Shown here piece after piece: positions 1 through 64,000 of a stretch of 64,000 bases of DNA. The stretch is from the NCBI GenBank assembly GCA_030754035.1, contig JASMBC010000004.1, positions 1 to 64,000 on the forward strand, read 5' to 3'. The stretch's first letter is position 1; the number at the start of each line of letters is the position of its first letter. A program made the translations under genes and the position numbers. Under the pieces are notes generated by a model. That model did not search any database. It was not told the DNA's origin and saw only the letters and a program-made list of their open reading frames with translations. Source of the DNA: Arenicellales bacterium (GTDB lineage Bacteria > Pseudomonadota > Gammaproteobacteria > Arenicellales > UBA868).

Positions 1-1
1 C

Positions 2-826
2 CTCGGCATTAATCCCGGCGCCGTACGAGTGGTAGCGGCTGATACCGGGAGCACACCTGACTCCGGCCCCACCTCTGCCAGCCGCTCCACCTTCGTCCAA
101 GGCTTAACCGTCCAGAAAGCGGCGGCGGATTTACAGCAAGAATTGTTGCGAATGGCCGCGGAAATGCTTGACCGGCCGGCCGAAGAACTGGAGGCTTTCG
201 ACGGACAGATTTATGGTTCAGGAAATCCGGAGCCGCTACTGCCCGTAGCCGAGGTATCTTCTGAAATGCACCGCCTGGGCAAACGCTGTACTGCCCTGGG
301 CTGGCACGATAACACGACCAAAGATGTGAACCCCGAGACGTCCCAGGGCGACGCTTATGCCACCTACGGTTGGGCTACTCAACTGGCAGAGGTAGAGGTG
401 GACACCGAAACGGGTCATGTCCGAGTGATCAAGATCGTCTCCGCTACTGACGTCGGTAAAGCAATCAACCCGGTTGGCGTAGAGGGACAAATCCAGGGTG
501 GCGCGGCTATGGGGCTGGGTCAAGCACTTTACGAGCAGCATATTCTTAATCAGGGCGTACCACAGACCGGCTCTCTTGCTTTCTACCTGGTGCCAACCTC
601 CATGGACGTGCCAGAGATCGAATGCGAGATCGTCGAAGTGGCGGATCCCAATGGGCCCTACGGCGCCAAAGGCATGGCCGAGCCCGCTACTATTCCGACT
701 ACCCCGGCTATCCTCAACGCCATCTATGACGCCGTGGGCGTTCGCATCAGTGAAACTCCCGCCACCCCCGAGCGCGTCTATCTAGCCATCCAGGAAGCGA
801 TAGCCCGGGGCGAGCCGATGGATTAG
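2..826 (+). CDS. Molybdenum hydroxylase large subunit, C-terminal part (xanthine dehydrogenase/aldehyde oxidase family)
   Basis: This is the C-terminal part of a molybdopterin-binding subunit. The reading frame is open to the left edge, so the gene begins outside the window and the first in-window ATG (29) is not a true start. The family oxidatively hydroxylates purines, N-heterocycles, aldehydes or CO at a molybdenum-cytosine-dinucleotide centre. Visible family marks are DTGSTPDSGPTSASRST near the start, GQIQGGAAMGLGQAL in the middle and GAKGMAEPA near the end; the Glu of that last motif is in the place of the catalytic glutamate. The substrate cannot be read from this fragment. No FAD or iron-sulfur subunit follows, so any partners lie upstream. 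About 790 bp of gene-poor, remnant-like DNA follows the stop. Confidence 0.88.
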   Translation, partial: LGINPGAVRVVAADTGSTPDSGPTSASRSTFVQGLTVQKAAADLQQELLRMAAEMLDRPAEELEAFDGQIYGSGNPEPLLPVAEVSSEMHRLGKRCTALGWHDNTTKDVNPETSQGDAYATYGWATQLAEVEVDTETGHVRVIKIVSATDVGKAINPVGVEGQIQGGAAMGLGQALYEQHILNQGVPQTGSLAFYLVPTSMDVPEIECEIVEVADPNGPYGAKGMAEPATIPTTPAILNAIYDAVGVRISETPATPERVYLAIQEAIARGEPMD

Positions 827-1038
827 TATATTTTCGCAGGGCTTTCACGACTGGGGGAATTTACTATTCACATATGCACGCTCTGATACCGGATGAGGCG
901 TTTCCTGAAACCGGTCATATGCTAATGTTCAAACTAGATCAATCAGCGGGCGCTGGTGCCGTGGATCACCTATAAAATTTGACTCTGACGGACCTCTCGC
1001 GGTGCCGATAATTATCACTGTCGATGGCAAAGACCTGT

Positions 1039-1299
1039 TCAAGGTGTCCTGCCTTGGCCATACTGCCCGAGCGCGCGAAACATGATATTGAGCGGGTCAC
1101 CTTGGGGCAATTCCACCGAGAGTTTCAACTCCACCGAACCGGCTTGAGCTAATCCGGGTGCAAATATCGCGATCAAAAAGATTGTAGATGGCGCTGCTAC
1201 AATATTCTTAGTCAATCGATTTTTTTGGCCCCTCCAGTAGTGTTTCAGTAATGAAGTCCGCGGGGAGATTTCTGAAATCAATTCCCAGGTACATCCCAC
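1039..1299 (-). pseudogene. Possible N-terminal remnant of a periplasmic solute-binding protein (DctP-like)
   Basis: This 86-codon frame contains a hydrophobic stretch ending in GLAQA (residues about 35-53), which looks like a signal peptide. It is followed by VELKLSVELPQGDPLN, which resembles the mature start of TRAP-type DctP binding proteins. The frame then stops, where a binding protein would continue for about 300 residues. No TRAP permease is nearby. I read it as a truncated gene. The family match is a motif-level impression only, and a chance frame is possible. Confidence 0.3.
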
Positions 1300-1438
1300 G
1301 TACGACTCTGGCGGACGGTAAGCGGATAAAAGCGATGACCTAATAATTTTCTTACCGTTAAATTAAGAGGAAAAACAAGAAACCCCCACAGGCTGCTCGC
1401 AGCCGGGACCGGGCCGTTGCCCACCCTGAGTCAAAGTC

Positions 1439-1591
1439 ATGACGGTAGACCGGGCGCGTGAACTGCTGCAGGTGCAGGCTAACTTCGGCGGCTTCTACAA
1501 TCGCAATTCAGCCTGGCTTATTCTGGCTGAAGTGCACACTGTAGGGCGCCGAATTTGCCAGAGTGGGGGGTTCATCAACGCAGGTAATTAA
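1439..1591 (+). pseudogene. Short 50-codon frame, possible gene fragment
   Basis: The frame begins MTVDRARELLQVQANFGGFY and ends after 50 residues. The first 32 residues have the composition of a real amphipathic protein start, while the rest looks unlike coding sequence. I do not recognise the family with certainty. It could be a small gene broken after about 32 codons or a chance frame. Confidence 0.2.
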
Positions 1592-1618
1592 TTAGAACCC
1601 CCGCACTCTGGGTCATCC

Positions 1619-2434
1619 TTAAAAAGCTAAGTCAGTAATCCACGGTGCCTCGTACTGTTTCGCGAGGTCTTCCAGTTTGCCACTGGCAATAAGCTGATTA
1701 AGCGCAGTATTTACAAAGCGCAAAATATCGGTATCCTCTTTGTGCATCGCCCAGGCGACCATGTTCCTGCTGTAAATCCGCCCGCCAAGCACCGCCTCTA
1801 TGCTCGACTGTTTTTCGAGCGCATGATAAGCCGCAACTGAGTCACCAATGGCAACGTCGACCTTTCCTGCAACGACCTGCAGCATATTCAACTCTTCCGT
1901 CTTAACAACACTCAACTTAGCATTGGGGGCCACTTTTTGTGCCCAGTCATGCTCACCGGTTCCCTGGGTAACCCCAATAGTTATACTGGCATTATTCAGG
2001 TCTTCGGGACTGTTAAACCGGGTATCCCCTTTTTTTGCTACTGCCCTGTAGCCAAGAAAATAAATAGGCTGACTGAAGTTTACGACCAAAGCTCTTTTCA
2101 TTTTCGAGTAGGTCGAGGCAACAGAGAGATCAATCTGTCTCGACTGTATACCCGCAATGAATGTGGCCCAGGCAAACTCCTTGAATACGCACTCTACTTC
2201 GATGGTCTCGCAGATGTATCGCGCGGCATCCACAAAGATACCCTTGTACTCGCCAGTATTAGGATCTTTGATTACATCAGGAGGAAAGGGGACAACCCCG
2301 ATGTTGAACTGCTTTGCTTTAGTGATGTCGGCCATATCTCTAGCTGCTGCAGGCGTCGTCACAAAAGACACCATTGCAATAATGGCGAGCAAAGACGATA
2401 GGAAGCGATAGTTAAACTTTTTTTTGCTAATCAT
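1619..2434 (-). CDS. Amino-acid ABC transporter, periplasmic substrate-binding protein
   Basis: This is a family 3 solute-binding protein (polar amino acid uptake), 271 residues. The ATG at 2434 was chosen over the upstream one at 2455 because AAAGGAGTGG lies just 5' of it. It begins with a basic start and a hydrophobic core ending near TTPAAA, a Sec signal peptide, so the mature protein is periplasmic. The mature part has the usual order: FNIGVVPFPPDV, GIFVDAARYICE, the SRQIDLSVASTYSKMKRA ligand-binding stretch, and VTQGTGEHDW in the second lobe. It is the last gene of a three-gene transporter operon with the ATPase and permease upstream on the same strand. The ligand is not determined. The neighbouring DUF1989 gene hints at an amino acid or guanidino/urea-like compound, by inference only. 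Confidence 0.88.
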   Translation of the reverse strand: MISKKKFNYRFLSSLLAIIAMVSFVTTPAAARDMADITKAKQFNIGVVPFPPDVIKDPNTGEYKGIFVDAARYICETIEVECVFKEFAWATFIAGIQSRQIDLSVASTYSKMKRALVVNFSQPIYFLGYRAVAKKGDTRFNSPEDLNNASITIGVTQGTGEHDWAQKVAPNAKLSVVKTEELNMLQVVAGKVDVAIGDSVAAYHALEKQSSIEAVLGGRIYSRNMVAWAMHKEDTDILRFVNTALNQLIASGKLEDLAKQYEAPWITDLAF

Positions 2435-2538
2435 AATTCCACTCCTTTTGGTCATTATGGGCGGCTGCCCATGGTTATACCCCCTGGAAAAGCGACCTTC
2501 CTACTTCGGTCGCGAAAAAAATCCAGAAGCAGATTTTG

Positions 2539-3321
2539 TTAGAATTTCTCATGGGCCATCAGTGAGAGAAATTCCCGGGTTCTTAACTTATTCGGATTCT
2601 TCAGAATTTTTTCTGGTGACCCCTCTTCAACGACCACCCCTTGGTCCATAAACACGACTCGATCTGCAACTCTAGACGCAAAACCAAGTTCGTGGGTCAC
2701 CACCAACATCGTCATACCCTCTTCAGCCAGTTGCCTCATAACATGGAGAACTTCGTCAACTAACTCGGGGTCGAGTGCCGAAGTAACCTCATCGAAAAGC
2801 ATGATTTGCGGGCGCATAGCCAAAGCCCGAGCAATGGCAACTCGTTGCTGCTGTCCGCCTGAAAGGCGTGATGGATATTCCTTACATTTTTCGCTCAGAC
2901 CCACCTTGGCCAGGAGTTCTTCGCCAATCTCCTGGGCTTCGTTTTTGGCCATTTTCTTTACCAAGATAAGGGCCTCGATAATGTTCCCGAGGGCGGTCTT
3001 GTGCGGCCACAGGTTAAATTGCTGAAACACCATGCCTACCTTCAGCTGCACTTTCCGTAATGCGGCGCCTTCAACGCGCTTTAGCTGGCCGTTGTGCTCA
3101 GCACGGCCCAACAGATCACCCTCAAGATAAATTCTTCCTTCATAATCATCCTCCAGGTAAGCGATGCAACGTAATAGGGTGCTTTTCCCGGATCCCGATG
3201 GCCCAAGGACACATACTACCTCCCCCATTTCCACTTCGAGATTGATCCCACATAGAACGTCAAGTGAGCCAAAACGCTTTTTGACGTCTTTTAAATGAAT
3301 GGCGGGAACTGTCGAAGGCAT
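2539..3321 (-). CDS. Amino-acid ABC transporter ATP-binding protein
   Basis: This is a 260-residue ATPase of the polar amino-acid uptake class (GlnQ/HisP type). It has a Walker [10 protein letters not shown] (residues about 40-48), a Q-loop in [13 protein letters not shown], the signature LSGGQQQR, a Walker B LMLFDE-like segment ([12 protein letters not shown]) and the switch histidine in VVTHELGF. Length and motif order are normal for the class. The usual TEPTSALD/DEPTSALD reads DEVTSALD here, a Pro-to-Val change that is seen in polar amino-acid ATPases. It starts 3 bp after the permease stop and sits between permease and binding protein, so the three are very likely cotranscribed. The protein would act at the cytoplasmic face of the inner membrane as a dimer. 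Confidence 0.93.
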
Positions 3322-3324
3322 CGA

Positions 3325-3987
3325 TTAATATCTCCGGGCAAAATAGATCTCGGAGCGCCTTGCAGCGAAAGCCACTGGAAAAATCAAAATAAAATACACA
3401 AGCGCGAGCACAGAATACATCTCCAGTGGCCGGAAATTATTCATGATGACATTGTCAATTGAGTGAAGTAATTCGTAGACACCAATCACTGAGGCCAGTG
3501 CCGAAAGCTTCAGGATATCGGCAAAATTATTAACTAGCGGCGGGAGCATTTGACGGGTGGCCTGTGGCAAAATGATTCGCCGCATGATCTGAAAGTAATT
3601 CAGTCCCAATATCTTGGCGGCATCAATATGTCCTTTGTCAACGGAAACGATTCCTGCGCGGAAAATCTCCGCCATGTAAGCAGACATATGTAAAGACAAC
3701 GCTACGACAGCAGCCCAGAAAGCATTCAATGTGATGCCCATGAGAATCGGAAGGCAATAGAAAATCCAGACGATCTGGATCAGCAGCGGGGTATCACGAA
3801 ATATTTCCACGTACCAGGAAGCAGGTAAGGAAAGGAGTTTACGGTGGCTCTGCCGAGCGATACCCACAAACAAGCCCAAAGTCACAGCAAAAAACACCGC
3901 CAACAAACTGATTTCAAGCGTAATCACGGCCCCTTTCAGGTAGACCATCCGATAATCCCAGATAACATCGAAGTTCCAGTCATACAT
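3325..3987 (-). CDS. Amino-acid ABC transporter permease
   Basis: This is an inner-membrane permease of the HisM/GlnP family, 220 residues from the ATG at 3987, which has GGAG six bases upstream. A longer frame to 4026 has no ribosome site. It has about five hydrophobic segments, the family start WDYRMVYLKGAVITLEISLL, the RDTPLLIQIVWIFY segment, and the EAA loop RAGIVSVDKGHIDAAKILGL followed by RRIILPQATRQMLPPLVNNF. Only one permease gene is present, so the channel is probably a homodimer. It is first in the operon, with ATPase and binding protein downstream. The promoter must lie in the 300 bp upstream, which also holds a TTAGTATGTT half-site like that in the 15.65-kb palindrome. Confidence 0.92.
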   Translation of the reverse strand: MYDWNFDVIWDYRMVYLKGAVITLEISLLAVFFAVTLGLFVGIARQSHRKLLSLPASWYVEIFRDTPLLIQIVWIFYCLPILMGITLNAFWAAVVALSLHMSAYMAEIFRAGIVSVDKGHIDAAKILGLNYFQIMRRIILPQATRQMLPPLVNNFADILKLSALASVIGVYELLHSIDNVIMNNFRPLEMYSVLALVYFILIFPVAFAARRSEIYFARRY

Positions 3988-4026
3988 GACGATCTCCTGT
4001 GGTAACCCATGAGCTCGTGGCGACAC

Positions 4027-4335
4027 CCAACTTTTCAGATAACTTTAGATTACCTTGCATTGAAACTGATGCGCACTTTAAGTAGCCTGCAAAAATCGTT
4101 TGCGGTTAAATGGTTTTGTCTATAGGTTGTTAGTATGTTTGAACACTCAGTATATACCACGAAATTTTAGTGAAAAGCCTGCCTGAAGCGCGAAATTAAC
4201 TGGTCTTCGCTCCCATGTGACCCAAGGCGGACAGTTGTCAGGCGTACCCCACCAATAACTCGATTGCCGCTCGCATCATCGGTGCTCTTTATCTAACCTT
4301 AGGGGCACCGGAAATAGCGTGGATTTATTCTTAGC
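4027..4335. other. Intergenic region upstream of the ABC operon
   Basis: It contains the presumed promoter of the transporter operon and a TTAGTATGTT half-site at 4130-4139. A possible remnant frame lies at 4167-4292, and CGGTGC (4280-4285) and GCACCG (4305-4310) form a weak inverted repeat. No intact gene is seen. Confidence 0.4.
4167..4292 (-). pseudogene. Possible C-terminal gene fragment, family not recognised
   Basis: A 41-codon frame with no start codon of its own ends in VIGGVRLTTVRLGSHGSEDQ, then LISRFRQAFH and a stop. The composition and the closing amphipathic segment look like the C-terminus of a real protein rather than chance sequence. An in-frame stop precedes it, so it would be the tail of a broken gene. 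I cannot name the family. Confidence 0.25.
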
Positions 4336-4962
4336 TCATGTGGAATAGATGATGGCGCGAATCGGGGTCGGTTTGAAACCGGCTGCATTATTCAGGCACT
4401 CTGGGCAATTTGATAGAACTGCCAAGACATCCTGTTCCGCACGTAAACTGACGTAGTCTCCTGGTTTGGAGATGCCTGGGACAATGCCTATCGCACCGGA
4501 TTCGGCAACTGGCACGCGCATGAAAAAGTTAACATTGGCAACGATGTCTTTTTGATCCAGGCCATGTTTAGTGAGCTCCCTCTCAAAATTACCCTGGCAA
4601 CCGTTGCCGTTATTTTTCCCGAACCGTACATCATCGACTTCGACTGAACAACAGCCATATATCGTGTCATGGAAACCACAGGTGTCCTCAATTATGGTCA
4701 TCAATTTACGCGCTCGCACCGACCATAGTGCCGCACCTTGGCCTAGGTAGATGTTCCCATTAAGTTTGATTGTGTTTGCGGCGTTGTACCTATCAGCTAA
4801 GTCATCGAAACTATAACAAAGGAAATCCACTGCCTGCTGTCCTTCAAGATCAACTAAGCGAAGCACATCACCTGCAGCTAGCTTGGCGCTCCAGGGCTCA
4901 CCTTCGGGAACGACGGTGTCTTGCAGTATCGTCCCACCTTCAATCGGGTTAGTGAAAGTCAT
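4336..4962 (-). CDS. DUF1989 (urea-carboxylase-associated family) protein
   Basis: This 208-residue soluble protein of the DUF1989 family has a start supported by GGAG five bases upstream. Family marks are LRLVDLEGQQAVDFLCYS, the KLNGNIYLGQGAALWS segment, GCQGNFERELTKHGL, VNFFMRVPVAESG, and a C-terminal SNCPECLNNAAGF. Acidic, Cys and His residues in such motifs are likely metal ligands. Some DUF1989 members (the pair called UAAP1/2) act beside urea or guanidine carboxylase in carboxyguanidine deimination, and others sit in amine catabolic clusters. Only one member is present here and no urea carboxylase lies in the window, so the guanidine role is not supported directly. It is transcribed toward the amino-acid transporter operon on the same strand, and a shared substrate is plausible. 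Confidence 0.85.
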   Translation of the reverse strand: MTFTNPIEGGTILQDTVVPEGEPWSAKLAAGDVLRLVDLEGQQAVDFLCYSFDDLADRYNAANTIKLNGNIYLGQGAALWSVRARKLMTIIEDTCGFHDTIYGCCSVEVDDVRFGKNNGNGCQGNFERELTKHGLDQKDIVANVNFFMRVPVAESGAIGIVPGISKPGDYVSLRAEQDVLAVLSNCPECLNNAAGFKPTPIRAIIYST

Positions 4963-5398
4963 ACCTTCTCCAGTTGTCGATCAATTATCAATTTGGTGGT
5001 AGGTATCTTAAAGTATGCAAGAAACCCCCACCCGTCCAACAGCATAACCTTCCTGGTAAGAATGAAGTCATCAATGACGGGATATCCCGGATTTTGCCTT
5101 GTCACTGAACTGGCTCGCTGCTGGAAAAACGTCGGTACTGTCTGCGCAGCTCACCCCAGTGAAAAGCGTCTCAATATCGCGCGCGACTTCGTGCTGATCC
5201 CTTTCCAGCCACTGAAGCCAATACACCTTCAGATAAATCGTGACACCGGATATCGAATGCATATAACGTTAACGTAATAAAAATAACGTTAACGTCACTA
5301 TTGCATTACACAGGCTTGGGGAAAAGAATGGCTTCGCGGTATAGGTGGAATAATGGGAGATACTCAATATTCCCCTACTTTAACGGTGAGGAATTGAA
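4963..5398. promoter_or_regulatory. Intergenic control region between the DUF1989 gene and the AraC gene
   Basis: This divergent intergenic region has no convincing gene. Its main feature is a pair of identical 13-bp elements upstream of the AraC gene, listed separately. The short frames within it lack ribosome sites and family features. Confidence 0.45.
5263..5295. promoter_or_regulatory. Tandem palindromic operator-like elements
   Basis: ATAACGTTAACGT occurs at 5263-5275 and again, identically, at 5283-5295. The start-to-start distance is 20 bp, about two helical turns. Each copy contains the perfect 10-bp palindrome ACGTTAACGT. The pair lies about 100 bp upstream of the AraC-family gene, so autoregulation by that protein or control of the divergent DUF1989 gene is the likeliest role (inference). 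Confidence 0.55.
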
Positions 5399-6187
5399 AT
5401 GCTCGCGCATGCGACCCTCTCGGTTCGCCATTATGAGCCCGGCCAGATGGACTTGGTCCATGATTGGCATCAGATCGTGTTGCCAATCGAGGGTACGCAG
5501 GACGTTGACTTTGGCCATACCGAAGGCACCATCGCTGCCGAGCGGGGTGTACTCGTCCCCCAGGGCCAACCCCATTTGATTCGCACCCGAGGCCGAAACC
5601 GTTTCATCATTGTCGATATTCCGTGTCCAACCAACTGTGCCTGGCTCATGCCGCAAGACATCTGGCGCAACGCCACTGCTGAACCCTTTTTTAATCTTGA
5701 TTCCGGATTGCGCCACCTTGTTGGATACGTAGCTCACGACTTAACCAATGAGGCACTTGGAACAACAACTGCTACTCATATGGCTGGCCTCGTTATTGAT
5801 GCGCTTACCAGCCGGCTCCGTCGCAGCTGGAAGTCCGCCGCAATCTGCCGGGCGCTGGAATTGATCCACACCCGTTACGCGGAGTCACTCACGGTATCCG
5901 ATCTGGCCGCTGCCGCCGGCCTATCGCCAACCACTTTTAACGAACATTTTCGTACAGCAGTAGGCCGTACCCCCCGCAATTACTTTATCAGAGTGCGTCT
6001 CGACCATGCGGCACGCCTATTACGTGCGTGTGATCTCTCAATCGCTGAAATTGCTCTGGCTACCGGCTTTTCCGACCAGAGTGCACTTACCCGTAGCATG
6101 CGTCGCCAACTCGGCATAACCCCCGCCCACATACGGGAAAAGGCGCGTCAGCCCACAGGCTCTTTTCGCCAAAAAAGTTTCGACTAG
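5399..6187 (+). CDS. AraC-family transcriptional regulator
   Basis: This is a 262-residue regulator whose start has a GAGGA site seven bases upstream. The N-terminal part (about 1-130) has the profile of an AraC-type cupin sensor, including HDWHQIVLPIEG and ERGVLVPQGQPHLI. The C-terminal part (about 160-255) holds the two helix-turn-helix motifs, with SLTVSDLAAAAGLSPTTFNE and the family signature IAEIALATGFSDQSALTRSM. It sits between the DUF1989 gene and the MoaD-AOR operon, reads toward the latter and ends 176 bp before it, so the AOR operon is a natural target (inference). Tandem palindromes lie upstream. The ligand is unknown. Confidence 0.9.
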   Translation: MLAHATLSVRHYEPGQMDLVHDWHQIVLPIEGTQDVDFGHTEGTIAAERGVLVPQGQPHLIRTRGRNRFIIVDIPCPTNCAWLMPQDIWRNATAEPFFNLDSGLRHLVGYVAHDLTNEALGTTTATHMAGLVIDALTSRLRRSWKSAAICRALELIHTRYAESLTVSDLAAAAGLSPTTFNEHFRTAVGRTPRNYFIRVRLDHAARLLRACDLSIAEIALATGFSDQSALTRSMRRQLGITPAHIREKARQPTGSFRQKSFD

Positions 6188-6282
6188 AGGCCGTTGCCCA
6201 ACTGATTGCTTCCCGCGTCACTATTTTTGCCTGTAGAAAACGTCCAGATTTCCGTTGATTTAACCAAGACCAGCGCGGCCCG

Positions 6283-6305
6283 ACACCCTATTGTCAAATG
6301 GGTGT
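6283..6305. promoter_or_regulatory. Inverted repeat upstream of the AOR operon
   Basis: ACACCC (6283-6288) and GGGTGT (6300-6305) form an inverted repeat with an 11-bp centre, about 60 bp before the first gene of the AOR operon. It is a candidate operator or an activator site in the 176-bp promoter region. Nothing ties it to a specific regulator. Confidence 0.3.
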
Positions 6306-6363
6306 ATTTGTCTGCGCAGGTAATTCCTAGCCTGCCGGCGGTGATAAAAAGAGAGTACTGATA

Positions 6364-6642
6364 ATGCAAGTGGTGGTTGAGTTTTTTGGTCAGGCACGGC
6401 AAATCACCGATGCGTCAGAAATAGAACTAGAGTTAAAGGACGGCGCGGCGGTTTACGACATGCTGCAAGCATTGGCGTCCGTCTATCCGGTTTTTCTAGA
6501 AACTGTTATAGACGCTGCAAACTGGTCGCTCAAACCCTGTTTTATCCTTAACCTCAATGGTAAAACGATGATCAAGGATCCTGACTTTGCCCTGCCTGCC
6601 GGCTCTCGTCTTATTCTTATGTCGGCTGTGGTAGGGGGGTAA
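6364..6642 (+). CDS. MoaD/ThiS-like ubiquitin-fold sulfur-carrier protein
   Basis: This is a 92-residue beta-grasp protein ending in VVGG. The C-terminal Gly-Gly is the part that is adenylated and thiocarboxylated in MoaD and ThiS. It begins with a beta strand, MQVVVEFFGQARQIT, typical of MoaD. Family members donate sulfur to molybdopterin, which the next gene's enzyme needs as its tungsto- or molybdopterin cofactor. It ends 1 bp before the AOR start, so the two are surely cotranscribed. A MoaD-like gene directly upstream of an AOR is a recurring arrangement, and a dedicated pterin-sulfuration role is a reasonable inference. No MoaE or MoeB lies in the window. Confidence 0.85.
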   Translation: MQVVVEFFGQARQITDASEIELELKDGAAVYDMLQALASVYPVFLETVIDAANWSLKPCFILNLNGKTMIKDPDFALPAGSRLILMSAVVGG

Positions 6643-6643
6643 G

Positions 6644-8470
6644 ATGAACGGTTATACGGGCAAGGCATTGATCGTCGATTTGGCCGACCGAAATGCGATA
6701 GAACAAGCGCTCGCTGAATCGTTACTCCGTGATTATCTTGGCGGAGCAGGACTCGCGGTACGCTTACTCTATGATCATCTCACCCCGGGGGTCGACGCCC
6801 TGGATCCAGACAACGTCATTGTATTCAGTTGTGGTTTGTTTGCCGGAACCATTGTGTCAGCATCAGCAAAACATGCGGTTGCAACTAAATCCCCTCTCAC
6901 CGGCATGATTGGTGATGCGATGGCTGGGAGTTTTTTTTCCCATACTCTAAAGCGTGCCGGTTACGATGCCGTAGTCATCAAGGGAAAAGCCGAGGTGCCG
7001 ACCTATCTATTCATTGACGATAGTGACGTCTTTTTCCGCAATGCAGAAGCGATTTGGGGTCAAGGTTGCTTCGATACTGAAGAATTTATTCGCGAGGAGC
7101 TTGGCGATGAGGCAATACGGGTTTCATCGATCGGTCCAGCGGGTGAGAACCTGGTGCGTTACGCATGCATCAGTAACGATCGCGGTCGGCAGGCAGGGCG
7201 TACTGGGCCGGGAGCCGTCATGGGATCCAAAAATCTCAAAGCCATTGCGGTACGTGGATCTGGTGTTGTCAGTGTCGACAACAGCGCAGCTGTCTATCAA
7301 GTTACCCGTGAGCTAAATACTCTTGCGCAAGGTCCGGCTACTGGGAAATATCGCCACCCAGGCACGAACGGCAACGTTCTCGTTTTAAACCGTCTTGGTG
7401 TTTTCCCCACCCGAAATTTTCAAAGAACCGAATTTGCCAAGGCCGATCATATCTCCGGTGAAAATATATACCGCCATTACCATGACAAGACTGTAGCCTG
7501 TGCAGCCTGCCCCATAGCTTGCGAACAAATCATGAGGGTTGCCGGCGCAGAACCCCATGAAGGAGCACGAGTTTCGCTTGATTACGAAACTCTGTTCGCA
7601 CTAGGCCCGTGCTGCGATATCGATGATATACCAGCGATCATTCGCGCGGCGGAGTTATGTGACGAATTCGGCTTGGACACTATCAGCACTGGCGTGACTA
7701 TTGCCTGGGCGATGGAGGCTTTCGAGAAGCGATTGCTTAACGCCCAGGATGGATTCGAATTGCGCTTCGGTGACGCCGAGGCAATGGTCGCCGTGATCCC
7801 GATGATCGCCCAGCGTGAGGGGCTAGGCGCACTTCTAGCTGAAGGATCGAGAAGAGCTGCTGAAACGCTAGGCAAAGATAGTGACTACTTCGCCATGCAC
7901 GGCAAGGGGTTGGAGTTCGCCGGCTATGATCCACGTGGGATGAAGACTTACGCCCTCGGACTTGCAGTCGGCACGCGGGGAGCGTGCCATAACCGATCGC
8001 TAGCCTACGAACCAGACCTTCAAGGGCAAGTCGACCGTCATCTGGCAGAAAAGGGGCGCGGAGCACTGGCGATGAAGCAAGAAGATATCGCGGTGACACT
8101 AGATTCGGTTGGAGTCTGTAAGTTTTTGAGGGGCTGTTTTAGCGACATGTATGAAGAACTAGCTCAACTTTATACCAATGTGACCGGGTGGGATATGAAC
8201 TCGACCGAACTCCGCCGAGCAGGCGAGCGGATTTCCAATCTCAAAAAACTATTCAACATTCGCGAGGGTTGGACACGAGATCTTGATCGGTTGCCACCAC
8301 GAATTCACGAAGAATCCGTTCCCGATGGCCCAGGGAAAAACATTCCCTTCCCAAGGGAAGAGCTAGAGATTATGGTGGCAGACTATTATGAGGCCCGCGG
8401 GTGGACAGCCGACGGTAGGGTGACCCAACCAACGCTAGATCGCCTGGGATTAGCGGATGTCCCGTCGTGA
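6644..8470 (+). CDS. Aldehyde ferredoxin oxidoreductase family protein (tungsten/molybdenum bis-pterin enzyme)
   Basis: This 608-residue protein has the normal length for AOR, whose family members oxidise aldehydes to acids, or other substrates, and pass electrons to ferredoxin. It starts MNGYTGKALIVDL, like AORs. The [4Fe-4S] cluster ligands are visible as C286-x2-C289-x3-C293 and a late cysteine at about 492 (SVGVCKF). Pterin-binding features include the GPAGEN segment (about 164-169), the GRTGPGAVMGSKNLKA loop (185-200) and DYETLFALGPCC (313-324). Members also include the glyceraldehyde-3-phosphate and carboxylate-reducing enzymes and BamB of benzoyl-CoA reductase, so the substrate cannot be assigned. 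It overlaps the next gene's GTG by four bases. The iron-sulfur and flavin genes downstream are its probable electron chain. Confidence 0.93.
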   Translation: MNGYTGKALIVDLADRNAIEQALAESLLRDYLGGAGLAVRLLYDHLTPGVDALDPDNVIVFSCGLFAGTIVSASAKHAVATKSPLTGMIGDAMAGSFFSHTLKRAGYDAVVIKGKAEVPTYLFIDDSDVFFRNAEAIWGQGCFDTEEFIREELGDEAIRVSSIGPAGENLVRYACISNDRGRQAGRTGPGAVMGSKNLKAIAVRGSGVVSVDNSAAVYQVTRELNTLAQGPATGKYRHPGTNGNVLVLNRLGVFPTRNFQRTEFAKADHISGENIYRHYHDKTVACAACPIACEQIMRVAGAEPHEGARVSLDYETLFALGPCCDIDDIPAIIRAAELCDEFGLDTISTGVTIAWAMEAFEKRLLNAQDGFELRFGDAEAMVAVIPMIAQREGLGALLAEGSRRAAETLGKDSDYFAMHGKGLEFAGYDPRGMKTYALGLAVGTRGACHNRSLAYEPDLQGQVDRHLAEKGRGALAMKQEDIAVTLDSVGVCKFLRGCFSDMYEELAQLYTNVTGWDMNSTELRRAGERISNLKKLFNIREGWTRDLDRLPPRIHEESVPDGPGKNIPFPREELEIMVADYYEARGWTADGRVTQPTLDRLGLADVPS

Positions 8471-8982
8471 CCATGACCGCACCTGTACCGCTCTCACCTG
8501 AGGCCCGGTTTGTAGCCTGCGATCCCGAATTGTGTGTCGGATGCCAGTTATGCGAATTCGCTTGCGCTACTGTGAAGGATCCGCATGCCAACATCCTCAA
8601 GTCCCGTATCCGTGTTGCCCGCCATGAACCAAGTTTGATGGTCTCAGTGGCCTGTCGTGGGTGTGACGATCCGGCTTGTGTGCGGGTGTGCCCACAGGAA
8701 GGAGCACTCACCATTAACGTTGATAACCGCTTGATCGATGTCGACAATGACATCTGTGACGGCTGCGGGTGGTGCATAAACGTATGCCCGTTTGGTGCTG
8801 TTCTTCTCGACACCGATACCAAACGAGTAGTGATCTGTGATCTTTGCGCTCAGCGTGATAATGGTGCCGCCTGTGTCGAAATCTGCCCCAAGGATGCCTT
8901 GGAGATTGCATCTATCGAGATCATAACTAACAAAGCTAATGGCACTGCGGTACAAGCCTTGGTGAAAGAGCTTAATACTTAG
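8467..8982 (+). CDS. Four-cluster [4Fe-4S] ferredoxin-type electron-transfer subunit (first copy)
   Basis: This 171-residue protein has sixteen cysteines in four groups: C23/26/29 with C33, C63/66/71/75, C97/100/103/107 and C124/127/136/140. That is the HycB/HydN/DmsB pattern of four [4Fe-4S] clusters. It starts with GTG overlapping the AOR stop (GTGA); an ATG two codons later is also possible. The role is electron transfer from the AOR, most likely in a tight complex, in the cytoplasm; no signal peptide is present. The next gene is a close paralog. Confidence 0.92.
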   Translation: MTMTAPVPLSPEARFVACDPELCVGCQLCEFACATVKDPHANILKSRIRVARHEPSLMVSVACRGCDDPACVRVCPQEGALTINVDNRLIDVDNDICDGCGWCINVCPFGAVLLDTDTKRVVICDLCAQRDNGAACVEICPKDALEIASIEIITNKANGTAVQALVKELNT

Positions 8983-9001
8983 CCAGGATTAACTCTAAAA
9001 G

Positions 9002-9583
9002 ATGGGGCGTATGAACAGCGAACCGAATACCTTGGTAACTGACCAGCGTAAGTTATCAATTTCACCCCGATATCAGTATGTAACGTGCTCAAGTGCTCTG
9101 TGTGTTGGCTGTCAGCTTTGTGAGTTTGCTTGTGCCATGTTCAAAGATGAAACAATGAATGTCCTTCAGTCTCGAATTCGTCTGGTGCGCGTCGAGCCGG
9201 TACAGATGAAATCGATCGCTTGTCAGTCCTGTGCTGATCCAGCTTGCCTAAAGATCTGCCACCTACCCGGCGCGATGTTCATTAATGCAGAAAACGGCTT
9301 AGTCGCCATTGACGAGGACATTTGTGATGGCTGCACCCACTGTCTCGATGCATGCCCGTTCGGCGTCATCGCCCTAGATCCAGACACTAAGTTAGCCAAA
9401 ATTTGTGATTTGTGCGCAGATCGAGCAGAAGGGCCAGCCTGCGTGGAAATCTGCCCGAAGGATGCCTTAGAAGTTTTAACTCCTGAAGTGATTGCTCAGA
9501 GGAGTCGCAAAAACGCGTTGCACCAACTACTGGCAGAATGGGGAACAACTGAGTCTGAATCTATATGCGCTACTGTTGAGTAG
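9002..9583 (+). CDS. Four-cluster [4Fe-4S] ferredoxin-type electron-transfer subunit (second copy)
   Basis: This 193-residue paralog of the preceding gene has the same four cysteine groups: C34/37/40/44, C74/77/82/86, C108/111/114/118 and C135/138/147/151. It carries a longer N-terminal tail and a C-terminal extension. One cluster motif reads ICHLPG where a Pro usually follows the last Cys. Shared stretches such as ALCVGCQLCEFACA and ACVEICPKDALE show a tandem duplication. The start at 9002 is uncertain, and an in-frame ATG three codons later is equally possible. It lies 19 bp after the first copy and 34 bp before the flavoprotein, so it may bridge the AOR and the flavoprotein (inference). 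Confidence 0.9.
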   Translation: MGRMNSEPNTLVTDQRKLSISPRYQYVTCSSALCVGCQLCEFACAMFKDETMNVLQSRIRLVRVEPVQMKSIACQSCADPACLKICHLPGAMFINAENGLVAIDEDICDGCTHCLDACPFGVIALDPDTKLAKICDLCADRAEGPACVEICPKDALEVLTPEVIAQRSRKNALHQLLAEWGTTESESICATVE

Positions 9584-9617
9584 CAGAAAGAAATCACGAA
9601 CGAAGGAAAAATTAATT

Positions 9618-11402
9618 ATGCCGAACTTGAATGACGTGGTAGACCGGGCCATCAGCACCGATGTGCTCATTATAGGCAGTGAGGGAACCGGCGCTCGTGC
9701 TGCTCTCGAAATTCAAAAGGCGGGTCTCGACGTTACCGTAGTGACCAAGGGCGTTATGACCAAAAGCGGGGCAACTCTAACCGCGGATGGAGATATTGAC
9801 ATGGACAGTGCGAGTGCCACCGAGCGGCTGGGTGTCAAAGGCGATCTGCGTGACAGTCCGAGAATATTCTTTGAGGATATGGTTAGGGAGTCGAAATATA
9901 TCTCGAACCAAGAACTGGTTGATATCCACGTTAACGAAGCACCTGATCGAGTTGTTGAGCTGGTTGAGTGGGGTGCCAAAATTGACGGCATCGTATTGGC
10001 ACAAGGGCACACCTATCCACGTGGAGTTTGGATGCCCGGTGTTGAAATTATGAAGGCGCTTGAAGGGCAGATGAAAAAAGCACCCCATACTCTGGTTGAA
10101 AATTTCATGGTTGTCGAACTGCTCAAGAGCGGTGATCGGGTGATCGGGGCAGCCGGATTCGCACTAAACACCGGTGAGTTCTGGGCAATCACAGCGAAGG
10201 CCGTGATCATGGCGACTGGTGGTGGTCTTCGACCCTACCCCCACACCACCGCCCCAGAGGAGCTCACCGGTGATGGACAAGCGATAGCTTATCGTGCTGG
10301 TACGGAGATGATCGACATGGAATTTCCCATGTTTCTTCCGTACTGTTTGTTGTCGCCGGTGGGCATGGATGGGGTGGATTTTCCATTCCTATTGACCTAC
10401 TTCCTTGATGCTTACGCGTTGAATCGTAATGGTGAGCGCTACATGTCGAAGTGGGATCCAAAACGGATGGAAAAATCGACCCGGGATATTAATTCTATCG
10501 CTCAGGCAATAGAGGCTCTGGAGGGGCGAGGCGGACCCAAGGGTGGGACCTATCTGTCTTTGACCCATCTGCCAGCGAATCTGGTTGAAGATAGTGGTCG
10601 CTGGCTCCCGATCGGGATGAACGAATGGCGCTACGGTGAGTTCGACCTTAAAGCGTTCTTACCCGACCTACAGAAAGTCGCTGTCGAGGTCGGCCCAGCA
10701 TGCCATTACCAAAACGGCGGCATCCAGATCAACGCCCAATGCGAGACAAATATCGACGGCTTATTTGCAGCCGGTGAAGGGACTGGCAGTCTGATGGGTG
10801 GCAACCGGATTTCAGGTAATGCGGTCACCCAAACTCAAGTCTGGGGGGTGCGCGCTGGAATCAGTGCAGCAGCCTATGCCAGTGAACACGATGCTGTTGC
10901 TCCTGATCCGGCGAAGCTACAAACTATTCGCGACCGCTGTCAAGCTCCACTATTGAAAGATAACGGGCTTTCCCCGATCAAGATGCGGCAGCAACTACAG
11001 CAGCTCGCTGGTGACAAAATCGGCGTGGTTCGAGATCAAGCTGGCTTGGAAGAGGGGCTGAAAGGCCTTGAGGAATTGGAGCAGTGTTTGCCCGATCTTG
11101 CTACCAAACACAAAGGGAAGATCTACAACCGCGAATGGTTGGAGGCATTACAGATGCCCAATCTGGTTCTTTATATGCAAATGGTGGCAAATGCAGCCTT
11201 GACTCGAAAGGAAAGTCGAGGGGCACACTATCGTTTGGATCACCCAAAAAGTGACAATACGGACTGGCTAAAGAACGTTATCGTGTCACAAAAAGCGGGC
11301 AAGATGTCGATATCAGCTAAACCGGTGGTCATCAAGCATATCGAGCCGCCCGCGGGGGTTTTCGATTATGGGCACATTCCAGACGGGAGGTGGATCACAT
11401 GA
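9618..11402 (+). CDS. FAD-dependent oxidoreductase of the fumarate reductase/succinate dehydrogenase flavoprotein superfamily
   Basis: The protein has 594 residues from the ATG at 9618, preceded by AAGGAA; a longer open frame overlaps the ferredoxin gene and lacks a site. The dinucleotide fold is TDVLIIGSEGTGARAALE near the start, and a second FAD-binding stretch is AVIMATGGG. The C-terminal FAD motif is INAQCETNIDGLFAAGEGTG, followed by GGNRISGNAVTQTQVWG. The histidine used for covalent FAD in SdhA/FrdA is absent: the place reads MTKSGATLTADGDI. The QFHPT and EGxRGEGG motifs of true fumarate reductases are also missing (it reads EFPMFLPYC). HYQNGG and the NR and TRD arginines remain. It is probably a relative acting on another acceptor or donor. 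The following [2Fe-2S] gene overlaps it. Confidence 0.88.
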   Translation: MPNLNDVVDRAISTDVLIIGSEGTGARAALEIQKAGLDVTVVTKGVMTKSGATLTADGDIDMDSASATERLGVKGDLRDSPRIFFEDMVRESKYISNQELVDIHVNEAPDRVVELVEWGAKIDGIVLAQGHTYPRGVWMPGVEIMKALEGQMKKAPHTLVENFMVVELLKSGDRVIGAAGFALNTGEFWAITAKAVIMATGGGLRPYPHTTAPEELTGDGQAIAYRAGTEMIDMEFPMFLPYCLLSPVGMDGVDFPFLLTYFLDAYALNRNGERYMSKWDPKRMEKSTRDINSIAQAIEALEGRGGPKGGTYLSLTHLPANLVEDSGRWLPIGMNEWRYGEFDLKAFLPDLQKVAVEVGPACHYQNGGIQINAQCETNIDGLFAAGEGTGSLMGGNRISGNAVTQTQVWGVRAGISAAAYASEHDAVAPDPAKLQTIRDRCQAPLLKDNGLSPIKMRQQLQQLAGDKIGVVRDQAGLEEGLKGLEELEQCLPDLATKHKGKIYNREWLEALQMPNLVLYMQMVANAALTRKESRGAHYRLDHPKSDNTDWLKNVIVSQKAGKMSISAKPVVIKHIEPPAGVFDYGHIPDGRWIT

Positions 11403-11758
11403 CCCAGGTGCGGAAGATAAAAGTTAAATTACAGCGTTTTGACCCAAATATCTCGGCCCCGGATTTTTCGGAATATGAGGTGCCGGTAGAACCCGGCTCA
11501 AGCGTTATGAATGTCCTTACCTACATATACGAAAATATCGATTCTTCGATCGCCTACTATACCTCATGCCGCATTGGTAAGTGCCTTGGCTGCGACATGG
11601 GGATCAACGGTACGGTCGACTATGCGTGCACAACACCTGTTCCCGTAGATGATGATTTGACAATAACACCATTACCGGAATATGTAAGAGTCAAAGATGT
11701 CACGATCAACCGCGCCCGACCGAAACGTCCGACTGGGAAAAAACCTGTCATTGCCTAG
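11399..11758 (+). CDS. Short SdhB/FrdB-like [2Fe-2S] ferredoxin-domain protein
   Basis: This is a 119-residue protein from the ATG at 11399, which overlaps the flavoprotein stop as ATGA and has GGAGGTGG upstream. It matches the N-terminal plant-type [2Fe-2S] domain of SdhB/FrdB: a beta-grasp start (RKIKVKLQRFDP), then the ligand loop SCRIGKCLGCDMGING and a later DYAC. The whole C-terminal half of a normal SdhB, with its 4Fe-4S and 3Fe-4S clusters (about 120 further residues), is absent. The frame ends with a basic tail RARPKRPTGKK. Those missing clusters could be supplied by the two ferredoxins of the operon (inference). It is the last gene of the operon. Confidence 0.86.
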   Translation: MTQVRKIKVKLQRFDPNISAPDFSEYEVPVEPGSSVMNVLTYIYENIDSSIAYYTSCRIGKCLGCDMGINGTVDYACTTPVPVDDDLTITPLPEYVRVKDVTINRARPKRPTGKKPVIA

Positions 11759-11823
11759 CCCAAGATCAGCCATGAAATGATCGCTTGTCCTGCGCATAAC
11801 TGGGGTACCGATACCTTGATAAC

Positions 11824-12594
11824 TCACGGCTTTAAATTGTGCCCAGTATTCAGCAAGTTAATATCGAATTTCACACATTCACCCCGATAGATAATATCCG
11901 CTACATAGATTGCCACGCCGCTGTCATCTACTACCACACAGTGGGCTTCTGCGGTAGGTGAATTGAGTGCAATGTCTAGTTTTTTAGCTATATTAATATC
12001 TGCTGTACCTATGACAAAAGTCTGATGAGCATGTTTTATCTTTATATCGTCCAAAGTAGAGAGAACAAAGAGCGCCGTCTGAGTTCGAAATCGCCTTGGT
12101 GATCGGTCAAACACCTCACGAGCTAGGTGTACTTGTGCATAGGCATATGGTTTGTCGCCCCTAGTCTGTAAACTATTGAGAAATACGTAGTCCGCTGCCT
12201 CTGCCCCTTCTGCTAGATCTAGCCTAAGCGCCGGTGGCGACCCCTCAACAGGTAGTTGTTTAGGTACATTATCTTTGATGCTGCCCACAAGCGTATCCCA
12301 ATCCGTCGCCAGGGGTAACCAATGACGAGCAGGCGGGGTGCCAGTTACGAAAGTTCCGCGGCCTTGATAGCGCCGAATCAATCCGTCCTTTTCTAGTAGG
12401 TCCATGGCTTGTCGCACCGTAACGCGTGCTACTCCAAATTCTTTCTCCACCTCTTCAAGTGTTGAAATCCTTTCTCCAGGTCTCCACTGACCCTCCGTAA
12501 TTCGCTGTCGTAAAACTGCCGCTACCTGCGCGTAAAGCGGACTTAAGCTCCGTTCATATGTTTCAATTAATTCACTTGACGTTCTCTTAGTCAT
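11824..12594 (-). CDS. GntR-family regulator with UTRA ligand-binding domain
   Basis: This 256-residue regulator has a start supported by AGGGGAG. The winged helix occupies about residues 18-88, with VAAVLRQRITEGQWRPGERI and the recognition segment VARVTVRQAMDLLEKDGLI, then RRYQGRGTFV. Residues about 105-250 form a UTRA domain, the ligand sensor of HutC/FarR-type regulators. It converges with the AOR operon and lies next to the oxidoreductase and CoA-transferase genes, transcribed in the same direction. Members usually repress the catabolic genes beside them and release on binding a substrate or intermediate. The palindrome CATACTAAACTTAGTATG at 15647 is a possible target (inference). Confidence 0.9.
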   Translation of the reverse strand: MTKRTSSELIETYERSLSPLYAQVAAVLRQRITEGQWRPGERISTLEEVEKEFGVARVTVRQAMDLLEKDGLIRRYQGRGTFVTGTPPARHWLPLATDWDTLVGSIKDNVPKQLPVEGSPPALRLDLAEGAEAADYVFLNSLQTRGDKPYAYAQVHLAREVFDRSPRRFRTQTALFVLSTLDDIKIKHAHQTFVIGTADINIAKKLDIALNSPTAEAHCVVVDDSGVAIYVADIIYRGECVKFDINLLNTGHNLKP

Positions 12595-12743
12595 TTACTC
12601 CCCTCTCTTTTTCAATTCTATGAAAGCCGTTAAATCGTCACTAGATTACCTATCTAACCATCAACTGTATGGAACAAATCTGCTGGTCACATTATCCAAA
12701 TGAAAAAACATTGCAATTACATTATTGTATGTTTTGCCAACAG

Positions 12744-13694
12744 TCATGACGACTTTAATAGCGGGATGACCTCCCTCGCTATCGCTTGAATCTGTTCCAT
12801 TTCGTAGCGGTAGGGAACAAAAATTATCCTGTCTACACCAGCGTCTACGTGAGCCTGTATTTGTTCGAGACACTCGCCCGGTGTACCCATGATTGCACTG
12901 TCTGGAGTTGACTTACTCCATTTAGCAAAATCCCACTCCGTATTTAGCCATTCATTCATCGGCCCCTCGACCTTCGAACGAGGACCGACAACTATGGGAA
13001 TTTGGTTACAACTTGTGAGAGTTGATGGGTCTCTACCAGCTTCTTCAGCAAAGGTACAAACTTTACGCCAATCTGTCGCGAAATCATTTGGTGTGTAAAA
13101 GTAGGTCAGCCAACCATCACCCCTTACTCCTGCACGTTTCAGAACACGATCGACATATCCTCCAATCAACAGTGGTGGTCTCGGGCTTTGCACCGCCTTT
13201 GGGAACATTCGCGCGTCCCGAAGATTATACGGGCCAAATTCACCTGTCACCCAGTCTTCAGTCAGCAAGTGATTCATGATATCCAAATAAAGATCCATGA
13301 TTTTTCCACGCTGATGAAAATCAACACCGACAGCATCAAATTCTCGTTTGTACCAACCGGACGCCACGCCGAGTGTCAGCCGCCCATTAGAAATATGGTC
13401 GATACTGGTTAACTGTTTAACTAACGTGACCGGGTTTCGCAACGGTAACACAAGAACACCTATACCTAGTTTGACCTTCTGTGTAGTAGCTGCTAACGCC
13501 GCTAGCAGGGTTAATGAATCAATGATCGGAAAACAGGGATCAACGCCCAACAAAATATGATCCCAGACCCAGACTGACTCATAGTTCAACTCTTCCGCGC
13601 GTTGTGCGAACCTAATGAGCTGCTGGGTATCCGGCACGTTGGGATAACTCTCGAAATTACCCAAGGCTACGCCGAATTTCACCGGTGTCCTCAT
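12744..13694 (-). CDS. Luciferase-like (LLM) flavin/F420-dependent oxidoreductase
   Basis: The protein has 316 residues. It has the bacterial-luciferase-like TIM barrel: VKFGVALGNFESYP, a VWVWDHILL strand-loop, KVKLGIGVLVLPLRNPVTLVKQLTSIDHIS, and GVASGWYKREFDAVGVDFHQRGK. This matches the TIGR03619-type subfamily, whose members use FMN or F420 and carry out oxidations of diverse small molecules. The cofactor and substrate are not set by the sequence. It is on the same strand as the CoA-transferase pair, with a 24-bp gap, so it is likely in one operon with them and possibly with the GntR gene downstream. Confidence 0.86.
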   Translation of the reverse strand: MRTPVKFGVALGNFESYPNVPDTQQLIRFAQRAEELNYESVWVWDHILLGVDPCFPIIDSLTLLAALAATTQKVKLGIGVLVLPLRNPVTLVKQLTSIDHISNGRLTLGVASGWYKREFDAVGVDFHQRGKIMDLYLDIMNHLLTEDWVTGEFGPYNLRDARMFPKAVQSPRPPLLIGGYVDRVLKRAGVRGDGWLTYFYTPNDFATDWRKVCTFAEEAGRDPSTLTSCNQIPIVVGPRSKVEGPMNEWLNTEWDFAKWSKSTPDSAIMGTPGECLEQIQAHVDAGVDRIIFVPYRYEMEQIQAIAREVIPLLKSS

Positions 13695-13718
13695 CCTAAC
13701 TCCCTATCCGAAACCAGA

Positions 13719-14486
13719 TTAAGCAGTGTAGATGCGATCCGGATCGAATTCCTGCAAAACACTTAACTCCCGGTCGGTAGGTGACTCGGTTGTTTCAATA
13801 CCGTTTGCCTTGATATCAAAACTTGTGTTATCCCGGACTTCATTCAAGGTAACGCCTGGATGCAGCGCCTCTACTACCATTTCTCTGGTGACTGGATCAA
13901 AGCCGAGGATCGCGAGATCTGTCACGACTTTAAACATTCCTCCTGCAGGTAATCCCGCCTCTGCCCTGCTGGTTCCACCATCGAGAAACCCCGGGCTGGT
14001 AACAAAATCAACTTTTTCAACAAATCGTCGCCTTTCATGCTTCATTGTGACAATCATCTGCGTCAGGCTGGATATATCATTGCCACCCCCGGTACCAGGA
14101 AGGCGAATCTTAGGATTGCTTGGATCACCAATGTAGGAACTATTGAGATTACCGTACTTATCTATCTGTGCACCACCCATAAAGCCGACGTCTACATAGC
14201 CTCTTTGAAGCAACAGCAACACATCAGTAATCGGCAATATCATATTTGCTTTACGCGTGCACCGCTGCTCGTTGGTGGACGGTGGCAACTCTCCCGGTAC
14301 CACAAACGGCCCCAGCACGCCGCCCTCAAATAAGATGGTTAATCCTGGTGCATGAAGACGTTGCGCCAATGTCGCCGCGAGCAACGGCACCCCAACGCCT
14401 GCGAATACTACCTGCCCATCTCGCAAGATTCTCGCACTCATGATGGCAAGCAACTCTGAGGAGGTATGGTTTGCTCCCTCAATCAT
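13719..14486 (-). CDS. CoA-transferase beta subunit (glutaconate/3-oxoacid CoA-transferase family)
   Basis: The subunit has 255 residues from the ATG at 14486, with GGGAGGAG upstream and an 8-bp overlap with the alpha gene. The catalytic-type glutamate is visible at residue 54 in LFEGGVLGP, the EGG/ENGxxG motif of family I CoA-transferases. A glycine-rich LPGTGGGNDISS segment and GFMGGAQIDKYGNLNSSYIG are also family marks. With the alpha subunit it should move CoA between an acyl-CoA and a free acid by a glutamyl-CoA intermediate. It most resembles the glutaconate CoA-transferase B group. The true acid is unknown. Confidence 0.9.
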   Translation of the reverse strand: MIEGANHTSSELLAIMSARILRDGQVVFAGVGVPLLAATLAQRLHAPGLTILFEGGVLGPFVVPGELPPSTNEQRCTRKANMILPITDVLLLLQRGYVDVGFMGGAQIDKYGNLNSSYIGDPSNPKIRLPGTGGGNDISSLTQMIVTMKHERRRFVEKVDFVTSPGFLDGGTSRAEAGLPAGGMFKVVTDLAILGFDPVTREMVVEALHPGVTLNEVRDNTSFDIKANGIETTESPTDRELSVLQEFDPDRIYTA

Positions 14487-15453
14487 TGACGATACTCCTC
14501 CCTCGACGTGAGGCATCGAGCAACTCAGTTACCCCCAACAGGGAAAGGTAATCTGCCCAGTTCTTCGGCTCCCGATAGTAGCGGTTCAAATACTCTTCCA
14601 CGCCTGCCACTGGATCCCGCCGGGTTGCTTCAGCATAGGCGCCAAGATGTGAGAAAAACGGCTCGTAATTGCCGTAACACTCGTGCGGGGCTGCCCCAAA
14701 CGGGGCCTCAACTACCGCATCGACAGTAAGGAAAGGTATCTTTGTCTGATCCGGTGTTCGCCGAATCTGGTCATTCGAGATAATCCTCTCAGTGGTTAAA
14801 ATCACTCGCTTGGCAGCCATTGCTATATCAAGATCCATGAATTGCAAACCATCTAACTGCGCATTGCCGTATTTATCCGCGCGTTGGACATGTATTAAAG
14901 CCGTATCCGGATTGAGCGCGGGCAATAGCAGCAACTTGTCATCGGTATACGGACAAATCATTTCCTTGACGCTTTCAGTTACCACGTCACGCACGCCAGA
15001 CCCGAGCATCGAACGGGTTGGCATAAAGGGTATCCCCATTGCACCAGCACGGTAACGTAAACCCATCGACATATGGCTCCATTCCTCAAACTTGGCCACA
15101 TGGTTCTCTGTGAAGTGACGCATGACTTGAGAAATGCCCCAAACAATGCCCTGACTAAACCAGCTGGTAATAATGTGGTCACTGACACCCGATGCATACA
15201 ATAGATCGCCTTCAGTCGAAACGATACTACGGGAGACAGTTAGTTTTCGTCTTCCACTACGGATAAGTGCCCAAAGCATAGCTATTGGCGTCCTGGACAT
15301 TGTGCAGCCGCCAATAGCAACATGCTCGCCATCACTAACAAAAGACGCCGCCTCTTCGAGTGTCATTACTTTTTCCCGCAGGCTTCGGTCACGAACTGCC
15401 GTTTCGTCTCGCAGCTTTTGGTAAGTTTTTGGCAACGTTGATGCGTGTCCCAT
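14479..15453 (-). CDS. CoA-transferase alpha subunit (glutaconate CoA-transferase A-like)
   Basis: This 324-residue subunit begins with an N-terminal extension of about 30 residues before MTLEEAASFVSDGEHVAIGG. The GG segment is the family's CoA-binding loop. Other marks are GMGIPFMPTRSMLGSG-like (residues around 140-155), PALNPDTALIHVQRADKYGN and GLQFMDLDIAMAAKRVILTTE. It heads a probable operon with the beta subunit and the LLM oxidoreductase. Pairing by overlap indicates a heteromeric enzyme. Its promoter lies in the 535-bp divergent region shared with the M20 gene, which carries a strong palindrome. Confidence 0.9.
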   Translation of the reverse strand: MGHASTLPKTYQKLRDETAVRDRSLREKVMTLEEAASFVSDGEHVAIGGCTMSRTPIAMLWALIRSGRRKLTVSRSIVSTEGDLLYASGVSDHIITSWFSQGIVWGISQVMRHFTENHVAKFEEWSHMSMGLRYRAGAMGIPFMPTRSMLGSGVRDVVTESVKEMICPYTDDKLLLLPALNPDTALIHVQRADKYGNAQLDGLQFMDLDIAMAAKRVILTTERIISNDQIRRTPDQTKIPFLTVDAVVEAPFGAAPHECYGNYEPFFSHLGAYAEATRRDPVAGVEEYLNRYYREPKNWADYLSLLGVTELLDASRRGRSIVND

Positions 15454-15988
15454 TTACCGGCCTCTTCTGTATCAATCTATAAAGAAATCGGCTCACCCTA
15501 CATGAGCTATACCACTGTCCAATTCAAAGCGTTCGATTACCTCATCCCGCATTGGAAAAAATCCAGTGAACTATTCCTTCCTCGGGCTTAACTTCATTTT
15601 TGGCAACCAAAATACAACCGCCATTGGCAGGTAACAAAGATAACATCATACTAAACTTAGTATGTTATATTTGCGACTTGAGCTGTCGTTTTTAACTCTG
15701 AATAACACGTATGATAGTATTTTGTGCTTTTTATTGATTAGTAATTTATTATTTTCTGAACATATTTATTGCTTTTTCTCGCCCCGCGTTTGGAAACGAT
15801 CTCAGGATTGATGAAAGTAGGCTCGTTTAAGACTGGTGATGGTGGGACGGTTCTTACCCATAGAACTTTGCGATGAAAAACGGCAAGGCAATTTTCATTT
15901 CTTGAATGTGTTGTCGTTGTTATAGGCAACTCAGAGAGAATATCGGCTTTGGCGCGGTTCCCGCGAAATGTACGAAGGAGGTGTGGAA
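15454..15988. other. Divergent control region between the CoA-transferase operon and the M20 gene
   Basis: This AT-rich region has no credible gene. It includes the 18-bp palindrome at 15647-15664 and a second related imperfect element, ATGATAGTAT, at 15711-15720. Both divergent promoters must lie here. Confidence 0.5.
15647..15664. promoter_or_regulatory. Palindromic operator candidate
   Basis: CATACTAA (15647-15654) and TTAGTATG (15657-15664) are perfect inverted arms around a 2-bp centre. The size and divergent position suit a dimeric GntR-type repressor, and the GntR/UTRA gene at 11.8 kb is the nearest candidate. The half-site TTAGTATGTT recurs in front of the ABC operon (4130-4139). Confidence 0.5.
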
Positions 15989-17257
15989 ATGGGGGCCGAC
16001 AAGAGACAACTTTATCTCGATATGATCGATCAGAAACATGATCACGCCATCGAGTTCTTGCAAAAAATCATTTCCATTCCAAGTGTCACCGGCGATGAAT
16101 TAGCGATTCAACAGCACTTAGGAGTATATCTTGAGAGCCTGGGTCTAGACGTCGACATGTGGGAGACAGACTGGGAAGAGCTAAAAAAGCACCCCGGTTA
16201 CCGTCCTGTAGATCAAGGATATGAAGGGCGCCCTAACATCGTAGCTACCTTGAAAGGAAGCGCTGGTGGGCGTTCGCTACTATTGAATGGTCATACAGAT
16301 GTCATACCCATCGGGCGTAAGGAAGGCTGGAGCGTAGATCCTTGGGGAGCTGAGATAAGGGACGGGCGGATCTACGGCCGGGGTGCAGCTGATATGAAAA
16401 GCGGTGTCGCTGCATTCATTATGGCCATTGATTGCATGCTTTCCGCCGGTCTCAAACCCAAGGGTGACATATTTATAAACCTCGTCATTGACGAAGAATT
16501 AAGCGGGCATGGAACTTTGGATACCGTGATCAGAGGATACAAGGCGGATGCGGGAATCTCGGGCGAGACCAGTGGGTTAGCAGTTCAACCCGCCTGCATC
16601 GGCCGCATCTGGTTTGAGATTATGATCGTTGGGAAGGCGGCGGGAATTCAAAAACGATACCAGGGCGTAAGTGGCATTACTTTGGGCAACCAGATTGCCC
16701 AAGTGGTACAGGAACTTGAAAATACTAGGGTCGCGACAGTGTCCCACCCTCTGTACCCCAATGCACTGGATTCATTGCCTTGCATAATCGGCAGCTTCTC
16801 ATCCGGTAACTACCCTAGCGCCTTTCCAGACACATGTCTTCTAAAGGGGAGTATCGGAACGCTTCCAGGTGAAGACCATGAAGGAGTGAAACAAAGCCTG
16901 GTCGATAAGGTCGCGACTGCGGCAGCGAAAGATTCGTGGATGAAAGATCATCCACCGGAAGTGCGCTTTGTCGGGTTTGATGCCGAAGCTTCACATATTC
17001 CTGTGGACCATCCAATTGTTGCTACGCTATGTAAAAACTTTAAAGAGATAACGGGGCGAGATCCGGAAATCAGTGGGCGTCAAGGAGCCGCCGACACAAG
17101 ATTTTTGAACTCCTATGGAGAAACTCCGACCGTCATCTTTGGGCCAGGATCGTCTGACATCATGCACTCTAACGATGAATACGTTCCCATCGATGACTAC
17201 TTAACGGCCATAAAAATTACGGCACTCAGCATAGCTGATTGGTGCGGACTGGAATAA
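15989..17257 (+). CDS. M20-family metallo-amidohydrolase (ArgE/DapE-type deacylase)
   Basis: The protein has 422 residues from the ATG at 15989, with AGGAGGTG six bases upstream; a start at 15968 lacks this. The co-catalytic metal-site pattern is present: NGHTDV (His102, Asp104), AADMKSG (Asp135), VIDEEL (Glu169/170), ISGETS and, near the end, IMHSNDEYVPIDDY. Length and order fit ArgE/DapE deacylases, which hydrolyse N-acyl amino acids. One oddity is the lid-domain motif, normally GxAAH, which reads GKAAGIQKRY, so the usual histidine is missing. It is divergent from the CoA-transferase operon. A role in releasing an acid from an N-acyl or amide substrate for the CoA-transferase is inferred. 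Confidence 0.88.
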   Translation: MGADKRQLYLDMIDQKHDHAIEFLQKIISIPSVTGDELAIQQHLGVYLESLGLDVDMWETDWEELKKHPGYRPVDQGYEGRPNIVATLKGSAGGRSLLLNGHTDVIPIGRKEGWSVDPWGAEIRDGRIYGRGAADMKSGVAAFIMAIDCMLSAGLKPKGDIFINLVIDEELSGHGTLDTVIRGYKADAGISGETSGLAVQPACIGRIWFEIMIVGKAAGIQKRYQGVSGITLGNQIAQVVQELENTRVATVSHPLYPNALDSLPCIIGSFSSGNYPSAFPDTCLLKGSIGTLPGEDHEGVKQSLVDKVATAAAKDSWMKDHPPEVRFVGFDAEASHIPVDHPIVATLCKNFKEITGRDPEISGRQGAADTRFLNSYGETPTVIFGPGSSDIMHSNDEYVPIDDYLTAIKITALSIADWCGLE

Positions 17258-17515
17258 CGGGAGAGTTAGATTTTCGGTGCTTGAAGGTTGTTATGGCCGT
17301 TGTGCGCCACACAAGGAAACTGTGTTATTACTTTCTAGTCCAAATCATCAATTGCATGACTTATGGCGTGGTGCAATTAGCAACCCTTTCTCACAATATC
17401 TTCCAGTTTTCTAGCCCGGATGATCTGGCCGTCGAGGCCCGCGTCGCTGACTGAGCTACCGTCAGTAACTGGCTGTAGTAGACGGCCCTTCTCATTGATC
17501 CGGCATCACTGTAGT

Positions 17516-18253
17516 CTATTTGCTGTTGTCCGGCACCATCACCAGTTGGGATACCACCGCGTGGGCCGGCTGCTCGAGCACAAACAGTACACCACGGGCG
17601 ATGTCGTCAGCCTCTAGGCACAGACCGTAGTTTTCATAGTACTGGTCACCACGTTCGCTGCTCGCAAAACGGGTTGCGGCAAATTCGGTTTTCACCATGC
17701 CCGGGAGTACTTCAGAGACGCGAATACCGGTACCAGCGTAATCAGTGCGGAGTGATTCACTGAAACCGTGAACCGCGTACTTACTGGCTACATAAGCACT
17801 GCAGCCTGAGACAGGGGCTAGGCCTGCAACAGAACCAATGTTGACGATATGGCCGCCGCCGCGCTCAATCATGCCCGGGACCAGTGCCTGGGTTACCCGC
17901 ATCAGGCCGATGACGTTGGTGTCGATCGTGCCTGCCCATTGCTCGATGCTCCCCTCATGGAACAACTGCCGCCCACCGATATCACTGCCAGCGTTATTGA
18001 CCAGTATATCGATACTGTGCCAATCACTGGGCAACTGCTCAAGCAGGCTATCAACCGATGCTTCGCTACACACATCTAGCTCAACTGCAAATGCCTGGCC
18101 GTCGATTTCTTCGGCCAGCGCCTGTAGCCGTTCCCGACTGCGGGCCGCACAGATGACTCGCGCCCCCGCTGCGCTCAGCCGCCGCACGGTACTCTGCCCG
18201 ATACCGGCACTGGCCCCCGTGACCAGCGCCGTCTTCCCTATTAATAGCGCCAT
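17516..18253 (-). CDS. Short-chain dehydrogenase/reductase (first)
   Basis: This SDR has 245 residues from the ATG at 18253, which has GAGGAG upstream; the frame runs further 5' without a site. The NAD(P)-binding motif is TGASAGIG (residues 12-19), NNAG follows at about 85, and the catalytic Ser (IGSVAG) and YVASK are in normal order. The sequence is closest in style to the classical SDRs annotated as YdfG-like (3-hydroxy acid) oxidoreductases, but the substrate is not deducible. Its 5' end is divergent from the DUF4404 gene and its 3' side is 258 bp from the M20 gene. Cofactor preference is likely NADP because of the ASAGIG/AARSRERL arginines. Confidence 0.88.
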   Translation of the reverse strand: MALLIGKTALVTGASAGIGQSTVRRLSAAGARVICAARSRERLQALAEEIDGQAFAVELDVCSEASVDSLLEQLPSDWHSIDILVNNAGSDIGGRQLFHEGSIEQWAGTIDTNVIGLMRVTQALVPGMIERGGGHIVNIGSVAGLAPVSGCSAYVASKYAVHGFSESLRTDYAGTGIRVSEVLPGMVKTEFAATRFASSERGDQYYENYGLCLEADDIARGVLFVLEQPAHAVVSQLVMVPDNSK

Positions 18254-18356
18254 GCTCGCTCCTCCTCGGTTATCCCCGGCAACAGTTTGCAATACCCGCA
18301 CCAGTATAATGTTCGCGTGACCTCAACCGCCCTGTCAGTGATCTAGGAAAACCGCT

Positions 18357-18623
18357 ATGCCAGAACAAACCCTGCGCGACCTGATCGGTCAACTGCGCAC
18401 CGAGATCGACCAGCTACCGCCAGCCGACGAGGCCGCCCGCGACCGTCTGACACAGTTGATTGCAGATCTCGAAACGCGCCTCAGCGAATCCGCGGAGGCG
18501 GCAGACCACGACAGCCTGGTCAGCAGCGTACAGGAATCCATCCGCCAGCTAGAAGTTGAGCACCCCCGTACTACCGGTGTACTCAATCACATCATGATGA
18601 CGCTTAGCAACATGGGGATCTGA
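18357..18623 (+). CDS. DUF4404 family protein
   Basis: This 88-residue acidic, largely helical and coiled-coil-like protein contains LRDLIGQLRTEIDQL near the start and TTGVLNHIMMTLSNMGI at the end, both characteristic of DUF4404. It is small, has no signal peptide or membrane segment, and its function is unknown. It lies between two SDR genes but reads in the other direction. Confidence 0.85.
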   Translation: MPEQTLRDLIGQLRTEIDQLPPADEAARDRLTQLIADLETRLSESAEAADHDSLVSSVQESIRQLEVEHPRTTGVLNHIMMTLSNMGI

Positions 18624-18791
18624 GTCCAAGCGATCTCGCGGCCATGCGGAAAACGTCCAGTAACAAGTTTCCCCCACCCCCTGCCATACCGAAGTTGCCC
18701 GTGTTCTGACCACGGCTGGCGCCTCGCTTTGGTGGCGCCAGGACCCCGCACCGGCTGGTGCGATCCGCATTTCAGTCAACTTAAGGATTAA

Positions 18792-19511
18792 TCAGAACAT
18801 ATCCTCAAATTGACAATTGACTAAAATCTCGGCGACCACCGCATTGTTCGGCAAAGCTAAAGCGGTATGGATTAACTGGGCTAAATCTTCCGGCTGAATC
18901 ATTTCTGCGGGGTCGACGACCTTGGTTTCTGCCGCGGTCATGTCGGTGCGAACAAAACTGGGACAGATGGCCGTTGCCCGAATACCCTGCTCCCAGCCCT
19001 CACGGCGGGTGGCATGGGTTAGGGCGATGAGCGCAAACTTGGTCATCGCGTATCCCAGGTTGTCGTTCTTTACCCGTTTGCCTGACAACGAGGCCACGTT
19101 AACCACCCGGCCACAACCGCTTTTCGCCAGGTGGGGCATAGCCAGGCGGGTCAGACGGGTAGGCCCTTTAACGTTGACTGTCCACAGGTTATCGAGCATT
19201 GCCTCATCCTCGTCCATCAAGGTCATGGCTGGCTGCGCCATGCCGGCATTGTTGACCAGGCCATCCAACTGCCCAAACCGGCGCAACGTGCCCGTGACCC
19301 AGTCCTGGGCAGAGAGTAAATCTTCAGCGTGGTAGGGGAAAAAAGCCACATTAGGGTGTTCGCTGGATTGAAGGGCATTTTCCCCCGCGTCAATGTCGCG
19401 AACTCCCAGGCTTAATCGAGCACCCTCATGCAGCAATCGTCTGGCGCATGCCAGGCCGATGCCTCGAGTGGCACCAGAAATCATAATCACCCGGTCGTTG
19501 AGTGGAATCAT
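18792..19511 (-). CDS. Short-chain dehydrogenase/reductase (second)
   Basis: This 239-residue protein has the nucleotide-binding motif SGATRGIG (residues 12-19), NNAG at about 88-91 and the catalytic YAMTK. It is more divergent from the first SDR than a recent duplicate would be. It ends in AEILVNCQFEDMF, a normal SDR C-terminus. Its start is followed by a clear hydrophobic strand VIMISG. The genes flanking it are the DUF4404 gene and ntrC, both apparently unrelated. The substrate is unknown. Confidence 0.87.
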   Translation of the reverse strand: MIPLNDRVIMISGATRGIGLACARRLLHEGARLSLGVRDIDAGENALQSSEHPNVAFFPYHAEDLLSAQDWVTGTLRRFGQLDGLVNNAGMAQPAMTLMDEDEAMLDNLWTVNVKGPTRLTRLAMPHLAKSGCGRVVNVASLSGKRVKNDNLGYAMTKFALIALTHATRREGWEQGIRATAICPSFVRTDMTAAETKVVDPAEMIQPEDLAQLIHTALALPNNAVVAEILVNCQFEDMF

Positions 19512-19625
19512 CGGGATTCTCCTGTGGCAATTAATGCTTTAAAGCATGGTGGGCTGAGGTTCTGGTAGAACGCTGTTACCACAGGACTGGCAGTAAGTCG
19601 ATGCGTATCTTGTTTCCTCGCACCA

Positions 19626-21029
19626 TCAATCGATGCCCAGTTCCTTAAGCTTGCGGGTCAGGGTATTGCGGCCCCAGCCCAGCCAGCGGGCTGCCTCCTG
19701 CTTGCGCCCGCCGGTAAAACTAAGTGCGGTGCGCAACAGTGTTCTTTCGAATTGGGGGCCCACTTCCGCCAGGATGTCATGCTGACCACGCTCCAAGCGT
19801 GTCGTCACCGCTTGCACTAGCAATTGCTGCCAATCGTTGGCTACGGTGCCGGTAACCGCCGCGCCTTGGCCGCGAACCTCTGTCGGCAAGTCGGTCGTGG
19901 TGATAATCCGTCCTGGCGCCATGACCGTCAGGCGCCGGCACAAATTCTCCAGTTGGCGCACGTTGCCGGGCCAGTCACAGGCAACCAGCATCGCCAGCGC
20001 TGCCTCGTCCAACTGCTTTGATTCAACTTCCAATTCTCCTGCGGCGCGGGTGAGAAACGTCTTGGCAAGTGCCGGGACATCCTCACGCCGTTCGCGCAGA
20101 GCCGGCAACCGAATCGCGATCACATTGAGGCGATGATAGAGGTCCTCGCGAAACCTCTGGTCACGCACTCTTTCTTCGAGATCCTGGTTGGTCGCCGCGA
20201 TCACGCGCACATCCACGGCCAACTGCTTATGCCCACCCACCCGATAGAAAGTGTTATCCGCCAGTACCCGCAGCAGGCGAGTCTGCAATTCGAAAGGCAT
20301 GGCGCCAATCTCGTCCAGAAACAAGGTGCCGTGGTCAGCTTGCTCGAAACGGCCCTGACGCTGTTCCTGCGCCCCGGTGAAAGCCCCTTTTTCATGCCCG
20401 AACAGTTCCGATTCCAGCAGTTCAGCCGGGATCGCGGCCGTGTTGATGGCAACCAACGACTGCTCGGCACGCGGGCTGTTGCGGTAGATTGCCCGCGCCG
20501 CCAGTTCTTTACCGGTGCCGGATTCGCCGGAGATAAGCACGTTCATGTGCGACTTGGACAGGCGCCCGATCACACGAAAGACCTCCTGCATGGCCGGCGC
20601 CTCACCGATCATCCCTGCGGGTTGCGCGCTGTCGGCTGATTGATCCACCGACTGCGCAGTCTTTTTTTGCAAGGCCCGACCGACCAACGCTACTGCCTCT
20701 TCCAGGTCGAACGGCTTGGGCAGGTACTCGAATGCACCGCCACGATAGGCGGACACCGCGCTGTCGAGATCTGAGTGAGCAGTCATCACGATTACCGGCA
20801 ACTGCGGCAGTTGCTCACCCAGCGCTTTAAGCAAATCAAGGCCGCTGGTTCCGGGCATACGGATATCGGTGATGATGACGTCGGGCGGCGTGCGCCGAAC
20901 CCGGGCGAGCACGTCGTCAGCGTTGTCAAAGACTGTGGCCGCAAAGCCCGCGCTGCCAAGTGCTTTATCGAGCACCCAGCGGATCGACGCATCATCATCG
21001 ACCACCCAAACCCTGGTTCGTTTGTTCAT
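19626..21029 (-). CDS. ntrC: Nitrogen regulation response regulator NtrC
   Basis: This 467-residue protein, close to the E. coli NtrC length (469), starts at ATG 21029 with GGAGGGGG upstream. It has a receiver domain (about 1-120) with the acidic VVDDD start and the DVIITDIRMPG phosphoacceptor strand. The sigma-54-interacting AAA+ domain carries GESGTGKE (Walker A) and GAFTGA (the sigma-54 contact loop). The C-terminal Fis-type HTH reads GGRKQEAARWLGWGRNTLTRKLKELGI. Phosphorylated NtrC would activate the sigma-54 promoter of glnA and bind the NtrC sites seen at 22100 and 23727-23774. It overlaps the ntrB stop by four bases. Confidence 0.96.
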   Translation of the reverse strand: MNKRTRVWVVDDDASIRWVLDKALGSAGFAATVFDNADDVLARVRRTPPDVIITDIRMPGTSGLDLLKALGEQLPQLPVIVMTAHSDLDSAVSAYRGGAFEYLPKPFDLEEAVALVGRALQKKTAQSVDQSADSAQPAGMIGEAPAMQEVFRVIGRLSKSHMNVLISGESGTGKELAARAIYRNSPRAEQSLVAINTAAIPAELLESELFGHEKGAFTGAQEQRQGRFEQADHGTLFLDEIGAMPFELQTRLLRVLADNTFYRVGGHKQLAVDVRVIAATNQDLEERVRDQRFREDLYHRLNVIAIRLPALRERREDVPALAKTFLTRAAGELEVESKQLDEAALAMLVACDWPGNVRQLENLCRRLTVMAPGRIITTTDLPTEVRGQGAAVTGTVANDWQQLLVQAVTTRLERGQHDILAEVGPQFERTLLRTALSFTGGRKQEAARWLGWGRNTLTRKLKELGID

Positions 21030-22093
21030 GCATCCCCCTCCACGGGCAGGTACAACGTAAAGCGTGTTTTTCCAGGCCGGCTGACACATTCGATGGTGCC
21101 GCCATGACGGTTGACGGCCTCCTGGGCAATTGCAAGGCCCAGGCCAGTGCCGTCGGCACGCCCGGTCACCATCGGGAAAAACACTTTCTCGATCATTGCC
21201 GGATCGATGCCCGGACCGTCATCGGTAATCCACACTTCCACCGCCAGCCGATGACGGCGGTTGTGCAGGGTAAACTGGTGCCGCACCCGGGTGCGTAGAG
21301 CGATCACGCCGCGCCCCGCCATCGCCTGCACAGCATTACGCACGATATTGAGCACTGCCTGCACCATCTGTTCGCGATCGCCAGTGAGTTCTGGAATGCT
21401 CGGGTCGTAGTCACGCTCGAAAACCAGGCCCTCGGGTATCTCAACCAGGGTGAGCTTGCGCACGTGTTCGAGCACTGCGTGCAGGTTGAACGGCTCGCGA
21501 CCCAGCACTCGGAAACTGCCCGTCATCCGGTCCACCAAACCACCGAGGCGATCGGCTTCGTGGGTGATGATCCGGGTATATTCGCGCAGTTCCCGCCGTG
21601 GTAGTTCTCGGTCCAGTAGTTGGGCTGCGCCGCGCAGACCACCAAGCGGGTTCTTGATCTCGTGTGCCAGCGCGCGGACGATCTCGTGCAGGGCATCCTG
21701 GCGTTCCTGCAACCAGGCCTCCCGGGTTATCCGCATCAACTGGTCTACCCGGGCCAGCTCTACCACCACCAGGCCGTTACCCGACCAGGTGGTGAACGGA
21801 GCGACCGTGCAGTCGAGCAATAAGGGTGTTTCGCTGCCCGGGCGCTCCAGGGCTATCTCCCGCAGGGTGGTTGAACTGCCCTCAACCGCGGCCAGCAATG
21901 CCGCCTGCAGCGTGGCCCCCATCGGTAACAACTCGCCCAAAGGCTGGCCATGGGCGCGCTGGGCGCTAATCTCGAGCAACGCTTCAGTGGCCGGGTTGAG
22001 GTAACACACCAGGCTATCGGTGTCGATCACCAGCACGGCCGTGGTTAGGGCTTCCAGCACCGGCAAGGGTGCGACAGACGCCATCGGGTTCAT
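21026..22093 (-). CDS. ntrB: Nitrogen regulation sensor histidine kinase NtrB
   Basis: The protein has 355 residues from ATG 22093. The frame is open to GTG 22132, but that extension would translate straight through the palindromic NtrC site at 22100-22116, so a start at 22093 or 22084 (MASVAP) is more likely. The N-terminal PAS domain is about 10-110. The H-box is ALAHEIKNPLGGLRGAAQLL, with the catalytic histidine, and ATP-binding motifs include NIVRNAVQAM and DDGPGIDPAMIEKVF. The kinase phosphorylates NtrC and is controlled by PII. It lies directly downstream of glnA, as in enterobacterial glnALG. Confidence 0.95.
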   Translation of the reverse strand: MNPMASVAPLPVLEALTTAVLVIDTDSLVCYLNPATEALLEISAQRAHGQPLGELLPMGATLQAALLAAVEGSSTTLREIALERPGSETPLLLDCTVAPFTTWSGNGLVVVELARVDQLMRITREAWLQERQDALHEIVRALAHEIKNPLGGLRGAAQLLDRELPRRELREYTRIITHEADRLGGLVDRMTGSFRVLGREPFNLHAVLEHVRKLTLVEIPEGLVFERDYDPSIPELTGDREQMVQAVLNIVRNAVQAMAGRGVIALRTRVRHQFTLHNRRHRLAVEVWITDDGPGIDPAMIEKVFFPMVTGRADGTGLGLAIAQEAVNRHGGTIECVSRPGKTRFTLYLPVEGDA

Positions 22094-22099
22094 CCAGTT

Positions 22100-22116
22100 T
22101 GCACCATATTGGTGCA
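22100..22116. promoter_or_regulatory. NtrC binding site upstream of ntrB
   Basis: TGCACCATATTGGTGCA is a perfect 7+3+7 inverted repeat that fits the NtrC consensus TGCACC-N5-GGTGCA. It abuts the ntrB start, so bound NtrC would repress a promoter for ntrBC. Confidence 0.8.
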
Positions 22117-22137
22117 TATTAGCTCGAAACACGCAAC

Positions 22138-22157
22138 AGCCCAGTGTGAGCTGGGCT
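22138..22157. terminator. Hairpin between glnA and ntrB
   Basis: AGCCCAG (22138-22144) and CTGGGCT (22151-22157) form a 7-bp stem with a 6-nt loop. On the glnA strand it is not followed by a T-run, so it may be an attenuator of readthrough from glnA into ntrBC rather than a full terminator. Confidence 0.45.
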
Positions 22158-22170
22158 TTTGCTGTTTGGT

Positions 22171-23580
22171 TCAGGCGCTGTAATACATGTCGAATTCGAC
22201 CGGGTGTGTCGCCATCCGCAAGCGTTGCACCTCTTCGGTTTTGAGTTCGATATAGGCATCGATCATGTCGTCGCTCATGACACCGCCTACTTTCAGGAAC
22301 TCACGGTCGGCATTGAGGGCGTCGAGGGCTTGGTCGAAAGAGTGCGATACTGTGGCTACCTCGCTCTCCTCTTCTGCTGGCAGATCGTACAAGTCCTTGT
22401 CCAGCGGGCCACCGGGATGAATCTTGTTCTGGATACCGTCCAGCCCCGCCATGAGCATAGCCGTATAAGCCAGATACGGATTGGCAGTCGCGTCGGGGAA
22501 ACGTACCTCGACCCGCCGCGCCTTGGGGTTGCTGACATAGGGAATTCGGCACGACGCTGAACGATTGCGGGCCGAATACGCAAGCATGACCGGTGCTTCG
22601 AAACCGGGAACTAGCCGTTTGTAACTATTGGTACTGGCGTTAGTGAAAGCATTCAGCGCCCGGGCGTGCTTGAAGATACCCCCGATGTAGTAAAGGGCTG
22701 CCTCACTCAGGCCGCCATATTCGTCCCCGGCGAACATGTTGTCACCCCCTTTGAACACTGATTGGTGCACGTGCATACCGTTGCCGTTGTCACCCACCAG
22801 TGGCTTGGGCATAAAGGTCGCCGTCAGGCCGTGGGCATGGGCCACGTTGTGAATACAGTACTTGTAGATCTGCGTCTGGTCCGCCTTGGCCACCAGGGTG
22901 TCGAAACGCATACCGATCTCACCCTGACCGGCAGTGCCCACCTCGTGGTGGTGTACTTCCACTGCCAGGCCCATGTCCGCCATGGCCAAACACATACTCG
23001 AACGCACATCCTGCAACGAATCGACCGGGGGCACCGGGAAATAACCCCCTTTGACCCCGGGACGGTGACCGATGTTACCCTCTTCATAGTCCTTACCCGA
23101 GCTCCACGCGGCCTCAACCGACTCAATGTGGTAAGCCGCACCGCCCATCTCGTTGGACCAGCGCACAGAATCGAAAATAAAAAACTCTACTTCCGGGCCG
23201 AAATAGGCAGCGTCGCCGATCCCCGTCGACTTGAGGTAAGCCTCGGCTCGCTTAGCGATGGAGCGTGGATCACGGTCATAACCCTGCATGGTGGTAGGCT
23301 CGACCACGTCACAGCGTAACAGGACGGTGGTGTCCTGCATGAAGGGATCGATCACCGCTGAGGCAGCCTCGGGCATCAGAATCATGTCCGATTCGTTGAT
23401 ACCCTTCCAGCCGGCAATCGACGAGCCGTCGAACATTTTGCCTTCTTCGAAAAGATCGGCATCAACCACAGATGCAGGCACGGATACGTGCTGCTCCTTA
23501 CCGTGGGTGTCGGTGAAACGAAAATCGATAAATTTGACCTTCTTCTCCTGAATAAGTTTCAAGACATCAGCAGTTGACAT
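22171..23580 (-). CDS. glnA: Glutamine synthetase, type I
   Basis: This 469-residue protein has the same length as the E. coli enzyme, which makes glutamine from glutamate, ammonia and ATP in the cytoplasm as a dodecamer. It starts [22 protein letters not shown] signatures seen are FDGSSIAGW, the [10 protein letters not shown] segment and [11 protein letters not shown]. The adenylylation site of the GlnE system reads LYDLPAEEE and includes the target tyrosine. Expression is expected from the sigma-54 promoter at 23660-23675, activated by NtrC from two upstream sites. ntrB and ntrC follow, making a glnALG set. Confidence 0.97.
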
Positions 23581-23659
23581 CGTTTATTTCCTCTACGTTT
23601 AGTGGCGCGCGTGCCACACAAGTAGCCTGCGCGATGAAATAACAGTGCACCAGATTAAA

Positions 23660-23675
23660 GCAATTTCTGTGCCAA
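23660..23675 (-). promoter_or_regulatory. Sigma-54 promoter of glnA
   Basis: On the minus strand the sequence reads TTGGCACAGAAATTGC, with TGGCAC (-24) and TTGC (-12) at the required spacing for the sigma-54 consensus TGGCAC-N5-TTGC. It lies about 80 bp upstream of the glnA start. Confidence 0.85.
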
Positions 23676-23726
23676 ACCCAAAACCTGCCGGTTTCACGCC
23701 AAAAAGCCAACGACTGAGTGGGAATA

Positions 23727-23774
23727 CGCACTATTATAGTGCATTTTTTGTCTGTGATGCATCTCTATGGTGCA
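23727..23774. promoter_or_regulatory. Paired NtrC enhancer sites of glnA
   Basis: Two 17-bp elements are seen, CGCACTATTATAGTGCA (23727-23743) and TGCATCTCTATGGTGCA (23758-23774). Their centres are 31 bp apart, about three helical turns, and they lie roughly 70-110 bp upstream of the sigma-54 promoter. Spacing and sequence match the two high-affinity NtrC sites of enterobacterial glnA. Confidence 0.75.
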
Positions 23775-23780
23775 GTGTAG

Positions 23781-23813
23781 TTTCAATCGACCGCACCGAT
23801 CTTTAGGGTGATC
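23781..23813. repeat. Direct repeat, left copy: 3' end of a tusA-like gene
   Basis: 33 bp that are 31/33 identical to 30899-30931. On the minus strand it encodes ITLKIGAVD followed by a stop, against ITLRIGAID in the intact tusA homolog. The homology ends at 23813, where a hairpin begins. This is a detached 3' end of the gene, so the 7.1 kb between the two copies looks like an insertion. Confidence 0.75.
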
Positions 23814-24080
23814 GCGCTCCCCGCGGAGCGCGTGCTTCTGATGGCGCCGTCCATGATAAGGGCGGTGGCTGGGATATCGAAGGACCACGACGGCCCGTGG
23901 CCACAATCCATTCGACTGTCCGGCGAGATAGACTCGACCTCCCGATCCCTTGGGTGCAGTTTCATCGATACGGCGGGATGCGTTTCTGTATCCGAAGTGG
24001 ACGGCATGCAGCTGGGACAGCACGCCCACCGGCAATTGGGAGAACTGGTCGCCCGATGGCTGCGAGGGTGGTCGTCGTGA
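23808..24080 (+). pseudogene. Possible C-terminal remnant of an SGNH/GDSL hydrolase
   Basis: The frame ends with FIDTAGCVSVSEVDGMQLGQ followed by HAHRQLGELVARWLRGW. This resembles the C-terminal block of SGNH hydrolases, where DGxH and a trailing helix close the catalytic site. The catalytic histidine place reads DGMQ, so the fragment would be inactive. The upstream half of the enzyme, with the GDSL serine, is absent. The match is by eye. Confidence 0.3.
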
Positions 24081-24236
24081 TCAATGGCACGGATGTAGCG
24101 TCTTACCGGGCGACGGGACATGAAACCCGTATACATATCACAACGCTTTAATTAAGATTTCGACCTCCGAAAAAATGCGGTATGCCAATGCGGCCCGTGC
24201 GACGGTTCGTGTCGCGGGCGCCTTTCAGTTCGAAAG

Positions 24237-25199
24237 ATGAAACAAACAAAGAATGGATCCGCCAACCGCTCGATTCCGATAGTTATCGCGGTTGTGGGGG
24301 TATTCCCCCTCGCATGGCTTTTCCGCGCGCAGGGGCCAGGCGACTGGATTATCGCCGTACTTCTCGCGTCTGCATCCGTCGCGCCACTGTTGCAAACGGA
24401 ACCAAACCGGAAGTTCCGCTTTTCGTACCCGATAGCCGGGCCGGCCCTGGTTCTGGTTAACCTTGCGGCAGGGTGCTTCTTTACCCGCCTCTATGGTTCC
24501 TACAACGCCCTGCTGCTGTTCGGCGGCTTTTTACTGTGTTCTTCGCTTGCCTGTCACCTGGCCTGCCAAACCGGCCGCTCGCGACTGTTCAAAAATACGC
24601 TCATCGTCAACGGGATCTTCACGGCGGCCCTGATACTCACCGTGCCACAGGTCAACGGAATCTCGGTGTTGTTCCGGTACATAAAGGTCCCGACGACCGT
24701 GAGTCTTTATCCGGCAGGGGCGGATACATACTCCGAGAACATGCGTTCGCGCCAGCCGTTGAAAATTTCCGACGGCCGCGTGGTTGAAGTGGCGCTGCAC
24801 ACGCCGAAGGTAAAAAAGACGGACCGGGCAGCCAGGCTTCTTTTGCGCCCGCACCGTCCTTCCGGGTTCGAGATCCACTCGATCGAATTGTTGAGCTTCG
24901 TGGGATTCAACGGCAAAACGCTCGAAAAACTGAATGGACTGGAACTCGAGACGCTGAAAATCACGTCCACGGGCAAGCCGGTGGCCACCACGCTGCATCC
25001 CGAATACATGGAGATCGCACGCACGATATCGGGGCTAGTCGTCGACGTACCGTATTCGATCGATCAGGGCGTGCTCGATTTCAACCTTGCCCGCCGCCGC
25101 AACACGATCAGCGCCGTGGTTCACTGGCAACTCGTTTTTTTCCTTTTCGTGCTGTTGGCTCCGGTTTCGCGGGGACGGTGGGCCGCGCATGATGCCTGA
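24237..25199 (+). CDS. Hypothetical inner-membrane protein with periplasmic domain
   Basis: The protein has 320 residues and I do not recognise a family. Five hydrophobic segments in the first 135 residues (about 13-30, 35-52, 64-80, 85-105 and 115-135) are followed by a soluble stretch of about 160 residues rich in beta-like sequence (VVEVALHTPKVKK, FEIHSIELLSFVG). A final membrane segment lies near 297-316. That shape suggests a glycan- or lipid-related membrane protein with an external domain. It overlaps the next membrane gene by about 11 bp, so they are translationally coupled. It is the first gene of the inserted segment. Confidence 0.65.
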   Translation: MKQTKNGSANRSIPIVIAVVGVFPLAWLFRAQGPGDWIIAVLLASASVAPLLQTEPNRKFRFSYPIAGPALVLVNLAAGCFFTRLYGSYNALLLFGGFLLCSSLACHLACQTGRSRLFKNTLIVNGIFTAALILTVPQVNGISVLFRYIKVPTTVSLYPAGADTYSENMRSRQPLKISDGRVVEVALHTPKVKKTDRAARLLLRPHRPSGFEIHSIELLSFVGFNGKTLEKLNGLELETLKITSTGKPVATTLHPEYMEIARTISGLVVDVPYSIDQGVLDFNLARRRNTISAVVHWQLVFFLFVLLAPVSRGRWAAHDA

Positions 25200-26406
25200 G
25201 CCAAGGAACAGGCACTACACCAAAACCGAAGCCGCGGTGCCGTGGTGGATTTGGGTGTTGCTCCTGCATGCATTCGCTGTGTACATGTTGTACTACGGGA
25301 TCTACAAAGGGGGATGGGGGGGCAGTACCGCAGACCAGATTATTCCCTTGAGCCTGGCGCACGAAAACAATTTCGCTGTCTGGTGGGCCGGAGTCTGCCT
25401 TCTTATTCCGGGGTTGCTGTTCTTCATGCTGGGTGCGCGCGATGCCCTGGCGATACGTGACCGCGTAATGTGGATTTCTCTCGCGCTCGTGGTCCTGGGG
25501 TTATCCTTGGACGAGGTGGGATCACTGCACGAGCGGGTTAGTCTCATAGGCGGATGGTGGGCACTGCTGCCGTTCGGGGTAATCGGCTCTGCCGTATTCG
25601 GATACGGCATAGTTCGGATGTTGCGCCAGCACGGTAGTAGGGGCAGCGGGCTTCTGGTGATGATCAGTCTCGGCCTGTTCTTCAGTGTTGCCGCACTCGA
25701 GGAACTAGAATCGATTCATTTTTTCGCAAAACCCTGGCGAGGTTGGAGACTCATTGCCGAGGAGGTGATAGAGCTCGGTGCAGAGTCCCTCCTGATTCTA
25801 GCCGCGGTCTTGCAGATAAGTACGCTAACGGGCCAATCATTGAACAGGATATCGATATTGGTGATGCCGAAAAACGTGCGCGCCTTCGACACGCTGGTTT
25901 TCGTGGCATTGCTGGGGCACGTTGCCACAGCGGTCTTGCTGATCCCGGAAGACCGGTCATGGGGGGGCGGAAATCCTGAGATCTGGTATCCCATGGCGGT
26001 ATTCCTTCTGGTAGCCTTTCACTTTCTGCATGTACCAGTCGGTTTTGAGCGACGTTTCGTCGAACGTGTCCTGGTGGCGTCGGCCTTCGTGTTGCTGTCC
26101 ATGGGGCAGACGTACAACTTCGGGGAGTACCTCGTGGCGTGGTTTCCGAATATCATGGAGGCATCGTTTTACGAAAACTGGTTTACGCGCACATCGGTAA
26201 CGCTGCTTCCCGTTGTTCTCATCGCGGCGTTTACGGTTTCGTGGAAGACGCTACTCCTGCACCTATTGGCGTCTGTCGCGTTGCTGGTGCTATTGAGTGA
26301 AGGGTCGCTGTATTTCGAGACGTACTACCTGTTCAGCGGCATTGTCGCTTGCATAGCTTATCGACTTCTCGTGACCGGTAAAACCAGCGCCCGTGATGGG
26401 ATCTAA
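25189..26406 (+). CDS. Hypothetical multi-pass membrane protein with paired acidic motifs
   Basis: The protein has 405 residues. The frame is open further 5', but ATG 25189 (with a second ATG at 25192) sits in a normal overlap with the upstream gene. About eleven hydrophobic segments are visible. Two intramembrane acidic motifs stand out: LSLDEVGSLHERVSLI and LEELESIHFF, followed by LIAEEVIELGAESLLI. Similar D/E-x-x-H/E repeats are common in uncharacterised bacterial membrane proteins, so the activity is unknown. Overlap with the preceding membrane protein suggests a complex. About 340 bp separate it from the next gene. Confidence 0.62.
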   Translation: MMPEPRNRHYTKTEAAVPWWIWVLLLHAFAVYMLYYGIYKGGWGGSTADQIIPLSLAHENNFAVWWAGVCLLIPGLLFFMLGARDALAIRDRVMWISLALVVLGLSLDEVGSLHERVSLIGGWWALLPFGVIGSAVFGYGIVRMLRQHGSRGSGLLVMISLGLFFSVAALEELESIHFFAKPWRGWRLIAEEVIELGAESLLILAAVLQISTLTGQSLNRISILVMPKNVRAFDTLVFVALLGHVATAVLLIPEDRSWGGGNPEIWYPMAVFLLVAFHFLHVPVGFERRFVERVLVASAFVLLSMGQTYNFGEYLVAWFPNIMEASFYENWFTRTSVTLLPVVLIAAFTVSWKTLLLHLLASVALLVLLSEGSLYFETYYLFSGIVACIAYRLLVTGKTSARDGI

Positions 26407-26748
26407 TAGACCCCGAGGTCAAAAATTGTGGATCCTGGACAATCCGACGATAGCGTCATTGTGGCAATGATGGAAGAACCACGCTTCGATAAACTGTCGG
26501 GCTTCTTCAATTTCCTCAGGCATCTGCGCTGACTCAGCCATCGTGCTCTCGCTTAGCGTAGTTTCCGAAAACGCGGGTGATGCTAACTGTGTGCTATAAC
26601 AGTTCTATTAATACAATATGGTCCTCAATTCCCAAAGTCGATTGGCGGCCACGTCTCATCGTAGGACAATATTAGACTAGACGATGGACTTTCTTTTCTG
26701 GCTCATATCGAAAAGAGCCTGCCGTTCAGTACGCCGAAGGGCATCCTT
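26407..26748. other. Intergenic region within the island
   Basis: A 40-codon minus-strand frame (26419-26541, MAESAQMPEEIEEARQFIEA...) has an amphipathic start but no strong ribosome site, so I leave it as a weak candidate small gene. The region also marks the change from the higher-GC membrane-protein pair to the AT-richer genes on the right. Confidence 0.35.
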
Positions 26749-28014
26749 ATGTTGAGCAAGAAAACAATAGTTATCGGTAATCTGCTTTCATTGGCTGGTG
26801 CCTTGTTATTTCTGACGCTGTTTTTTATTGGTCCAGATCAAAGCGCTCTAATCAATTCTTTCGGATCAAAGTGGGTTCGGGCCTACTTTAGCCCGCACCA
26901 ATCTCAAACCGAAGGTCTATTGGAGGAGGTGCGTAAAGGCCAGATTGATCGGGCGAAGAAACTAGTTCAGACGAAATGGCAAAGTATTGCGAAAAAAGAC
27001 AGGGTTTATCCCTTAAAAAGGAAACTACTACTTGCCATTGCAAAAGAACTGCACAGACAGGGCCAGTATGACGAACTTTACCGCTGGGCCACGCAGTGGC
27101 AAAAGTTGGATAGGCGTGATATTGATGCTATAGCTTTTTTGTATGAAGCTTTATATCGGTTGCCGGACCAGAAAATTGAAGGACTGGAGGGGCTAAAAAG
27201 GGAGTGGTGGCGCTTTCCATACAACTCAATGCTTACAAGATTCTACTATGCCGCTCTGATGGAGCAGGGCCTCAAAGATGACGCAAAAGTAGTATACAAA
27301 CTGGCCATTGACAAGATGCGGCTTATGTCAGACCCGGAGGAGGGTTTGATCGATCTGACTCAAGCTTTCAAGGGTTGGAAACTAACACTTTACTCAACCC
27401 CTATCCTTACTAGTGACTCGGATTATGAAAGTTATGTTAACTCACGAGAGGGTCTCGCCAGGACTTGGGAACTGATTAACGATTTTTTAAAAGGTAGGAG
27501 CCTAACTAAGTACCCAACCCAACATGGTTTGACGCCGACTCAACAGGCCAAATATTGGGTTCGCCAAGGTGCTCTTTCCAAGATCACCTTCGGCAAATTG
27601 CTTGCTGGGATGAGGAAACCTGTAAAAGTGGTCAAGACCCAGCGCCCAAGATTTATTCTTACTAACGAACATTGGCTTGGCCTAGTCATTGATCTAGATT
27701 CTAAGTTTACCGCCCTTCGCGTTGACTTACCCCCAGGGTTAAACATCCAGATAGGTGCCATCAGGCTACGTATCGGATCAATTGTTCAACGCATTCCATT
27801 GGACAAGATTGAAGTCAAAAATATGGATCGGATCGGTGCCGTACTGAGCACTGCACACAGCGCGGATCCATATCTTTCTTTTTCAGTGCAGGATTCTCTG
27901 AGTAGCGGCGGGGCTAAGAACAACACAAACATAGTTGTAGAACTAGATGCACAGCTGGCAACATTAGTGGGAAATATTCCACCGGCTGATTGGTTCATGA
28001 GTAACAAAGATTGA
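26749..28014 (+). CDS. Membrane-anchored TPR-like protein of unknown function
   Basis: This 421-residue protein has one N-terminal hydrophobic segment (about 7-27), which is probably an uncleaved anchor with the rest in the periplasm. The middle (about 55-210) is a run of helical pairs such as RKGQIDRAKKLVQ, HRQGQYDELYRWATQW and LKDDAKVVYKLAIDKM, the usual look of TPR-like superhelices. The C-terminal third is rich in beta-like stretches. I do not recognise the whole. It ends in a four-base overlap with the CotH-kinase gene (TTGA), so the two are translated together. Base composition is noticeably AT-richer than the core genes, consistent with transfer. Confidence 0.65.
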   Translation: MLSKKTIVIGNLLSLAGALLFLTLFFIGPDQSALINSFGSKWVRAYFSPHQSQTEGLLEEVRKGQIDRAKKLVQTKWQSIAKKDRVYPLKRKLLLAIAKELHRQGQYDELYRWATQWQKLDRRDIDAIAFLYEALYRLPDQKIEGLEGLKREWWRFPYNSMLTRFYYAALMEQGLKDDAKVVYKLAIDKMRLMSDPEEGLIDLTQAFKGWKLTLYSTPILTSDSDYESYVNSREGLARTWELINDFLKGRSLTKYPTQHGLTPTQQAKYWVRQGALSKITFGKLLAGMRKPVKVVKTQRPRFILTNEHWLGLVIDLDSKFTALRVDLPPGLNIQIGAIRLRIGSIVQRIPLDKIEVKNMDRIGAVLSTAHSADPYLSFSVQDSLSSGGAKNNTNIVVELDAQLATLVGNIPPADWFMSNKD

Positions 28015-30794
28015 AAACATTTCCTTTACGCAAACTGCTGCTTTGTTTCTGGGTGCTAACACTGCCGCTCACAATTACCGGTGCTTATTTAGCCTACAAC
28101 GCGCTCGATCGATTTTATACTTTCCAAGTTAGGTATAAAGGTGGGCTCCGGTTATGGGATGTACTGGTATACGAGCGAAATCATTTTGTTCAGAAGGTCC
28201 AGGCGACTTTTTTGCACCGAGTAAAGGGAAGCAAAACTAACTTACCGACCGTGCAAATTTTTGTGCCTAAGGACAATCTAGCCCAGCTTAGGTCCCACAT
28301 GCCGCAATCGGGTTTTGATTACGTAAAGGGCCGCATGTTGCAAGAGGGTGAGCTTAAAAAAATAAAGGTTAAGTACCGTGGAGATTACGCAAGCCACTGG
28401 GCCTGGGAAAAAAAATCGTTAAGGATAAAGACTAATAAAAACAGTCTGTATGAAGGAATGCGACGATTTAATCTACAGGCACCAAAAAGACGAGCTCAAA
28501 TAATCAATTTTCAATCTTTACAGCTCGCGGCTGACATGGATTTACTGGGGCCACGCGCGGAACTTGTGAGGCTATACCTCAACGGCAAAAACCGAGGAAT
28601 CTATGCACTGATAGAGCAATTGGGGGAAATCACGCTACGCAATACCAACTTCATGCCAGGCGATATTTATCGTGGTGAGATGATTGCTAAGGATGGGTTC
28701 ACAAGAAAGGGCAGAGCTTGGTGGGGACTATTTGATTCCCCCTCTTTATGGGACAAGGTAGCCATAAACAACCATTATCAGGACTCAGCTATGGCGCCTC
28801 TGGAGACTCTTATCCGTCTGCTGCAACGCCGTGAGGATCACGAAGCACAACGGCAACTTAGTCAGATACTAGACATGAATTCGTGGGGCCGCTTCAGTGC
28901 TTATCAGGCACTGGCCGCGACCAGGCATTTCACATGGGATCATAACTGGCGCCTTTACTATGATCCCTGGCGGGGCAAGTTTTTTCCCATTGTCTGGGAT
29001 CCTGTGGGCTGGCAGCATAGCCCACTCTCAGCTTTCGCGGTAATTCGGACGAAACTTTTTGATGCGCTGTTCCGAAACGGTGATTTTCTTCGAGCCCGAA
29101 ATTCTGCCTTTAAGGAGTTTTTCAATTCACAAAGGCCGACCACTTTCCTGAAGCATTTATCGGACACAACAGAGTTGATGGAAGAAGAAATAGCGCTGGA
29201 TCCATATTTGAACCCCGGGGATGCCTCATCAGTGGTCACTGCAATGCGAGATTTAGAAAAAAAAGTGGCACAAACGTTTGCGACTATCAAACAAGAATGG
29301 GTCAACGGTGCCAAGCCTGAATCTAGTTTTCATTACAAAGGTAATACCGTTACGTTATCGTTTGGAGGTTATCGGCCAATCCAACGATTGCGCTTGGTAT
29401 TTGCTGAGGCGTTGCACCAAAGTTTTTCGGTCTTTATCAGTCATTTAGTACCAGAGGGAAGAATCTTCACTGATGCGACCGGATCAGTCGAGATCGGTGG
29501 CAGTAATATAATCCTCAATACTGGGTTTTTGTCCAATCATACAGTCAAAAAGAGGTCGGTTAATCGACCGGTCGCTGAGTTAAAGGTCAGTCCTGGCTAC
29601 TATCAAATCACGTTCACGGGTCTTGAATCAGATTTACATTTGATTGGCCTAGATATCGACCGAGGCAATGGCTGGATACCCGCACAGCCCGTCGGTGCCA
29701 TAACTCCCACTGCATTCTCCCAACTTTATGCGCCAGTCGCAGTCGAGATGGTTCCTCCACCCATCATCTGGTCGGGCCAAGTCACGATCGAAGGACATCA
29801 AATTCTGGACCAACCGCTCATTATCGAGCCAGGTACTACCGTGCGCCTGGCTCCGGGAGCAACGGTAGTCTTAAAGCATCGCCTGACAGCAAAAGGAAAT
29901 CCCGAGGCACCGATCCACTTTGTGCCTGCGACGACAGGCCAGGATCCCTGGGGTGCAATCGTGCTGTCAGGCCGGGGTGCGGATGGCTCGATTTTGTCTC
30001 ATTGCGAGATGTCTGACGGCAGCGGCCTTAAGGGAGATCTTTTTGAATACTCAGCGATGCTGTCGATTCATAATGTTAAGAATGTGGTCATATCAGACTG
30101 TCACTTCCGGAATAATCATACGGTCGATGATATGGTTCACGCCGTCTATACCGATATCCGCTTTGAGCGGGTGCGTTTTGAGAATGCACTCTCTGACGCG
30201 CTGGATCTTGATATATCCACGGCTTTTATCAGCGACTCTCACTTTGAGCAAAGTGGTAACGACGCGGTAGATTTGATGGCCACTCAAGCAGTAATCACCG
30301 GATCTGTTTTCAGGAACAATGGCGACAAAGGCATATCAGTCGGAGAAAACAGCAAGTTATATGCTGCTAATAACAAACTTGTGGGCAATGTCGTTGGCGT
30401 CCAGTCGAAAGATCGCTCCACGGCGATTTTGCTCAACCAAACCCTGACGGACAATAAAACTGCTCTACATGCCTACAAAAAGAACTGGCGCTATGGTGAA
30501 GGGGGCGCCATCTTCTTAGGCAAATCGACTGTGAGCGGCGGCGAAATCAGCGCTGCTGCCGAGAAACGCTCAGCTATCCAGATTTTTGACTCCTACCTTG
30601 AGATACCAGCAGAAGGTAAACGGGTCGATACCATTGCTGTCGATGATGATAGTTTCAGCTCTGCGCTACAAAACGATCTTTTCCCCGATTCAGATGTCGT
30701 TGATCCAAAATTGATGGAGCAGTTGGAAGGCATTCCCGCCCACCTGCTAAAGCGTGTTGCACTTACCCGGCGGGGGAGCCTTATTGATGGCTGA
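28011..30794 (+). CDS. CotH-kinase domain protein with C-terminal right-handed beta-helix
   Basis: The protein has 927 residues and starts with TTG overlapping the previous stop; the anchor begins right after it, which supports this start. Residues about 8-28 are a signal anchor. The CotH kinase-like domain spans about 80-400. It shows VKYRGDYASHW (121-130), WEKKSLRIK with the probable catalytic lysine (about 135-136), AELVRLYLNGKNRGIYALIE, and the catalytic-type Asp310 in FTWDHNWRLYYDP and Asp330 in VWDPVGW. Residues about 600-830 are short repeats (ISDCHFRNN, ISDSHFEQSGNDAVD, ITGSVFRNN) typical of a parallel beta-helix, as in carbohydrate-active proteins. CotH kinases phosphorylate secreted coat proteins in Bacillus; targets in Gram-negatives are unknown. 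A surface-polymer or envelope role is an inference. Confidence 0.85.
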   Translation: MKTFPLRKLLLCFWVLTLPLTITGAYLAYNALDRFYTFQVRYKGGLRLWDVLVYERNHFVQKVQATFLHRVKGSKTNLPTVQIFVPKDNLAQLRSHMPQSGFDYVKGRMLQEGELKKIKVKYRGDYASHWAWEKKSLRIKTNKNSLYEGMRRFNLQAPKRRAQIINFQSLQLAADMDLLGPRAELVRLYLNGKNRGIYALIEQLGEITLRNTNFMPGDIYRGEMIAKDGFTRKGRAWWGLFDSPSLWDKVAINNHYQDSAMAPLETLIRLLQRREDHEAQRQLSQILDMNSWGRFSAYQALAATRHFTWDHNWRLYYDPWRGKFFPIVWDPVGWQHSPLSAFAVIRTKLFDALFRNGDFLRARNSAFKEFFNSQRPTTFLKHLSDTTELMEEEIALDPYLNPGDASSVVTAMRDLEKKVAQTFATIKQEWVNGAKPESSFHYKGNTVTLSFGGYRPIQRLRLVFAEALHQSFSVFISHLVPEGRIFTDATGSVEIGGSNIILNTGFLSNHTVKKRSVNRPVAELKVSPGYYQITFTGLESDLHLIGLDIDRGNGWIPAQPVGAITPTAFSQLYAPVAVEMVPPPIIWSGQVTIEGHQILDQPLIIEPGTTVRLAPGATVVLKHRLTAKGNPEAPIHFVPATTGQDPWGAIVLSGRGADGSILSHCEMSDGSGLKGDLFEYSAMLSIHNVKNVVISDCHFRNNHTVDDMVHAVYTDIRFERVRFENALSDALDLDISTAFISDSHFEQSGNDAVDLMATQAVITGSVFRNNGDKGISVGENSKLYAANNKLVGNVVGVQSKDRSTAILLNQTLTDNKTALHAYKKNWRYGEGGAIFLGKSTVSGGEISAAAEKRSAIQIFDSYLEIPAEGKRVDTIAVDDDSFSSALQNDLFPDSDVVDPKLMEQLEGIPAHLLKRVALTRRGSLIDG

Positions 30795-30898
30795 GATAAG
30801 AGAAAGGGTTGCAGCTGATGTCGAACCCGTAATAGTGGGCCCATTGGTAAGCTACTGGCATCATTAGCAGCGCTCCTTGAGCGCAAATACCTGTTCCT

Positions 30899-30931
30899 TT
30901 TCAATCGATCGCACCGATCCTTAGGGTGATC
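30899..30931. repeat. Direct repeat, right copy: intact 3' end of the tusA-like gene
   Basis: 33 bp matching 23781-23813 at 31 positions (mismatches C/T and T/C). It includes the stop and last ten codons of the intact tusA homolog. The copies have the same orientation, 7.1 kb apart, bracketing the membrane and CotH genes. A small hairpin (GCGCTC at 30870-30875, GAGCGC at 30879-30884) lies just left of it. Confidence 0.75.
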
Positions 30932-31134
30932 TTCACCTCGTTGTCACCGTCGACCGTTTCTAGTACCTGGTGGCCATTGATCCGGCACCAGGCTGGAATG
31001 TCGTTCAGTGCGCCGGGGTCAGTGCAATGCACCACCAGCACGTCGCCGGGCGCGAGCGTTCGCGCTCGGTCCTGGGTACGGATCACTGGCAGCGGACACA
31101 AAAGACCCGTGGTATCGAGCGTGTACTCGCTCAC
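30901..31134 (-). CDS. TusA-family sulfurtransferase
   Basis: This 77-residue protein has the family's LLCPLPVIRT motif, containing the CPxP cysteine that carries persulfide sulfur, and a two-strand, two-helix length. TusA proteins relay sulfur to thiolation enzymes in tRNA modification, sulfur oxidation or molybdopterin synthesis. Its start overlaps the stop of the PP-loop gene as ATGA, so the two are cotranslated and TusA likely delivers sulfur to that enzyme (inference). Its 3' end is the repeat that flanks the island. Confidence 0.9.
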   Translation of the reverse strand: MSEYTLDTTGLLCPLPVIRTQDRARTLAPGDVLVVHCTDPGALNDIPAWCRINGHQVLETVDGDNEVKITLRIGAID

Positions 31135-32198
31135 ACGTACCAGTCCCGGGGCACCTGGTTGGGCGACAGCGGAACCACAGACAGCAAACGCTCGCTGCCA
31201 TCGGCCATGACGGCCCGAAAACTGACACTGTCCGCGTTGCGGCCTTGACCAAAGCGCGCTGCAATGCGCGCCGCCAGTTCGAAGTCGCCGGCAGCCACTT
31301 CACCCTCGATCAGGGTCAGCGGTCCGCCATGGCTGGTCATCTCCAGATGCGCGAAGTGCCCCCGGTAGCCCTGCAGGTAGCGGGTTTCACCTGCATCGCG
31401 GGCAACGATCAGTTTGAAGTGGGGGCGGGGCCGCAGGTGACGACCCACCTTGAGCAGCATGATGTCGTCCAATTCGTAGCGCTTCTCACCGCGAGCCTGC
31501 CACAGGTCCCGCAACTTACTGGCATAAGAAGCATCGGTCAGGAAACAGCAACCACCTGCCGGCTGAGCGTATTCTTCTATACCGTACTCGGCCGCCAACG
31601 CCATCTGCGGCTTACGGCTGCGGCCGCTGAAACCGTAGAGGCGTTCCCGGTCTACCCAGCCTTCGCGCTCGGGCAGAGTCGGTGGCTGCAAGCGGGCGCA
31701 CAGAGGTCGCAACAACAGGTCGTGCGCACCGGATTCGCGCGCCACCACTGGTAAAGTATCGCGTCGCTGGGACATCGGCCGCTGGCCTACCACTTCGCCG
31801 GTAATGATGAAATCAAAGCCATTTTGCTCCAGCCACTGGCGCGCTTTGCCGACCATGAACGACTTGCAGTCAAGGCAGGGGTTCAAGTTGGCGCCGTAGC
31901 CATGCCGAGGCTTGAGCAATACGTCCTTGTATTCCTCAATCACGTCGATAATGTGTAGGCGCATACCCAGTTGCTCGGCCACCCACAGGGCGTTGTTGCG
32001 CCGGGGCATCTTCTGCCGGGTGCTGCGGATGGCGTGAGTATGGCCCTCAACGCAAAACCCGGTGAAGAAGTTTAAGCCCTCCACGTGCACCCCCTGAGCC
32101 TGCACCACAAGTGCGGCCAGCATCGAGTCCAACCCGCCCGAGATCAACGCGACTGCACGGCGTGGTGCCGGGCAGTGCTCGTTCAATGCTCTTTTCAT
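31131..32198 (-). CDS. PP-loop ATPase of the ThiI/MnmA tRNA-thiolase type
   Basis: The protein has 355 residues from the ATG at 32198; the frame continues upstream to 32288 but without support. The ATP-binding PP-loop is seen as ALISGGLDSM (residues about 17-26). Cysteines in NPCLDCKSFMVGKA and GGCCFL suggest a persulfide or metal site of the tRNA thiolases. It lacks the THUMP region of standard ThiI and has no clear MnmA C-terminal region. Proteins of this kind are often annotated as tRNA-thiouridylase-like or ThiI-like. The TusA homolog encoded next to it suggests that it adds sulfur to a tRNA base. It is divergent from glyQ with a short shared control region. Confidence 0.8.
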   Translation of the reverse strand: MKRALNEHCPAPRRAVALISGGLDSMLAALVVQAQGVHVEGLNFFTGFCVEGHTHAIRSTRQKMPRRNNALWVAEQLGMRLHIIDVIEEYKDVLLKPRHGYGANLNPCLDCKSFMVGKARQWLEQNGFDFIITGEVVGQRPMSQRRDTLPVVARESGAHDLLLRPLCARLQPPTLPEREGWVDRERLYGFSGRSRKPQMALAAEYGIEEYAQPAGGCCFLTDASYASKLRDLWQARGEKRYELDDIMLLKVGRHLRPRPHFKLIVARDAGETRYLQGYRGHFAHLEMTSHGGPLTLIEGEVAAGDFELAARIAARFGQGRNADSVSFRAVMADGSERLLSVVPLSPNQVPRDWYV

Positions 32199-32322
32199 CG
32201 GCACAAATTCTACCAACCCGGACAGCTCGTGGTGGCACCTGGCTGCTGCCAACTGCGGTTGCTCTTGGAACCAGCCGGTATAATGCACCGCTTGGGCGCG
32301 ACCTATCGGGGGGCTTGAAACG

Positions 32323-33195
32323 TTGCATTTCCAGGACCTGATCCTGAGCCTCCAGCACTACTGGGCCGGCCAAGGCTGCGTCATCATGCAGCCTTACGAC
32401 ATGGAGGTGGGTGCCGGCACCTTTCACACTGCGACTTTTCTCGCCGCGGTTGGACCGGAGCCGCTGCGCGCTGCCTACGTGCAACCTTCTCGGCGCCCGA
32501 CCGATGGACGTTACGGCGACAACCCCAACCGGCTGCAGCACTACTTCCAGTTCCAGGTCATTCTCAAACCTTCGCCGGACGACTTCCAGGACTTGTACCT
32601 CGCTTCGCTGGAGAGCCTCGGCATCAGTTTTCGCCGGGACGACGTGCGCTTCGTCGAGGATGACTGGGAATCACCGACGCTGGGCGCCTGGGGACTGGGC
32701 TGGGAGGTCTGGCTGAACGGCATGGAGATCTCGCAGTTCACCTATTTCCAACAGGTAGGCGGCCTCGACTGCCGGCCGGTTACGGGTGAGATCACCTACG
32801 GGTTGGAGCGCATCGCTCTATACCTACAGGGGGTTGATAGCGTATTTGACCTGCAATGGAACAAAAACTTCAGTTACGGCGACCTCTACCACCAGAATGA
32901 GGTTGAACAGTCCGCCTACAATTTCGAGCATGCTGCCGTACCCGAGCTGTTCCACCATTTCGAGGCCTGTGAGGCGGCCTGCAGCCGCCTGCTCGAAGCT
33001 CAGCTGCCATTGCCTGCCTACGAGCAGGTCCTGCAGGCTTCGCATACTTTCAACCTGCTGGACGCACGCCGGGCAATCGGGGTGACCGAGCGAGCGCGCT
33101 ACATCGGCCGAATCAGGCTACTGGCGCGGGCCGTAGCGCGGACTTATTACCAAAGTCGCGAGACTTTGGGCTTTCCGCGCGGCAGCAGCGAATGA
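32323..33195 (+). CDS. glyQ: Glycyl-tRNA synthetase alpha subunit
   Basis: The subunit has 290 residues. It starts with TTG; the first residues, [20 protein letters not shown], match the normal start of GlyQ, so a few N-terminal residues may be missing relative to longer homologs (303 in E. coli). Class II features are [37 protein letters not shown] and [22 protein letters not shown]. Together with GlyS it forms the alpha2-beta2 enzyme that charges tRNA-Gly. It overlaps glyS by ATGA. Confidence 0.95.
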
Positions 33196-35294
33196 GTCGA
33201 CCAAACAAGGGCGGGCGGGCGGACCTGTTGGTCGAGATCGGCACCGAGGAGTTGCCGCCCAGGGCACTCCAGCGCCTGGCAGAGGCCTTTGCCGAACTGC
33301 TGACGGTCGCGCTGACTGATCAATGTCTGGCCCCAGCTGGGGCGGCTGTCTGGTTTGCCACACCACGGCGTCTGGCTGCGCGGCTCCCGGCTGTGGCTCG
33401 CCGCTGCCCGGACCGAGTGAAGCAGCGCCGCGGCCCAGCCCTTGCTGCCGCCTTCGATGGCGGCGGCGCAGCAACCCCGGCAGCGGTCGGTTTTGCCCGT
33501 TCCTGCGGAGTGCCGATCGACGTGCTTGAGAAATTGGAAACAGATAAGGGTAGCTGGCTGGTACATCGCACTGTGGAAGCCGGCGATAGTGCCAGTGCGC
33601 TGGTTCCGCAGTGTATCGAGCAGGCAATAATTGCCCTGCCGACACCAAAGCGCATGCGCTGGGGTAAGGGTTCTGTCGAGTTCGTACGCCCGGTCCACTG
33701 GCTGGTGGTGCTGCACGGCAGCCGGGTGATCCCCTGCCAATTACTCGGGGTGGCTGCCGGCCGTGTCAGCGCCGGCCATCGCTTCATGGGTGAGCATCGG
33801 GTGCGGATCTGCAGTGCGGGCAGTTACGAGCAGGACCTGGAAGAGTGCGGGGCAGTCATCGCTGATTTTGCCAGGCGCCGACAGTTGATTGCCCGACAGG
33901 TACAGAAGCTGGGCAACAAGGCTGGTGGTGTCGTGGTCGCTGATCCGGCGCTGCTCGATACGGTCACGGCACTGGTCGAAAAACCCCATGCCTTGCTCGG
34001 CCATTTTGACCCGGCATTTCTTGAGGTGCCGCCGGAAGCGCTTATCTCGTCGATGCGCGACCACCAGAAATATTTCCATGTGGTGGACGATAAAGGTGTG
34101 CTGCTGCCCCGCTTCATCACCGTCAGCAATATTCGCAGCACTACTCCGGGGCGAGTCAGCAAAGGCAACGAGCGAGTACTGCAAGCCCGGCTGGCAGACG
34201 CCCAGTTTTTTTGGAAAACCGACTGCCGGCAGCCGCTGGACAGCCGCATCGATGCACTTGAGGGCGTACTGTTCCACCAGGCACTTGGCAGCCTGCGTGA
34301 CAAGGCCCGGCGGCTAAGCCGGCTGGCGCGGCAAATCGCCCAGTGCCTCGGTGCCGACCCTGCAGCCTGCGTCCGGGCGGCTGAGCTGTGCAAAGCCGAT
34401 CTCGTCACCGGTATGGTGGGTGAGTTTCCTGATCTGCAGGGTGTCATGGGTCGCCACTTGGCGAAGCACGATCAAGAGCCTGTGGCCGTGGCCCGAGCCA
34501 TCGAAGAGCACTACCTGCCACGCCAGGCCGGCGATGCTTTGCCATCCTCGACGCCAGGCCGGATAGTCGCACTGGCTGATCGACTCGATTCACTGGTCGG
34601 CATTTTCTCCACCGGCGAAGAACCAACTGGCGAGAAAGATCCCTACGCTCTGCGGCGGGCGGCCCTTGGCATCATTCGTATCCTAGTGGAGAAAAAGCTA
34701 GATCTCGATATAGTGGAACTTGTCGATAGCGCGGCAGACGCTTATACCGTCGGCGGCCACCCTATCAGTGGGGCGGTACGCGAGCAGGCCGTTGCCTTCA
34801 TCATGGAACGCTACCGGGCCTGGTACTCCAGCGCCGGGTTTAGCAATGACGAAATCTCGGCAGTACTGGAAGCTGGTGCCAGCCGGCCACTGGATTTTGA
34901 CCGCCGGCTGAAAGCGGTGTCTGCTTTTCGCCGGCACCGTGACGCAGCTAGCCTCGCCGCCGCTAACAAACGCATCCGCAATATCCTGCGCCAGGCGACC
35001 GATGCCATTCCCCGCAAGATCGACTCCGGGTTACTCACCGAGCCGGCCGAGATTGCCTTGGCCGAAGCGCTGATCAAAAGTGCTGGCGCGGTCACGCCAC
35101 TAATTGGACGTGGCGATTACAAGGAGGCGCTACGCACGTTGGCTGGCTTGCGCAGTGTGGTCGACCGCTTTTTCGACGAGGTCATGGTGATGACCGACGA
35201 TACGGCCGTGCGCGGTAACCGGCTGGCACTGCTCAGCCAACTGGGTGGAATGTTTCTCGCCATCGCCGACATTTCTCTGCTGCAACAGGGCTGA
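33192..35294 (+). CDS. glyS: Glycyl-tRNA synthetase beta subunit
   Basis: This 700-residue subunit has nearly the usual length (689 in E. coli). It starts [15 protein letters not shown] after an N-terminal basic tail, a standard GlyS start. Other family segments are [53 protein letters not shown] and [19 protein letters not shown]. It is cotranslated with glyQ and followed within 4 bp by the MazG-like gene, so translation may be coupled. Confidence 0.96.
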
Positions 35295-35298
35295 GCTG

Positions 35299-35634
35299 AT
35301 GGCACCGGACAGTTACAGCCAGATGCTAGCGGCGGTTCAAGCATTCCACGACAAGTACGGTCTGCGCGAGCACGGCGGCGAGGACCTGTCCTATCGTGTA
35401 GCGCTCATGGCTGAGGAACTCGGCGAGATATCAGCCTGCGTCACCAAGGGCAAGTCGGCAGAGGCGCTGGCCGAAGAGTGCGCCGACCTGCTGATTCTGC
35501 TGCTGGGCACGGCTATCGCTGGTGGTTTCCCGCTGGATCAGGCGTTTTGGAAAAAGATCGAGGCGCTGAAAACACGAAAAAGCCGCATGGTGGGCGACCG
35601 CATCCGGGTATCCGACTTTGAGGAAACGGCATGA
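35299..35634 (+). CDS. MazG-like nucleoside triphosphate pyrophosphohydrolase
   Basis: This is a 111-residue protein from ATG 35299; a longer frame would run back into glyS. It has the all-alpha MazG fold pattern, with the acidic metal-binding set EELGEISACV (first helix) and EECADLLILLLGTA (third helix). Members hydrolyse NTPs or dNTPs to monophosphates, a house-cleaning role. It overlaps gmhB by four bases (ATGA). The exact substrate is not known. Confidence 0.83.
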   Translation: MAPDSYSQMLAAVQAFHDKYGLREHGGEDLSYRVALMAEELGEISACVTKGKSAEALAEECADLLILLLGTAIAGGFPLDQAFWKKIEALKTRKSRMVGDRIRVSDFEETA

Positions 35635-36227
35635 GTGCAGGACTCGTCATTCTTGACCGCGACGGGGTGATCAATTTTGACTCTGACGAGTACATCAAGT
35701 CACCCGAGGAGTGGATTCCCATTCCAGGCAGCCTAGAAGCTGTAACCCGCTTGTGCCGAGCAGACTACCGGGTGGCAGTCGCCACCAACCAGTCCGGTAT
35801 CGCGCGGGGCTTATACAGCATGGCGACCCTGAACCGCATCCACCTCAAGATGGTCTCTAGTTTGCACGAACGCGGCGGCCAGTTTGAGGCTGTATTCTTT
35901 TGCCCGCATGGACCGGATGATGGCTGCAATTGCCGCAAGCCACGCCCTGGCATGCTGCACCAAGCCAGCGAACGCCTGTCCGTGCCGCTCGCTGGAGTGC
36001 CGGTGGTCGGCGACTCCAGGCGCGATCTCGAGTCAGCTGCGGCGGTCGGGGCACTGCCGATTTTGGTAAAGACCGGTAACGGCGAGGCCACTCAGCAGCT
36101 GCTGCTGGATGGGGGCCTCAACAACCACCTCCGAGGAATACCGGTGTACACGGATCTCGCGGCTTTCGCTGACGATCTATTAAGCGGTGGCCTGGACCAG
36201 CAGATGCACCCTCCGGCGGGTGGCTGA
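35631..36227 (+). CDS. gmhB: D-glycero-beta-D-manno-heptose-1,7-bisphosphate 7-phosphatase
   Basis: This 198-residue HAD-type phosphatase has LDRDGVIN (Asp9 nucleophile, Asp11 acid/base) and, later, VGDSRRDLE (metal Asp). A zinc site is formed by the CPHGPDDGCNCR loop, diagnostic of GmhB/HisB-N type. The reaction removes the 7-phosphate of heptose bisphosphate in ADP-heptose synthesis for LPS, which implies an outer membrane with heptose. It overlaps the MazG-like gene by four bases and is followed by plsC. Confidence 0.93.
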   Translation: MSAGLVILDRDGVINFDSDEYIKSPEEWIPIPGSLEAVTRLCRADYRVAVATNQSGIARGLYSMATLNRIHLKMVSSLHERGGQFEAVFFCPHGPDDGCNCRKPRPGMLHQASERLSVPLAGVPVVGDSRRDLESAAAVGALPILVKTGNGEATQQLLLDGGLNNHLRGIPVYTDLAAFADDLLSGGLDQQMHPPAGG

Positions 36228-36254
36228 GCCCGCGGCACAACCAGCATCGCTCGC

Positions 36255-37007
36255 GTGATCTGGATTCGCTCAGCGTTGTTCTTCGCCGGCATGGTGGTTT
36301 CGGCAGTACTGTACAGCCCCGTTGCGCTGGCAGTGTGGCCGATCCCCATCATGACGCGTATGCGCATCATCGGCCTTTGGGCCCGCTTCATCTCCTCCTG
36401 GCTGGCGCTCACCTGCAATCTGCGCTACGAGGTAAAAGGCCTTGAAAACTTACCGGTAAAGGCCGGGGTCATCATGTCTAAACACCAGTCAGCCTGGGAG
36501 ACCATCGTGTTCCAGGTAATTTTCCCGCCTCAGACTTGGGCGCTCAAGCGCGAAGCGTTGTGGTTACCGTTCTTTGGTTGGGGTCTCGCTGCCACAAGCC
36601 CCATTGCCATCAACCGCGCTACCCGGGTGCAGGCATTGGAACAGCTGATCTCCCAGGGCAAGAAAAAAATAACGCAAGGCCGCTGGGTGATCATCTTTCC
36701 CGAGGGCACCCGCATGCCGCCCGGCAAGCGCGGTCCGTACTATCCGGGCGGCGCCATGCTGGCTGTGAAGGCCGGGGTACCAGTAGTGCCGGTTGCACAC
36801 AACGCTGGCGTTTTTTGGGGTCGGCGCAGTTTTCTAAAAAAACCTGGGGTAATTACCGTGGTGATCGGCGCCCCGATACCAACTGCGGGTTGCAAACCGC
36901 GCGCGGTCAACCAAGCCGCCGAGACATGGATAGAGCAGCGTATGACCGAACTGCTGGGTGCGCCGGAAACCCCAACCGATTCCAAGCAGGCCCGCCATCA
37001 TGGCTGA
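36255..37007 (+). CDS. plsC: 1-acyl-sn-glycerol-3-phosphate acyltransferase
   Basis: This 250-residue inner-membrane acyltransferase starts with GTG. It has a hydrophobic N-terminal segment (about 5-25) and a second (about 37-55), then the acyltransferase motif SKHQSAWE; His77 is followed four residues later by Glu82 instead of Asp, as in several proteobacterial PlsC-like proteins. FPEGTR (148-153) is the substrate-binding block. It converts lysophosphatidic acid to phosphatidic acid for phospholipids. It overlaps the next gene by eight bases. Confidence 0.92.
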   Translation: MIWIRSALFFAGMVVSAVLYSPVALAVWPIPIMTRMRIIGLWARFISSWLALTCNLRYEVKGLENLPVKAGVIMSKHQSAWETIVFQVIFPPQTWALKREALWLPFFGWGLAATSPIAINRATRVQALEQLISQGKKKITQGRWVIIFPEGTRMPPGKRGPYYPGGAMLAVKAGVPVVPVAHNAGVFWGRRSFLKKPGVITVVIGAPIPTAGCKPRAVNQAAETWIEQRMTELLGAPETPTDSKQARHHG

Positions 37008-37920
37008 CACTGTTGGCTATCCGCCGGGTGCGGCGTTTATCGACGGTGCGTTTGTACCAATGTCAGAAGCGAATATCTCGGTGCTCGATTGGGGCTTTTT
37101 ACGCTCCGATGCAACTTATGACGTTGTCCACGTGTGGCGCAACCGATTTTTTCGCATTGATGCCCACATTGATCGTTTCTTCGACTCGATGGCCGGCATC
37201 CGCCTTGAGTGCGGCTACAGCCGTGAGCAGGTGTGCGCCGTGCTGGCCGAATGCGTTCGCAAGAGCGGGCTCGAGGCGGCCTTTGTGGAGATGATCTGCA
37301 CCCGTGGCATGTCACCCGATTTTAGCCGCGACCCACGTGAAGCAATTAACCGTTTCATTGCTTTCGCAGTTCCCTTTAGTTGGATATTGCGACCCGAAGA
37401 CCGCGAACACGGGATTCATCTCGCGGTCAGCTCAATTCACCGAATTCCGCAGGATTCAGTCAATCCGCGAGTCAAGAATTATCATTGGCTGGATCTGGTG
37501 ATGGGGCTGTTCGAGGCCTTTGACCGGGGCGCAGCGAACGTGGTGTTAACCGATGCTGCTGGCCACGTAGTTGAAGGCCCTGGCTTTAATATTTTCGCAG
37601 TAATAAACGGCAGCGCTAACACACCCGCAAGCGGCGTGCTACATGGCATCACGCGGCGAACCGCCATCGAGTTGCTAGCCGAGGCTGGCATAACAACGCA
37701 AGCGAGATCTCTTGCGGTCAGCGAACTGATCAATGCCGACGAGGTTTTTATTACCTCTACTGCCGGGGGCGTGATTAGCGTTACCCGTATCGATGAGCGG
37801 CCGGTAGCTGATGGCAATATGGGTCCGGTGACTCGCCAACTGACCGACCTTTACTGGCAGGCCCATGAACGGCCACAGTGGTCACTGGCCATCGACGACA
37901 TTCCAGCACCCGCACTTTGA
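37000..37920 (+). CDS. Class IV (fold-type IV) PLP aminotransferase
   Basis: This is a 306-residue protein from ATG 37000; the longer frame overlaps plsC. PLP motifs are VKNYHWLD, where Lys159 forms the Schiff base, and VEGPGFNIF, where Glu192 binds the pyridine nitrogen. Members are branched-chain or D-amino-acid transaminases, (R)-amine transaminases or aminodeoxychorismate lyases. The sequence alone does not decide, though the N-terminal ISVLDWGFLRSDATYDV is like D-amino-acid or (R)-amine enzymes. It overlaps plsC by eight bases, so it is cotranscribed with the gmhB-plsC group. Confidence 0.85.
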   Translation: MADTVGYPPGAAFIDGAFVPMSEANISVLDWGFLRSDATYDVVHVWRNRFFRIDAHIDRFFDSMAGIRLECGYSREQVCAVLAECVRKSGLEAAFVEMICTRGMSPDFSRDPREAINRFIAFAVPFSWILRPEDREHGIHLAVSSIHRIPQDSVNPRVKNYHWLDLVMGLFEAFDRGAANVVLTDAAGHVVEGPGFNIFAVINGSANTPASGVLHGITRRTAIELLAEAGITTQARSLAVSELINADEVFITSTAGGVISVTRIDERPVADGNMGPVTRQLTDLYWQAHERPQWSLAIDDIPAPAL

Positions 37921-37946
37921 CCCACCGGGCGAGGCCGGCACTCGAC

Positions 37947-38741
37947 TCAACCAGTTAGCCGTGTGACCAATCGGGCATAAGCTTCAGGTGCCACGGTTTG
38001 TGGCCGGGCGGTCGGGTCGATGCCCGCCTGCTTGATGAGCGCCTCGGAGCAAGTTTCTTTCAAGGTGTTGCGCAGGGTCTTACGCCGCTGTGAAAAAGCC
38101 TGGCGCACCAGTGTCTCGAAGGCTGCGTCTGAAACCGGCGGACCTAATGGCTCAGGGTGCGGTTGCAGCGCGACGACACTTGATTGCACTTTGGGTGGCG
38201 GCGTGAAAGCACCGGGGCCCACATCGAACAACAAGCGCGAGTGATAAACGCGACCCACCATGACACTCAGGCGGCCGTATTGGCTGGCCCCGGGGCTTGC
38301 CACCAGGCGTTGGGCCACCTCCTTTTGCAGCATGAACAACATACGGCTGATGTGATCGCGCTGTGCCAACAGGTGTATCAGTAGCACCGAGGAGATGTTG
38401 TAGGGCAGGTTGCCCACCATAACCAGCGGCTGGTCGGAGCTGAGTTCCCCCAGGTTAACACTGAGCACATCCCGTTCATGCACCGTCACCTGTGGGTGCT
38501 GTGCGTAGCGCTGGCGCAGCACGGGAACCAGATCACGATCTATCTCCACCAGGTGTAACGTGGTGCCGGTCTCGACCAAACGATCGGTCAGAGCGCCCTG
38601 TCCTGGCCCGATCTCGCACAGGACTTCGTCCATCTGCGCGTCGATTGCTTCGACGATGCGCCGGATCATGGCGGCATCGTGCAAAAAGTGCTGGCCGAAA
38701 CGTTTTCTTGGCCGGGGCAGGGTGGAGGATTCAGAAGCCAT
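37947..38741 (-). CDS. ksgA: 16S rRNA dimethyladenosine transferase KsgA/RsmA
   Basis: The protein has 264 residues from the ATG at 38741; the upstream extension (to 38849) overlaps pdxA and lacks a site. The SAM site is EIGPGQGALTDRL and the catalytic motif IV is VGNLPYNISS, as in Erm/KsgA enzymes. A KRFGQHFLHD start is typical. It dimethylates the two adjacent adenines in the 3' hairpin of 16S rRNA. It follows pdxA with an 11-bp overlap, as in many gammaproteobacteria, where apaG-apaH usually come next; here those are 17 kb away. Confidence 0.96.
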   Translation of the reverse strand: MASESSTLPRPRKRFGQHFLHDAAMIRRIVEAIDAQMDEVLCEIGPGQGALTDRLVETGTTLHLVEIDRDLVPVLRQRYAQHPQVTVHERDVLSVNLGELSSDQPLVMVGNLPYNISSVLLIHLLAQRDHISRMLFMLQKEVAQRLVASPGASQYGRLSVMVGRVYHSRLLFDVGPGAFTPPPKVQSSVVALQPHPEPLGPPVSDAAFETLVRQAFSQRRKTLRNTLKETCSEALIKQAGIDPTARPQTVAPEAYARLVTRLTG

Positions 38742-39711
38742 CGGACAACTGTCTTGCCAGCCGTACCGCCGCGGCCAGACTGCCCACATCGGCCCGGCCG
38801 GTTCCGGCAAGATCCAGCGCGGTGCCGTGGTCCACCGAGGTACGCACAAAGGGCAGGCCCAGGGTGATGTTCACCACTGCGCCAAACCCGGCGTGCTTGA
38901 TTACCGGCAGGCCCTGATCGTGGTACATCGCGACCACCACGTCCAGTCCTGAGAGCGAATCCGAGGTGAAGGCCGTGTCGGCCGGCAACGGCCCGCGCAG
39001 ATCCAGGCCCTGAGTGCGCAAGGCTTCCAGTACCGGGATGATGACTTCAATCTCTTCGCGGCCCAGGTGTCCGGCTTCACCGGCGTGGGGATTAAGGCCA
39101 CAGACCCCGATCACCGGTGTGGGAATCGAAAAGCGCGTGCGCAGTTCCGTATCCACTACCCGCAGTACCGCCTGCATGTGCTCGCGGGTTAATGCGCCCG
39201 CGACCTCGACCAACGGCATATGGATGGTCACCAGCGCCACGCGCAAACTGTCACTTACCAGCATCATCACCGGTGTTTTTACGCCGGAACGCTCTGCCAG
39301 AAACTCAGTGTGGCCGACGAAATCATTGCCGGCCTCGATCAGGGTGCTTTTTTGTACCGGGCCCGTGACCAGTGCGGCAAAATCGCCGCCCAGGCAACCA
39401 TCAACAGCCTGTTGCAGCATCTGGACTACATAAGGTGCATTAGCGGTTTCCGGGCGCCCAGGCTGTGAGGGTGTCGCGGAAAGATCAACAGCAAGAAGGG
39501 TGGCTTGCCCGCCTGGTGCGACCAGCGTGTCACCGCTAAGCGCTAGGGGCAGCTGCAACAGTGCGGCCCGTTCTAACAGCAGACCCGGGTCGGCGGCAAT
39601 GCACAGCGGGCCAGTGACCGGTTGCTGCAGCAGTTGCACTGCAAGTTCCGGCCCCACACCGGCAGGTTCGCCAGTGGTCAGTAAGATCGCTGTGGCTGCA
39701 CGGCTATGCAA
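38731..39711 (-). CDS. pdxA: 4-hydroxythreonine-4-phosphate dehydrogenase
   Basis: This 326-residue protein (329 in E. coli) catalyses an NAD-dependent step of de novo pyridoxal-phosphate synthesis. It starts with TTGEPAGVGPELAVQLLQQ. The metal-binding residues are in FVGHTEFLAE (His) and in VVAMYHDQGLPVIKH (His-Asp-Gln); CGLNPHAGEAGHLG is also a family block. It is upstream of ksgA and downstream of glmS on the same strand. Confidence 0.95.
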   Translation of the reverse strand: MHSRAATAILLTTGEPAGVGPELAVQLLQQPVTGPLCIAADPGLLLERAALLQLPLALSGDTLVAPGGQATLLAVDLSATPSQPGRPETANAPYVVQMLQQAVDGCLGGDFAALVTGPVQKSTLIEAGNDFVGHTEFLAERSGVKTPVMMLVSDSLRVALVTIHMPLVEVAGALTREHMQAVLRVVDTELRTRFSIPTPVIGVCGLNPHAGEAGHLGREEIEVIIPVLEALRTQGLDLRGPLPADTAFTSDSLSGLDVVVAMYHDQGLPVIKHAGFGAVVNITLGLPFVRTSVDHGTALDLAGTGRADVGSLAAAVRLARQLSDGF

Positions 39712-39729
39712 GAAGGCCCCCTTTGGGAC

Positions 39730-41559
39730 TTACTCCACCGTGACGGACTTAGCGAGGTTGCGCGGCTTGTCGACGTCGGTGCCCTTGATCAGGGCAACGT
39801 GGTAGGAAAGCAACTGCAGCGGCACCGTGTAGATAATCGGTGCGATGGCGCTGTCCACCGGTGCAACGTGCAGCACGGTGACGTCCTCGCGTGACTCCAG
39901 GCCCGATGCCGGATCCGCAAAAAGATATAGCCTGCCGCGGCGTGCACGCACTTCCTCCAGATTAGATTTCAATTTCTCAATCAAAAGATCATTGGGTGCA
40001 ACAGCTACCACCGGCATTTTTTCATCGACCAGCGCCAGGGGGCCGTGCTTGAGTTCGCCGGCCGGATAAGCTTCGGCGTGGATATAGGAGATCTCCTTGA
40101 GCTTGAGCGCGCCTTCCATGGCGATAGGAAAATGTGCGCCACGGCCGAGGAACAGCGCGTGCTCTTTGTCACTAAAAACCTGAGCCATTTCAGCGATCGC
40201 ATCTTCCATAGCCAGCGCTGCTTCAAGGGCGCCGGGCAGGGTGCGAATCTGGTGCACCACGTGGGCCTCAAACCCCGAGTCGAAGCCATGGCGGCGTGAG
40301 AGCACCAGCGCCAACAACAGTAGGCCCGTCATTGCACTGACAAAAGTCTTGGTCGATGCGACACCTACCTCGGGGCCACAATGTGTCATAAAAACCAGAT
40401 CTGACTCGCGCACCAGAGAAGATTCAGCCACATTGCACACAACCAGTGCCCCGACAACTCCCTGACGCTTGGCCTCTTCAAGCGCCGCCAGCGTGTCGGC
40501 TGTTTCACCCGACTGAGAGATAGTCACCACCAAGGTGCCCTCGCGGGCCGCATGCCGCCGGTAACGGTATTCGCTCGCGACCTCGACCTCGCAGGGGACC
40601 CCGACATACTCCAGCCAGTGTCGTGCCACCAACCCTGCGTGGTAACTCGTGCCACAGGCGATAATCAGTACCTGCCGGGTCGCATCGAAAATCCTGCCGG
40701 CCTCGCTGCCAAAAGCGTCTTCCAGTACGCGGTCACCCAGCAGCCGGTCTTCCAGCGTGTCGCTCACAGCGCGGGGTTGCTCGTGAATTTCTTTCTGCAT
40801 GAAATGGCGATGCTCGCCGAGTTCGGCACCCGCCCCCGATTGGGTACTGGTATGGATAACGCGCTCCACTGGGCTGCCGCCGCTGTCCTTGATAGCGCAG
40901 CTTGCACCCCGTATGTCGGCAACATCACCGTTTTCGAGTACTTGGTACCGGCGAGTCGCGGGTAGCAGGGCATTGATATCCGATGCCACAAAAGACTCCT
41001 TTTCGGCACGACCTAACAGCAGTGGTGGACCCTGGCGGGCAGCGACCAGCCGGCCCGGTTCACCGGCATGGACCACGGCAAGGGCGAAACTTCCGGCGAG
41101 CTCGTCCATGGTCGCACGTACAGCATCAGCGAGATCCAGGCCGTTTTGCAGGTGCAGGTACACCTGGTGTACCACTACCTCGGTATCGGTCTGTGAAGTG
41201 AACGCCAGGCCCGCCTCTTGCTGACTGTGGCGAAGGGCCTCGTGGTTCTCGACAATACCGTTGCAGACCAGCGCCAGCGTACCATTGCAAATATGCGGGT
41301 GAGCGTTAGTTTCGCTGACCCCACCATGCGTTGCCCAGCGGGTATGCGCTAGACCGGTCGTTCCGGCGAGCGGAGTTTGGGTCAGCGCCCGCTCAAGTTC
41401 TTTGACCTTGCCCACTGTACGGGCGCGCTCCAGTCTGCCACTCTGGTTAATGACGACAACACCGGCCGAGTCGTAACCACGATATTCCAGGCGGCGCAGA
41501 CCCTCAAGCAGAAAACCGCTAGTGTCTGATTCTCTTACCGCGCCGACTATGCCGCACAT
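39730..41559 (-). CDS. glmS: Glucosamine-fructose-6-phosphate aminotransferase (isomerizing)
   Basis: This 609-residue protein is the same length as in E. coli. It starts MCGIVGAV, giving the N-terminal catalytic Cys after Met removal. The glutaminase domain is followed by two SIS domains, with TSYHAG, TISQSGET and CNVAESSLVRESD. The last residues, DVDKPRNLAKSVTVE, match the GlmS terminus. It makes glucosamine-6-phosphate for peptidoglycan and LPS and is followed by pdxA. No GlmS ribozyme or leader is visible. Confidence 0.97.
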   Translation of the reverse strand: MCGIVGAVRESDTSGFLLEGLRRLEYRGYDSAGVVVINQSGRLERARTVGKVKELERALTQTPLAGTTGLAHTRWATHGGVSETNAHPHICNGTLALVCNGIVENHEALRHSQQEAGLAFTSQTDTEVVVHQVYLHLQNGLDLADAVRATMDELAGSFALAVVHAGEPGRLVAARQGPPLLLGRAEKESFVASDINALLPATRRYQVLENGDVADIRGASCAIKDSGGSPVERVIHTSTQSGAGAELGEHRHFMQKEIHEQPRAVSDTLEDRLLGDRVLEDAFGSEAGRIFDATRQVLIIACGTSYHAGLVARHWLEYVGVPCEVEVASEYRYRRHAAREGTLVVTISQSGETADTLAALEEAKRQGVVGALVVCNVAESSLVRESDLVFMTHCGPEVGVASTKTFVSAMTGLLLLALVLSRRHGFDSGFEAHVVHQIRTLPGALEAALAMEDAIAEMAQVFSDKEHALFLGRGAHFPIAMEGALKLKEISYIHAEAYPAGELKHGPLALVDEKMPVVAVAPNDLLIEKLKSNLEEVRARRGRLYLFADPASGLESREDVTVLHVAPVDSAIAPIIYTVPLQLLSYHVALIKGTDVDKPRNLAKSVTVE

Positions 41560-41622
41560 AGTGTCGTTTCCAGGGTTATTGTTTATTGATGATGGCGCTG
41601 CTGGTGGCCGAAGAAAATCAGT

Positions 41623-42996
41623 TCATTCAGTCTTTTTCTTCTGCGGGCGCCGCCAATCATGCTGGGTCTTTTGCTCAGCCCGGGTAAGTGCCAGTTCGCC
41701 GGATGGCACATCACGGCTGATGGCAGAACCCGCGCCGACCGTTGCCCCATCGCCGACTTGCACCGGCGCTACCAGTGCACTGTTCGAGCCGATAAAGGCA
41801 TCGTCGCCAATCACTGTCTGATGCTTGTCAGCGCCATCATAATTGCAGGTGATCACGCCCGCACCGATATTTGCCCGCTGACCAACCTGCGCATCACCTA
41901 GGTAGGCCAGATGACTGGCCTTGCTGTCCCTGCCGAAGGTGGTGTTCTTGGTTTCGACGAAATTACCGACCCGGGCGCCGGCTGCCAGTTTGGTCCCCGC
42001 TCTTAAGCGGGCAAATGGCCCGATAGTGCAGTTTTCCGCCATCTCGGCACCCTCGATAACGCTATTGGCACGGACCTCGACCCCGTTGCCGATCTTGCTG
42101 TCAGTAATCTGGCAGTTCGGGCCGATACGGACCCGCGTACCCAGAGTCACCGTTCCCTTAATCACGACATTGACATCGATTTCACAGTCCTCACCAAAAT
42201 GCAACTGGCCACGAAGATCAAAACGTGCGGGATCATGCAGGGTCAGCCCGGCGGCCATGAGCGATTCTGCCTGGCGAGTTTGATACAGACGCTCGGCTAC
42301 GGCCAGTTCGCCACGGCTGTTGACACCGAGAACTTCGTCGCCGTCAACGCAACTAACGGTGACAACATCGATGTCTTCGTGAACGGCACAACTGATGATG
42401 TCGGTCAGGTAGTACTCGCCCTGATCGTTGCCACTGCCCACCATCGCCAACCACCTGCGCAAAGCTGCTGCTGGAGCGGCCATGAAACCGGTATTGATCT
42501 CGCCGATGTCTAACTCATCAGCGCTGGCATCGCGCTCCTCGACGATACCGATAACTTGGCTATCCTCATTGCGCACAATGCGTCCATAGCCGGAAGGATT
42601 GGGCAACTGCGCGGTCAGCAGTGCCAGGCGGTTGGTCCCCGCCTGTGCCAGCAGACCACCCAGGGTCTGTGCACGCACCAGCGGCACATCACCGTAAACC
42701 ACCAGCACTATCGCATCATCAGCCACCTGTGGCAAAGCCTGCTGCACTGCGTGGCCGGTACCCAGTTGCTCAACCTGCGCCACCCAGTTGATCCAGCCCG
42801 GCTCACCGACATGCTTACGCACAATCTCGGCACCGTAACCACAAACCACATGAATCCGCTGCGCACTGAGACTGGAAATCGTTTCCAGAACATGGTCCAG
42901 CAGCGGCCGGCCGGCGAGATCGTGCATCACCTTAGGCAGGGCTGAGCGCATGCGCGTACCCTTACCCGCTGCTAGCACGATTACTTCTAGGGTCAT
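41623..42996 (-). CDS. glmU: Bifunctional N-acetylglucosamine-1-phosphate uridyltransferase/glucosamine-1-phosphate acetyltransferase
   Basis: This 457-residue protein (456 in E. coli) starts EVIVLAAGKGTRMRSALPKVMH, the nucleotidyltransferase signature. Its C-terminal half is a left-handed beta-helix with repeats such as FGEDCEIDVNVVIKG and VGQRANIGAGVITCNYDG, followed by the acetyl-CoA region IGSNSALVAPV. It makes UDP-GlcNAc and lies upstream of glmS, the normal gammaproteobacterial order following the atp operon. Confidence 0.97.
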   Translation of the reverse strand: MTLEVIVLAAGKGTRMRSALPKVMHDLAGRPLLDHVLETISSLSAQRIHVVCGYGAEIVRKHVGEPGWINWVAQVEQLGTGHAVQQALPQVADDAIVLVVYGDVPLVRAQTLGGLLAQAGTNRLALLTAQLPNPSGYGRIVRNEDSQVIGIVEERDASADELDIGEINTGFMAAPAAALRRWLAMVGSGNDQGEYYLTDIISCAVHEDIDVVTVSCVDGDEVLGVNSRGELAVAERLYQTRQAESLMAAGLTLHDPARFDLRGQLHFGEDCEIDVNVVIKGTVTLGTRVRIGPNCQITDSKIGNGVEVRANSVIEGAEMAENCTIGPFARLRAGTKLAAGARVGNFVETKNTTFGRDSKASHLAYLGDAQVGQRANIGAGVITCNYDGADKHQTVIGDDAFIGSNSALVAPVQVGDGATVGAGSAISRDVPSGELALTRAEQKTQHDWRRPQKKKTE

Positions 42997-43061
42997 ACCA
43001 AGGATATTACTGCAATCACCGTGGTCACTGGTGGTAGGACATGGTAACGGCAGCTGGTAAC

Positions 43062-43538
43062 TCAGTGGATATGCTGCTCGGCGTGAGCTGTAATATCCTG
43101 CGGTGTAACATCTCGGACCTCCGTGACCCGGACGATGATGGTAATGTCCTGGCCTGCTAGCGGGTGGTTCCCATCGATGGTGATGCGCCCGCCAGAAATC
43201 TGGATTACCCGGAAATGCATGACTTCACCCTTATCATTTTCAGCATCCAGTTCCGCGCCCACAAAACGCAGTTCCTCAGGTGTGTTCTCTAGGTCGTCGG
43301 TGAAAGTCAGGCCTGGGTCGTGCGGCCCGAAGGCCTGATCGCAGGTGAGGGACACCTCGGCACTCTCACCTTCGTGTAGACCTTCCAGTGCAGACTCTAT
43401 TTGGGGAAATAATGGGCTCACCGAGAGACCATGCACGTAGGAAATCGGCAGGTCGCTGTGCTCAACGATTTCACCGCGCCTGTCCCGAATGGTATAGGCA
43501 ATCGATACCAACTTATTTTCGCTGACTGACTCGGACAT
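43062..43538 (-). CDS. FKBP-type peptidyl-prolyl isomerase (SlyD-like)
   Basis: This 158-residue protein has the FKBP core at both ends (SIAYTIRDRRGEIVEHSD... and GHPLAGQDITIIVRVTEVRD) with an inserted flap region, as in SlyD-type enzymes. The ISYVHGL and FPQIESALEGLHEGES blocks are typical. The metal-binding His-rich tail of E. coli SlyD is reduced to a short AHAEQHIH. It assists cis-trans proline isomerisation in the cytoplasm. It is placed between atpC and glmU on the same strand. Confidence 0.88.
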   Translation of the reverse strand: MSESVSENKLVSIAYTIRDRRGEIVEHSDLPISYVHGLSVSPLFPQIESALEGLHEGESAEVSLTCDQAFGPHDPGLTFTDDLENTPEELRFVGAELDAENDKGEVMHFRVIQISGGRITIDGNHPLAGQDITIIVRVTEVRDVTPQDITAHAEQHIH

Positions 43539-43578
43539 GACGTTACCGGCGCGCGGAACACACTTGGCGCTGTTACCG

Positions 43579-44004
43579 TTAGGTCCGGCCTTTGGCGCGC
43601 AGTTTCTGGATAGCGCGTAGCTGGGCAGCGGCCTGGATCAGTTCGGCCTTGGCTTTAGCCAGTTCCATGTCGCTGGTGCGATCGCTCATCGCCTGCTCGG
43701 CTCGTCGCTGAGCCTCTAGTGCCGCCGCCTCATCGAGATCATGCGCGCGCACCGCAGTGTCTGACAACACTGTAACAAGATGGCCTTGCACTTCCAGCAT
43801 ACCGCCGGAAACGTAGAAGAATTGTTCCTCACCGGATTCCTGTTGTACCCGGACCTCACCGGGCTTCAGCCGCGTTAGCAAAGGCGCGTGCTGGGGGGCG
43901 ATGCCTATCTCACCCATCTCGGCCGGCGCAAACACCATGGTGCCTTCGCCAGACCAGACTTCTTCTTCTGCACTAACGATATCGACTTTAATCGTGTTGG
44001 CCAT
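43579..44004 (-). CDS. atpC: ATP synthase epsilon chain
   Basis: This 141-residue F1 subunit has an N-terminal beta-sandwich ([39 protein letters not shown]) and a C-terminal helical hairpin ([15 protein letters not shown]). It inhibits and couples the ATPase. It is the last gene of the operon, 21 bp after atpD. Confidence 0.95.
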
Positions 44005-44025
44005 AGCTGCTGCCTAGCGTAGTTA

Positions 44026-46318
<2,293 letters not shown>

Positions 46319-46352
46319 ATCGTGGTGTTCCGCTGTGCTTGGTCGTCAAGCT

Positions 46353-47900
46353 TTACCAACTACCGTTGGCCTTAAAGTCCTTCAGTGCTTCGTGCAATTT
46401 TTCGGTGACCTCGTCGTTGTAGGCTTGGTCGCGATTGAGTTCTTCCGCCAGATCCGCATATTGGCTCTTCATGTGGCTCTGCAGCGCTTGCTCGAACTCC
46501 ACCACTTTCTTGTTGTCTACGTCGTCAAGGTAACCCTCATTGATAGCAAACAAGCTCACTGCCATCTCCGCTACCGACATGGTCGAGTACTGCTTCTGCT
46601 TCATGATCTCGGTGGCGCGTTCTCCCCGCTCGAGTTGCTTGCGGGTGGCTTCATCGAGGTCGGATGCAAATTGTGAGAAAGCTGCAAGTTCTCGATATTG
46701 CGCCAGTGCCAGGCGGATGCCGCCACCCAGTTTCTTGATGAGTTCGCATTGGGCGGCGCCGCCTACGCGCGACACCGAAAGACCGGCGTTAATTGCCGGC
46801 CGGATGCCGGCATTGAAAAGATCGGTCTCTAGGAAGATTTGGCCATCGGTAATCGAGATGACGTTGGTGGGAACAAAAGCCGAAACGTCACCGGCCTGGG
46901 TCTCTATGATCGGCAATGCGGTCAGTGAGCCGGTCTTACCTTTGATCTCACCACCAGTGCGTTTTTCTACCTCGTTGGCATTGATTCTGGCCGCCCGTTC
47001 GAGCAGGCGCGAGTGCAGGTAAAAAACATCTCCTGGATATGCCTCACGGCCCGGTGGCCGCCGCAACAGTAGGCTGACCTGGCGATAAGCCCAGGCCTGC
47101 TTGGTCAGATCATCGTAGATAATGAGCGCATCTTCACCACGGTCGCGAAAATACTCGCCCATGGCGCAACCCGAATAGGGTGCAATGTACTGCTTGGCTG
47201 CCGATTCAGCAGCGGAGGCAGACACCACGATGGTGTGATCCATCGCATCGTGTTCTTCCAGTTTGTTCACCACGTTGGCAACCGATGAGGCTTTTTGGCC
47301 AATAGCCACATAGATGCACTTAATACCGGTGCCTTTCTGGTTGATGATGGTGTCGATCGCCACCGCCGTCTTGCCGGTCTGGCGATCACCGATGATGAGT
47401 TCGCGCTGGCCACGGCCGATCGGTACCATCGAGTCGATCGATTTAAGACCGGTTTGCACTGGTTGCGACACCGACTGGCGGGTGATAACGCCCGGCGCGA
47501 CTTTCTCTATGGGCGAGCTGGCGGCACTTTCAATGGGACCCTTATCGTCGATGGCGTTGCCCAACGAATCCACCACTCGGCCCAGCAGACCCTCGCCTAC
47601 TGGCACTTCAAGAATACGGCCAGTACACTTGACTGTGTCACCCTCAACAATGTGCTCGTAGGCACCCAAAATCACTGCGCCGACCGAATCCTGCTCGAGG
47701 TTCAGCGCTAGCCCAAAAGTTTCCTCCGGAAACTCCAGCATCTCACCCTGCATGGCGTCGGCCAGCCCATGAATGCGGGAAATACCGTCGGTGAGACTGA
47801 CTACCGTACCCTGGGTGCGCGCCTCCGCACCAGCATCGAAGTCCTTGATCCGCTCCTTGATCAGTTCGCTGATTTCAGAAGGATTTAGCTGCGTAGACAT
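46353..47900 (-). CDS. atpA: ATP synthase F1 alpha subunit
   Basis: This is a 515-residue protein from ATG 47900 ([14 protein letters not shown]), the usual start. The regulatory nucleotide site has GDRQTGKT (Walker A), and the C-terminal [12 protein letters not shown]-type arginine finger lies in [14 protein letters not shown]. Length is normal (513 in E. coli). Upstream is atpH. Confidence 0.98.
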
Positions 47901-47940
47901 TCTTTGATTCCTCGTAATACAACTGTGTAACCGCCGCTTA

Positions 47941-48477
47941 TTAAGTCCCGATCGCGGCCGCCAGTTTGTCAAGTTGGGCCCGAACTGAGCCGTCTATCAC
48001 CAGATCGCCGGCCCGTATGACTGCGCCACCAACGAGCGACTCGTTGGTGCTAACCGAAAGTTCAACCCGCCTTTGCAAACGTTTGGCAAGCGCTTCGATA
48101 ATACGGTCGCGGTGCGCAGCAGATACCGGTAGCGCGGTTTCAAGTTCCGCCTGCACCGTACGTTCAGCCTCGGCCCGAAACGCCTCGAACTGGACGGCGA
48201 TGGCGCCCAGTGCGTACAACCGCCGGTTGCGTGCCAGCAGATTTACCAGGTTCTTGCCGGGCCCATCCAGGCACTCACCGACAAGATCGATAAGCACCGC
48301 CGCTACCTCTTCACGCGATGCTCGCGGATTGTTGAAAAGCGCATTCATGTCGGGGTCGGCGGCAAATATCGCCAATGATGCTAGTGCTTCAGACCATTGT
48401 GCATAGTCACCGCTGTCGCGAGCGAGTTCAAAAATTGCCTGCGCGTAGGGTCTTGCTATGCTGGTGTTCTCTGTCAT
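47941..48477 (-). CDS. atpH: ATP synthase F1 delta subunit
   Basis: This 178-residue peripheral-stalk subunit starts [14 protein letters not shown] and contains [20 protein letters not shown] and a final [19 protein letters not shown], matching AtpH. It joins F1 to subunit b. Confidence 0.95.
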
Positions 48478-48509
48478 GGCCGTGCTCTATTTTCTGGTTG
48501 CACCACGTC

Positions 48510-48980
48510 TTAAAGTTCGGCGGTGAGATCGTCCAGCATTCGAGCATGGGCGCTCTGATCGACCTCGCGGCTAAGGATCTTTGCGGCCCCGGCTACAGCC
48601 AGCGCTGCGACCTGACCGCGCAGTGCCTCGCGCGCAATATTGGCCTCTTTTTCGATCTCGCTTTTAGCCGCAACCAGAATCCGCTCGCCCTCGACCCGGG
48701 CACTATTCTTGGCCTCTTCGATCATTTCCACCTCGCGCCGTTCCGCGCGGCGGATGATCTCCTGGGCCTGCTCCTTGGCCTCGCTCATTGCCTGGGCAAC
48801 GTGCTCCTGGGCCCGGGCTTTCTCCTTTTGACCCTCTTCGGCCGCAGCCAGGCCATCAGCGATCCGGGTTTTGCGTTCGTCCAGGGCCGAGATGATCAGC
48901 GGCCATATGAATTTCATACAGAACCAGACAAAGATAATAAATGCGATGCTCTGTCCGATAAGCGTCAAGTTGATGTTCAT
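48510..48980 (-). CDS. atpF: ATP synthase F0 subunit b
   Basis: This 156-residue protein has a single N-terminal membrane helix ([21 protein letters not shown]) and a long charged coiled coil. The length is normal (156 in E. coli). It is the peripheral stalk. Only one b gene is present, unlike in some autotrophs with b and b'. Confidence 0.96.
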
Positions 48981-49011
48981 AACCTGCTTACCTGCCGATC
49001 AACGTGGTTTG

Positions 49012-49248
49012 TCAACCGCCGACAACGGCGAACATGATGTACAGCGCGATGGCAACCCCGATGATCGGAATTGCGTCCACCAGACCCATGACGATAAAGA
49101 ATTGGGTCCGCAACATCGGCAGTAGTTCCGGCTGGCGGGCGATGCCCTCAAGAAAGCGGGCGCCCAGCACACCGACGCCGACGCCGACGCCGACGCCGGC
49201 CAGACCGAGCAGAACCGAGCCAGCGACGTAGAGAAGAGCAGTTTCCAT
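49012..49248 (-). CDS. atpE: ATP synthase F0 subunit c
   Basis: This 78-residue two-helix proteolipid has a first helix with a perfect GVGVGVGVG glycine run (encoded by a six-base tandem repeat) and a loop ARQPE. The proton-carrying acidic residue is Asp58 in [11 protein letters not shown]. The Na+-type ligand set (Gln in helix 1, Ser/Thr after the acid) is not seen, so a proton-driven ring is likely. It is normal in size. Confidence 0.96.
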
Positions 49249-49312
49249 GAGTTTCTCCTTTAAAAAATGTCAGGTGTGACAGAGGTTAAGATTGTTAGGT
49301 CGGCTGTAGGCT

Positions 49313-50185
<873 letters not shown>

Positions 50186-50608
50186 CTAAACCTGTTTTCG
50201 ATGTTCTTCCGGCAATTCAAATGTCAATGTGGCTGCAGCAATCGTTCCGCCGAGCACCGCCGTTACCAATCCGCCCAAAAAGCCTGCAACTTTTAATCCG
50301 TCAACGGCCGCGAAGGCCAGCGCGCAGAGCGCACCGATGATGACGAGTTTGCCAAATTCCGCGCGGTACAGCGTAAACAATTCTCCCTGTGCCGTAGCGG
50401 GCCGGCTGGTAGCAAACGTTCGCCACACCGAGTAACCGCTCGCCACAAGACCAATACCGCCACCAATCAGTGCTGACCGTCCCTGCTCTGCCGCGAACGC
50501 GGCCAGTATGACGACGAGTGCAGCAACCACCGCTGCTGGCAGGATCAACACACGCACAAAGATCGTCTGCGCAGACGTCGCCGAGTTCTGTCTGAGCGTT
50601 ACTGCCAT
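50186..50608 (-). CDS. atpI: ATP synthase assembly protein AtpI
   Basis: This 140-residue protein has four hydrophobic segments, starting ILPAAVVAALVVILAAFAAEQG. The AtpI/Mg2+ transporter-family pattern (GRSALIGGGIGLVASGYSVWR) is present. It helps c-ring assembly and is not essential. As the first gene it has the operon promoter upstream. parB, which often precedes it in relatives, is absent here. Confidence 0.88.
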   Translation of the reverse strand: MAVTLRQNSATSAQTIFVRVLILPAAVVAALVVILAAFAAEQGRSALIGGGIGLVASGYSVWRTFATSRPATAQGELFTLYRAEFGKLVIIGALCALAFAAVDGLKVAGFLGGLVTAVLGGTIAAATLTFELPEEHRKQV

Positions 50609-50695
50609 GTCGAACCGGGGCCTGGGAGCGAGAGCAATAAGGTCCCGGCAAGGCCATCGCCGCCTTCGCCAGGGCTTGATTGCGCCACAACTAAA

Positions 50696-50733
50696 GGCGG
50701 CGCAGTATAGGGGAGCGCCGCCAGGGTGGTCAA
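50696..50733 (-). promoter_or_regulatory. Promoter of the atp operon with hairpin over the -10
   Basis: On the minus strand, TTGACC (50733-50728) and TATACT (50709-50704) are separated by 18 bp, a good sigma-70 promoter about 95 bp upstream of atpI. The -10 hexamer lies inside the 11-nt loop of a perfect 8-bp inverted repeat, GGCGGCGC (50696-50703) and GCGCCGCC (50715-50722). Confidence 0.6.
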
Positions 50734-50822
50734 TATGTGCTGATAAACTGCCGTTATCGACTGGCGACCCGGACGAGGCTAGCCCGGCACCCCCGATGTT
50801 CCGAGCGAGGATTGGGGATGGC

Positions 50823-51079
50823 CTAGAGGTGTTGTTCCAGTCGCAGCCGCTGACTCTTCACCAGTACTGCAGCCGGTAGGTCTGCTCCGGCCAGTTGGTC
50901 GTACTGCACCGCGGCCCAGTCACGCTCGTCGAGCAGCTCGAGCCCGTTCTCGGCCAGCACCAGTCGCTCAGCAGCGTCCGAGACCTGTGCGTAGGCAGTT
51001 TGGTACGGGGGGTACGGATGCGCCGGGATTTGACCCCGTCAACCCGCATCCGTTCGGCCAGTTGTCGAACTGCCGCCAT
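50823..51079 (-). pseudogene. Frameshifted unknown gene
   Basis: A minus-strand start (MAAVRQLAERMRVDGVK..) runs well for about 20 residues. A good coding continuation then lies in another frame, PAHPYPPYQTAYAQVSDAAE and then RLVLAENGLELLDERDWAAV...LRLEQHL, closing at 50823-50825. The two pieces look like one protein of about 85 residues broken by a single-base frameshift. I do not recognise the family. Whether the frameshift is real or a sequencing error cannot be told here. Confidence 0.4.
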
Positions 51080-51337
51080 CGTGGATAAATCAAATCTTCA
51101 GTCTATCGAAAAACACGCTTAATCGGCTAAACCCCCCACGACGTACTATCTTCACTTGTGATTTATTGTGCCAGATCAAAAATCAGCGGGACAAGCAACT
51201 TAAGCGTACGGCAACAATGAGCCCACATGCTAGACTTTGTCGCCTTAAATATGGCCTGAGGCTACGCTGGTTCAGCCGACACAATTTAGTAAACTGTAAT
51301 ATCTAATGCTACTTATTCAGGATATAGTGCTCGGGAG

Positions 51338-51547
51338 TTGATAGCTCGACACGAGATAAATTTGCAGATGGGCGCGGAAAGCACTCGATTCAATATGATC
51401 GAGCAACGGATGATAGAGATCATGCTTTACCGGCGCGCCAGCGCCCTGTCCAGGGTGTCACTATTCGACACCCATGTTGCCGCGCTGGTCAACGTGCCGG
51501 CACCAGATGCCTTTTTAATGGTTTCCTCAACAGGATTCGTGCCATGA
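51338..51547 (+). pseudogene. Truncated start of a protein-L-isoaspartate O-methyltransferase-like gene
   Basis: The 69-codon frame contains AESTRFNMIEQRMIEIMLYR, which resembles the common Pcm-family start (ARFNMIEQQIRPW). It then loses similarity and stops at the TolC gene's start. The methyltransferase domain with its SAM site is missing, so this is a decayed or deleted gene. In relatives a Pcm-like gene sits just upstream of a TolC gene, which supports the reading. Confidence 0.45.
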
Positions 51548-53085
51548 CAAAACGCTCATTGAAACACACCATCATCGCTTTTGTTGCTGGCGGGACCTTT
51601 TTCAGCCTGGCCGTACCGGTGTACGCATCGACCACCTATGTCGTCCAGTCCGGTGACACGCCCTGCGAAATCGCCGAACTCTTCCGGGTACCTTGCGCTG
51701 ATCTACTGGCGGCCAATGGCCTGTTGTCAAATGCCTTTATCTATCCTGGCCAGGTGCTGGAGGTGCCGATCCCAGCACCGGCAGAGGATGCCACAACTGC
51801 AACCACTGGCGGTGTTACGAGTGCTGGCGTTAAAGCGCCGCCCGCCCAAGTGCCTTCTGTCGTTGATACAGGCACTGCTGACCTGCTCGCGGTATACGGG
51901 TTAGCCCAAGCCAGCGACCCGGTTTTTGCCGCGGGCGCCTACCGCCGTGACGCCGGCCGCGAGCTCGTGCCCCAGGCGAGGGCAGCGCTGAGGCCCCAGT
52001 TAAGTGTCAGCGGCAACTACACCATGGGCTCGGATGACCTCTACGATGCGGCCGGGGCATCAATCGCCGTCAGCCAGTCACTTTTCAACCGCGCCAACCG
52101 ACTGACCGTACAGCAAGCAGGTTACCGGACTCAGGTGACTGACCTGGAGTACGAGATCGCGGCGGAAAACCTGATCATCCGTACCGCTACAGCATACTTC
52201 TCAGTGCTCGCAACCCGGGACAACCTGGAGCTATCCGAGCGCAACCAGCGCGCGATCAAGCGTCAACTGGAACTTGCCCAAGAGCGGTTAGAGGTAGGTC
52301 TCGGTACCCGCACTGACCTGTTCGATGCCAAGGCCCGTTACGAAAACGCCGTAGCGGACGGTATCGAATCGGCCAAGTTACTGGATGATGCTCGTCACGC
52401 CCTGGTCACGCTAGTCGACACCGACCCCGGGGTATTGCGGCAACTCACCGATTCTACGGTACTCGCCCCGCCTCAGCCCGATGACGCGGAACAATGGGTT
52501 GAGCGCGCGGTTGCGGACAATCATGCGCTCAAGGCACAGGCGCTCGGCGTGCGCATCGCCAACCTCGACATCAACCGTCAACGGGCGCAACGTCAGCCTA
52601 CCGTCGGTCTGAGCCTGTCCGGTGCGTACAACGACAGGGCCACGACCGACGCCACCAGCGCCACCGTGACCTTGGCTGTGAATGTGCCTTTTTACCAAGG
52701 TGGCCTCATCAACGCGCGGGTCCGGGAGGCGGCTCTTGAGCTCAACGCCTCAGAATTTGATTATGAGGCCGCGTTGCGCGATACCAAGCGCAACATGCGT
52801 CAGGCTTTTCTGGGCGCAAAAAGCCGTCTGCAGCGGATCAATGCGTTGGCGGCAGCGGTTCGGGCCAGCGAGAACGCGTTGTTAGCCAAGGAAGAGGGTT
52901 TTGCCGCGGGCCTGACCACTAACATCGCCGTACTCGACGCACAGCGGGATCTGTTCAGTGCTCAGCGTGACTATTTCAAGGAGCGCTATGACTACATCCT
53001 ACAGGTGCTGGAGCTGGAGCGATTAGCGGGTGATCTGGACGAAACTGATATGGCTCGGGTCAACGCCTGGCTGACCGCTGGTTGA
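51544..53085 (+). CDS. TolC-family outer-membrane efflux protein with N-terminal LysM domain
   Basis: The protein has 513 residues. Residues 1-28 are a Sec signal peptide ending at VYAS. Residues about 31-76 form a LysM domain (TTYVVQSGDTPCEIAELF... NAFIYPGQVLEVPI), which includes a CEIAELFRVPC cysteine pair. A Thr/Ala/Pro-rich linker follows. From about 110 to the end is an outer-membrane factor of the TolC family with two OEP repeats and typical helices (QRAIKRQLELAQERLEVGLGTRTDLFDA; ASENALLAKEEGFAAGLTTN). LysM binds peptidoglycan, so the domain may tie the trimeric channel to the wall. This fusion is unusual. No inner-membrane efflux partner lies beside it. Confidence 0.88.
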   Translation: MTKRSLKHTIIAFVAGGTFFSLAVPVYASTTYVVQSGDTPCEIAELFRVPCADLLAANGLLSNAFIYPGQVLEVPIPAPAEDATTATTGGVTSAGVKAPPAQVPSVVDTGTADLLAVYGLAQASDPVFAAGAYRRDAGRELVPQARAALRPQLSVSGNYTMGSDDLYDAAGASIAVSQSLFNRANRLTVQQAGYRTQVTDLEYEIAAENLIIRTATAYFSVLATRDNLELSERNQRAIKRQLELAQERLEVGLGTRTDLFDAKARYENAVADGIESAKLLDDARHALVTLVDTDPGVLRQLTDSTVLAPPQPDDAEQWVERAVADNHALKAQALGVRIANLDINRQRAQRQPTVGLSLSGAYNDRATTDATSATVTLAVNVPFYQGGLINARVREAALELNASEFDYEAALRDTKRNMRQAFLGAKSRLQRINALAAAVRASENALLAKEEGFAAGLTTNIAVLDAQRDLFSAQRDYFKERYDYILQVLELERLAGDLDETDMARVNAWLTAG

Positions 53086-53113
53086 GGTCGGTATCGCTGC
53101 TGTCGGTGGGCTT

Positions 53114-53959
53114 TCAGCGCAGGGCGAAGATCACCCGGCCGTTACCGAACGGGGTCTGGAAAACCGCTTCTAGCCGTCCCGGTGGTGGTGGTGCCACGCT
53201 CGGGCCAAGTGAACCGAGCGCGAGCAGGTCACCGGCCTGCAAAGTGCGTCCGCGTGCATGCAACGCCGCCTTGAGCCGCAACACCACATCCAGCGGATGC
53301 TCTGCCTCGGCCAGCCCTGCCCCTGATGCCAGCAACGCTGCAGTGCTGTCGTACAACTGCGCAGCGAACGCGCCCGACCAGGCCCGCTCGCCCTCAACGA
53401 GCGGGATCGGCAGGGGTGCGCCCAATACCAAGTAGCGTGCGCCGCCGTTCACTGCTGCCGCTGCCGGCGCCACGTGTTGTTGGGCCAACACCAACGCCAC
53501 GTCCCGAACCTCAACCGCAGGCAGCACCTCTGCGATCGTTGCTGCTGCTTGCGCCCGGTTGGTGGCCTGGTTGAGGTCCCCCGATCCCACTCGCACCAAC
53601 AATTCAAGTTCCGTCGCTATCGCCACGCCAGCCGGCACCGTCAGTGTCGACCCAGTGGAGGTAAACATACTCTCGAGCAGCAGCGCTGTGACCAGGTCGG
53701 CACCCGCTGTTTGCGCCCGTTTATAACCTGCGACCGCACCGTAGTCTGGCCGCAAGTTCATCACCAGGTAATCCTGTACTTCAAGCGCCTCGGCCAGAGT
53801 AAGGTCGGGCAACGCTGGCAGCGGTCGCGGGTCGAAAAACGCGCCGATTACGAGCGCCAGTGTGCGCTGGCCGGACCCGGTATCGGCCCATATCGTTGTC
53901 ATCGAAAGGGCCAGCGTGCTCCCCAAAAAAAAGCCAACAATGTATCGATATAAACGCAT
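53114..53959 (-). CDS. Exported FAH-superfamily (2-hydroxypentadienoate hydratase-like) protein
   Basis: The protein has 281 residues from ATG 53959; the frame extends to 54043 with no site. The start MRLYRYIVGFFLGSTLALSM... and WADTGS looks like a Sec signal peptide, so the protein would be periplasmic. The mature part follows the MhpD/4-oxalocrotonate decarboxylase pattern: GAVAGYKRAQTAGADL, ATELELLVRVGSGDL and EVLPAVEVRDVALV, then NGGARYLVLGAP. Cytoplasmic hydratases of this family use a divalent metal ion for keto-enoic acids. Secretion of such an enzyme is odd and the substrate is unknown. It converges with the LysM-TolC gene. Confidence 0.8.
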   Translation of the reverse strand: MRLYRYIVGFFLGSTLALSMTTIWADTGSGQRTLALVIGAFFDPRPLPALPDLTLAEALEVQDYLVMNLRPDYGAVAGYKRAQTAGADLVTALLLESMFTSTGSTLTVPAGVAIATELELLVRVGSGDLNQATNRAQAAATIAEVLPAVEVRDVALVLAQQHVAPAAAAVNGGARYLVLGAPLPIPLVEGERAWSGAFAAQLYDSTAALLASGAGLAEAEHPLDVVLRLKAALHARGRTLQAGDLLALGSLGPSVAPPPPGRLEAVFQTPFGNGRVIFALR

Positions 53960-54458
53960 CAGTGGGTGCGGATTTTCCTTTATCTGACTGATCGACACCA
54001 ACCGGTAGGCGTCCGGCTTCGGTACCGAGCCCACCCCCTTCAATTGCTGAGCCTAAATTCCGCCACCCACACATCTCGGCGGCAGCGTAGATATTTTCCG
54101 CACCAGTTGGCCGCTGATAATTTGCTCGCTGCGTTATACTCGCACCCGGGTTGCTGGAATCTTCGTGGTATCAATGTGGCACGTTATTACAGCATTACAG
54201 CGCGAAAACGTCATCACATGTCACGCTCCGGTTTCCAACCTGGGCGCCGACCCCTGCCCGCATTACCATTACTGAGGCCGGGTACCGTTTCGGCGTGTCC
54301 GCCAATACCATTCGTCGGCGGGCAAAAGGGTGAACTAACACCTTCCCAGCACCATGACTCAAATGGCTGAGCCCGCGTCTGGAAGCCCCGGCCACGCGAG
54401 GCACCCACGCGACCCGTTAGCTGGGAAGGATGGCAAGCGCATTCCAGTACTCAAGTCG
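53960..54458. other. Intergenic region between the FAH gene and mlaA
   Basis: It holds a helix-turn-helix fragment (54151-54333) and the mlaA promoter. No intact gene is seen. Confidence 0.4.
54151..54333 (+). pseudogene. Helix-turn-helix fragment (excisionase/MerR-like)
   Basis: The last 25 residues of this 60-codon frame, ITITEAGYRFGVSANTIRRR..., have the pattern of the helix-turn-helix used by MerR/excisionase-type proteins. The preceding part does not look coding. It could be a remnant of a mobile element or regulator, or chance. Confidence 0.25.
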
Positions 54459-55217
54459 ATGAGGCGGCGTTTTTTTTCGCCATTGCCAGCCGGTTGCGCC
54501 GCCTTAGTGGCGTTGGCTATGCTGCTCGGCGGTTGCGCCAACACCGCCACGGTTGGCTCGACCAACCCCGACCCCTGGGAACCTTTCAACCGAGTGGTGT
54601 ATGGTTTCAATGACACAGTAGACCGGGCCGCGCTGCGTCCGGTTGCCAGCGGCTACCGCAAAATCCTGCCGTTAGCTGCGCGCCGCACGGTGGGTAATTT
54701 CTTCAACAACCTGCGCTTGCCCACCACCATTATCAATGATCTTCTGCAGGGCAAACCCGACCAGGCCCGCAGCGATTTCGAGCGCCTGGTAATCAATACC
54801 ACCTTGGGCTTGCTGGGCGGTTTTGATGTAGCGGCATCGCTTGGTTGGCCATTGCACAAGGAAGACTACGGGCAAACTCTGGCCGTCTGGGGAGTGCCGA
54901 GTGGCCCTTACCTCGTGCTGCCTTTTCTCGGACCGAGCACCGCCCGTGATGCGCTCGGCGAGTTGCCCGGGGCCTACTACACCGACCCGCTAACTAGTCT
55001 AGAAAACCCAACTGCCACTTTATTGCGCTACAGTCTGCGAGCCATCGACGCGCGGGCTAACTTGTTAGACCTAGACCCTATCCTGCAGCAACAACTCGAC
55101 CCGTATCTTTTTTTACGGGAAGCTTATCTGCAAAAACGCCGGGCTGAGATACTCGAGAGCGAGGCGCCGCTGGTCGACAGCGTCATAGATATCGAGAAGG
55201 AACTTTTCAACGACTGA
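54459..55217 (+). CDS. mlaA: Outer-membrane lipid-asymmetry lipoprotein MlaA (VacJ)
   Basis: This is a 252-residue protein from ATG 54459, which places the signal peptide right at the start; the frame is open back to 54354. The lipobox is LLGGCANT. The mature protein starts DPWEPFNRVVYGFND, then has RTVGNFFNNLRLPTTIINDLLQGKP and DYGQTLAVWGVPSGPYLVLP, which are MlaA marks. It passes mislocalised phospholipids from the outer membrane to MlaC. The other mla genes are not in the window. Confidence 0.94.
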   Translation: MRRRFFSPLPAGCAALVALAMLLGGCANTATVGSTNPDPWEPFNRVVYGFNDTVDRAALRPVASGYRKILPLAARRTVGNFFNNLRLPTTIINDLLQGKPDQARSDFERLVINTTLGLLGGFDVAASLGWPLHKEDYGQTLAVWGVPSGPYLVLPFLGPSTARDALGELPGAYYTDPLTSLENPTATLLRYSLRAIDARANLLDLDPILQQQLDPYLFLREAYLQKRRAEILESEAPLVDSVIDIEKELFND

Positions 55218-55234
55218 CTATAGCGGGGGGTGCG

Positions 55235-56047
55235 TTGGCAACCTGGGCAATAGGCGACATACAGGGCTGCCGCATAGCACTGGAGCGCTTGCTCGACCGG
55301 ATTCGTTTTGACCCCTCCGCCGACCACCTATGGTTGGTGGGTGACCTGGTCAACCGCGGACCCGACTCGGCCGGCGTGCTGGACCTGGTGATATCCTTAG
55401 GTGAGCGCGTGCGCACTGTGCTCGGCAACCACGACCTGCACCTACTGGCGACGGCGGCCGGTATTCGGCCGCTAAAAAAACGCTCTGTCCTGGCTACGCT
55501 GCTAGCCCATCCATCTCGCGAGAAATACTTAAATTTCCTTTTAAAACAGCCGCTTATAGTTGATGATCCCGAGATAGATGTGGTCATGTGTCACGCCGGC
55601 ATTTACCCTTTCTGGTCGGCGGCAGAGGCCGCGCGTTACGCCAGCGAGGTCGCAGGCATCCTTCGCGGCGGCGAGTCTACGGCCTTTCTTGCGCACATGT
55701 ACGGCAACACCCCGGCGCGTTGGGATCCTGCCTTGGACGGCTGGCCACGGCTGCGTTTCATCATTAACGCCTTCACACGGATGCGCTACTGCAGTCCCGC
55801 TGGTGAACTCGAATTCGATGCAAAGGGCCGGGCCGATCTGGCGCCGGCGGGCTTTCTGCCCTGGTTCGATATACCTAACCCCCGTCTGGGCCGGCGGCGC
55901 TTGATCTTTGGCCACTGGTCAGATATTGGACTAATATGCAGACCGCCTTTTATAGGCCTCGATGGCGGCTGCGTCTGGGGCCGGCAACTTGCTGCTGTAC
56001 ACCTCGAGCCCGCCCGCGTTAACATCGTAACCGTCGACTGCGGCTAG
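55235..56047 (+). CDS. apaH: Symmetrical bis(5'-nucleosyl)-tetraphosphatase
   Basis: This 270-residue protein starts with TTG, then ATWAIGDIQGC. Metallophosphatase motifs are GDIQG, GDLVNRGPDS and LGNHDLH, then FIYPFWSA-type HAGI (CHAGIYP). It hydrolyses Ap4A to 2 ADP and is thereby linked to stress dinucleotide levels. apaG follows. In enterics the order is ksgA-apaG-apaH; here the two apa genes are inverted and separated from ksgA. Confidence 0.94.
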   Translation: MATWAIGDIQGCRIALERLLDRIRFDPSADHLWLVGDLVNRGPDSAGVLDLVISLGERVRTVLGNHDLHLLATAAGIRPLKKRSVLATLLAHPSREKYLNFLLKQPLIVDDPEIDVVMCHAGIYPFWSAAEAARYASEVAGILRGGESTAFLAHMYGNTPARWDPALDGWPRLRFIINAFTRMRYCSPAGELEFDAKGRADLAPAGFLPWFDIPNPRLGRRRLIFGHWSDIGLICRPPFIGLDGGCVWGRQLAAVHLEPARVNIVTVDCG

Positions 56048-56069
56048 ACCTGAGCGGAGGGATCACCCT

Positions 56070-56447
56070 ATGTCCAACTCCTACAACATCGATATCCAGG
56101 TGGAAACCTCGTACGTGGAGGAACACTCCGAGCCCGATGAGGACCGCTATGTGTTCGCCTACACAGTGACGCTGGTCAACCGGGGGTCGGTATCGGCGAA
56201 ACTGGTCTCTCGCCACTGGACCATCACTGATGCGGAAGACCACATCGAGGAAGTAGAGGGAGAGGGTGTGGTCGGTGAGCAGCCGACCCTGAAACCGGGT
56301 GAGGGGTTCCGCTACACCTCGGGCGCGGTGATCGAAACACCAGTGGGCACCATGCACGGCAGTTACCAAATGGTGGCCGAGGACGGTCAGGCTTTCGAGG
56401 CGAACATCCCGCGTTTCGTCCTGTCAGCGCCGAGGATCTTACACTAA
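56070..56447 (+). CDS. apaG: ApaG family protein
   Basis: This 125-residue beta-sandwich protein, normal in length, contains VETSYVEEHSEPDEDRYVFA, RHWTITDAEDHIEEVEGEGV and GTMHGSYQMV, the ApaG conserved blocks. Its biochemical role is uncertain (a link to cobalt and magnesium resistance is reported for the family). It is the second gene of the apaH-apaG pair and converges with gyrB. Confidence 0.92.
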   Translation: MSNSYNIDIQVETSYVEEHSEPDEDRYVFAYTVTLVNRGSVSAKLVSRHWTITDAEDHIEEVEGEGVVGEQPTLKPGEGFRYTSGAVIETPVGTMHGSYQMVAEDGQAFEANIPRFVLSAPRILH

Positions 56448-56468
56448 CATATTGAAATTAAATCCATT

Positions 56469-58931
<2,463 letters not shown>

Positions 58932-58993
58932 TTATACCATTTTGGGGCTTAAAATTGGCTAGAAATGGCCGTTTTTCGCGATTTTATAGCCTT

Positions 58994-59009
58994 TGTTTCA
59001 CGTGAAACA
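58994..59009. promoter_or_regulatory. parS site 1
   Basis: TGTTTCACGTGAAACA, the ParB-binding parS sequence, is a perfect 16-bp palindrome. It lies in the gyrB-dnaN gap. Confidence 0.92.
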
Positions 59010-59029
59010 AAAACCCGCTTACTGAGGGG

Positions 59030-59045
59030 TGTTTCACGTGAAACA
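59030..59045. promoter_or_regulatory. parS site 2
   Basis: A second identical TGTTTCACGTGAAACA, 36 bp from the first. ParB nucleation near oriC for chromosome segregation is expected. parA/parB are not within the window. Confidence 0.92.
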
Positions 59046-59088
59046 CCCGAGTCAGAGACCTGCCCCGAACAGTTGCTGCGCCGTACAC

Positions 59089-60189
59089 CTACAACCGCAT
59101 AGGCATGATTAGGTAAAGGGTGTCGTCATCGTCCGGTTTGTGCAACATGCAACCGGTGTTGGCGTCTTGTAATTCAACCTCTACTTGATCGGTTGGTAGT
59201 GCCCGTAGGGCGTCCATGAGATAGGTGACATTGAAGCCGATCTCGATAGTATCGCCTTGGTAATCCACTGCGATCTCGTCGCTGGCTTCCTCCTGATCTG
59301 GATTGTGGGCAGTAACTTTAAGTAGGCCTTTTTCTAATTCGAGCCGAATGCCGCGATATTTTTCGTTAGTTAGAACCGCTGTACGGGCCAATACTTCGTG
59401 TAATTGATGGCGGTTGACTAGAATTTTTTGGTTTAGCACTTGGGCCATTACTGCTTTGTAGTCGGGGAATTTACCATCTATCAGTTTGCTTGTGAGCACC
59501 CCTCCTGGCCGGTTTAAACGTAGGTGGTTGGGGTTGAGTTCTATGGTGACATCATCGCTTCCTTCGGAAAGAAACCGCCCTAATTCCAGCACTGCTTTAC
59601 GTGGCACAATAACCTGGCGCGGGTCACCGATATTACCTTCGACTGTCGCCCGGCTGCGGGCTAGGCGGTGGCCGTCGGTCGCAACCGCTGTTATGGTGTT
59701 CTCGTCGAGCTCTAGTAGCACACCGTTGAGAAAGTACCGTACATCTTGTTGCGCCATAGAAAAAGCAGTGCGGTTAAATAGGGCTCGTATGGTGGTTTGG
59801 GGTAGTTTGAGGCGCTCTTCCCAACTTTCGGTTTCGAGTCTCGGAAAATCCTGGGCTGGTAGCGCTTGAAGGATGAAGCGACTGTGGCTTGAGCGCAGCC
59901 GTGCTTTGTTAGCTTCACTGGTGAATTCAACTGTCGCGGTTTCCGGTAAGGCCCGACAAATGTCGAGCAGTTTGCGTGCTGTTACCGTGCACTGTCCGTT
60001 GTCGCCTTCGAGGGTTTCGGTTTCGATGCTGATTTCAACCTCGAGGTCGGTGCCGGTTAGGGTTAGGGTGCGATCCTCTAGGTGCAGCAGCACGTTGGCT
60101 AAGATGGGTAGTGTTTGGCGCCGCTCTACCACACCGACCACGGTGCTTAGCGGGCCTAGAAGTTGTTCTCGCTCAATTTGGAATTTCAT
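59089..60189 (-). CDS. dnaN: DNA polymerase III beta sliding clamp
   Basis: This 366-residue protein (E. coli 366) starts MKFQIEREQLLGPLSTVVGVVERRQTLP and ends LYLIMPMRL, the standard clamp ends. Three similar clamp folds are present. It tethers Pol III to DNA. It follows dnaA with a 186-bp AT-rich gap. recF, usually next, is missing. Confidence 0.98.
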   Translation of the reverse strand: MKFQIEREQLLGPLSTVVGVVERRQTLPILANVLLHLEDRTLTLTGTDLEVEISIETETLEGDNGQCTVTARKLLDICRALPETATVEFTSEANKARLRSSHSRFILQALPAQDFPRLETESWEERLKLPQTTIRALFNRTAFSMAQQDVRYFLNGVLLELDENTITAVATDGHRLARSRATVEGNIGDPRQVIVPRKAVLELGRFLSEGSDDVTIELNPNHLRLNRPGGVLTSKLIDGKFPDYKAVMAQVLNQKILVNRHQLHEVLARTAVLTNEKYRGIRLELEKGLLKVTAHNPDQEEASDEIAVDYQGDTIEIGFNVTYLMDALRALPTDQVEVELQDANTGCMLHKPDDDDTLYLIMPMRL

Positions 60190-60375
60190 AAATAATATTT
60201 TAGATGTTTATTTTAATTAGTCTTGTGTATAACAACTAATTGGTTATTTCTAATTTAAAAACAAATACTTATAAGTTATTTCCTTGTGAGTAACCATGTT
60301 AATAATTTATACACAAAAACCTGAAAATCGACTCACAACACAATAGTGCTAAAACCCCACACAATTATCCACAAG
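60190..60375. other. AT-rich dnaA-dnaN intergenic with DnaA boxes
   Basis: Strongly AT-rich. TTATACACA-type DnaA boxes are seen at 60224-60232 (minus), 60307-60315 (plus) and TTATCCACA at 60365-60373 (plus). This may serve as autoregulation of dnaA/dnaN or as part of the replication origin. Confidence 0.7.
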
Positions 60376-61704
60376 CTACGCACCTAAAATGCGCTGTAGG
60401 TTATGGTAATCCTCGCATATTTTAGTATCACTTTGCAGTAGTTCACCCACCTTACGCTGGGCATGCAACACAGTGGTGTGGTCGCGTCCACCAAAAGCGT
60501 CACCAATCTCCGGTAGGCTCATAGTGGTGAGTTCTTTGGCTAATGCCATAGCCATTTGCCGAGGTCGAGTGATTTGCCGGTTACGACGCTTGGAGTGTAG
60601 GTCTGACACCCGCATTTTGAAATACTCCGCCACCGTTTTCTGGATATTTTGGATGGTAACCTGACGCTCCTGAAAAACCAGTAAGTCCCGTAGTGCCTCA
60701 CGGGTGAGGTTAAGGTCCACTGGCCGGCCAGTGAAGTTGGCGCTGGCTACAATACGGTGTAGTGCGCCTTCCAACTCACGTACATTGGAACGAATCTGGC
60801 GGGCAACAAAAAATGCCACTTCTTCAGGCAGGCGCAACCCTTTCCGATCAGCCTTATCCTGCAATATAGCAACCCGGGTTTCGAGTTCAGGCGGGTCTAT
60901 GGGTACCGTGAGACCGCTGCCAAAACGGGAAATCAGACGCTCCTGAACCCCCGTGATCTCTTTAGGAAAACGGTCGCTGGTGATGATGATCTGACGGTGT
61001 CCATCAAGTAACGTATTGAAAGTATGGAAAAATTCTTCTTGTGAGTGCTCTTTGCCAGAGAAAAATTGAATATCATCAATCAACAACGCATCGAGCGAGC
61101 GGTAGTAACGTTTGAACTCATTAATGGCGTTGTGTTGAAGTGCTTTAACCATATCGGCGACAAAGCGTTCCGAATGCACGTAAGCCACCTTAGCTTGTGG
61201 ATTATTTACAAGAACCAAATTGCCAGCTGCTTGCATTAAGTGGGTCTTACCCAACCCAACTCCCCCATAAAGGAACAAAGGGTTGTACGCTAAAGCGGGG
61301 TTTTCACCTACTTGCCTGGCGGCAGCGCGCGCGAGCTGGTTGGATTTCCCTTCGATATGGGCATCAAAGGTAAAAGCGGGGTTCAGTCGACCCTCAAAAC
61401 GTGGTGTATTACCACCTGGGCCGGTGACAGTGTTATGGGCGGGCCCGGTGGTTGTACCGGCATGTTGGCTGCCAACAGCAACAGCGACCCTGATTGGGTC
61501 TTGGCTAAAGCCGCCGGCCAGCCGCGAGATCTCTGACAGGAATTTGCCATGGACAAAATCCTTAACAAAACGGTTTGGTGCGAGTAGTGTTAGGGTGCCG
61601 CTTTTTTCCACAGCGTGAAGCGGTCGGATCCAGGTATTGAATTCCTGGGGTGATAAATCGTCTTCCAGACGACTAAGGCAAAGTGTCCAAAGCGGTGCCG
61701 ACAC
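60376..61704 (-). CDS. dnaA: Chromosomal replication initiator DnaA
   Basis: This 442-residue protein begins [20 protein letters not shown] (domain I) and has a short linker. Domain III has [16 protein letters not shown] (Walker A) and [12 protein letters not shown] (Walker B). Domain IV has [16 protein letters not shown], the DNA-binding signature. It binds the boxes seen on both sides. It is slightly shorter than in E. coli (467) because the linker is short. Confidence 0.98.
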
Positions 61705-61968
61705 TGGTATCCGTTCTCCTCCAATAGGTGCCCCCGCTTATCAATGCACACCAGTCGGTAGTGCGGGAGCGCCCCCTAGCACTGCCGGGCGCAGCAGTGC
61801 TTAAGGAAGTAGTCTAACCCGGCTGACAATAGTTATCCACAGGAGTTTTACAAAAAATTTTTATCCACAGATTCCTAAAAACCCCTTAAAAACATTGACA
61901 ATTGGTAGTGGCAAGCGGTAAATTCCAGCGCCTTTTGATATCCGTTGCGGTGACAGGCGCAACCCACG
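61705..61968. other. Probable origin (oriC) and rpmH promoter region
   Basis: DnaA boxes TTATCCACA lie at 61833-61841 and 61861-61869, next to the AT-rich stretch 61845-61895. A sigma-70 promoter for rpmH is TTGACA (61895-61900) with a weak -10 GTAAAT at 61918-61923 (17 bp). The position between dnaA and rpmH is the usual oriC place in relatives such as Pseudomonas. Confidence 0.65.
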
Positions 61969-62103
61969 ATGAAAAGAACTTTTCAGCCAAGCGAAGTCAA
62001 ACGTAAACGCCGTCACGGCTTCCGGGCGAGAATGAAAACTCGTGGTGGCCGGGCTGTAATCAACGCACGCCGGGCCAAAGGCCGGGCCCAGTTGAGCGCC
62101 TGA
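61969..62103 (+). CDS. rpmH: 50S ribosomal protein L34
   Basis: This 44-residue basic protein was found outside the longer frames. It reads [20 protein letters not shown], then ...[20 protein letters not shown]..., ending QLSA, the L34 sequence. It is divergent from dnaA and is followed by rnpA. Confidence 0.96.
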
Positions 62104-62132
62104 CCGGCACCTGCGTTACCCCGCAGGCGACA

Positions 62133-62492
62133 GTGTCAGGGTATCGATTCAGTCGGCAGCACCGGCTGTTGCAGCCGCAAGCATTTCGCACAGTGCTCTC
62201 CCAGCGGTGCCGCAGCAGCGACGCCCTGTTCACCATTTACGCGCGGTACAATGGACTTGAGCACGCGCGTTTGGGCATCACTGTTTCGCGCAAGGTGTCG
62301 TCACATGCAGTACAGCGCAATCGGTTGAAGCGTTTGGTGAGGGAATCTTTCCGCTACCATGAGCAAACGGTGGCGGGTCTTGATATTGTGGCCATCGCAC
62401 AGCCTGGGGCAGCAACGAGCACGAACCCGCATGTTGACCAAAGCTTAAATCAGCACTGGACCCGCGTGGACCGCCAATGCAGAAAGCCGTAA
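62133..62492 (+). CDS. rnpA: Ribonuclease P protein component
   Basis: This 119-residue basic protein starts with GTG. The RNR motif AVQRNRLKRLVRESFR is the RNA-binding hallmark, and FTIYARYNGLEHARLGITVSRK is the family start. It partners the M1 RNA in tRNA 5' maturation. It overlaps yidD by 16 bases. Confidence 0.95.
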   Translation: MSGYRFSRQHRLLQPQAFRTVLSQRCRSSDALFTIYARYNGLEHARLGITVSRKVSSHAVQRNRLKRLVRESFRYHEQTVAGLDIVAIAQPGAATSTNPHVDQSLNQHWTRVDRQCRKP

Positions 62493-62719
62493 CCATCCTG
62501 CTGAAGGGTTATCAATATTTTGTCAGTCCGCTGTTTGGGATGTCCTGTCGTTTTTACCCTTCCTGTTCAGCCTACGCGATTGAAGCGGTTGAAACCCACG
62601 GCATACTGCGTGGCTTGTGCCTGGCAGCCCGGCGCATTTTGTGTTGCCATCCGTGGCACCGAGGCGGTGTAGACCCGGTACCCGGGAAAAACACCGACAA
62701 CCACTGCGAGCACGCCTAG
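62477..62719 (+). CDS. yidD: Membrane protein insertion efficiency factor YidD
   Basis: This 80-residue protein has the conserved CRFYPSCSAYAIEAVETHG and RRILCCHPWHRGGVDPVP of YidD. It assists YidC-dependent membrane insertion, and its stop is adjacent to the yidC start. Confidence 0.95.
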   Translation: MQKAVTILLKGYQYFVSPLFGMSCRFYPSCSAYAIEAVETHGILRGLCLAARRILCCHPWHRGGVDPVPGKNTDNHCEHA

Positions 62720-64000
62720 ATGGATTTTCAAAGAATGATTATGTTCGGTGCGCTGGCATTGGTGCTCGTGATGCTCTGGCAGGCCTGGCTGGAACACGAA
62801 GGAAAGCGCAGCGCGGCGGCCCCAACCATAACCGCTACGACAAGCACCATTACCACCACTGACCGCTCAGCCACCAGCACCACTGATGATGTGCCGGTGG
62901 CGCCGACAGCACCACAGGCGGCACCGACGAGCAGTCAAGCCAGCAGCGCGGTACCGACGGCTGAAATGCTGCCTACGGCCGGCCGCATCGTGGTTGAGAC
63001 CGATTTAGTGCGGGCCGAGATCGATACCTATGGCGGCGATCTACGACAGCTTGAATTGCTCACCTATCCGGTAGCAGTGGATCAGCCGGATGAATCTTTC
63101 CGGCTGTTGAATGACAAGGGTGCGGACCTTTTTCTCATCCAGGGCGGGTTGCTTGGGGCAGAACGCGAAATGCCCAACCACCACACCCCCTTCAGCACCG
63201 AGAGTCATAATGTCCGCCTGGCATTAGGTGAGGACAGCGTCTCTGTCGTGCTGCGCTGGAGTTCAGCCGATGGCGTCAACTACCGCAAGGTCTATACCTT
63301 CTACCGCAACAGCTATTACGTAGACGTTTCTTTTGAGGTCGACAACCAATCCAGTAGTGACTGGACTGGTTACCAGTACCAGCAGATCTTGCGCACCCAG
63401 GTGGTCAAAGATACTGGAGGCCTTGGCTTCTTTGGTCGCTTGCCCAGTTACACAGGCAGCGCTATTTTCACGCCGGAAGACAAATACCAAAAAATCGACT
63501 TTGAGGAAATGTATGATGCCAACCTCGCGCGCCAAACACCCTCGGGCTGGGTAGCGATGTTGCAACATTACTTCGTTGGCGCGCTACTGCCACGCGACAG
63601 CGCAAGTTACGAGTTCTACTCCAGCGTCACCAGTCGCGACAGCGCCCCCCGCTACCACATAGGCTTCAAGACCACCCAGCCGACCAGTATTGCCAGCGGC
63701 GCAAGCGGCGCCTTGCGTACGCAGTTGTATGTGGGTCCTAAGGAAACCCAGCGCATGATTGAGGTCGACCAGAAACTGGAACTGACCGTGGACTACGGTT
63801 GGTTGACGCCGGTGTCCTCACCGCTGTTCTGGATCATGACCTATATCCAACGGGTTGTGAAAAACTGGGGCGTTTCGATCATTCTGCTGACCTTACTAGT
63901 GAAACTGGTGTTTTTTCCGCTGTCGGCTGCGAGCTACAAGTCCATGGCCCGCATGAAGAAGATGCAACCACGCATGAAGACGCTGAAAGAGCGCTTCGGT
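62720..64000 (+). CDS. yidC: Membrane protein insertase YidC, N-terminal part
   Basis: This frame runs from ATG 62720 past the right edge (427 codons visible). It begins with the single N-terminal membrane segment (FGALALVLVMLWQAWL), followed by a long Thr/Ser/Ala linker and the periplasmic beta-sandwich domain. The conserved core starts around WGVSIILLTLLVKLVFFPLS, followed by SYKSMARMKKMQP. It inserts and folds inner-membrane proteins. The tail continues outside the window. Confidence 0.96.
   Translation, partial: MDFQRMIMFGALALVLVMLWQAWLEHEGKRSAAAPTITATTSTITTTDRSATSTTDDVPVAPTAPQAAPTSSQASSAVPTAEMLPTAGRIVVETDLVRAEIDTYGGDLRQLELLTYPVAVDQPDESFRLLNDKGADLFLIQGGLLGAEREMPNHHTPFSTESHNVRLALGEDSVSVVLRWSSADGVNYRKVYTFYRNSYYVDVSFEVDNQSSSDWTGYQYQQILRTQVVKDTGGLGFFGRLPSYTGSAIFTPEDKYQKIDFEEMYDANLARQTPSGWVAMLQHYFVGALLPRDSASYEFYSSVTSRDSAPRYHIGFKTTQPTSIASGASGALRTQLYVGPKETQRMIEVDQKLELTVDYGWLTPVSSPLFWIMTYIQRVVKNWGVSIILLTLLVKLVFFPLSAASYKSMARMKKMQPRMKTLKERFG

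Follow-up and report, generated by a model that had tools for sequence, protein, structure and literature searches.

A June 2026 survey of ~4,000 WOR neighbourhoods distinguishes five subunit classes, among them bifurcating (class IV) and membrane-linked (class V) enzymes, and lists no FrdA-like subunit; neither "fumarate" nor "succinate" appears in its main text (PMC13328260). Known W enzymes pass electrons through polyferredoxins (PMC10413684). AorABC of Aromatoleum aromaticum, a class III enzyme, consists of WorL with one four-cluster polyferredoxin and an FAD subunit of the NAD-linked pyridine nucleotide oxidoreductase type, with MoaD-like genes in the operon (PMC6365974; PMC10413684). An earlier, sequence-only reading of the locus presented here had given free ferredoxin or an NAD-linked subunit as the usual AOR partners; the list is longer and takes in classes IV and V (PMC13328260).

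The locus lies in a stretch of 64,000 nucleotides, analysed as a whole and referred to as the window, and combines an AOR with a flavoprotein of the fumarate reductase superfamily in one six-gene operon (Table 1). The ORF list and the domain scans agree on the same-direction run at 6364–11758 that had been reported, with gaps or overlaps of at most 34 bp: all six genes are on the + strand and the intergenic gaps from MoaD to Fer2 are, in order, 1, −4, 19, 34 and −13 bp, the start of FeSa overlapping the end of AOR by 4 bp. The two tandem HycB-like four-cluster proteins of that reading are also borne out, with 16 cysteines arranged in four motifs in each of FeSa and FeSb, as is an SdhB-like protein with the [2Fe-2S] half only, since Fer2 matches PF13085 alone and its four cysteines (C60-x4-C65-x2-C68-x11-C80) have SdhB-type spacing. 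The MoaD-like "WorX" product we take to be a sulfur carrier for the pterin cofactor. A TM-like stretch is absent from all six proteins (highest 19-residue Kyte-Doolittle mean 1.66), as is an RR pair from their first 40 residues, and all six are predicted from sequence to be soluble. Promoter and terminator scans gave no more sites than were found in shuffles. The AraC-family gene is, by its position, a possible regulator of the operon.

Table 1 Features of the six-gene operon and of its neighbours in the window
Feature	Position	Strand	Description
ABC transporter, polar-amino-acid type (SBP, ATPase, permease)	1619..4026	-	associated, outside operon
AraC-family regulator	5399..6187	+	PF12833 2.8e-23; just upstream of operon
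MoaD/ThiS-like protein, "WorX" type (MoaD)	6364..6642	+	92 aa, C-terminal GG; PF02597 E 1.6e-6, TIGR01687 3.3e-8
AOR/WorL large subunit (AOR)	6644..8470	+	608 aa; PF01314 3.3e-121, PF02730 8.5e-74
Polyferredoxin, WorS/AorA/HycB-like (FeSa)	8467..8982	+	four 4Fe-4S motifs
Second polyferredoxin (FeSb)	9002..9583	+	four 4Fe-4S motifs; 52% identical to FeSa
FAD protein, fumarate reductase/SdhA superfamily (Flav)	9618..11402	+	594 aa, ATG at 9618; PF00890 1.3e-50, PF02910 7e-31; TfrA/SdhA-like
SdhB N-terminal half only, one [2Fe-2S] (Fer2)	11390..11758	+	122 aa; PF13085 1.4e-19

Other parts of the window hold a truncated xanthine-dehydrogenase-type molybdenum-binding domain that runs off the window start (2–826), a stand-alone DUF1989 protein of the urea amidolyase-associated family, divergent from the operon (4336–4962; the family also occurs near the flavoprotein pair at locus L025), and, downstream on the - strand, an LLM-class oxidoreductase and a CoA-transferase pair (12744–15453).

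How does the operon compare with the described classes? Its AOR aligns over the full length with PfAOR (1aor; E 3e-128), and the residues C286, C289, C293 and C492, which had been picked out as cluster ligands, correspond in this alignment to PfAOR C288, C291, C295 and C494, while E315 and H449 sit at the positions of E313 and H448, the catalytic Glu/His pair of PfAOR. The AFOR_N and AFOR_C domains, the four-Cys 4Fe-4S site and the Glu/His pair place the protein in the AOR/WOR (WorL) family, and its metal is predicted by family membership to be W. None of the survey's five class definitions fits the six-gene operon, though a single unlisted instance is possible (PMC13328260). The operon shares a WorL and a WorS-type protein with the ferredoxin-linked class II enzymes, described there as WorL and WorS only, but differs in having a second WorS-type polyferredoxin, the flavoprotein and Fer2 (PMC13328260). 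It shares WorL, a four-cluster polyferredoxin, an FAD subunit and MoaD-like operon genes with AorABC, which has neither an FrdA-like nor a [2Fe-2S] subunit (PMC6365974; PMC10413684). The locus encodes no AorC homologue or WorN NAD(P)-linked FAD subunit (IPR023753 type), and the flavoprotein instead has FAD_binding_2 and Succ_DH_flav_C domains, which upholds the earlier view that it is not NAD-linked. Operon neighbours include no WorABC (NuoF/NuoE/HydA-like) gene as in class IV, and neither the RR pair nor the TM-like stretch of class V is found. Literature searches, which covered open-licence papers, turned up no AOR described as having an FrdA-like partner subunit. HDCR likewise has two HycB-type polyferredoxins alongside two different catalytic subunits, a hydrogenase and a formate dehydrogenase that they join, and its HycB3 and HycB4 are among the best solved-structure matches of FeSa and FeSb; however, both enzymes are unrelated to the operon's catalytic subunits, for which a bridge or filament of this type is a putative feature.

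The flavoprotein had been described as FrdA/SdhA-like, which holds by descent (PF00890, PF02910), but its residues oppose fumarate or succinate as substrate. In the HMMER alignment to E. coli SdhA and in a 36-row alignment, Ala (A52) occupies the position of the covalent-FAD His and Leu (L240) that of the distal-carboxylate His (SdhA H242 / Fcc3 H365), and the carboxylate anchor R289, H363 and R397 is kept. Across the subfamily the distal position is L, M, I, V or Y in the 36-row alignment, in which the SdhA paralogues of the same genomes, a positive control, retain both His. The FAD_binding_2 and Succ_DH_flav_C fold and the Arg/His/Arg anchor place the protein in the broad fumarate reductase superfamily, and with FrdAB/SdhAB and TfrAB the operon has in common this flavoprotein fold, the anchor and the [2Fe-2S] half of the B subunit; it differs from them, and from fumarate reductase and succinate dehydrogenase in general, in lacking both His, the 4Fe-4S/3Fe-4S half of SdhB and a membrane anchor gene. 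With these two determinants missing, fumarate and succinate are unlikely substrates, and the FAD is probably non-covalent. A respiratory complex-II-like role was rejected, there being no SdhB cluster half, anchor gene, TM or Tat; a quinone route like that of complex II is unlikely, given that the C-terminal SdhB clusters are missing from Fer2 and that every protein appears to be soluble. The subfamily lacks both His of the SdhA paralogues and keeps the carboxylate anchor, which argues for an acceptor other than fumarate. Such an acceptor has a precedent in urocanate reductase (UrdA), which carries Tyr in place of the equivalent His and does not reduce fumarate (PMC7921117). UrdA shares the superfamily, the retained Arg/Arg/His anchor and the replaced fumarate His, but has Tyr instead of Leu, contains an FMN domain and is described there without an Fe-S partner (PMC7921117). 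The AlphaFold model of the flavoprotein has an SdhA-like fold (pLDDT 70.6; best PDB match 7d6v_A, 5.7e-31), from which no pocket was read because pLDDT is low around the active site, and the FeSb monomer model is poor (pLDDT 45).

The six genes recur together beyond the window. A same-genus genome, G001 (Acidiferrobacteraceae bacterium NP54), has the identical six-gene cluster, and a GTDB contig scan with a two-sequence flavoprotein alignment returned 72 loci, among them one in the Rhodospirillales MAG G426. The G426 AOR is 73% identical and lies on a 195 kb contig carrying all six homologues (FeSa 64–66%, FeSb 70–73%, Fer2 44%, Flav 49%), with two MoaD homologues (45% and 49%), one of which is a further MoaD-like gene nearby; a PucR-type regulator stands in place of the AraC-family one. 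The complete set turns up a second time in G426, at 44–73% identity, so the association exceeds chance, and the six genes are a real, conserved association in two genomes placed in different classes (Acidiferrobacteraceae, Rhodospirillales). A scattered order in relatives had been named as evidence against the proposed system. The set is kept in G001 and in the distant G426, but a strictly conserved order was rejected: MoaD-AOR-FeSa is as in the window, and the remaining three genes, still on the same strand, run Fer2-Flav-FeSb. FeSa directly follows AOR and FeSb adjoins the flavoprotein in both clusters. The FeSa and FeSb orthologues (66% and 73%) are closer than the FeSa-FeSb paralogues (52% and 58%), so the duplication would predate the split between window and G426, and, as read from the proteins, both copies are retained in both clusters. 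The full set is known in three genomes, all MAGs and two of one genus, with no further full cluster among the sampled genomes (1928 over all searches, overlaps included). The contig scan used two exact peptide patterns that would miss the AOR-linked flavoprotein of G426 itself, and the cluster may therefore be commoner than these counts suggest. Plasmids yielded distant relatives only (AOR ≤46%, flavoprotein ≤34%), and megablast of phage and E. coli genomes gave no match.

Other AORs served as a partial control, many of the 69 loci spanning just 1.5 kb of flank. A WorS-like protein alone accompanies 35 of them and none of the other five genes is found at 31; the flavoprotein is near AOR at three, all clade members. 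This flavoprotein as an invariable AOR companion was accordingly rejected, 66 of the 69 loci not having it close by.

G426 contains a second Flav-Fer2 pair (L023), 77% (Flav) and about 70% (Fer2) identical to the window proteins, next to an ABC transporter homologous to that of the window at about 70–75% DNA identity; the contig ends shortly past Fer2. Directly upstream of its Flav, L023 9805–9960 shows similarity to the C-terminal portion of FeSb (38% across 66 positions, one gap; E 2e-10 for a search space of 360 bases; 28/34 identical at the DNA level), and this short stretch may be a degenerate FeSb remnant, left when the AOR half was deleted. The AOR-linked G426 copy groups with L023 and the window flavoprotein in a single clade (100/99) of a 32-row tree, and the AOR-free L016 falls outside it; on the simplest reading, the AOR link would have arisen once in this clade and been lost at L023. 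Flav and Fer2 also occur together at L016, L024–L027, L032, L034–L036 and L181, with no AOR detected in the stretch searched, some of these being short, and AORs lie elsewhere in several of the genomes with AOR-free pairs. Fer2 adjoins the flavoprotein in the two AOR clusters as well as in the AOR-free relatives checked, and the pair is a separable module that is common without an adjacent AOR. The coupling of the AOR and flavoprotein genes is thus confirmed for one clade only, and the use of unrelated partners, named by the sequence-only reading as a ground for abandoning its proposal, is in part what was found, since most Flav-Fer2 relatives have no adjacent AOR. For the same reason, and because L023 keeps the 77% pair with the AOR half missing, the pair can work with another partner. 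Recurrent Flav-Fer2 neighbours (M20, M24/creatinase, creatininase, DUF1989, OCD, RidA and PALP proteins) suggest nitrogen-compound catabolism. Flavoproteins without the fumarate His form a widespread superfamily group (window, L157, L016, L023–L027, L032, L034–L036, L090, L181) whose members almost invariably have as partner an SdhB-like protein limited to the [2Fe-2S] cluster.

The reading that we favour, at somewhat less than an even chance, is that of a soluble redox enzyme with two heads, or failing this a coupled operon, in which oxidation by AOR would drive reduction of a carboxylate by the flavoprotein. The rationale is that the six homologues stay together in G001 and distant G426 despite the permutation, that the AOR-linked flavoproteins and L023 form one clade, that FeSa and FeSb orthologues stay distinct in both clusters, and that none of the 66 other AOR loci (many with 1.5 kb of flank) has the flavoprotein close by. 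Electron coupling between AOR and flavoprotein is likely; the complex itself, the route and direction of the electrons, the metal and the two substrates are predicted. MoaD would help to make the pterin cofactor, and AOR would oxidise an aldehyde to the acid at the metal. Electrons would pass from the AOR 4Fe-4S cluster through FeSa, FeSb and the [2Fe-2S] cluster of Fer2 to the non-covalent FAD, FeSb and Fer2 together replacing the missing cluster-bearing half of SdhB, and the flavoprotein would reduce an unsaturated or otherwise reducible carboxylate, probably not fumarate, held by R289, H363 and R397. The direction of flow is drawn from general redox knowledge. We put forward with still more reserve that this is a sixth kind of WOR, a soluble complex in which aldehyde oxidation would directly drive reduction of a carboxylic-acid acceptor via two polyferredoxins, without NAD, free ferredoxin or a membrane quinone. 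If the six proteins are one enzyme, a new electron outlet is added to the five-class scheme, aldehyde oxidation is paired in soluble form with acid-acceptor reduction, and the large flavoprotein-Fer2 family gains its first testable electron donor.

An alternative hypothesis, itself rather unlikely though ranking close behind, makes AOR and the flavoprotein two dehydrogenases within a single catabolic pathway, such as that of a nitrogen-containing acid; the polyferredoxins would collect electrons from both and hand them on to an external acceptor, for instance ferredoxin. It stands so close because the same bacterium has an AOR beside a DAO flavoprotein with a polyferredoxin C-terminus (four motifs), an arrangement kept in two relatives; the amino-acid and amide catabolism genes that adjoin Flav-Fer2 relatives point the same way. 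However, the operon has no gene for a common outlet, and in this superfamily a non-covalent FAD usually accompanies catalysis in the reducing direction, as in the reductases Fcc3 and UrdA. The DAO-type FAD oxidoreductase-polyferredoxin fusion lies at L019:7443-9161 (G000:C31) with its AOR at L019:5598-7430 and an HcnB-like protein upstream; AORs of G014 and G003 likewise have the DAO part next to them, at 83%.

It is improbable that the genes are co-regulated neighbours between which no electrons pass, AOR with FeSa and FeSb being an ordinary ferredoxin-linked class II enzyme and Flav-Fer2 a separate enzyme of the same pathway. This would suit the occurrence of Flav-Fer2 alone in many phyla and the common pairing of AOR with one WorS-like protein, but both clusters keep two distinct polyferredoxins, of which one invariably adjoins the flavoprotein, and this exceeds the needs of class II; the possible FeSb remnant next to the flavoprotein of L023 also speaks against it. 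Least plausible by far is a reverse flow, with the flavoprotein oxidising its own substrate and thereby powering the reduction of an acid by AOR. Acid reduction requires a very low potential, far below that of flavoproteins in this superfamily, and the operon has no bifurcating subunit, even if AORs can reduce acids with low-potential donors, which meant Ti(III) in the work cited (PMC6365974).

The same genome also encodes an ordinary AorABC-like operon (FeS, AOR, NAD-type FAD protein and MoaD; L018:4486-8771, G000:C48) that is followed by a moaA-like gene. A fourth, divergent AOR of 741 aa (L020:4870-7991, G000:C48) has a tail that ends in ISGG and looks MoaD-like by eye; it adjoins an HTH-shikimate kinase regulator resembling BoxR, with an enoyl-CoA hydratase-like gene near.
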